This document shows positions 1-26,709 of a DNA stretch of 26,709 nt, in pieces. Location of the stretch: the IMG/VR virus record IMGVR_UViG_3300041809_003430, positions 1-26,709 of that record, one strand, 5' to 3'. This stretch comes from a virus. Position 1 is the first letter of the stretch. Each line of letters opens with the position of its first letter. The translations under genes and the position numbers were made by a program. Below the pieces are notes generated by a model. That model saw only the letters and a list, made by a program, of their open reading frames with translations. It was not told the origin of the DNA and ran no database searches.

Positions 1-285
1 TCTTCCGAAGGCATCTCGATCAACTTGGCTAATTGCTGTGGATAAGCCTTTGTCATGAACTGAGTATGATGTGGGTACTCCAACTCGGCTTCTTGATGCT
101 TTCTCCTCTTGCGTAAACGCACGCCATTCTGGGCCCTTATCCATCATTTGCTCGTAGAGGACTAAGCCGCAATCACCGCACACGGTTTCTCCAGTATCGT
201 AATCGTGAACTAGATTTTCGCTTCCGCACTCCGCGCACTTGTCAGACAGGCGGGTTTGTGCTTTAGTTACTTCTTTTTTACTCAT
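1..285 (-). CDS. tfb: Transcription initiation factor TFB, N-terminal part (cut by window edge)
   Basis: Archaeal homologue of TFIIB, which binds the TBP-TATA complex and recruits RNA polymerase. The minus-strand reading frame is open from an ATG at 285 to the window edge and gives 95 residues. It contains the N-terminal zinc ribbon (KCAECG, then VCGDCG) followed by the B-finger/B-reader region (EWRAF, EEK, RSRVG, HDKGLSTAI), in the family order. The cyclin-like repeats lie outside the window. An AAAGGAG ribosome binding site (minus strand, about 292-299) is well spaced from the ATG. It marks the flank as archaeal and probably chromosomal, although some archaeal viruses also carry TFB. Confidence 0.95.
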   Translation of the reverse strand, partial: MSKKEVTKAQTRLSDKCAECGSENLVHDYDTGETVCGDCGLVLYEQMMDKGPEWRAFTQEEKASRSRVGVPTSYSVHDKGLSTAISQVDRDAFGR

Positions 286-387
286 TTTTTTTACTCCTTT
301 TGAACGTGCGTAGAACCGTCACTATAGGCCAATCTGGCTAGAAAACAGTACATTCGGCCCCACGTAAACTAAGCTGATAAACATTAC

Positions 388-403
388 TATTATTTAAGCT
401 TTG
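388..403 (-). promoter_or_regulatory. Putative BRE/TATA promoter for TFB
   Basis: Read on the minus strand, AAAGC followed by TTAAATAATA resembles an archaeal BRE plus TATA box. It lies about 100 bases upstream of the TFB start, which would leave a leader of roughly 75 bases. Sequence resemblance only. Confidence 0.4.
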
Positions 404-538
404 TGGCATTAATAAAGCTATTGCACACTTTATTTGACAAATTCACACACGAACGAAATATTGCCAATGGATATTAGAATAAGAATAATGTTAACAATAA
501 AATAAACCACAACATTCAATTTTCATGAAGAACGCTTA

Positions 539-559
539 TTAGGATAAAAAATGTCCTAA
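539..559. repeat. Inverted repeat upstream of tRNA-Gln
   Basis: TTAGGA and TCCTAA are 6-base arms separated by 9 A-rich bases. The element sits 30 bases before the tRNA 5' end and overlaps the likely tRNA promoter (TTATTAGGATA). It could be a binding site or a chance palindrome. Confidence 0.3.
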
Positions 560-588
560 AACTCTAGCCAGATGAAAACACGACAGGC

Positions 589-664
589 AGCCCGGTGGTG
601 TAGTGGTCAAGCATAGAGGGCTTTGGACCCTCCGACGAGAGTTCGAATCTCTCCCGGGCTACCA
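589..664 (+). tRNA. tRNA-Gln (anticodon UUG), CCA encoded
   Basis: A full cloverleaf can be folded by hand. The acceptor stem pairs AGCCCGG with CCGGGCT (7 bp). The anticodon stem pairs GAGGG with CCCTC around the loop CTTTGGA, giving anticodon TTG. The T arm pairs GAGAG with CTCTC around TTCGAAT. The discriminator is A661, followed by an encoded CCA at 662-664. There is no sign of an intron. Its 3' half is a classic target for archaeal tyrosine integrases and it marks the change from host-like to accessory sequence. Confidence 0.95.
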
Positions 665-667
665 CCC

Positions 668-746
668 TCTAGAGTGTAATTTATACTTCTTAAAATGGCG
701 AATAGGGGGCTCGCCAATTCCCCATTTTCTTTTTCTTCACTCTAGA
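668..746. repeat. Nested inverted repeats just downstream of tRNA-Gln
   Basis: The outer arms TCTAGAGTG (668-676) and CACTCTAGA (738-746) are perfect 9-base complements. Inside lies a second perfect pair, TGGCGA (696-701) and TCGCCA (711-716). Competing GGGG/CCCC pairing is also possible. The element starts 4 bases after the encoded CCA. It could be a structured RNA, a transcription end, or integrase-arm or excisionase sites. Confidence 0.45.
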
Positions 747-831
747 AAGATGGTGAGAGGTTTCTTAGAATGGATAACCATGAGTTAATGATGATTAGGT
801 TTTGGCTTTCGCATTGGGAGGTTTTTGCCTA

Positions 832-987
832 ATGGACGGAGCCCGATGTATGGATTGCGCAGACTGGTTCGGTTCTTGCCACCGACTACTAAATGGGCGA
901 AGACAGCTCAATCAAATAGCTTCTAGCGATGCATGCAGCCGCTTCATACCCAAAAACACAAGAGTTGTTCAGGAGGTCCAGCATTGA
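832..987 (+). CDS. Small cysteine-rich protein, probably metal-binding
   Basis: A 51-residue product. The ATG at 832 is preceded by GGGAGGT (about 816-822) at good spacing. The pattern CMDCADWFGSC, then DAC and SRFIPK (C-x2-C-x6-C with a fourth Cys before an aromatic-Pro end) resembles small archaeal proteins with four spaced cysteines, probably a zinc knuckle. Its TGA stop (985-987) overlaps the TTG start of the next gene as TTGA, which suggests translational coupling. The molecular role is unknown. The good ribosome binding site, the coupled stop and the ordered Cys spacing make it more than a chance frame. Confidence 0.6.
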   Translation: MDGARCMDCADWFGSCHRLLNGRRQLNQIASSDACSRFIPKNTRVVQEVQH

Positions 988-1337
988 GCAATTTACAAAT
1001 TGATAAGGTAGACGCCATCGATTGGTTGACTGATGAGCGATGGATCGCTTTCAGCTTCTATGGCGGCTTCGCACAGTTTTTAGAGCACTATTACTTTATG
1101 CCTGGAACACCAAAAAACTCAGAGTTCGAAGTAATGGTTGCCAGAGTCTCAATCAACGGACTAAACGGTATAGCACCCTTTTACAGAATCCGAGATAGCG
1201 TTGAGAATCGTGAATCGCTAAATGCAGCACTAGCTGAGTATAATGGGACACCATTGCTGACTCCGGCAAAGCTGGATCAAGAAATTGAAGGTCTAAGGCA
1301 GAAAGTTATAGAAGTTGTCCTTCCAGTTCTGAGGTAA
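984..1337 (+). CDS. Conserved-looking hypothetical protein
   Basis: A 117-residue product if translation begins at TTG 984, which lies 6 bases after a perfect AGGAGGT (971-977). The longer frame from ATG 933 has no such site. No family is recognised. The protein is soluble, mixed alpha/beta, with an acidic N-terminal half rich in aromatics (DERWIAFSFYGGFAQFLEHYYF) and a helical C-terminus (KLDQEIEGLRQKVIEVVLPVLR) that may form a short coiled coil. It sits between the Cys-rich protein and a winged-helix protein with almost no spacing, so the three probably form one operon. Confidence 0.65.
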   Translation: MSNLQIDKVDAIDWLTDERWIAFSFYGGFAQFLEHYYFMPGTPKNSEFEVMVARVSINGLNGIAPFYRIRDSVENRESLNAALAEYNGTPLLTPAKLDQEIEGLRQKVIEVVLPVLR

Positions 1338-1345
1338 ATTTTTTT

Positions 1346-2290
1346 ATGAATCAGGCGGTCGATAGAAGTCAAAATATTTCGCGTTTAAAGTCAAAAGTCA
1401 AATTTGACTTCTGTACCGTTCGCACTCGCGTCATCCCTATCCTCAAAGGCATTGAGGTTAAGATGTATCCTGCGAAGATTGGGCGTGCCCGTGGATGGAA
1501 AAAACAACATGTAGCCTACTACGTAAAAAAGCTGGAGAAAGCAGGGTTAATTCGCAGGTTAAAGCGAAGCAATTTCGTTGACTACGAGCTCACGGAGCAA
1601 GGTCAAAACTTTCTCATATCATGTGAGGGAGTGCTGTTTAGCAGCGGTGTTTTTCGTTTGCACCGTTGTTTTTTCAAGTTTCCCGTGGTGCGCGAAGGTG
1701 TTTATCCTGCGGGCGATTTTCGGCGAATCGAGATGCAGAATTGGACGGCTCTTTTGGGCTTAGAGCAGGGTGTGAAGGTGCGTCATACCACGACATCTTG
1801 GATTGTTCATGTCGAGACGCTTTATGGTCGAAGTCCTGGGGAGCTTGTGACTTTGGCTAAAAACTTGGCTGACCGAGTCGCTAAGGGCTTGATGAGTAAG
1901 TACGGCTGCGTGTTGGGTGATGGGCAGATTAACAAGCGACATGAACTGGGCGTTGATGATCCAGTTGCCAATCTTCTGAATCGCTATTTTTCGGTGAGTA
2001 CTCCAAAACGGGTTATCGATGACAGCCCTGGAGAAGATGAGGGCGAGCTTGATCATGTTGGTCGAGATGCGGCAGTTGAGTATTTGCTGATGCCTGAGCG
2101 AGTCAAGAAGCTTGAGGGCCAAGTGGACAATGTCTTAACTGATTTAGCAAAGATTTCAAGCAGCCTCGAGAAGCTAGAGAAAATGGGTTACAGTTTAGCC
2201 AAAGTTGCCGAAGCATTGGGCAAGCTTACAGATTTTCAAACTAACCAAGAGATACCAAACGGTCCAGGAGGAAAAGAATACATTGCATAA
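1346..2290 (+). CDS. Winged-helix DNA-binding protein with unknown central domain and coiled-coil tail
   Basis: A 314-residue product starting at ATG 1346, with GAGGTAA overlapping the upstream stop as its ribosome binding site. Residues about 20-95 look like a winged helix: a recognition-helix segment (GWKKQHVAYYVKKLEKAGL) followed by a beta wing (IRRLKRSNFVDYELTEQG). Residues about 100-240 form a mixed domain of no recognised family, with HTTTSWIVHVETLYG and a later IDDSPGEDEGELDHVG stretch. Residues 250-290 are a predicted coiled coil (VKKLEGQVDNVLTDLAKISSSLEKLEKM). It could be a regulator or an origin-binding replication protein. The position next to a tRNA end and other small DNA-binding proteins fits the regulatory or replication edge of an integrated element. 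Confidence 0.75.
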   Translation: MNQAVDRSQNISRLKSKVKFDFCTVRTRVIPILKGIEVKMYPAKIGRARGWKKQHVAYYVKKLEKAGLIRRLKRSNFVDYELTEQGQNFLISCEGVLFSSGVFRLHRCFFKFPVVREGVYPAGDFRRIEMQNWTALLGLEQGVKVRHTTTSWIVHVETLYGRSPGELVTLAKNLADRVAKGLMSKYGCVLGDGQINKRHELGVDDPVANLLNRYFSVSTPKRVIDDSPGEDEGELDHVGRDAAVEYLLMPERVKKLEGQVDNVLTDLAKISSSLEKLEKMGYSLAKVAEALGKLTDFQTNQEIPNGPGGKEYIA

Positions 2291-2356
2291 CCAATCATTT
2301 GGGCTTTTAATGTCTGTAAAATGCTGTTCAAAACCAATTTTTGCGCCTACCTCAGG

Positions 2357-2380
2357 GCATGGGAAAAGTCCATGCTTTTC
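2357..2380 (+). promoter_or_regulatory. Two overlapping, mutually exclusive hairpins in an intergenic leader
   Basis: GCATGG (2357-2362) pairs with CCATGC (2370-2375) around 7 bases. GAAAAG (2363-2368) pairs with CTTTTC (2375-2380) around 6 bases. The pairs overlap, so only one can form at a time. The first is followed by TTTT. They lie in the 185-base gap between two DNA-binding protein genes and could be an attenuator or terminator. Confidence 0.35.
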
Positions 2381-2475
2381 ACAAGTCACTTTTCTGCAAT
2401 TAGTTAGTCCTGATTACCCACTATCAATTTTGCAATGTATTGATGCAGCTGAATTCTTGGAGTGTGCATTCTGAT

Positions 2476-2937
2476 ATGGAAAACGCTGAAAAACCTGTTC
2501 AAACTGCTAAAAAGAAGCGTAGTCGCAGCGATAAGGTTGGGCGTTTAAAGTATAATCAGCAGCTTCTCAAACAGACTCTCTCTGAGATAGAAGAAGTCAA
2601 ACTGATGTTGCGCACCATCTTTGCTGGGTTGAAAGATTCTTTGGTTTTTGAGCGATCACTAATCGAGCGCATAGGCTGCAGAGATGAGGTGGACCGCGAG
2701 ATTCTTCAGTCGCTGTTTGAAGCTGGTTCGAAAGGTTTGCTGCCAAAAGACTTAGCCTCAAAATTGGAGAGGTTTAGGGTTACTCGGCATCAGGTCAGCC
2801 GCAGGATTCTTAGAATGAATAAGCGGTTGGAACATGAGTTTGGGCAAAGACTTGTAGAAAAACGTGGTTGGCATTGGGCACTCACCAGCTTTGCAATAAA
2901 TGCCTATGGCGCCAGTGAAGAGGAGGCAAAAGCTTGA
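2476..2937 (+). CDS. Coiled-coil plus winged-helix DNA-binding protein
   Basis: A 153-residue product from ATG 2476, the start closest to a TTGGAG-like site. A basic N-terminus (KKKRSRSDKVGRLKYNQ) precedes a helical segment (residues about 25-60). A winged-helix-like region then follows (residues about 70-140: REILQSLFEAGSKGLLPKDLASKLERFRVTRHQVSRRILRMNKRLEHEFG, then LVEKRGWHWALT as the wing). No named family is recognised. The stop overlaps the TTG start of the next gene as TTGA. The likely role is transcriptional or copy control of the element. Confidence 0.6.
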   Translation: MENAEKPVQTAKKKRSRSDKVGRLKYNQQLLKQTLSEIEEVKLMLRTIFAGLKDSLVFERSLIERIGCRDEVDREILQSLFEAGSKGLLPKDLASKLERFRVTRHQVSRRILRMNKRLEHEFGQRLVEKRGWHWALTSFAINAYGASEEEAKA

Positions 2938-3100
2938 AGTATGCTGCGGGTTTAACAGATTGCGAAAAGCGATTTTGCACTTGAAGACCCGGGGTCTTTC
3001 GGATTATGCGATTGCTCGGAAACTAAAAATGCACACTCCCAATGTGACCCGTAGCAGAAAGAACGCTCTCAGAAAGATCGAACGGGCCAAAGCTATTTAG
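2934..3100 (+). pseudogene. Small helix-turn-helix protein, reading frame broken by a one-base shift
   Basis: TTG 2934 follows GAGGAGG (2920-2926) at 7-base spacing and overlaps the upstream TGA, an ideal coupled start. That frame reads KYAAGLTDCEKRF and then stops after two more codons. The frame one base back continues LHLKTRGLSDYAIARKL, then HTPNVTRSRKNALRKIERAKAI. This reads as the second half of the same protein, with a sigma-region-4-like or DUF134-like helix-turn-helix. The switch falls at the TTTT run in CGATTTTGC (about 2965-2973). A single T gain would restore about 55 residues. Either the gene is decayed or the base is missing from the assembly. Starts in the downstream frame (GTG 2915, ATG 2900) lack ribosome binding sites. 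Confidence 0.5.
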
Positions 3101-3441
3101 AGTTCATCAATGGACTTAAAGATAAATAGCAAGAGGCTAAAAACAAGATACGAGGAGTTTACCAAAACTACTCTTACCCGCCTAATCGGCTTTAGAGAAG
3201 CTTTGTCTTTACAAAAAGACGCTTTATATTTGATATTTATCTATTATTGATCGCTTAATTATACGGTTGCCATAGGATAGTTGTTCCGTATAATCTCACG
3301 AATAATCTCAAGTTCCCCTACAAATGTTTAACAAAATGAGCAGTTGCAGGCAAGAGCAGATTATGCGTTGGTGCTGTAATTTCTTGAGACGCCAGGTTCT
3401 TATAACAACCCATATATCGAAATATCACTATATTGGTAGCT
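3101..3441. other. Intergenic region upstream of the surface-protein genes
   Basis: About 340 AT-rich bases. A 46-codon frame from ATG 3110 to TGA 3250 (MDLKINSKRLKTRYEEF at its start) has no convincing ribosome binding site, and I do not call it a gene. The motif ATAATCTCA occurs twice in the same orientation (3290-3298 and 3302-3310), 12 bases apart, which could be operator half-sites. CATATATCG (3411-3419) lies about 27 bases before ATG 3442 and could be a TATA box giving a leaderless transcript. Confidence 0.4.
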
Positions 3442-4494
3442 ATGGGCCGTTTAAGTAAGCATTACTTGGTCACTTTTTTTTTAATCTTATTAGCATCGTC
3501 AATTACGCTTCAGTTTAACGTAGTAAAAGCAACAACTGCAAAAGAAATTATAGTGCCCGATGATTTCTCCAGTATTCAAAGCGCCATTAATAGTGCAAAA
3601 GCAGGCGACACTATTTTTGTAAGGTCTGGAAATTATAACATTACAACTGGGAATGATAATCAGATGAGTGGCAATAGTCTATTTATAAATAAATCAATCT
3701 CGGTGATTGGTCAGGGTTGTGAGAATACAATTATCACAACTACTCAAATTGGTCCTTATGATGTGGGAATAGACATTGCTGCAAATAACGTAACCATCTC
3801 TGGATTCACAATAGTAGGAAATGCCAATGTTATCGTTATTGGAGGGTCAGCAAATACAGTTACAAATAATATCATTAATCTCACTAGTTCGAACGGTGGT
3901 AATGCAATAGAAGATGACGGCTCAGAAGACAAACTTTTCTCAAACATCCTTAACGGAGCAGGATACGGAACGTCTGGTCTTTTTGGTAACGAAACGACTG
4001 GAATATTAGTATTAGGCAATATGACAGCATCTAATAACATTATTAGAAATTTTGGAGTGGGCTTATCTATTTCGGCTGAATCGCCGCTCGATTACTCCAT
4101 TCAAATTGTTAACAATACAATTGATAACAATGCTGTAGGGATTTTTCTATTCTCAGTTCCAACAGTGCTTTATGAAAATAATATTATGAACCAATCTAAC
4201 TATAATATTTATACGGAGATAAGCAACGTTAATGCTACTTACAATTGGTGGGGGACAAACGATAGCCAAACGATAGCTAACTCGCTGACCAAGAGTAATG
4301 ATGTTACTTTTGCTCCTTTTCTAAAGGCCTCAAATCCACAAGCGATGCCTATCGCGAGTCCGTCAACACCGCTTGCAAACACATCACCCGGGCCATCAAT
4401 TCCCGAATTATTTCCAACAGTAGTAGTAACTCTTGCAGTTGTACTTTTAATAAGTACATTAACAATTTTTTTAATAAAAAGAAGAAGCCAATAA
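3442..4494 (+). CDS. Secreted parallel beta-helix surface protein with C-terminal membrane anchor
   Basis: A 350-residue product from ATG 3442; TTG 3433 is an alternative. A signal peptide (residues 1-30, LVTFFLILLASSITL core) is followed by the NosD/pectate-lyase-like opening PDDFSSIQSAINSAKAGDTIFVRSG. About 200 residues of N-rich beta-helix coils follow (ISGFTIVGNANVI, NNTIDNNAVGIFLF), with a late NWWGTNDS motif typical of NosD-type repeats. A Ser/Pro linker leads to PELFP, one transmembrane helix (VVVTLAVVLLISTLTIFLI) and KRRSQ, a PEFP-like archaeal surface anchor. It is probably displayed on the cell envelope, in polysaccharide binding or lysis, or as a structural coat. No ribosome binding site is visible and the transcript may be leaderless. 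Confidence 0.85.
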   Translation: MGRLSKHYLVTFFLILLASSITLQFNVVKATTAKEIIVPDDFSSIQSAINSAKAGDTIFVRSGNYNITTGNDNQMSGNSLFINKSISVIGQGCENTIITTTQIGPYDVGIDIAANNVTISGFTIVGNANVIVIGGSANTVTNNIINLTSSNGGNAIEDDGSEDKLFSNILNGAGYGTSGLFGNETTGILVLGNMTASNNIIRNFGVGLSISAESPLDYSIQIVNNTIDNNAVGIFLFSVPTVLYENNIMNQSNYNIYTEISNVNATYNWWGTNDSQTIANSLTKSNDVTFAPFLKASNPQAMPIASPSTPLANTSPGPSIPELFPTVVVTLAVVLLISTLTIFLIKRRSQ

Positions 4495-4670
4495 ATAGAT
4501 TCAGACTGCCTCATTGAGGAAATGGTATTTTGGTTTTGAGAAAGAAAAAGCCGTTTTGACGACATCAGTGGCAATTTAGCTCTTTGCGACATTGGTTGGA
4601 ATAGGGACCTTATTTAAGCCAATGCCTAACCAAAATAGTTTAAGAGAAAGACAACCGGGTGGAAACTTGA

Positions 4671-4686
4671 GAAAAGCTTATATTAA
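4671..4686 (+). promoter_or_regulatory. Putative BRE/TATA promoter of the large surface-protein gene
   Basis: GAAAAG followed by CTTATATTAA matches an archaeal BRE plus TATA box. It is centred about 40 bases before ATG 4722, predicting a start near 4708 and a short leader that still contains GAGGT (4709-4713). Confidence 0.5.
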
Positions 4687-4721
4687 TCAAGCGCTGAAAC
4701 GATAAAATGAGGTTTTAGAAA

Positions 4722-7700
4722 ATGACCAAATTTTTAAGATTAAAATTTCCAGCATTGCTTTTTGTCACACTTTTAATCGTTATTAGTGCATCTTCGTATT
4801 TTGTATCAACCAGTAACGCAGCAATTACCTCAAACACACTCGCACAAACTAACCCAATACTAGGTATGATTTTAGGACCCAACATGACCATTTATTCTAC
4901 GCAAATTAATTCACAAACTAATACTCAAAATAATGGTTTGTCACAGAACAAAATTGATTTCACCCTTCTTTCAAACCAGAGCTCCGTCAGAGTAAGCTCG
5001 ACTTTTATAAATAATACTTTAACTATGCTCTATCTTAGTGAATATTCAGGAACGCTTGCTAAAACACAACCTGCCAGCAGTACCGTTGGGCTGGCTAAAG
5101 ATTTCCTATGGAACTATCAAAGTTACACAGGAAATTCTTTTTACGGTCGACTTGCATCAACATTAAATGATATTACCGGCGACGTCAACTCAACTTCGCC
5201 AAATGGAAACGTAACTCTAAGAGTGATAAACTCGGAAGGGGCAACTGTTGATTACATTTGGACTTATACTGATCCAAATGGTATCTGTGCACAATCTAAA
5301 AATGTTGTCTTAAGCTATTATCAGGGTCAACTCAATTGCTTTTTAGATAACTGGAACTTGTATAAAATCGTCGGGGTGCCACAGGTTTCGCGCCAACAAG
5401 CCATTACTACGGCATTAGCGGCGATACAGAACTATTCCTATCAATTAAGCAATGGAAATATCACTTCAACGGTATCTGTCGCAGGCTTCCAAATCTCGCC
5501 CGAGTCACTAAATGACACAACCCTAAGCTATGTGAATTGTCCCAATTCAACTCTCGCACGGGGCAACGACCCGTTTTCATTGTACCCTTCCTGGTATGTT
5601 CCTTTAGGCTTCAACAAGTTCTATCCTGGAGGTGTGTCTGGTATAGCTGTAACAGTCTGGGCTGATACCGGGATCGTAAGCTCAACAAACATAATGACCG
5701 CTGATTATGGCTTGACAAATGCTGCTCAGACTACGGCTACCCAGAACATAAGTCAAAATCCTGCGCAAGATGTAGTCCAAAGCTACATATCGTTTTCTGC
5801 GCCCGTAACGATAATCGTGGGCATCCTATGCATAGGTGCTTTGATCACTAACAAAAGGAAGGCCTCAAAACTTGCCGGAGATAGAAAACTATTCAATCCA
5901 AAGGTATGGGGCTTATTGTTGTGCAGCATTATGTTAGTAGGAGCAGCAATGTCGACAGTCAGGGCCGATTCAGTATTTCCTAACAGCACAACTAGAATTT
6001 ACGGGTCGCTGAATGGTGGAAACGGGTCACCTGCTCAGCCACAGCAGGAACAAACTGCAGCATACTGGGTACAGGGACAACTAGATAATGACTTTGCAGC
6101 ATCCGGTTACGCCACGAATAATGACGTTGGAAGTTTAACCACAGTTTCAAATGTAGAAAGTTACGCCCAATATGATGAAAACAATTATGACCGATCGACA
6201 GTATTTCAATTCGGACATATGGCTGCCTTTGGTCAGGGATATGCTGATAACACTGGCAATAGTATATGGTACTATAACATTTCGCCCTATACACAAAATG
6301 GCAACGTCCAATTTGTTTTTCTATGGGTTTGTGCTCAGGCTGAAACAAGTAGCAGTACAGTAGGCATTACTCCAATTGTTAATGCTTGGCTTAATCATCC
6401 ACAAGTTAGTTCAACTGACGGTTATAACTCTCCTGATAATAGCCTAAAAGCCTTCATCGGTTTCTATGGAGAATCACCACAAATTGGTAATACTACTGAA
6501 ACATTTGAAAACCACTGGACTTTATCAGCGGACAACTTTATTCAAGATTTTTATTACAACGCTCTCGTAAATGGCTATGATGTACGCGACTCATTAAATC
6601 AGGCTTCAATTTCTTTCTTTGGGACCACTTTCACATCGAGCATTTTCTATACTGGATACAATTGTTGGTTGCCTGCTGGAGGTATGTATAATCATTCAGG
6701 ATGGTATCCACAAGACTTTGGCGGCGGAACTCTAAATAGCATGCACGTATTCGGGGATGGCGCAGCGTTTCTATTTCAACCAACCATAACATTTTCAGCT
6801 AATAACGGGCTTTCTCCTACTTTCTATCTTGATAATAGACCATGCAGCAGCCAAGTTAACGTCTGGGATCCAGAGGTATACACTATCAGTGCTAGTAGTA
6901 TACCTGGGTATACATTTGACCATTTCACTTATAACGGTCAGAATCTCGGAAATCCGTCAAATGTAGAATTGCTTGCTAGTGGCACAATCACAGCTTATTA
7001 TGACCCCGTAGAAAATTATGTCTCTACTAGTGCTACAGCTGATGTCGCAATAACTCCATCATGCCAAAGCGTTCCAGGTCAAACGATTTCGTGGGTATGT
7101 TCTGATGACTATGGGAACTACTACTGTTACGTTAATTCGGTTGTCATCGATGGCGTTTCATACCCCGCAACAGACTTTGGCGGATCAAACGAATACGGAT
7201 CGTGGACATGCCCAGACTACGGTTCGCATACAATTCAAGTCAACTCAGCACCCTACTACTACCCAGTTACGGTCTACGAATGGGCTGATGGATACTACGG
7301 CAATCAAGTTGTAAACTCTTGGACACAATATGACGTCGCTTGGGAAGAGACGGGTGGACCAGCAGGATACTGCCATGGCTCTGACATCTATGGTGGTGGG
7401 CCACTCTACATCTACTGTGATGACGGTGTAACTGATCCATGGGATTCAAGCTATTGCCCATTCAACTATGCTTACACTGACAATTGGAATGGTCAATCGT
7501 TTGGAACCTATCAATACAGCAACCCGATAAGCATCATGGTCTACACGTGGGGCAACACTGAGAACGTCTACTATCAATGGCAAGGATATGGCTATGGAAT
7601 GGCGTCAGGTACTAGCTCAGCGGCAGGAATAAGTTCAACATTGACACCGCCAATAATTTCAACTCCAACATCGGGGAGTCTGACATCATACGGAGTCCCA

Positions 7701-7775
7701 GTGGGAACGCCATATACTTACGACTCGACAACAAACACATACATACCAGTGCCATACAACACAACAGTAGGATAA
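4722..7775 (+). CDS. Large two-part surface protein; second half possibly caspase-like (clan CD) peptidase
   Basis: A 1017-residue product with GAGGT 8 bases before ATG 4722. Residues 1-34 are a signal peptide. Residues 35-355 form a secreted domain of unknown family. Two hydrophobic segments follow, at about 360-376 (VTIIVGILCIGALI) and 395-411 (VWGLLLCSIMLVGAAM). The second ends like a signal peptide (TVRADS), so the gene looks like two exported proteins joined in frame. The second part has a hydrophobic strand ending in FGH (H499) and another ending in FVFLWVC (C537), spaced as in the His/Cys dyad of caspase-like peptidases, then SSTDGYNSPDNSLKAFIGFYGESP. Tyr/Trp-rich beta domains (residues about 690-1000) end without an anchor. 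I judge the peptidase assignment plausible but unproven. Confidence 0.75.
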   Translation: MTKFLRLKFPALLFVTLLIVISASSYFVSTSNAAITSNTLAQTNPILGMILGPNMTIYSTQINSQTNTQNNGLSQNKIDFTLLSNQSSVRVSSTFINNTLTMLYLSEYSGTLAKTQPASSTVGLAKDFLWNYQSYTGNSFYGRLASTLNDITGDVNSTSPNGNVTLRVINSEGATVDYIWTYTDPNGICAQSKNVVLSYYQGQLNCFLDNWNLYKIVGVPQVSRQQAITTALAAIQNYSYQLSNGNITSTVSVAGFQISPESLNDTTLSYVNCPNSTLARGNDPFSLYPSWYVPLGFNKFYPGGVSGIAVTVWADTGIVSSTNIMTADYGLTNAAQTTATQNISQNPAQDVVQSYISFSAPVTIIVGILCIGALITNKRKASKLAGDRKLFNPKVWGLLLCSIMLVGAAMSTVRADSVFPNSTTRIYGSLNGGNGSPAQPQQEQTAAYWVQGQLDNDFAASGYATNNDVGSLTTVSNVESYAQYDENNYDRSTVFQFGHMAAFGQGYADNTGNSIWYYNISPYTQNGNVQFVFLWVCAQAETSSSTVGITPIVNAWLNHPQVSSTDGYNSPDNSLKAFIGFYGESPQIGNTTETFENHWTLSADNFIQDFYYNALVNGYDVRDSLNQASISFFGTTFTSSIFYTGYNCWLPAGGMYNHSGWYPQDFGGGTLNSMHVFGDGAAFLFQPTITFSANNGLSPTFYLDNRPCSSQVNVWDPEVYTISASSIPGYTFDHFTYNGQNLGNPSNVELLASGTITAYYDPVENYVSTSATADVAITPSCQSVPGQTISWVCSDDYGNYYCYVNSVVIDGVSYPATDFGGSNEYGSWTCPDYGSHTIQVNSAPYYYPVTVYEWADGYYGNQVVNSWTQYDVAWEETGGPAGYCHGSDIYGGGPLYIYCDDGVTDPWDSSYCPFNYAYTDNWNGQSFGTYQYSNPISIMVYTWGNTENVYYQWQGYGYGMASGTSSAAGISSTLTPPIISTPTSGSLTSYGVPVGTPYTYDSTTNTYIPVPYNTTVG

Positions 7776-7796
7776 CTTCTACTCCTCTCTTTTTTC
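7776..7796 (+). terminator. Oligo-T transcription end after the surface-protein gene
   Basis: A pyrimidine tract ending in six T (7790-7795) lies immediately after the stop, typical of archaeal intrinsic termination. Confidence 0.5.
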
Positions 7797-8238
7797 CAAT
7801 TAAGCACTTTTTTAATGCTCGGCGCGAGTTCCTAGTAAGATTTTTTCTGAAAACAGTAAAATCGGGCGATTGGACAACAAGTATCTGTAGAAGGGTATAG
7901 AATTTATGCTTCTTGGCAGGTTTCAGCGCAATAGATTTAGCGCCTAACCTTGAAGTTAGCTCGCAGTTGCTCTTGTTTGCGATATTATCGTGTAGGCTCT
8001 CAGCCATTAATGCTTAGTTTCATGATTGTTTCTTGGCGGTTTAGCGACGGGAAAAATGCTCAGGTAACAAAAATAAAGAGAATAAAGACTCGATATAATG
8101 GACAACCAGACAAAGCGGTAGTTTTTTAAGTTAGATGCTATATCTTCTGCGCAAAAACTCTTGGCGGGGGAGCACTTGCTCCGGGCTATTCTGAGTTCGC
8201 CCCCTTCATCCAAAAGTTGTGGTGAGCGGCTTTCTAGT
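7797..8238. other. Intergenic region before the viral structural block
   Basis: About 440 bases without a convincing gene. Minus-strand frames here are Leu/Ser/Cys-rich, overlap the end of the surface gene and lack start signals. A T-rich TTTTTTAAGTT (8123-8133) could be a TATA element for the late operon. A G-rich stretch holds GGAGC-ACTT-GCTCC (8169-8182), a perfect 5-bp hairpin with a four-base loop. GGGGG (8166-8170) can instead pair with CCCCC (about 8200-8204). The leader of the structural operon may therefore be folded. Confidence 0.4.
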
Positions 8239-8532
8239 ATGACACATAAACGAGGATTTAGACGTTCGTCCAAATCATACGAACTACGCCAGCAATGGCA
8301 CGATGCACAAGATTTTGTCAGCGGAGAGGCTTTTCGTGACAGGCTAATCAGCGAAACCGTTTGTTTAACAACAATTGATAAAGTCGTTCAGCATTTGGCA
8401 GCAACCTTTGAGCAAGCCGCTCCCGAAGCTGTGCCCGAAGTGGAACCCGGTTTAGTTCTTCGCGATCCACTTGGTCAAGGCGCCTTCCAAACCCTACAAG
8501 CATTCGGAGGAATTTCAACTGGAACTAAATGA
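8239..8532 (+). CDS. Hypothetical protein at the head of the structural block
   Basis: A 97-residue product from ATG 8239, with a weak GGTGAG about 12 bases upstream. The frame is open further upstream (TTG 8161) but that part lies over the G-rich hairpin. The protein is basic at the N-terminus (THKRGFRRSSKSYELRQQW), helical in the middle (FVSGEAFRDRLISETVCLTTIDKVVQHLAATFEQAA) and Pro/Glu-rich after that. No family is recognised. It overlaps the next gene. The position before the ParB-terminase genes is typical of small viral DNA-associated proteins, but no function can be assigned. Confidence 0.5.
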   Translation: MTHKRGFRRSSKSYELRQQWHDAQDFVSGEAFRDRLISETVCLTTIDKVVQHLAATFEQAAPEAVPEVEPGLVLRDPLGQGAFQTLQAFGGISTGTK

Positions 8533-8794
8533 AGAAGAAACTGAACAGCCAGAGATTTTTCCAGATGCAAACAGAAACCCAGTTTGCCCCTACATCACAG
8601 CAATACACACAAACACCGCCCAAGTCAACAGAATAGAAAAAGCGCTGGTTGGAGAGGACTTGCAGTCAGGCCTTGTCGCTAAAGTTCATCAGCTAGAAGT
8701 TACCCAAAAAATCCTCATAGCCATAGGAAGCACCAGCCTCGTGGGCTTGGTTAGTCTTGCGGTTATTCTATTTGAAAAGTTGGTTATCCGATAG
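8519..8794 (+). CDS. Small protein with C-terminal membrane helix; probable CTG start
   Basis: A 91-residue product if translation starts at CTG 8519, which sits 8 bases after GGAGG (8506-8510). The only standard alternative in frame is TTG 8471, which has no ribosome binding site and overlaps the upstream gene by 62 bases. An acidic N-terminus (ELNEEETEQPEIF) precedes an amphipathic or coiled segment (TAQVNRIEKALVGEDLQSGLVAKVHQLEVTQK). One transmembrane helix then follows (ILIAIGSTSLVGLVSLAVILF) and the end is KLVIR. The coiled-coil-plus-tail-anchor plan resembles phage haemolysin XhlA-type proteins, but the resemblance is architectural only. Its stop abuts the ParB-like start as TAGATG. Confidence 0.55.
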   Translation: MELNEEETEQPEIFPDANRNPVCPYITAIHTNTAQVNRIEKALVGEDLQSGLVAKVHQLEVTQKILIAIGSTSLVGLVSLAVILFEKLVIR

Positions 8795-9331
8795 ATGTCA
8801 ATAGTTATTCCAGCCGCTGAAACGGTAAAGATCAGCGACATAAAGACGGACGGGCAAAACCCAAATAAGATGAGCAAAGACCAGCTCGAACGCCTTAAAA
8901 CTTCTATCAAGAAATGGGGCTTTATCGTTCCCATAATAACCAACAAAGACCTCTTAATCGCTGACGGAGAACAACGCTACACAGCCGCCAAAGCCCTGGG
9001 CATGACCAAAGTATTAGTTATCCGCCTACCCGTAGAAGATGTTGACCGCAGATTACTTAGACAGGTCTTAAACAAGCTCAGAGGCAGGCATGAACCTGAA
9101 CTTGACAGGGCTGAGTATGAACGTATTATCGAAGCGGGAAAAGAAGAAGAACTCAAGTATTTGGTTATGGTTTCCGATGAGAAACTCAAGAACCTTCTAA
9201 GCGAAGAAAAAGGCATAACGCTCGCTGCAACTTTTGAAGTTGTGCTTGAATGCGAAGACGAGGTTCACCAACAAGCCATCTTCAACAAACTAGTAGGTGA
9301 GGGGTACAAGTGCCGTCTTTTGACTTTGTAA
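8795..9331 (+). CDS. ParB/Srx-fold (ParB-like nuclease domain) protein
   Basis: A 178-residue product starting directly after the upstream stop. Residues 10-95 match the ParB N-terminal/sulfiredoxin fold: VKISDIKTDGQNPNKMS, LERLKTSIKKWGFIVPIIT, then the phosphate-binding signature ADGEQRYTAAKALGMTKV (DGEQR at 57-61). There is no HTH centromere-binding domain of full ParB, and the C-terminal 80 residues are helical and unassigned. Viral ParB-like proteins next to terminase genes have been linked to CTP- or ATP-dependent switching, nuclease activity or DNA modification. Here it precedes and overlaps the ABC ATPase gene by 22 bases, so the two are probably co-translated. Confidence 0.9.
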   Translation: MSIVIPAAETVKISDIKTDGQNPNKMSKDQLERLKTSIKKWGFIVPIITNKDLLIADGEQRYTAAKALGMTKVLVIRLPVEDVDRRLLRQVLNKLRGRHEPELDRAEYERIIEAGKEEELKYLVMVSDEKLKNLLSEEKGITLAATFEVVLECEDEVHQQAIFNKLVGEGYKCRLLTL

Positions 9332-9993
9332 GAACCTGGAATAAGCCAAACAGTTTCCGAGCGCAATCAGTCATCGGCAGCTTCACACTCGTTGATTGCA
9401 AGATGGAGAAACACTTCATCGGACAAATTCCGATTGAGAATAACGCTTGGCAGATCGGCGTTATAGTTGGTCGAAGCGGTACTGGTAAAACAAGCATAGC
9501 AAAAACTCTCTTCGCTGACAGCTACATCAAAGGTTTTGCTTACACGCATGAATCTATTCTCGACGACTTTCCTGAAGGACAACAAGTCAACGAGATAACT
9601 AAGAACCTCTGTAGCGTTGGTTTTGCTTCACCGCCTGATTGGCTCAAAAGCTACGATGCCCTCAGTCAAGGAGAGAAAATGCGGGTAGATATCGCAAGAG
9701 CTCTCAGCCTTGAGCAGCCACAAATCGTATTTGACGAATTTACAAGCGTCGTAGATAGGGAAATTGCTAAAGTTAGCGCTTACGCCATAAGCAAAGCCGT
9801 CCGAAGAACAAACAAGAAATTCATAGCAGTAACATGCCACTATGACGTTATCGACTGGCTTGATCCCGATTGGGTTTTCTGCACTGACACAATGGAGTTT
9901 AGCCGAAAAAAAGAAGCAGGCCGCCCGTTGAGCTCCAAGTTTATCGGTGCGGCGCTTCCATGTGGCAAATGTTTCGGCAATATCACTATCTAA
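9310..9993 (+). CDS. ABC-type ATPase, N-terminal half of a viral ATPase-GNAT protein
   Basis: A 227-residue product starting at GTG 9310 (VPSFDFVRTW), with GGTGAGG 6 bases upstream. It carries Walker A GRSGTGKTS (54-62), ABC signature LSQGEKMR (118-125), Walker B QIVFDEF (138-144, D142/E143) and the H-loop CH (H177), with no membrane partner. It resembles a phage family in which this soluble ABC ATPase is fused to a GNAT domain. The join is normally read as DWV...RRPPxEL...RC...W..F..HHYL. Here that joining sequence lies one base back: after the A7 run at 9906-9912 the -1 frame reads RSRPPVELQVYRCGASMW. The residues after the run in this frame (EAGRPLSSKF onward) are therefore probably not the conserved end. 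The role may be DNA modification or packaging. Confidence 0.88.
   Translation: MPSFDFVRTWNKPNSFRAQSVIGSFTLVDCKMEKHFIGQIPIENNAWQIGVIVGRSGTGKTSIAKTLFADSYIKGFAYTHESILDDFPEGQQVNEITKNLCSVGFASPPDWLKSYDALSQGEKMRVDIARALSLEQPQIVFDEFTSVVDREIAKVSAYAISKAVRRTNKKFIAVTCHYDVIDWLDPDWVFCTDTMEFSRKKEAGRPLSSKFIGAALPCGKCFGNITI
9906..9912 (+). other. A7 run: candidate -1 frameshift site joining ATPase and GNAT
   Basis: In the ATPase frame the codons are CGA AAA AAA GAA, so the heptamer reads A_AAA_AAA followed by G. Both tRNAs could re-pair perfectly one base back. The new frame then runs without a stop into the GNAT frame. A real slip, a split gene or an assembly error in a homopolymer are all possible. Confidence 0.55.
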
Positions 9994-10394
9994 ACGGCAA
10001 ACTTGGCGCCGGAGTCAGATGCTACGTAGCACTGTATAACGAAAAGCCCATTGCCTTTATCGCTGTGGCACATGTCCGCATGAAAGCACATTACTATCGG
10101 GTTAGCCGTCTTGTAGTTCTCCCCGATTATCAGGGAATAGGTGTTGGGAAGCGTCTGCTGAACTTTATCGCAGAACTCTACACATCCCAAACCAGACTGC
10201 CCTTCTACCTAATTACGAGCAACCCACAGCTAGTCCGCGGAGACCTTGGCAACTGGATCATTAAACGTGTTGGCCATGGCAGCCACGGCAGAGGCGACAC
10301 AAGAATAAACCGAGAACTCGTCAAATCAAACAGCCGCGGTCGCTTAACGGTATCACTAAAGTATGTGACTAAAATTCGCAAAATCTGCAGTTAA
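9960..10394 (+). CDS. GNAT-fold acyltransferase (Mom-like), normally the C-terminal half of the ATPase fusion
   Basis: 144 residues from ATG 9960, although the open frame extends further back through RPPVELQVYRCGAS and joins the ATPase frame near 9912. The start has only a weak CGGTGC upstream. The sequence shows the GNAT core: strand CYVALYNEKPIAFIAVAHV, then YYRVSRLVVLPDYQGIGVGKRLLNFIAELY with the acyl-CoA loop QGIGVG (58-63), then FYLITSNPQL. The RQYHYLNG opening and R-x-SRLVVLPD are hallmarks of the phage ATPase-associated GNAT. Phage Mu Mom, which adds an acetamido group to adenine in DNA, also has a GNAT-like fold. A DNA hypermodification role is therefore a reasonable but untested inference. 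Confidence 0.85.
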   Translation: MWQMFRQYHYLNGKLGAGVRCYVALYNEKPIAFIAVAHVRMKAHYYRVSRLVVLPDYQGIGVGKRLLNFIAELYTSQTRLPFYLITSNPQLVRGDLGNWIIKRVGHGSHGRGDTRINRELVKSNSRGRLTVSLKYVTKIRKICS

Positions 10395-10404
10395 AGTGAT
10401 TTTA

Positions 10405-10923
10405 ATGGATAAAGATCTGCTTGAAAGACGCCTCTTTGAGCTAAAGCTCGAAGGAGACGGCTTAACCCTTAAGGAAATCGTTGCAGAAACATCAATCAAA
10501 TTCTCTTGTCACACCGCGACAGTGTATCGAGAGATGGCTCACAGAGCGTTATGGCAGCCTCTCCTGCAAGAATTCTCTGAGGCTTTGTTGAAGGCTAAGA
10601 ACTGTCACGTGCAGCTGTACCGTAAAGCCAGCTTCATGTATAGCCAAGCCAAAAGCGATCGGGCACGGATCGCAGCTTTGAATCTTATGCGCCAAATCAA
10701 CATAGATCTCGCAGAGCTCAGCGGCGCCAAACCAACCGAGCAATCGCAGTCTGAGGAAATCAACATCCGATGGGAAGACCCTGAAGTATGCAAAAAACAA
10801 TACTCATCCGATATAAACCCCATCCCGGACAATGCCAATTCCACTACTGCACCGCAAGGTTCCGAGTGCTTAACTGCGGGCGACGCTGGGGCAAAACCGT
10901 CGCGGGCGCCAATGAATTCATAA
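10405..10923 (+). CDS. terS: Terminase small subunit-like DNA-binding protein
   Basis: A 172-residue product from ATG 10405, with AGTGAT just upstream; an in-frame GTG at 10396 is an alternative. An N-terminal helix-turn-helix (LLERRLFELKLEGDGLTLKEIVAETSIKFSCHTATVYREM) is followed by helices that may oligomerise (QPLLQEFSEALLKAKNCHVQLYRKASFMYSQAKSDRARIAALNLMRQINIDLAEL). The C-terminal tail is low-complexity (SSDINPIPDNANSTTAPQG). TerS normally recognises the packaging site and feeds DNA to the large subunit. The position directly before TerL and the HTH-plus-helical plan support the call. Its last 136 bases overlap the TerL gene in another frame, which is unusually long. Confidence 0.7.
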   Translation: MDKDLLERRLFELKLEGDGLTLKEIVAETSIKFSCHTATVYREMAHRALWQPLLQEFSEALLKAKNCHVQLYRKASFMYSQAKSDRARIAALNLMRQINIDLAELSGAKPTEQSQSEEINIRWEDPEVCKKQYSSDINPIPDNANSTTAPQGSECLTAGDAGAKPSRAPMNS

Positions 10924-12029
10924 GGCAAATGTGGCAGCAAGGGGAAGGCAAAGAAAAATTAGGAATCGTCGGCTTCGCAGTTGCACCAACTTATTGGCAT
11001 ACCCAGCGGCAATGGAGCGAATTCTTCAACTATTGTCCAGCTGAATTAATCGAGGAGATCCACCGAGCCGACCGCCACGTGGTTTTGCTAGGCAATCGGC
11101 ATGTTTGGTTTAAGAGCGCAGACAACCCCGATTCACTTCGTAGCCAAGGCGTAAAAGTCCTTTGGGTTGACGAAGGCGCCCAAATTGCAGAGGAAGCATG
11201 GACCTTGGCTCTTAGGCCAGCATTGATGGATGAAAAAGGCATCGCCTTCTTCACCGGCACACCAAGAGGACACAACTGGTATTTCCAGCTTTGGACAAGA
11301 GGGCAAGACCCTAAACAGACAGATTACAAAAGCTGGAGCTTTCCAAGTGCAAGCAACCCGTACTTGGATCCAGCCGAAATCGCCTCATTTGCTCGGGATA
11401 TGCCTGAGTTGGCTTATCGTCAAGAGGTCTTGGCACAGTTCTTGGAAGACGTCGGTAGCGTATTCCGAGGAGTGGATCGCATTGTTGAAGGCGGCTTCGA
11501 ACTCCCTCAGCCAAAAAAGAAGTACGTCATGGGCGGTGACCTTGCAAAGCTCGAAGATTTCACGGTCCTAATTGTCTTAGATATTGATGGTCACTTGGTT
11601 GCATTTGATAGATTCAATGAGTTGGATTGGGTTTTTCAAAGAAAACGCATCGTTCAACTATCCCAGAATTATGATGCCCGTTTGCTAATTGACAGCACCG
11701 GAGTTGGCGATCCAATTGAAGACGAGCTTTGCCGAGAGAAAGTGCATGTGGATGGCTACAAATTTACCAATGCCACCAAAAAAGACCTGATCGAAAACCT
11801 TAGCATAATGATTGAAAACCACCAGCTCACTATCCCGCAGATTCCAGTTTTGATTAACGAACTCAAGCTTTATGGGTATAAGACTACCCGAAGCGGCAAC
11901 GTGCAGTATGGAGCACCTGAAGGCTACCACGACGACGCAGTTATCGCTCTCGCATTAGCCGCTTGGCAACTAAAACGCTCACCTGCACCATCATCAGGCG
12001 TTGGAATTGCGTTCCCGAACAGACATTAA
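10788..12029 (+). CDS. terL: Terminase large subunit (packaging ATPase and nuclease)
   Basis: A 413-residue product. It powers DNA translocation into the prohead and cuts the concatemer. Features in order: adenine-binding YKPHPGQCQFH (9-19); Walker A GRRWGKT (31-37); Walker B VLWVDE (124-129); coupling motif FFTGTPRG (154-161). The RNase H-like nuclease has acidic residues at GGDLAK (D251), LLIDSTG (D302) and HDDAVIALALA (D382/D383). All catalytic positions are present and the length is normal for a compact TerL. ATG 10788 is chosen because the PHPGQ motif lies only 10 residues in; no strong ribosome binding site is seen, so translation may be coupled to TerS. Confidence 0.97.
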   Translation: MQKTILIRYKPHPGQCQFHYCTARFRVLNCGRRWGKTVAGANEFIRQMWQQGEGKEKLGIVGFAVAPTYWHTQRQWSEFFNYCPAELIEEIHRADRHVVLLGNRHVWFKSADNPDSLRSQGVKVLWVDEGAQIAEEAWTLALRPALMDEKGIAFFTGTPRGHNWYFQLWTRGQDPKQTDYKSWSFPSASNPYLDPAEIASFARDMPELAYRQEVLAQFLEDVGSVFRGVDRIVEGGFELPQPKKKYVMGGDLAKLEDFTVLIVLDIDGHLVAFDRFNELDWVFQRKRIVQLSQNYDARLLIDSTGVGDPIEDELCREKVHVDGYKFTNATKKDLIENLSIMIENHQLTIPQIPVLINELKLYGYKTTRSGNVQYGAPEGYHDDAVIALALAAWQLKRSPAPSSGVGIAFPNRH

Positions 12030-12045
12030 TGGATGTACTCAGTAA

Positions 12046-13518
12046 ATGGTAAACTTCAGAGCCGCTTTTGGACAGGTTGCAAGCAAAATCCTCCCTGCCC
12101 CACGAAATGACTCGTTGCCAAATCCCATGCGCAATGTGGCTGAGGATACGGCTAAGCAGCAAATTGAGCAGGAGATCCCGTTCAGGTCCAGTCGGGATGC
12201 GGTTCTGCAGGAGTACCTGAGTAGGTACACTTTGAAGAGTGCTGGAATTGGCTTTGTCACTCCGCCTTACAGCAGCTTGTATGATAGAATTTGGGGAATC
12301 ACGCCGGTTGACGATCTGCCGAAACTGCAAGCCCTCTACGAGTACAACCCATACATTGCTGCGGCAGTGGATGTTCGGGTTAATTTGACGGTTAGCAATT
12401 GGCTTGAGCTTGAAGGCGGCAACTCTACCTTTAACGATTATTTGAGTGAGTGGTTGGATTCCCATAATGTTCCTTCTGTTGCTCGTATTCAGGAAAATAA
12501 TGCTTTGGTTAACGGCTTTAGCGTCACTGAGCTTTGTCGAGATGAGGATAATCAGCGGGTCGAGTGGCTTAAGCCTCTGGATCCGCTTTATGTCCGGATT
12601 CGTCGGGACGCTTACATGAACGTATTCGGGTACATCCAGCTTCTCTCCGTGCCACCGGCAATTTTTGAGCCCCAAGACATACTGCGTACGCTGCACAATC
12701 AAGGGTCAGGCAGATACAACAGCGCCTACGGCGTAAGCCTGCTTAGAAGCACCTTGCTGATTCAGGCGCTTACAGACGATTTTCAGCATGACATGGCAAC
12801 CATCATGAAAATTTACACCAAGCCAATCTTGGCCTATCAATGTGGAACAGAGAAGGCCGAGTGGTCTGATACTAAGCTGCAGGCATTTATCGATGGCATG
12901 GCCGAGCGCCAACAGGGAACTGACCTCGCATTCAAACACGACGTGACACCAATACCTATCGATAGCATGACTCGTGGATTGCGGGTTGAATGGTGGCTAA
13001 ACTACCTGCTAACTCAACGCAACGCACAGTTAGGCGTTCCCAAATTGTTTTTGGGAGAAATTGAAAACGCAAACAGATCAACCGCCGACATAGTTATGCA
13101 GGAATTCGTCACTCGCCTTCGCATGCGCCAGGAACACATAAAGTACACTTACGAAACCGAGTTGTTCCCATCTATCCTGCAAGGCGACTTTCCAGGATCG
13201 CTCATAACCTCGGATAAAATTCCAAAGATAAAGTGGCGACCAATCTGGGAGCCTGCAGCAGACGTTCTGGTTGACCAACAAATTGCACTCTTCCAAGCAG
13301 GCCTAACCGGAGATCTAGAAGCCCGAGCAAAACTTGGGTTGCCTGAAGAAGTCTGGGGTAACCTGGCAACTATGCGTCAAAGTTACGACCAAGCAATGCC
13401 CGACGACGCCGTCAGCAAAAGCGGTGCATCACAGCTTTCTCCACAACTGAAGGCTTCTCAAAGACAGATCAGCATGAACGGGAAAAGCTATGTTATCTCA
13501 GAAATTCCAAGACAATGA
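12046..13518 (+). CDS. Portal protein
   Basis: A 490-residue product, the dodecameric ring through which DNA enters and to which the neck attaches. The start is ATG 12046, 17 bases after terL. Portal-like segments include DLPKLQALYEYNPYIAAAVDVRVNLTVSNWLELEGG, then FNDYLSEWLDSHN, WLKPLDPLYVRIRRD, FEPQDILRTLHNQGSGRYNSAYG (the conserved portal wing turn), and the long stem helices around WWLNYLLTQRNAQLGVPKLFLGEIENANRSTAD. The size, position after TerL and the family-typical G-x-S-LLRST segment agree with SPP1/HK97-type portals. A 29-base overlap follows with the next gene. Confidence 0.92.
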   Translation: MVNFRAAFGQVASKILPAPRNDSLPNPMRNVAEDTAKQQIEQEIPFRSSRDAVLQEYLSRYTLKSAGIGFVTPPYSSLYDRIWGITPVDDLPKLQALYEYNPYIAAAVDVRVNLTVSNWLELEGGNSTFNDYLSEWLDSHNVPSVARIQENNALVNGFSVTELCRDEDNQRVEWLKPLDPLYVRIRRDAYMNVFGYIQLLSVPPAIFEPQDILRTLHNQGSGRYNSAYGVSLLRSTLLIQALTDDFQHDMATIMKIYTKPILAYQCGTEKAEWSDTKLQAFIDGMAERQQGTDLAFKHDVTPIPIDSMTRGLRVEWWLNYLLTQRNAQLGVPKLFLGEIENANRSTADIVMQEFVTRLRMRQEHIKYTYETELFPSILQGDFPGSLITSDKIPKIKWRPIWEPAADVLVDQQIALFQAGLTGDLEARAKLGLPEEVWGNLATMRQSYDQAMPDDAVSKSGASQLSPQLKASQRQISMNGKSYVISEIPRQ

Positions 13519-13810
13519 CATGCAGAACGCAGCCAACGCATTTCTTGCGTTCAAGGCTTTCAAGGCAGCCGTCGTTAATCCCGCAATCCGTTATACTGTT
13601 TGGCGTTATGTAACTGAAGGCCTAAAACCTAGCCCCAATTTATGCCAAAACTGCCAAGCCCATAACAATGATGCTTACGAACTGCAGGATCCCGATGAAA
13701 TTCAGGATATGTTTCCTTATGGAGAATGGCTTGACGAGGACACTTTTGCCGTTAATCTGCATCCAAATTGTGTTTGCCTTGTAGTTCGTGACCATGACGT
13801 TTACTGGTAA
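13490..13810 (+). CDS. Minimal head-morphogenesis protein (Mu gpF-like C-terminal domain)
   Basis: A 106-residue product; ATG 13490 overlaps the portal gene, and ATG 13520 is an alternative. Mu gpF/SPP1 gp7-type proteins are usually 250 or more residues and end in a Cys/His-rich block. Here only that block is present: CQNCQAHNNDAYELQDPDEIQDMFPYGEWLDEDTF, then NLHPNCVCLV (C-x2-C ... H-P-N-C-x-C). The four Cys and one His probably hold a metal. The position directly after the portal is where the family sits, and it is thought to influence head assembly or DNA ejection. The long N-terminal helical part is missing, so it may be a reduced version. Confidence 0.75.
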   Translation: MLSQKFQDNDMQNAANAFLAFKAFKAAVVNPAIRYTVWRYVTEGLKPSPNLCQNCQAHNNDAYELQDPDEIQDMFPYGEWLDEDTFAVNLHPNCVCLVVRDHDVYW

Positions 13811-13826
13811 CTAAAGAGAGAGAACA

Positions 13827-14909
13827 ATGAGCGCTTCTAAACCCAACATTCATCTAGACTACAATGTGCCCGTCACTTTCAAGCGAAGCCCTGACGGCAA
13901 AGTCCTGCTCATTCAAGGCACAGCCATCGACGACACAGTTAACGCGAATAGTTGGCAGGTCCCCGCTGAAGAACTGCCGTATTTTGTGACTAACAGCCAA
14001 AACGCTCAGATACGGGTTGACCATGGCGACCGAGTGGAAGACATCAAAGGCGTCATCAACATTTTGCACTTGCCTAAGGCCTCAACTGATGGCAGAATCG
14101 TTGTTCCTTTCGAGGGAGAAGTATCCGGCGATGAGGAACTGCTTACAAAAATCGAGCGAGAATACGTCAACAGTGTTAGCCCACGGATTCTTGGAGAAGC
14201 ATACTGTAGCCAATGCGGATCCCGCTCAAGAGATGACCAAATGAATTTGGTCCACATTTGCCGTGGGGCTTGGGAAATCATGCGCAGACCACGCCTTGTC
14301 GAGTTAAGCATTGTCTCGATAGGCGCCTATGAACACGCCAAGTTTAAGCCCGTTGGCTTTGCGGCTGCCATGAAAGCAGACCAACAGCAAGCTATCAGAA
14401 AAGCGCTAACCGTGCAGGAAAAAGTTCCATGTGGACTATGTGCAAACGCTTTGACCCTTAGTTGTTTAAGTTGTAATTCCCAGGAACACTCCCAAAAGGG
14501 AGCTAACCAAAAAAACGAAAACAAAAATTCGGAGGAGAAAAAATTGTCAACAAATCAACCCATAGATGCAGAAGCCATAAAGGCAATGATGGAAAAGCAC
14601 GCAAACAACTTGTCAGAAGCATGCAACAAAGCCTCAGCTGAAGCAGTAACAAAAGCAGTCGAAGCCGCAAGAGAAGCAGTCAAATTGGAAACCGCCGCGA
14701 TCGCAGCTAAAGTCGACGAATCCATAAAACAAGCACTAAAGCAACGGGCGCCTGGAAAAGGAGTTGCGGGAGTCCTAAACGAGCACTCAGAACCACAGAA
14801 GACTCAGCCAGGAATGGTGGCAGTGCCGCCTTACTTCAAAGAGCTTGCAGCAGCCGCACAAAAGAAACGAACCTTTGACGCCCAGGTAACACAAGGAGGC
14901 ATGCAGTAA
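13827..14909 (+). CDS. Prohead protease-scaffold fusion with metal-binding inserts
   Basis: A 360-residue product starting at ATG 13827 after AGAGAGAG. Residues 1-185 are an assemblin-like prohead protease: VDHGDRVEDIKGVI supplies the probable catalytic His (H66) and EYVNSVSPRIL the probable Ser (S118), with core strand RPRLVELSIVSIGAYEHA. Two unusual Cys clusters are present: C127-x2-C130 with H143-x-C145 inside the protease, and C202-x2-C205-x7-C213-x2-C216 after it. Residues 235-310 are Ala/Glu/Lys-rich helix (scaffold) and the C-terminus (VPPYFKELAAAAQKK) is a likely capsid-binding end. An internal start gives the scaffold alone (see nested entry). The protease would mature the capsid and remove the scaffold. 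Confidence 0.85.
   Translation: MSASKPNIHLDYNVPVTFKRSPDGKVLLIQGTAIDDTVNANSWQVPAEELPYFVTNSQNAQIRVDHGDRVEDIKGVINILHLPKASTDGRIVVPFEGEVSGDEELLTKIEREYVNSVSPRILGEAYCSQCGSRSRDDQMNLVHICRGAWEIMRRPRLVELSIVSIGAYEHAKFKPVGFAAAMKADQQQAIRKALTVQEKVPCGLCANALTLSCLSCNSQEHSQKGANQKNENKNSEEKKLSTNQPIDAEAIKAMMEKHANNLSEACNKASAEAVTKAVEAAREAVKLETAAIAAKVDESIKQALKQRAPGKGVAGVLNEHSEPQKTQPGMVAVPPYFKELAAAAQKKRTFDAQVTQGGMQ
14544..14909 (+). CDS. Nested scaffold protein from an internal in-frame TTG start
   Basis: GGAGGAG (14531-14537) followed by six A and TTG (14544) forms a textbook initiation site inside the protease gene and in the same frame. The product would be 121 residues (MSTNQPIDAEAIKAMMEKH at its start), consisting of the helical scaffold and the C-terminal capsid-binding tail. 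The arrangement parallels lambda C/Nu3, where the scaffold is made in excess from an internal start in the protease gene. The sequence just before the site encodes a low-complexity linker (NQKNENKNSEEKK), as expected if the boundary is designed. Confidence 0.7.
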   Translation: MSTNQPIDAEAIKAMMEKHANNLSEACNKASAEAVTKAVEAAREAVKLETAAIAAKVDESIKQALKQRAPGKGVAGVLNEHSEPQKTQPGMVAVPPYFKELAAAAQKKRTFDAQVTQGGMQ

Positions 14910-14910
14910 A

Positions 14911-15279
14911 ATGTCATTTGAAAATTTAGGTCCTCTCGTACAGCAACCATCCTCAACAGACCTCTCGTTTATTGCAGGCACAGGCGGCGTCACAGCAGGA
15001 CAGTTCGTCTATATCAGCGGACCAGGCACGGTTTCCCCAACCACAGGAGCTCAAGAATGGGTAGGCATCGTTAAAGTCGGCGCAGCAGCAGGCAAAATCT
15101 GCACAGTAATGACTGGCAAAGTAAAAGCCAGAATCACAGCCAGCGGCACAATCAACCCAGGCGACCTAGTAATCTCAGCTGCAGGCGGAGTAGGAGTAAC
15201 CAACAACACCCCAACAACCAAACACTGCCTATGCGACACCGGCGCATCTAACGGCGGCCAAGCAATAGTAATTCCCTAA
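14911..15279 (+). CDS. Capsid decoration-like protein
   Basis: A 122-residue product with an ATG one base after the protease-scaffold stop; GGAGGC 11 bases upstream can serve as ribosome binding site. The sequence is almost all Gly/Ala/Thr/Val beta structure (FIAGTGGVTAGQFVYISGPGTVSPTTG, VGIVKVGAAAGKICTVMTGKVKARITASGTINPGDLVISAAGG). This matches the DUF2190/beta-tulip style of phage head decoration proteins placed between scaffold and major capsid genes. It probably binds the outside of the expanded capsid. The assignment rests on composition, strand pattern and position. Confidence 0.75.
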   Translation: MSFENLGPLVQQPSSTDLSFIAGTGGVTAGQFVYISGPGTVSPTTGAQEWVGIVKVGAAAGKICTVMTGKVKARITASGTINPGDLVISAAGGVGVTNNTPTTKHCLCDTGASNGGQAIVIP

Positions 15280-15280
15280 C

Positions 15281-15314
15281 TCCAATCTTTCAAGTTTGGA
15301 CTCGTCAAGTCGAG
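15281..15314 (+). repeat. Hairpin pair upstream of the major capsid gene
   Basis: TCCAATCTTTCAAGTTTGGA (15281-15300) folds as TCCAA/TTGGA, a T-T mismatch, then CT/AG around a small loop. It is followed at once by CTCGTCAAGTCGAG (15301-15314), a second stem CTCG/CGAG. A close relative of the first hairpin follows the capsid gene (16268-16287). Confidence 0.6.
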
Positions 15315-15351
15315 AAAATTCTAAAATAAAAAGTAAAGGAGAAATCAAGAA

Positions 15352-16251
15352 ATGAGTTTTGCACCAGATCAAGTAACAATGGATGATAGTCCAGCCATTC
15401 AATACCCAGAATTGCACCAAAAAATCCTTCAGATGGCAACCAACGCCATGATATTTGCCAAGCTCTTTGTTCCAGACCCAATCATCAAAGGACGCACCCG
15501 AACCTACGTCAAAGAAGCAGGCAACGTAGCAATCGGCATTCAAAGAAAAGGCATCTCAGCACCCGCAGTACTAGACTTCACCCCATTAACAAGCGTCAGC
15601 ATCACCCCTGACACTTACGGCGAAGAAGTCGAAATCCCAATAGAAATGATCACTGACTTCGAACTCGGCGTAGTTGATACTCAAATGATGCGTCTGGCGT
15701 TCCGCACGATGTATCAAATAGAGCTAGACAGCTGGACCGCAATAGATGGCGCGGGGGCAGCGAACGGCAACTCTTTTGCAGGCACGGGAAACACAATCAG
15801 CGTCACAGGCTCAACAATAACTGTCAGCGGCGGCGTAGGTCTTGAAGACCTAAACAAAATGAACCGACTCATAAAACAACACAACTTCATAATGAAGTAC
15901 ATCGCAATCAACCCAATCCAAGAAGAATCCCTGCGCAACTTGCCTTACCCCAACTTGTTCCGCGAAGTCACCAACCCGCTGACCAATGAAGTTGAACAAA
16001 AACTCGGCATATGGACACTGCTCGTCAGCAATCTTGTTCCCGCAGGCACAGTTTACGGCATCAGCGACGGCCAAAACCCAAACAACAACTACGCACCCAT
16101 GGGTTTCATGGTAACCAAACAAGAAATCACAACCGACATCGACATCCAGAAACGGCTTCGCAAAATTATCCCGTTCACAAGCTACCGCAAAACACCCTAC
16201 GTGGCAAATGGCTTCTGCGTATGCAAATCCACGGGCTACTCAACCAGTTAA
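15352..16251 (+). CDS. Major capsid protein (HK97 fold)
   Basis: A 299-residue product with AAAGGAG about 10 bases before ATG 15352. An N-terminal arm (DSPAIQYPELHQKILQMATNAMIFAKLFVPD) leads to an E-loop-like strand pair (GRTRTYVKEAGNVAIGIQRKG). The spine-helix region EVEIPIEMITDFELGVVDTQMMRLAFRTMYQIELDSWTAIDGA follows, then a P-domain and A-domain (GLEDLNKMNRLIKQHNFIMKYIAINPIQEESLRNLP). The C-terminus is compact (IDIQKRLRKIIPFTSYRKTPYVANGFCVCKST). The pattern matches phage major capsid proteins of the encapsulin/HK97 type. It lies after protease, scaffold and decoration genes and is bracketed by related hairpins, which may set its high expression. Confidence 0.93.
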   Translation: MSFAPDQVTMDDSPAIQYPELHQKILQMATNAMIFAKLFVPDPIIKGRTRTYVKEAGNVAIGIQRKGISAPAVLDFTPLTSVSITPDTYGEEVEIPIEMITDFELGVVDTQMMRLAFRTMYQIELDSWTAIDGAGAANGNSFAGTGNTISVTGSTITVSGGVGLEDLNKMNRLIKQHNFIMKYIAINPIQEESLRNLPYPNLFREVTNPLTNEVEQKLGIWTLLVSNLVPAGTVYGISDGQNPNNNYAPMGFMVTKQEITTDIDIQKRLRKIIPFTSYRKTPYVANGFCVCKSTGYSTS

Positions 16252-16267
16252 ACGATTATTTGTTTGC

Positions 16268-16304
16268 TCCAGTCTTTTGAGTCTGGAACCGTAAAGCCGG
16301 CTTC
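16268..16304 (+). repeat. Hairpin downstream of the major capsid gene, related to the upstream one
   Basis: TCCAGTCTTTTGAGTCTGGA (16268-16287) folds as TCCAG/CTGGA, a T-T mismatch, then CT/AG. It differs from the copy at 15281 at four positions, and those in the stem (A-T for G-C) keep the pairing. The palindrome AAGCCGGCTT (16295-16304) follows, as a second stem follows the upstream copy. Confidence 0.6.
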
Positions 16305-16331
16305 AAATTAACCAATTCACGGAGACTTTTC

Positions 16332-16793
16332 ATGTCAACTTATCCAGCTTTCACTTCGCTAGAGGAAGTTATTGGCTTTCTAAATGCGACGGGACCTGAT
16401 GGAAACAGCAATTATCTTGTTTACGGTCTTTCTGTTTCAAGCAACAGCGTCCAAGCATACGTTAACTATGCGAACACTTTCATAGGCAGCTTTGCGCCCA
16501 GCGTAGCATCGACGGATCCGCGTTACCTGTTTGCGAAGTTAGCCGCACTTGACCTTGCATGCATGGCCGTTTTAGTTGCCGCGAGCGGCGGGATGCTGTT
16601 GGGCGCGGCAGATTACAAGCTGGGCGATTTATTTGTAACTAAGGGCACGGTTGGAAAATTCTCGTTTGAAAGTGCAGTGCAAAGCTTCCAAGACAGTTTT
16701 ACCCGAAATATGGCGAATCTTTCAACTGGAGCAGTAAGCGCTCAAGCTCGCCTAGGAAATGAAGTTCCACATTACAGGGGACGGTGGCGTTAG
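16332..16793 (+). CDS. Head-tail connector (adaptor) protein
   Basis: A 153-residue product with GGAG (16321-16324) before ATG 16332. It is mostly helical: TSLEEVIGFLN, then NSVQAYVNYANTFIGSF, then the long hydrophobic helix YLFAKLAALDLACMAVLVAAS, with a basic end (HYRGRWR). This plan fits gp6/gp15-type adaptors, small helical bundles that dock on the portal. The position directly after the major capsid gene is the standard one. No specific family can be claimed from sequence alone. Confidence 0.65.
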   Translation: MSTYPAFTSLEEVIGFLNATGPDGNSNYLVYGLSVSSNSVQAYVNYANTFIGSFAPSVASTDPRYLFAKLAALDLACMAVLVAASGGMLLGAADYKLGDLFVTKGTVGKFSFESAVQSFQDSFTRNMANLSTGAVSAQARLGNEVPHYRGRWR

Positions 16794-16795
16794 GA

Positions 16796-16903
16796 ATGGC
16801 AAAGCGAAAACTGAGGCTTCTGCTTATCCCCCTTGCTATAGCGCTTTTCGTGATAGGTTGGCTTCTTTATTATTTCGGTAATAGAAAACGGAGGAAAACT
16901 TAG
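16796..16903 (+). CDS. Small single-pass membrane protein, 35 residues
   Basis: ATG 16796 overlaps the upstream stop region (GTTAGGAATGG). A basic N-terminus (MAKRKLR), one strong transmembrane helix (LLLIPLAIALFVIGWLLYYF) and a basic end (GNRKRRKT). Its last codons contain the ACGGAGGA ribosome binding site of the next gene, so the two are coupled. A membrane protein within the head-tail joining genes is unexpected; it could be a small lysis or envelope protein. Function unknown. Confidence 0.7.
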   Translation: MAKRKLRLLLIPLAIALFVIGWLLYYFGNRKRRKT

Positions 16904-17341
16904 ACGTCGACTAATCAAGCCTTAACGGTTTCTGAGTCGCTGCAGGAAAATTGGAGCCTATCAAATCCGTTGGCTGCTGCGAATATTTTGTGGCCTACGA
17001 CTCGTATGGATGCAATTGGGATTACTCAGGGAAAAGGACCCTTGCAAGTAGCCGTCTACAACGCAAGCCCAAGCAAGCAAGTTGACGCCCTTAGCCGCGA
17101 ATGCTATCTAGTTACTGAAAAACTTGTCGTCGACATAATTGTTGTTAACGCAAGCCAAAGCACAGCTGATTTAGCGACTGCAGAATCCACTTTGGAGGCA
17201 TTGCAGGCTGAAGTCACTCGTATTATTCACTTGCAAGACCCAAACTACGTGGTAACCGGAGAGCCGATTCACAGTAACGCAACTGAAGTGACCCGCGTTA
17301 TGATCAACGTTGACGCCGTTTACTTCAGCATTTCAAGTTAG
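16904..17341 (+). CDS. Neck/tail-completion protein with probable ACG start
   Basis: 145 residues if read from ACG 16904, directly after the upstream TAG and 9 bases after GGAGG (16890-16894). The frame is closed before that by the TAG, and the next standard start in frame is TTG 16970 with no ribosome binding site. The residues between (TSTNQALTVSESLQENWSLSNPL) look like genuine protein, and SESLQENWSLSNPLAAANILW resembles the opening of tail-completion proteins. The rest is alpha/beta (LSRECYLVTEKLVVDIIVV, STLEALQAEVTRIIHLQD, VTRVMINVDAVYFSISS). Neighbouring junctions use TAGATG, so TAGACG looks like the same junction with T to C. Confidence 0.7.
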   Translation, partial: TSTNQALTVSESLQENWSLSNPLAAANILWPTTRMDAIGITQGKGPLQVAVYNASPSKQVDALSRECYLVTEKLVVDIIVVNASQSTADLATAESTLEALQAEVTRIIHLQDPNYVVTGEPIHSNATEVTRVMINVDAVYFSISS

Positions 17342-17357
17342 TGGGCAGGTGAAGTAA

Positions 17358-17477
17358 ATGGCAGAACAAAAAAGGGCGGCAAACCAAAAGTTTAAGACAA
17401 AATTTAGCACTTGGGTTGTGACTTACAAAAACGGCTCTCAGGTTTTGGTAGAGCACAGGGTAACGAAAATAGCTTAG
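17358..17477 (+). CDS. Small basic hypothetical protein, 39 residues
   Basis: ATG 17358 follows CAGGTGAAG at good spacing. The product (MAEQKRAANQKFKTKFSTW, then VVTYKNGSQVLVEHRVTKIA) is basic, with a predicted beta hairpin in the second half. No family is recognised. It is tightly packed between two neck genes and has the normal initiation signals of its neighbours. Confidence 0.65.
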   Translation: MAEQKRAANQKFKTKFSTWVVTYKNGSQVLVEHRVTKIA

Positions 17478-17499
17478 ACCGACACTAAGGTGAAAAAGT

Positions 17500-17862
17500 A
17501 CGAGCATTTCTATTCAGGTCAATTTATCAAATTTCGACGCGCTGAGCAGCTGCTTTGAATGCCTCTGTGAGCAGTACCCGGAAGCTGTCAGGCAGGCAAT
17601 GATGAATGTCGCTCAGGATATTTTGGCTACGGCAAACACGTTAGTTCCCGTTAGAACTGGATATTTGAAAAGTACAATAGCAATCGAGCAACCCAGCAAT
17701 TTTCAAATTAAACTAAAGGCTACAGCGCCCTATGCATATTATGTTGAGTTTGGAACAAAGAAAATGTCTGCACGGCTATTCCTAACAAACTCAGTCAATC
17801 AACATCTTAGCGAATTAGCACCTGAGATTGAGCAGCAAATCAAAGATTTACTTCAAGGTTAA
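17500..17862 (+). CDS. HK97 gp10-like neck protein with probable ACG start
   Basis: 120 residues if read from ACG 17500, which lies 6 bases after GGTGA (17489-17493). The frame is closed by TGA at 17491 and the first ATG (17599) is 33 codons in, with no ribosome binding site. Replacing ACG by ATG would give an ordinary start (M-S-I-S-I-Q-V-N-L). The body has the gp10 signature: AQDILATANTLVPVRTGYLKSTIAI, then APYAYYVEFGTKKMSARLFLTNSV. Family members plug or complete the neck between head and tail. This is the second ACG at a start position within 600 bases. Confidence 0.8.
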   Translation, partial: TSISIQVNLSNFDALSSCFECLCEQYPEAVRQAMMNVAQDILATANTLVPVRTGYLKSTIAIEQPSNFQIKLKATAPYAYYVEFGTKKMSARLFLTNSVNQHLSELAPEIEQQIKDLLQG

Positions 17863-17898
17863 CGGTTTTAAGTAACCATTGTAATCGAGGTGAAAAAT

Positions 17899-18321
17899 AT
17901 GAGTTTAGCAACTACGCCAGTTCTAAGTCGGAATGCAGTTGTCCAGGTGGGCGGAGCGGCAATCGGTTTTCTCACGGACTTCACTATGGATGTCAAAGCA
18001 GAAATGATTAAGGAATACGTTTGCGCATCTGGTGGCTCTCCATCGCCAGCTTTCACGGCAAGCGGCAACCAATCCTACACGTTCAAAGCTTCAGCACTTT
18101 ATGTCCCTGCAAACTATGCAGCACTACTAACAGATGTTCTCAACGGCACTTTGGTGACGGTTATTTGGGGTCCACAAGGAACCTCTACGGGATCCGGAAC
18201 ACCAAAAATCACTTTGAGCAACGTTGTCTTAACAGCTTACAGTGTGAAAAACGGACAGAAAGGCACAATCGCAAACGACATCAGCGGTGAAGCACAAAGC
18301 GTAGCCACAAGCACTTTCTAG
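17899..18321 (+). CDS. Tail tube (major tail) protein
   Basis: A 140-residue product from ATG 17899, 6 bases after GAGGTGA; GTG 17890 is in frame but overlaps that site. Beta-rich with the pattern of tail-tube proteins: VLSRNAVVQVGGAAIGFLTDFTMDVKAEMIKEYVC, then SYTFKASALYVPANYAALLTDVLNGTLVTVIW, then KITLSNVVLTAYSVKNGQKGTIANDISGEAQS. The alternation of strands with one central helix and the position between the gp10-like gene and the tail-assembly chaperone support a hexameric tube subunit. It is short for the family. An oligo-T end follows. Confidence 0.82.
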   Translation: MSLATTPVLSRNAVVQVGGAAIGFLTDFTMDVKAEMIKEYVCASGGSPSPAFTASGNQSYTFKASALYVPANYAALLTDVLNGTLVTVIWGPQGTSTGSGTPKITLSNVVLTAYSVKNGQKGTIANDISGEAQSVATSTF

Positions 18322-18323
18322 TA

Positions 18324-18356
18324 CCTTTTCCTTCTCTTTGTTTTTTCAATTTTCTT
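18324..18356 (+). terminator. Pyrimidine/oligo-T tract after the tail tube gene
   Basis: A T-rich tract with TTTTTT and several shorter T runs lies between the tail tube and the chaperone genes. It could end part of the transcription and raise tube over chaperone levels. Confidence 0.4.
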
Positions 18357-18391
18357 ATCCAAAAATTAGAAATTATTAATGAGGTGATTTG

Positions 18392-18844
18392 ATGAGTGAA
18401 GAAAAATTTGATAGTGAAGGTTTCGAGAAACTTAAAGCCGCATTCAACGAGTACGAGGCTGAGCAGAAGGAGCGTTTCAAAAACTTCAGCGTAACCTTGC
18501 TTAAGAATAGTAAGGTTCCGCAAGAAGCGAATGTGCCTGGCGCCGGATGGGTCAAATTCGTATTGCTAACCCATAACGAGCTGAGCGATTTAGCCAAATT
18601 TTACAAGGATGATCAGCGCGAATTCGAACTGCAGGCACTTCTAAAGATGATGAAGCCATGCTACCCAGACTTAATAGAAAAGGACCTGCGCGATGCCCCA
18701 TGGGACCTTGTTCGTGCCCTAGAGAAGGCTTTGCTTAATGAGGGTTTTTTACCGCGAATGGTGAGGCGGTCAATGACTGGATCTACTGGAGCAGCGAAGC
18801 CCAACGGATCGCAGCCGTCATCAACCTCTACCACTACACTTTAG
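18392..18844 (+). CDS. Tail assembly chaperone, short (gpG-like) form
   Basis: A 150-residue product from ATG 18392 with GAGGTGAT upstream. An acidic-basic helical N-terminus (EEKFDSEGFEKLKAAFNEYEAEQKERFKNF) is followed by a conserved-looking core (ELSDLAKFYKDDQREFELQALLKMMKPCYPDLIEKDLRDAPWDLVRALEKALLNEGFLPR). After the slippery site the short form ends in a low-complexity Ser/Thr tail (TGSTGAAKPNGSQPSSTSTTTL). Tail chaperones bind the tape measure during tail assembly and leave the virion. The gene sits between tube and tape measure as in lambda G/T. Confidence 0.85.
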   Translation: MSEEKFDSEGFEKLKAAFNEYEAEQKERFKNFSVTLLKNSKVPQEANVPGAGWVKFVLLTHNELSDLAKFYKDDQREFELQALLKMMKPCYPDLIEKDLRDAPWDLVRALEKALLNEGFLPRMVRRSMTGSTGAAKPNGSQPSSTSTTTL

Positions 18845-18927
18845 AGTATGCGGCAAGCTTAACGAATTTTCAACTGGAATTTTTAATCCAATCAGCAGTG
18901 TGGTTTAAAAAATTGTCAGAAGGCTAA
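18392..18927 (+). CDS. Tail assembly chaperone, -1 frameshifted long (gpGT-like) form
   Basis: The short form and a -1 extension overlap at U_UUU_UUA (18745-18751). Slipping there and continuing at ACC (18751) yields TANGEAVNDWIYWSSEAQRI, then AAVINLYHYTLEYAASLTNFQLEFLIQSAVWFKKLSEG and a stop at 18925-18927. The extension has no start or ribosome binding site of its own. It ends 3 bases before the tape-measure start and has the aromatic helical character of T domains. The product would be 178 residues (120 shared plus 58 unique). The T domain recruits tube subunits to the tape measure. Confidence 0.85.
18745..18751 (+). other. T_TTT_TTA slippery heptamer
   Basis: The in-frame codons are GGT TTT TTA, so the heptamer has exactly the X_XXY_YYZ phase, the same sequence as the HIV-1 gag-pol site. 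The downstream segment is GC-richer (CCGCG, GGTGAGGCGG) and could fold to stimulate slipping, but no clear pseudoknot was worked out. Confidence 0.85.
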
Positions 18928-18930
18928 ATT

Positions 18931-20403
18931 GTGAGTGGAGCTCCTGCAGAAATAGACATTGTTGCAACTGACGATGCTTCGGATGTTTTCCAAGAGGTCA
19001 GCAGCAACTTTACCGATATGAGCAGCAATGTCAGCGAAGCTTCCGACTCAATGAGCACCGATGTGTCAGATAGCATGCAATGCACTGCAGGCAGCGTCAC
19101 CAGCATGACGACTACTGTTCAGGCTGATACTGTTCAGCTGCAGGATTCTTTCAATCAAGCGGCAGATTCAGCTCAGATAAGCATGAATCAAGTTATAGTC
19201 AGCACCCAACAGGCGGGAGAAGCGACTGAGGCTTCAAGCAGCAGCTTTAGCAAAAATGCACTGCAGATGAACACGATGGCCATGAGCGGCGCCATGCTCT
19301 ATATGAGCGTAAACAACATTGAGAACGCCCAGACTTCACTTGCCAGGGCAAACTTAACTGAGGAGAAAGCTGCAAACTCCGTGACTTTAGCTCAGCAAGC
19401 ATACAATAAAGCCGTCGCAGAATATGGTCCCACAAGCTTGCAGGCACAGGATGCACAGAATAAACTGGCTTTAGCAGAGCAAACTCAGTCAGTTGATCAG
19501 GAACGGGTTTCAGAGGCGCAGAGAAACTATAACAGTACTTTGATAATGTCTGCGTTAACGGTTATTCCCAGTGTCGTCGGTATCATGACGACGTTGAATA
19601 GTCTGAGGGAAGCTGGGACACTTGGCACAATCGCTAGTACAGCGGCTACTGATGCACAGTCCGCTGCACAGTGGATTCAGGTTGGCGCCACAGAAGCAGC
19701 GACAGGTGCCATGGGCTTATTTGATGCGGTCTGCGACGCTAACCCGATTATGCTGGTCGTGTTGGCAGTTACGGCGTTAGCTGCCATATTTTATGAGGCT
19801 TATGAGCACTGCAAACCCTTCCGCGACGTTATGAATGACTTGGGGCACGTGATCGGCGGAGCCCTTCTTAGTGCTTTCAATGATTTGAAGAGTGCAGGAG
19901 ATGCCCTGTGGACTGGGCTTAACTGGGCTTACACAACAATTCTTTTGCCGGTGGCTAACTTTTTCAAGGAAATTCTTGTTGCAGATTTGCAAGTTGCGTT
20001 GATTCCAGTGAAGGCTTTTGAAACGGCGATTAATGCTGTTGCAAACGCTGTAAAGCCTCTTAGCGGCTTGATTGGCGACTTGGGTTCAGCCCTTAGCCAC
20101 CTATGTTTTGCGCATGCGGCTCCAGCTGCAGAAGAATTCAACAAGCAGGTTACTCAGAGCATCGCGCTTAGCGATCAACTCGCTCATAAAACCAACACGC
20201 TTGGCAACAGCCTTCAGGGTCTAGCTGGCAACGTTAATGTCAAGGGCGGTTCTGGAACAAGCAACGTGAATATCTCTTCGCCAAACATCACAATTAACGG
20301 CGGCATTACAGGGTCAGCTTCGCTCAAGCAAACACGAGATGCAGTCAACAAAGGCATCTGCGACGCTATGTACAAGAAAGGACTAATGAATAAGGTGCTT
20401 TAG
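18931..20403 (+). CDS. Tape measure protein
   Basis: A 490-residue product from GTG 18931, 3 bases after the long chaperone form. The N-terminus (ATDDASDVFQEVSSNFTDMSSNVSEASDSMSTDVSDSM) has the S-x3-F-x2-M repeats of tape measures. A helical coiled segment with alternating Ala/Gln follows (TEEKAANSVTLAQQAYNKAVAEYG, LALAEQTQSVDQERVSEAQRNYN), then two hydrophobic segments (STLIMSALTVIPSVVGIMTTL; PIMLVVLAVTALAAIFYEAY) that could insert in the host membrane during ejection. A Gly/Asn-rich end follows. At about 1.5 angstrom per residue it would set a tail of roughly 70 nm. Confidence 0.9.
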   Translation: MSGAPAEIDIVATDDASDVFQEVSSNFTDMSSNVSEASDSMSTDVSDSMQCTAGSVTSMTTTVQADTVQLQDSFNQAADSAQISMNQVIVSTQQAGEATEASSSSFSKNALQMNTMAMSGAMLYMSVNNIENAQTSLARANLTEEKAANSVTLAQQAYNKAVAEYGPTSLQAQDAQNKLALAEQTQSVDQERVSEAQRNYNSTLIMSALTVIPSVVGIMTTLNSLREAGTLGTIASTAATDAQSAAQWIQVGATEAATGAMGLFDAVCDANPIMLVVLAVTALAAIFYEAYEHCKPFRDVMNDLGHVIGGALLSAFNDLKSAGDALWTGLNWAYTTILLPVANFFKEILVADLQVALIPVKAFETAINAVANAVKPLSGLIGDLGSALSHLCFAHAAPAAEEFNKQVTQSIALSDQLAHKTNTLGNSLQGLAGNVNVKGGSGTSNVNISSPNITINGGITGSASLKQTRDAVNKGICDAMYKKGLMNKVL

Positions 20404-20799
20404 ATGAGCTGGCAGATAACTCAAGGATCCACAACGGTTACTTTGCCCTTGGCGCCACAAACAGTAACCGATGAAGCGCCCACCGTCGACGACACAACGA
20501 TTACCGTTCCCGAGCAAGAGCCCGTTTTAGTTTCTATCGGCAGCGACATTCGGCAGTTAACTTTGGAGGGCGTTCTTAACGTTTCAGGCCAGAACATGGC
20601 TTATTTGGATACCAATTATGTTACGCCTCTGCTTGGTTTTCGAGGTTTAGTTTGCACATTATCAACGCCCCGATCCAGCCTCAACAGCACCTGGAAGCTG
20701 GATAAGGCAACGTTCATACAAACCAAAGATTACGCAAACAATCCTGTACTAAAATTTACTTTGATCTTTAAGCATGCAGCGTCCTACGTGAATCTCTAA
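20404..20799 (+). CDS. Distal tail-like protein
   Basis: A 131-residue product; the ATG directly follows the tape-measure stop (TAGATG), with AAGGTG upstream. It is beta-rich (WQITQGSTTVTLPLAPQTVTDEAPTVDDTTITVPEQEPVLVSIGSDIRQLTLEGVLNVSG, then TWKLDKATFIQTKDYANNPVLKFTLIFKHA). This is the Dit-style N-terminal fold that forms the ring at the tail tip. It is much shorter than classical Dit proteins, so only the ring domain may be present. The stop overlaps the next start (TAATG). The position between tape measure and hub is decisive for the call. Confidence 0.7.
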   Translation: MSWQITQGSTTVTLPLAPQTVTDEAPTVDDTTITVPEQEPVLVSIGSDIRQLTLEGVLNVSGQNMAYLDTNYVTPLLGFRGLVCTLSTPRSSLNSTWKLDKATFIQTKDYANNPVLKFTLIFKHAASYVNL

Positions 20800-23700
20800 T
20801 GGTTTTTACAATCCAATACTTTAACGGTACTAGTTGGGTTACGGTACCGAATGCCTTGTTCAGCCAAATTGTTGATGAATTGAATGGGCAGCTTGAGCTT
20901 GATTTTATTATTCCTAATACGTCTGCGAACTTGACTTTTGTGCAGAGTAACCAGCAAATACAGCTGCTGTGGGGTACCGGTGTTATTTTCAGCGGCTTGC
21001 TCATGGCCTACACGGCAACGTTTACTCAGATAACATGCACAGTCTACAACAACACTTTTGAGGTCATGCAGAAACGCCAAATCACCGGCGCATACAATAA
21101 CGTAGCTGCAAACACGGTCTTAGCTGCGATCTGCGCTGCATCCGGCATGACCGCTGGCTCTTGCCCAACAACAGCCGTGAGCATACAATTCAATTCAACA
21201 GACTGCTTAACCGCTGCCCAAAACTTAGCCGCCCTTCTCAACCAGAATATCTACAGTTCGGGGTCAACCGTGATTATCGGTGTAAAAGGCAATCAGACGC
21301 CAACGGCAATAACAGTTGACACGCAAAGTCAAGTCAATTTTGATCGAAGCAAAACAGCCTATGCAGGAGTAATTATTCGCGGAGTCAGTCCAACAGGTCA
21401 AGTAATAATTGGCACTGCAGGAAGCGTTGGAGCAGGTAACAACACAATCACATTAACAAATAATTCTGTTACAAGCCAGGCGTCTTTGAATGCGTTGGCA
21501 GCTGCCTATCTGCAGAGTTTAGCCCAGACGAATAGTGGTTGCCCGCTTGAAGCCGACATCTCGCAGACGGCAGCTTTGAACAGCGGCGACTTGGTCACGA
21601 TATCTAACGGTTCAGATCTTGGTTTAAGCGGCAATTATGCGATTTACCGAATTACAAAGAACTTGACGAAAAGCACTTTGGAAATTGTTACTCCCGCAGG
21701 CGCTTTTCTCGCTCTGATTAATGCGACTTCTTCAATTAACGGCGTTGTAGCCAAGCTGGCTAATGCTTCAGCTGCCTTGCAGACCATGCCTGACGGCTGC
21801 GACCCAAACACATCGGGCATGTACGTAACATTAGCAGATAATCTTGGCGACGTCGCATCGTTAATGCTAGGCAATAACACACTACTGCCTGTACCTTCTT
21901 CGGGGTTTCCAGCTTCATTTTTAACATTCAACAGCAGCTACCTAACGTACATTATTCCATCTGTTGCAAACCAAAACGGCTCCGCAGCCACAGCAACGAT
22001 AACGCCTCAGTCTGGATCACCCTACACAGCGCCAATGATAGGCTTAGGAACGTACAAATACCCGTTTCTATGGGTCGACCAAGTCTTCTGCTACACTGAC
22101 TTCTTAAATTGCCTGGAGTCATCAGCGATAACTTTGTTGTGCCCACTAAACACAGGAACTATCGGAAGCGCAACGGTTGGTTCAAGCGGACAGCTTTTAC
22201 AGAGCCAAGGTTCAGGCGCTCCGCCAAAATGGGTGACCATTACAACGACATTGGGACAAATGCCTCTGGGTACAAGCGGCTACTTTTTGGAAGGCCAAGG
22301 AAGCTCAGCACCAGTATACGCGCAAGTCACTTTCACTCTTCTAGGCGGTACAATATCAACTGCTCAGCTTGGAACATCTGTTACTCCTGCCACGCTTTCA
22401 GGATCCGGCGCTGTCCCGTCTGGCTGGACACTACCTTATGGCCAAATTTCAAATTGCACATCTATGCCCATACAATTTTCACAATTAACTGGCTTGACAT
22501 CGGCGGATCCGGTGTTTGACAGCGTGAACTGCACAAATACTTCAGCAGCCATAAAGATCTCCCCGTCCTCAAATCCTTCAGCACCCTACTTAGTAATGGT
22601 CGGCAACTACACGATTAGTTCTACGGCCTACAACATTCTAAACACCTACGCTTACCCCTTGTACATAACTGGCACTGCCGTGCCCATCCTGTACGTAAAT
22701 GGAAACGTAACCGTTAACGGCATCATAACAGCTACATTTTCAGGTAATGTTACGGGCAACTGTTCTGGTTCTTCAGGGTCGTGCACTGGCAATGCAGCTA
22801 CGGCCACAAATGCAACCGAACTGAACGGGCAGTTGGCAAGTTATTATGCTGCGGCTTCTTCGTTGCCCAATCAAGCATTAAACACAACCAGCGACGCAGT
22901 TTTTGATAGTGTTTTATGCACCAATGCGTCTGCAGCAATCAAAATCGGCGTTTACGGCGGAGCCACCTATTTAGTAATGAACGGAAACTATACTATCGGT
23001 TCAACAGTCTACAACGTTCTTAACACCTACGGCAACCCGCTCTACATAACCGGCACAGCAAACCCTATAGTCTACATAAACGGTAACCTAACAGTTACAG
23101 GCACAATATCAGGAAGCATTGCCTGGAACGGCGGAACTGTGGCAAACGCTGTAACAGCGCCTCAAGTATATGCCAATGGAGCAAACGGTGCGGGTTTTAA
23201 CGGTTGGAACCTCTGCTACTACATTAGCAATGGCAGCCATGGAGCAATCTATAATTCAACTGGAACTAACCTTTTCGGATTGCATAGTAACGGTCAATGC
23301 TATTGGGCGCACGGTTCCAGCTACACAATGATTTTAGACACAGCCGGAGACCTAACCACTTACGGTTGGATAGTATCTTCAGGTTACCATCAAATCGGAA
23401 CAAGAGGAGGAGGCGCAAACAGTTCAGGTTATCCGCAAATATTCTGTCGCACCGATTCTGTTTCAGGGTGCACGATTCAGTTTGGTGCATCAGGGCAAAG
23501 GCTAGATGTTGTGGATTATGCTTGGACTGTAGACCTCTTGCTATTGGACCAGTCGGGCAACATGACGGTTTCCAACAGCGTAACGGCGACTGGCTACGGT
23601 CGTCTCGGGAGCGTTGGATTTGAAAACAGTTGGGGTTCGATATGGTCGGACTGCTCGACGTCCATGTCGATAATAGCTATTGACTCGACTACGAACGGCA

Positions 23701-24737
23701 TGATGATAGTTGGCTCCTACATAGGCAGTACACGTAAGATCGGCATGTGGGACTTCGTCCAGATAAACGGCGGCATGAACGTTACAGGTCAATGCGAAGC
23801 TAGTAATTTTTGGGTTAGCGGTTCCTGGCTTAACACATCAAGCACGTTATACCTTGGCGGTGCTTCTGGCGCAGCTGTCACGATGTACATGAATGGCAAC
23901 GTTAACCCGATCAGTGACAATGCTTACGGTCTTGGAAGTGGTTCAAACAGATGGGCTGGAATTTCTTGCGTAACAGCTTACGTCGCTGGCTCCGTTGAAA
24001 TTCTTGGCACAAGTTACAGCAACGCCATATTTGGAAACGGTTTTTTTGGAACTGGAAACGGCGGCATCCAATGGTATGACGGCGCATTTAACATCATGAC
24101 TAACGGCAACTGGTTTTACTACAGGGGCTCATGGGGCGGAGGCGTAGTATTCTCTATAGATTCAATTGGCGATGTTTCTTGCGGTGGCCTAAGCTGCGGT
24201 GCCATCAACGTTGGCGGAAACATACTTCCAAAATCGGGCGGATCATACTATTGCGGTTCATACAGCTACCCATGGCAAATAGTGGACACTCAATATCTCT
24301 ACTGCAACGTCATAAACAGCTTAACCGCAGGGATAACCATCTATGGGGGCGCCGGATCATGCGGAACATCAAGCTCTTACTGGAACTACGTATACTCAGC
24401 CTACATCTACTATATCCATGCACCCTCAGCGTTCAATGAGTTATTGCATGATGAATTCAATGAAAAAATAAACTTTGACTTAATCCGCAACATCAAACTT
24501 AAAGGCGACACAATTGACCCAGACTGCATAAAGCACCTCAAAAACAAAGACGGATTCTATGAATCATCCACGATGGATGGCTGGCATTTATGCGTCCAAC
24601 AACTAATAGTCAAAAAACTTGACGAGCAAGAAATCATCAACGATGAGCTCACAGAAGAATTAGACAAAGCGAGAATGGAAATAGATCATTTACGGTTACG
24701 CCTCGACGAATTAACCCAAAAATTAGGAGGTGATTGA
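20799..24737 (+). CDS. Tail hub fused to a long receptor-binding fibre
   Basis: A 1312-residue product starting at ATG 20799. Residues 1-300 resemble a tail hub (gp27/Tal-like): FIIPNTSANLTF, QIQLLWGTGVIFSGLL, MQKRQITGAYNNVAANTVLAAICAASGM, VNFDRSKTAYAGVIIRGVSP, LEADISQTAALNSGDLVTISNG. The rest is fibre: Gly/Ser motifs (GQLLQSQGSGAPPKW, GYFLEGQGSSAPVY); a duplicated module (residues about 572-642 and 701-769, VFDSVxCTNxSAAIKI ... LYITGTA); and three C-terminal repeats with NxxPxSxxxYxxGSxSxxW. The end has IRNIKLKGDTIDPDCIKHL and a coiled coil (residues about 1270-1310) that probably trimerises it. It binds the host surface. No variable-repeat partner or reverse transcriptase was seen. Confidence 0.85.
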   Translation: MVFTIQYFNGTSWVTVPNALFSQIVDELNGQLELDFIIPNTSANLTFVQSNQQIQLLWGTGVIFSGLLMAYTATFTQITCTVYNNTFEVMQKRQITGAYNNVAANTVLAAICAASGMTAGSCPTTAVSIQFNSTDCLTAAQNLAALLNQNIYSSGSTVIIGVKGNQTPTAITVDTQSQVNFDRSKTAYAGVIIRGVSPTGQVIIGTAGSVGAGNNTITLTNNSVTSQASLNALAAAYLQSLAQTNSGCPLEADISQTAALNSGDLVTISNGSDLGLSGNYAIYRITKNLTKSTLEIVTPAGAFLALINATSSINGVVAKLANASAALQTMPDGCDPNTSGMYVTLADNLGDVASLMLGNNTLLPVPSSGFPASFLTFNSSYLTYIIPSVANQNGSAATATITPQSGSPYTAPMIGLGTYKYPFLWVDQVFCYTDFLNCLESSAITLLCPLNTGTIGSATVGSSGQLLQSQGSGAPPKWVTITTTLGQMPLGTSGYFLEGQGSSAPVYAQVTFTLLGGTISTAQLGTSVTPATLSGSGAVPSGWTLPYGQISNCTSMPIQFSQLTGLTSADPVFDSVNCTNTSAAIKISPSSNPSAPYLVMVGNYTISSTAYNILNTYAYPLYITGTAVPILYVNGNVTVNGIITATFSGNVTGNCSGSSGSCTGNAATATNATELNGQLASYYAAASSLPNQALNTTSDAVFDSVLCTNASAAIKIGVYGGATYLVMNGNYTIGSTVYNVLNTYGNPLYITGTANPIVYINGNLTVTGTISGSIAWNGGTVANAVTAPQVYANGANGAGFNGWNLCYYISNGSHGAIYNSTGTNLFGLHSNGQCYWAHGSSYTMILDTAGDLTTYGWIVSSGYHQIGTRGGGANSSGYPQIFCRTDSVSGCTIQFGASGQRLDVVDYAWTVDLLLLDQSGNMTVSNSVTATGYGRLGSVGFENSWGSIWSDCSTSMSIIAIDSTTNGMMIVGSYIGSTRKIGMWDFVQINGGMNVTGQCEASNFWVSGSWLNTSSTLYLGGASGAAVTMYMNGNVNPISDNAYGLGSGSNRWAGISCVTAYVAGSVEILGTSYSNAIFGNGFFGTGNGGIQWYDGAFNIMTNGNWFYYRGSWGGGVVFSIDSIGDVSCGGLSCGAINVGGNILPKSGGSYYCGSYSYPWQIVDTQYLYCNVINSLTAGITIYGGAGSCGTSSSYWNYVYSAYIYYIHAPSAFNELLHDEFNEKINFDLIRNIKLKGDTIDPDCIKHLKNKDGFYESSTMDGWHLCVQQLIVKKLDEQEIINDELTEELDKARMEIDHLRLRLDELTQKLGGD
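22512..23103 (+). repeat. Duplicated fibre module (two units)
   Basis: Unit 1 spans about 22512-22722 and unit 2 about 22899-23103. Protein identity is high (VFDSV, CTN, SAAIKI, YLVM, GNYTI, LNTY, PLYITGTA, YxNGNxTVxG), but the DNA differs at many third positions, so the duplication is old and maintained. Confidence 0.75.
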
Positions 24738-24738
24738 T

Positions 24739-25011
24739 TTGGCAGCACCATCAACACCATCAACTCCTTCCCTAGTCAGTGTTACAGTTCAGCAAGTCTC
24801 AAATGGCTTCATCGTTACTCAACAAACTCTAGGTCAACCTTTCATGCCACCGGTTCAGCAAGTATTCAACGATTTCCCAGACACCATCGCAGCACTAGCA
24901 GCGATATTTGGAGTGCCAGCAATTACAGCCGCTTCCTTGAACGCGACCATGGCGGCAGCAGCGACTGCAACGACAGCTTCTCCAACAACATCGGCCCCCT
25001 CCTCCAGTTAG
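24739..25011 (+). CDS. Small Ala/Ser/Thr/Pro-rich protein after the fibre gene
   Basis: A 90-residue product from TTG 24739, 7 bases after AGGAGGT (24725-24731), just past the fibre stop. The middle (VTVQQVSNGFIVTQQTLGQPFMPPVQQVFNDFPDTIAALAAIFG) looks folded, with QQV repeated. The C-terminus is low-complexity (ATATTASPTTSAPSSS). No family is recognised. It could be a fibre accessory protein or an assembly chaperone, judged only by position. Confidence 0.7.
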   Translation: MAAPSTPSTPSLVSVTVQQVSNGFIVTQQTLGQPFMPPVQQVFNDFPDTIAALAAIFGVPAITAASLNATMAAAATATTASPTTSAPSSS

Positions 25012-25034
25012 TTTCTTTTTGTTTTTCATTTTAA
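25012..25034 (+). terminator. Oligo-T end after the fibre-accessory gene
   Basis: TTTCTTTTTGTTTTTC directly follows the stop region, typical of archaeal intrinsic termination. Confidence 0.45.
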
Positions 25035-25068
25035 GTAAATTAAATCGCTTAATTGAGGTGAGAATAAT

Positions 25069-25485
25069 TTGAAGTTTAATCCAGCTGAAAGAATAAATCT
25101 GCTTAATGTGATTCCCAAAGAAGGAACCGCGTCTACATTGAAAATTATCCGTGATTTGCAGACGGCGCTTGGTTTTACGGAAGAGGAACACCACGAATTC
25201 ATTGTTGAGTACAAATTGCCTAACGGCAGCAAATACGAAGATCTAAACAAAGAGAAACTCTCGGTGCTGAAAGATGTTGTAGTCGGCGAGAAAGCCCATG
25301 ACATAATTGTTGAAGCGCTCAAAACTGCGAGTGAACAGAAAAAACTGCATATTAGCATGCTCGGCTTGTACGAGCGCTTTGTTGAGGGCAAGAAGTCTGC
25401 TGAGGATCTAAAGGATGAGGCGGCTGCAGATGCTATGAAGAAAGCCAATGCAGATGTAGCAGTTCCTGCCCAGGGTAGCAGCTAA
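25069..25485 (+). CDS. Conserved viral hypothetical protein
   Basis: A 138-residue product from TTG 25069, with GAGGTGAG about 7 bases upstream. It is helical and charged: FNPAERINLLNVIPKEGTASTLKIIRDLQTALGFTEEEHHEFIVEYKLPNG, then VVVGEKAHDIIVEALKTASEQKKLHISMLGLYERFVE. The ERxxLLNxxPKEG ... RxLxxxLxFxEEE pattern resembles a small hypothetical protein that I recall in many bacterial siphoviruses, with unknown role. The C-terminus is Ala-rich and variable. It stands alone between two T-rich gaps. Confidence 0.75.
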   Translation: MKFNPAERINLLNVIPKEGTASTLKIIRDLQTALGFTEEEHHEFIVEYKLPNGSKYEDLNKEKLSVLKDVVVGEKAHDIIVEALKTASEQKKLHISMLGLYERFVEGKKSAEDLKDEAAADAMKKANADVAVPAQGSS

Positions 25486-25588
25486 AATCCAATTTTTGAC
25501 CAAGTCCCTTTGCTGAAGCCTCGGATGGTTCAGTAGTTCGTTTTTTTTCATGGTAACCCGTTTTTGGGTAAGGAGGTGAAAATGTAAA

Positions 25589-25849
25589 ATGGTGAGTTCT
25601 ATAAATCTGAGTCAAAAAGCTGAGACTGCACTTGTTGAGGTTAGCGCAGGTTTGGTTGCTGCAGGCACTGCAGGTATGACCGCGGTGAGTTCAATGCCAG
25701 TTCAATATCAGGCTTTAGGGGCATCGGTGTGCGGCGGCTTGATCACTATAGGCGGCTCCATGATTGCGGTATGGCATAAATTCGTCAACGTATTCCAAAT
25801 GCAAGTATCTTCGCAAACACAAAGCCAAACAGCAACAACTCCAACATAA
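25589..25849 (+). CDS. Holin-like small membrane protein
   Basis: An 86-residue product from ATG 25589; AGGAGGTGA (25571-25579) is the strongest ribosome binding site in the region. Two hydrophobic helices, about residues 16-34 (VEVSAGLVAAGTAGMTAVS) and 42-61 (ALGASVCGGLITIGGSMIAVW), are joined by a short turn. A polar Gln/Ser/Thr-rich tail follows. The size, hairpin topology and position after the tail genes fit a holin. No endolysin is visible in the window, so the lysis mode is unknown. An ATGTAA start-stop lies between the ribosome binding site and the ATG. Confidence 0.6.
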   Translation: MVSSINLSQKAETALVEVSAGLVAAGTAGMTAVSSMPVQYQALGASVCGGLITIGGSMIAVWHKFVNVFQMQVSSQTQSQTATTPT

Positions 25850-26043
25850 ATTTCTTTTCTTCCCTTCTTTTTTTGATTAAAAATAGTTATTTTTGTATCT
25901 GTTTTTCAACAGTTTAAATTATAGGTTAGCGGAAGCTAATTTTGCTTTCATAGTTTTCCATCTTCATCTTCTAACAAGCATAGGTTACTCAGGCATCGGA
26001 TTAACAGTTATTGGGTTATCTCTATCGTTAAAGCAGCGAAGAA
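25850..26043. other. AT-rich gap with hairpin and T-tract
   Basis: A T-tract ends the holin-like gene (TTTTTTT at about 25868-25874). TTAGC-GGAA-GCTAA (25926-25939) is a perfect 5-bp stem capped by a GNRA-type GGAA loop, extendable with G-T pairs. An open frame to TGA 26064-26066 (SIGYSGIGLTVIGLSLSLKQRRN) reads like a membrane helix but has no usual start codon, so it is not called as a gene. Confidence 0.4.
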
Positions 26044-26157
26044 ATGATAGTCAGCAACCTAACTGATACAGTAACAAACATCATTAACGGCATTAACGCT
26101 GTCAAGCAGAATGCGCCACAAGCAGCACAAGAAGCAAAAACTGCTGCAGGAACTTAG
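26044..26157 (+). CDS. Small hypothetical protein, 37 residues
   Basis: ATG 26044 to TAG 26157. The product opens MIVSNLTDTVTNIINGINAVK and ends Ala/Gln-rich (QNAPQAAQEAKTAAGT). It would form one amphipathic helix. The ribosome binding site is weak (GCGAAGAA). The clean ATG, Ala-rich coding composition and following T-tract are the reasons to list it. Confidence 0.4.
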   Translation: MIVSNLTDTVTNIINGINAVKQNAPQAAQEAKTAAGT

Positions 26158-26310
26158 TTTTCCGTTTCTTTTCCTTTCTTAATCATTTTTTCTATTTTTT
26201 AGCATTTAATTTATTGTTTTAGCGGAAGAGATATTAACTGAGTGAAAGTTAAGCAAAAAGCGCGCTAACTTGATTTTTGTCGATTTCGACCTTTTTCGCC
26301 TTACTCCGAT
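26158..26310. terminator. T-rich convergent gap between late genes and the regulator
   Basis: Long T tracts (26169-26209) would stop plus-strand transcription. Near 26246-26271 AAGTTA and TAACTT form an imperfect stem that could end the minus-strand regulator transcript. One copy of GAGTGAAAGT (26240-26249) is present. Confidence 0.45.
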
Positions 26311-26592
26311 TTATCCTCTTTTTCTGTCAGTTAAGATTTTTAGTGCTTGCAGAATCAATATAGTCCCCGAGTTTTCTTTGACAAGTCCGATAAGACGTGT
26401 CCGACCAATATGTTGGTCACTTATTATACCTTCTTTCTGTAGAATCTGCAATTCAGCATTGACTTGCGGGTATTTACCATTGACTCCAACAATTAGCCGC
26501 ATTATGTTTACTGAGCCATTCTCGGCTAAGTACTTGATTATTTTTCGCCTGCAAGCTGAAGACAAAATTTCCTCTAAATTCAACCTCTCCAC
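26311..26592 (-). CDS. Winged-helix transcriptional regulator
   Basis: 93 residues from GTG 26592; TTG 26583 is nearly as good. The frame is open back to the window edge, but a TATA-like box at 26621-26630 (minus strand) predicts transcription starting near 26598, so the longer reading is unlikely. The sequence (LNLEEILSSACRRKIIKYLAENGSVNIMRLIVGVNGKYPQVNAELQILQKEGIISDQHIGRTRLIGLV) has the plan of archaeal ArsR-like winged helices: helix, recognition helix and a GRTRLI wing. A C-terminal helix may dimerise. It faces the late genes and lies beside repeated GAGTGAAAGT motifs, so it may control early or lysogenic genes beyond the window. Confidence 0.75.
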   Translation of the reverse strand: MERLNLEEILSSACRRKIIKYLAENGSVNIMRLIVGVNGKYPQVNAELQILQKEGIISDQHIGRTRLIGLVKENSGTILILQALKILTDRKRG

Positions 26593-26620
26593 CTTCGGGG
26601 CTTTCTTTTGTTTACCTTTT

Positions 26621-26630
26621 AATTTATAAA
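26621..26630 (-). promoter_or_regulatory. TATA box of the winged-helix regulator
   Basis: TTTATAAATT on the minus strand, centred about 33 bases before GTG 26592, predicts a leader of only a few bases. Confidence 0.5.
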
Positions 26631-26669
26631 GCCAAATGTCGAACCGACGGTTTGAAACAGTGGAGGGGT

Positions 26670-26698
26670 GAGTGAAAGTGAAGCGGTTTACTTTCACT
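26670..26698. promoter_or_regulatory. Inverted repeat, putative operator
   Basis: AGTGAAAGT (26671-26679) and ACTTTCACT (26690-26698) are perfect 9-base complements separated by 10 bases. They lie just upstream of the regulator promoter. The same GAGTGAAAGT occurs at 26240-26249 beyond the gene's 3' end. Confidence 0.55.
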
Positions 26699-26709
26699 TG
26701 TTTTCCCAT

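Follow-up and report, generated by a model that had tools for sequence, protein, structure and literature searches.

To our knowledge, few prokaryotic gene families have frameshifting that is conserved across phyla, the textbook ones being dnaX, prfB and the tail chaperones. In dnaX a single gene yields two ATPase products that differ by a C-terminal domain, through an A-rich -1 site and a hairpin. Ribosomal -1 frameshifting has the anatomy of a short slip site with a hairpin after it, and a long run without a hairpin is what transcriptional slippage needs. The ABC ATPase-GNAT family considered here was reportedly described first in a paper of 2013. The prfB cassette consists of AGGGGG, 3 nt, CTT, a slow codon and C (PMC12421855), and in the tail-assembly chaperone (G-T) of tailed phages the two-product output is conserved but the shift goes in different directions in different phages (PMC5009743). 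A review of archaeal recoding lists fucA1 of Saccharolobus solfataricus as the sole proven example of -1 frameshifting in archaea to date, the few examples in haloviruses being only inferred (PMC8211752). The GNAT-ABC ATPase pair is predicted, in passages of a paper by the Aravind group, to make an unknown acyl modification of a DNA base (PMC7824862).

The stretch of viral DNA analysed here, called the window, comprises 26,709 nucleotides (IMG/VR record IMGVR_UViG_3300041809_003430) and encodes this domain pair in two frames of one strand, with the following features.

8795 to 9331, plus strand: ParB-like gene directly upstream, with a 22-nt overlap with the ATPase start
9310 to 9993, plus strand: 0-frame ORF, ABC ATPase, from GTG 9310 to TAA 9991-9993, 227 residues
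9894 to 9897, plus strand: sequence GGAG, a weak candidate for an internal stimulator of Shine-Dalgarno type, 8 nt ahead of A7
9903 to 10394, plus strand: GNAT acetyltransferase domain in the -1 frame, open just after TAG 9900-9902 and ending at TAA 10392-10394
9906 to 9912, plus strand: A_AAA_AAA, a slippery heptamer in phase with the ATPase frame, next base G; proposed site of the -1 slip
9920 to 9953, plus strand: predicted stimulatory hairpin, after a 7-nt spacer from A7
9960 to 9962, plus strand: internal ATG in the GNAT frame, without a clear Shine-Dalgarno sequence and not conserved in the family
9991 to 9993, plus strand: stop codon of the short product, out of frame within the GNAT motif YHYLN

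The initial annotation had placed the ATPase and GNAT frames one base apart, and the GNAT frame is indeed the -1 frame. It had also read RPPVELQVYRCGAS back from the GNAT ATG and had likened it to the join of a phage ATPase-GNAT fusion; RPPVELQVYRCGAS does stand upstream of ATG 9960. A single protein, PHROG 11143 (357 positions), spans both frames, with the ATPase at positions 11-201 and the GNAT at 197-355. Because this protein covers both frames nearly end to end, the two frames together amount to one known protein, and the window has the ABC ATPase followed by the GNAT of the PHROG 11143 type. The individual domains match ABC_tran (6e-09) and Acetyltransf_7 (6e-10), and the upstream gene matches Pfam ParB_N (2e-08). 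The GNAT matched general GNAT models only. A terminase gene and a portal gene lie 3' of the ATPase-GNAT gene.

The A7 run, proposed earlier as a -1 slip site, reads CGA AAA AAA GAA in the ATPase frame, which is the exact phase for tandem -1 slippage. Slippage there would give a fusion of 361 residues (201 + 160), and the natural fusion of one relative (L030) has 360 counted from its second residue; the unslipped product carries a 26-residue tail on the ATPase, read out of the GNAT frame. The hairpin, whose 7-nt spacer places it within the 5-9 nt downstream of the heptamer, has 8 G-C pairs, a bulged U and an inner A-U/G-U helix. A 53-nt stretch containing it folds at -25.3 kcal/mol, compared with -15.5 for shuffled sequences (z -3.67), and none of 200 shuffles is as stable. 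The outer stem is identical in all 18 distinct A7-type sequences, synonymous sites included, and there is no covariation in it because its 8 pairs never vary among these 18. The GGAG is a weak candidate for a stimulator, since it also encodes Met-Glu. A homopolymer of about nine or more, found in many relatives, does not occur at the junction of the window, and the prfB-like cassette AGG(A/G)GG, 3 nt, CTT in codon phase is absent from the window. Neither the hairpin nor the family-wide pattern described below figured in the initial annotation; both came out of the follow-up.

From the layout, the signals and their conservation we infer slippage, and a rate low enough to leave most ribosomes in the ATPase frame, and we put the probability that decoding of the gene in two frames is by design, with a -1 slip at A7 that yields a short ATPase and a fusion for mixed complexes, at about 0.87. 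Most ribosomes would stay in the ATPase frame across A7 and terminate at 9993, which would yield an ABC ATPase of 227 residues ending in a short tail, while the hairpin at 9920-9953 would hold up a fraction of them and lead to a one-base backward slip on A_AAA_AAA. The slipped ribosomes would continue in the GNAT frame to give the 361-residue ATPase-GNAT fusion. Short and long products may then assemble into mixed ABC complexes, with the acetyltransferase on only some of the subunits, and these complexes, together with the ParB-like protein encoded upstream, probably modify DNA bases with an acyl group.

A first search of viral contigs found 70 relatives, and scans of viral and genome contigs extended the family to 347 loci, of which 191 are unbroken, 143 are split at -1, 8 at +1 and 1 in another way, and 4 have no GNAT match. 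Clustering at 80% identity gave 156 clusters (86 unbroken, 61 at -1, 5 at +1, 4 others), which are not fully independent, so that the standard deviations and counts quoted here assume more independence than is real. Near relatives all have the GNAT in the -1 frame with A7 or A9 at the same place, and further relatives are unbroken, with A10 at the junction. The same -1 split occurs in annotated phages, namely Lactococcus P335, the Streptococcus Javan phages and MismyG, and Thomasclavelia TR-TP1, as well as in Oenococcus Vinitor-27 (A_AAG_GGC in phase) and Enterococcus 9184 (A_AAA_AAG in phase). Comparison with homologues, which the initial annotation had suggested, thus finds split and run in many contigs, Bathyarchaeota genomes and annotated phages; the homologues are not all unbroken, and those that are have recoding signals of their own. 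No relatives with the GNAT alone were found as an outside control, the two that lack an ATPase being contig ends. In 130 of 141 family clusters the ATPase is immediately preceded by a ParB-like ORF, which mostly overlaps it, and the commonest overlap is that of the window. In an ATPase tree in which many branches are weak, 23 parsimony changes separate the split, A10 and prfB-like forms. The split also causes misannotation in Enterococcus phage 9184 (L088, 2019-2849), in Lactococcus and Streptococcus phages (L072-L079) and in Thomasclavelia TR-TP1 (L081), where the records give the GNAT half its own entry, as a hypothetical protein or 'DNA polymerase', and call the ATPase an 'ABC iron siderophore transporter'.

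Split and unbroken members share one feature, a stop codon of the GNAT+1 frame that falls within the motif HYL and is present in all 151 testable clusters (about 69 expected): 60/60 split (34.0 expected, sd 3.5), 86/86 unbroken (33.0 expected, sd 3.9) and 5/5 others. A later sample, which partly overlaps the first, has it in 77/77 loci. The HYL leucine is never CTT or CTC (0/144), codons that together make up 15-30% at four other conserved leucines used as controls, and the serine after HYL is AGY in 73/73. The stop as a by-product of the motif is ruled out by the codon-usage expectation and these control leucines. In addition, the GNAT+1 frame is open over the 21 codons before the HYL stop in 146/146 clusters (about 98 expected), and the GNAT-1 frame has no such excess of openness in the same comparison. 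In the split class the ATPase frame enters the tail and a -1 slip would give the fusion; in a prfB-like class, described below, the fusion is what the ATPase frame encodes, and the same tail would come from a +1 slip. Judged from sequence, the two classes would have the same two products and differ in the default one. Given the common stop and the open GNAT+1 frame, family members therefore look built to make a short ATPase with a tail of roughly 25 residues and an ATPase-GNAT fusion.

Among the split clusters, 51 of 59 carry a heptamer of the canonical X_XXY_YYZ form at the junction (29 A_AAA_AAA, 12 T_TTT_TTT and others), well beyond chance, as such heptamers occupy 0.58% of codons in the ATPase bodies. 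Some split members, e.g., Streptococcus phages with GTT TTT C, have a tetramer-type site only. Hairpins come after short slip sites, those of at most 7 nt (mean z -1.98, n=27 split clusters), but not after runs of 8 or more (mean z 0.09, n=26 split clusters; Mann-Whitney p=2.4e-05). Since hairpins follow only the short sites, this division suggests ribosomal -1 slippage at short sites and transcriptional slippage at long runs. In one clade with A9 to A12 runs (L278, L330 and four later-sample loci) the run length varies between close relatives, and the 0-frame product therefore differs between them; this variation may be real, slippage making the length neutral, or may be homopolymer assembly noise.

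The unbroken relatives fall into two groups, neither of which, A10 or prfB-like, has a hairpin after the junction. In 19 unbroken clusters CAA AAA AAA AAT (A10) is kept, and a -1 shift there leads to an immediate stop in 17 of the 19. The 67 others are without a long A run, and 57 of them have the strict cassette NGG AGG (or GGG) NNN CTT (or GTT, GAA), usually followed by CGG CGA, with the fuller form AGG-AGG-NNN-CTT-CGG-C. Against expectations from each gene's own codon usage, the cassette Arg is AGG in 47/48 (3.2 expected), Leu is CTT in 47/47 (6.2 expected) and Val is GTT in 12/12 (2.1 expected); the Arg after the CTT position is CGG or AGG in 36/38 (10.3 expected), and the next Arg is CGA in 31/41 (5.4 expected). 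Conservation at the protein level as the cause of this motif is rejected, as the conservation goes beyond the residues to the codons themselves, in genes that range from 27 to 71% G+C. A +1 shift at the cassette opens 24-30 codons in nearly all members (41 in one), with one common end, and in 59/67 of this class the Shine-Dalgarno sequence has no start codon after it. In six planctomycete-type and other unbroken relatives (L127, L128, L131, L145, L165, L315), GAA AGG (or GAA AGT) replaces CTT CGG after the Shine-Dalgarno-like AGG. First-position +1 re-pairing is poor for the GTT or GAA members of the class, and because it is poor on GAA A, the GAA-type members may use another mechanism.

Transcriptional slippage, in which RNA polymerase adds or drops an A so that messages in either frame are present without any slip by the ribosome, would account for the A9, A10, A11 and A12 runs that stand at the same place in relatives, varying in length between close ones and lacking a hairpin, and for these long-run relatives it is the likelier reading. 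For the window it is improbable, as the run is only A7, set exactly in phase for a tandem slip and followed by a hairpin at the spacing of ribosomal sites, and as the T-run, A_AAG_GGC and G_GGA_AAG sites of other relatives are of ribosomal types. Still less credit is given to two separate proteins, that is, a broken fusion whose GNAT is made from an internal start or by translational coupling. The ATG at 9960 would serve such a start, and some ATG precedes HYL in 22/59 split clusters; however, any start codon with a Shine-Dalgarno sequence of 4 or more is found in only 6/59, the splits are nearly always at -1, and slip heptamers and open tail frames would be needless. An internal GNAT start as a family-wide device is rejected, neither start codons nor Shine-Dalgarno sequences being conserved, and in the window the ATG would be a minor alternative source of free GNAT.

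A sequencing or assembly error, or a decaying gene, has the smallest share of probability. The break does fall in a homopolymer, and one relative, L138 (Nonomuraea turkmeniaca), stands alone among six unbroken relatives with a -1 break that has no slip site, probably an error or a decayed prophage gene. However, the 18 distinct A7 sequences come from different contigs and genomes and have the same run, hairpin and stop, and dozens of clusters reach the same outcome via other sites. The -1 bias of the splits (61 against 5 clusters) also speaks against random ones, which would have no frame preference. Because split and run recur across contigs, Bathyarchaeota and phages, sequencing error and recent split are both ruled out; of the two possibilities first raised for the window, programmed frameshift or recent split, the former stands.

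Among genomes, the closest relatives (85-89% identity) come from Bathyarchaeota assemblies, and one Bathyarchaeota contig has a gene for archaeal ribosomal protein L24e with window-like terminase pieces 11 kb away, from which it follows that these closest relatives are archaeal proviruses. The window itself most probably represents a tailed virus of Bathyarchaeota. Near its left end is a tRNA-Gln gene (anticodon TTG; 589-664, plus strand), which could be cargo or the remnant of an integration site. In one Bathyarchaeota provirus (L111, G002:C56:377699-378515) the terminase lies in two separate frames, and A7, hairpin and stop are kept at the ATPase-GNAT junction despite this. The predicted structure of L030 (mean pLDDT 81) shows an ABC ATPase and then a second alpha/beta domain as expected for a GNAT, with ordinary ABC ATPases as the top Foldseek matches. 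Searches with PADLOC and NCBIfam gave general ABC matches only (a local match to mad3) and no function. By analogy with tau and gamma of DnaX, ABC complexes that mix GNAT-bearing and GNAT-free subunits would, we infer, be needed.

Frameshifting as such is already known. A literature search confined to open-access papers found no report of frameshifting in the ABC ATPase-GNAT family; the novelty lies in the gene family itself, in the swapping of three decoding modes that lead to one output, and in a cassette of prfB type placed on sense codons. We consider it likely that this viral family, spread over phages of many bacterial phyla and Bathyarchaeota viruses, has been selected for the same two proteins with the means repeatedly swapped among a +1 slip at a prfB-like sense-codon cassette, a -1 slip with a hairpin and slippage of the polymerase along an extended run, with the same out-of-frame stop in the acetyltransferase motif always ending the short protein. 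The family would be a widespread addition to those with conserved frameshifting, and having three interchangeable modes with one output, it allows one to ask whether mechanism or product ratio is selected. It would carry the cassette known from prfB over to sense codons and to a further gene, and points to -1 frameshifting in viruses of Bathyarchaeota. It also suggests that the predicted DNA-modifying machine would need subunits with and without acetyltransferase, and corrects annotations that list both halves as unrelated genes.

Overall, the window has the domains, in the same order, of the PHROG 11143 phage proteins (e.g., of Tenacibaculum phage pT24), and a ParB-like neighbour is common to it and most relatives of the family; the passages of PMC7824862 that treat the domain pair do not mention frameshifting, whereas the window encodes the pair in two frames. 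With dnaX the window shares one gene that would give two ATPase products and an A-rich -1 slip site with a hairpin, but in dnaX the slip gives the short product and in the window it would give the long one, and the genes are unrelated. The unbroken relatives have the parts and spacing of prfB (AGG(A/G)GG, 3 nt, CTT, an often-rare codon, C) and no hairpin, but a sense codon, mostly CGG, takes the place of the prfB UGA, and the +1 shift would shorten their protein whereas that of prfB completes it. The likeness of fucA1, a cellular gene, to the window would lie in -1 frameshifting in archaeal translation. As in G-T, the output is conserved and the direction of the shift varies, in a different protein; unlike G-T, the ATPase-GNAT family appears to interchange +1 ribosomal, -1 ribosomal and probably transcriptional modes.
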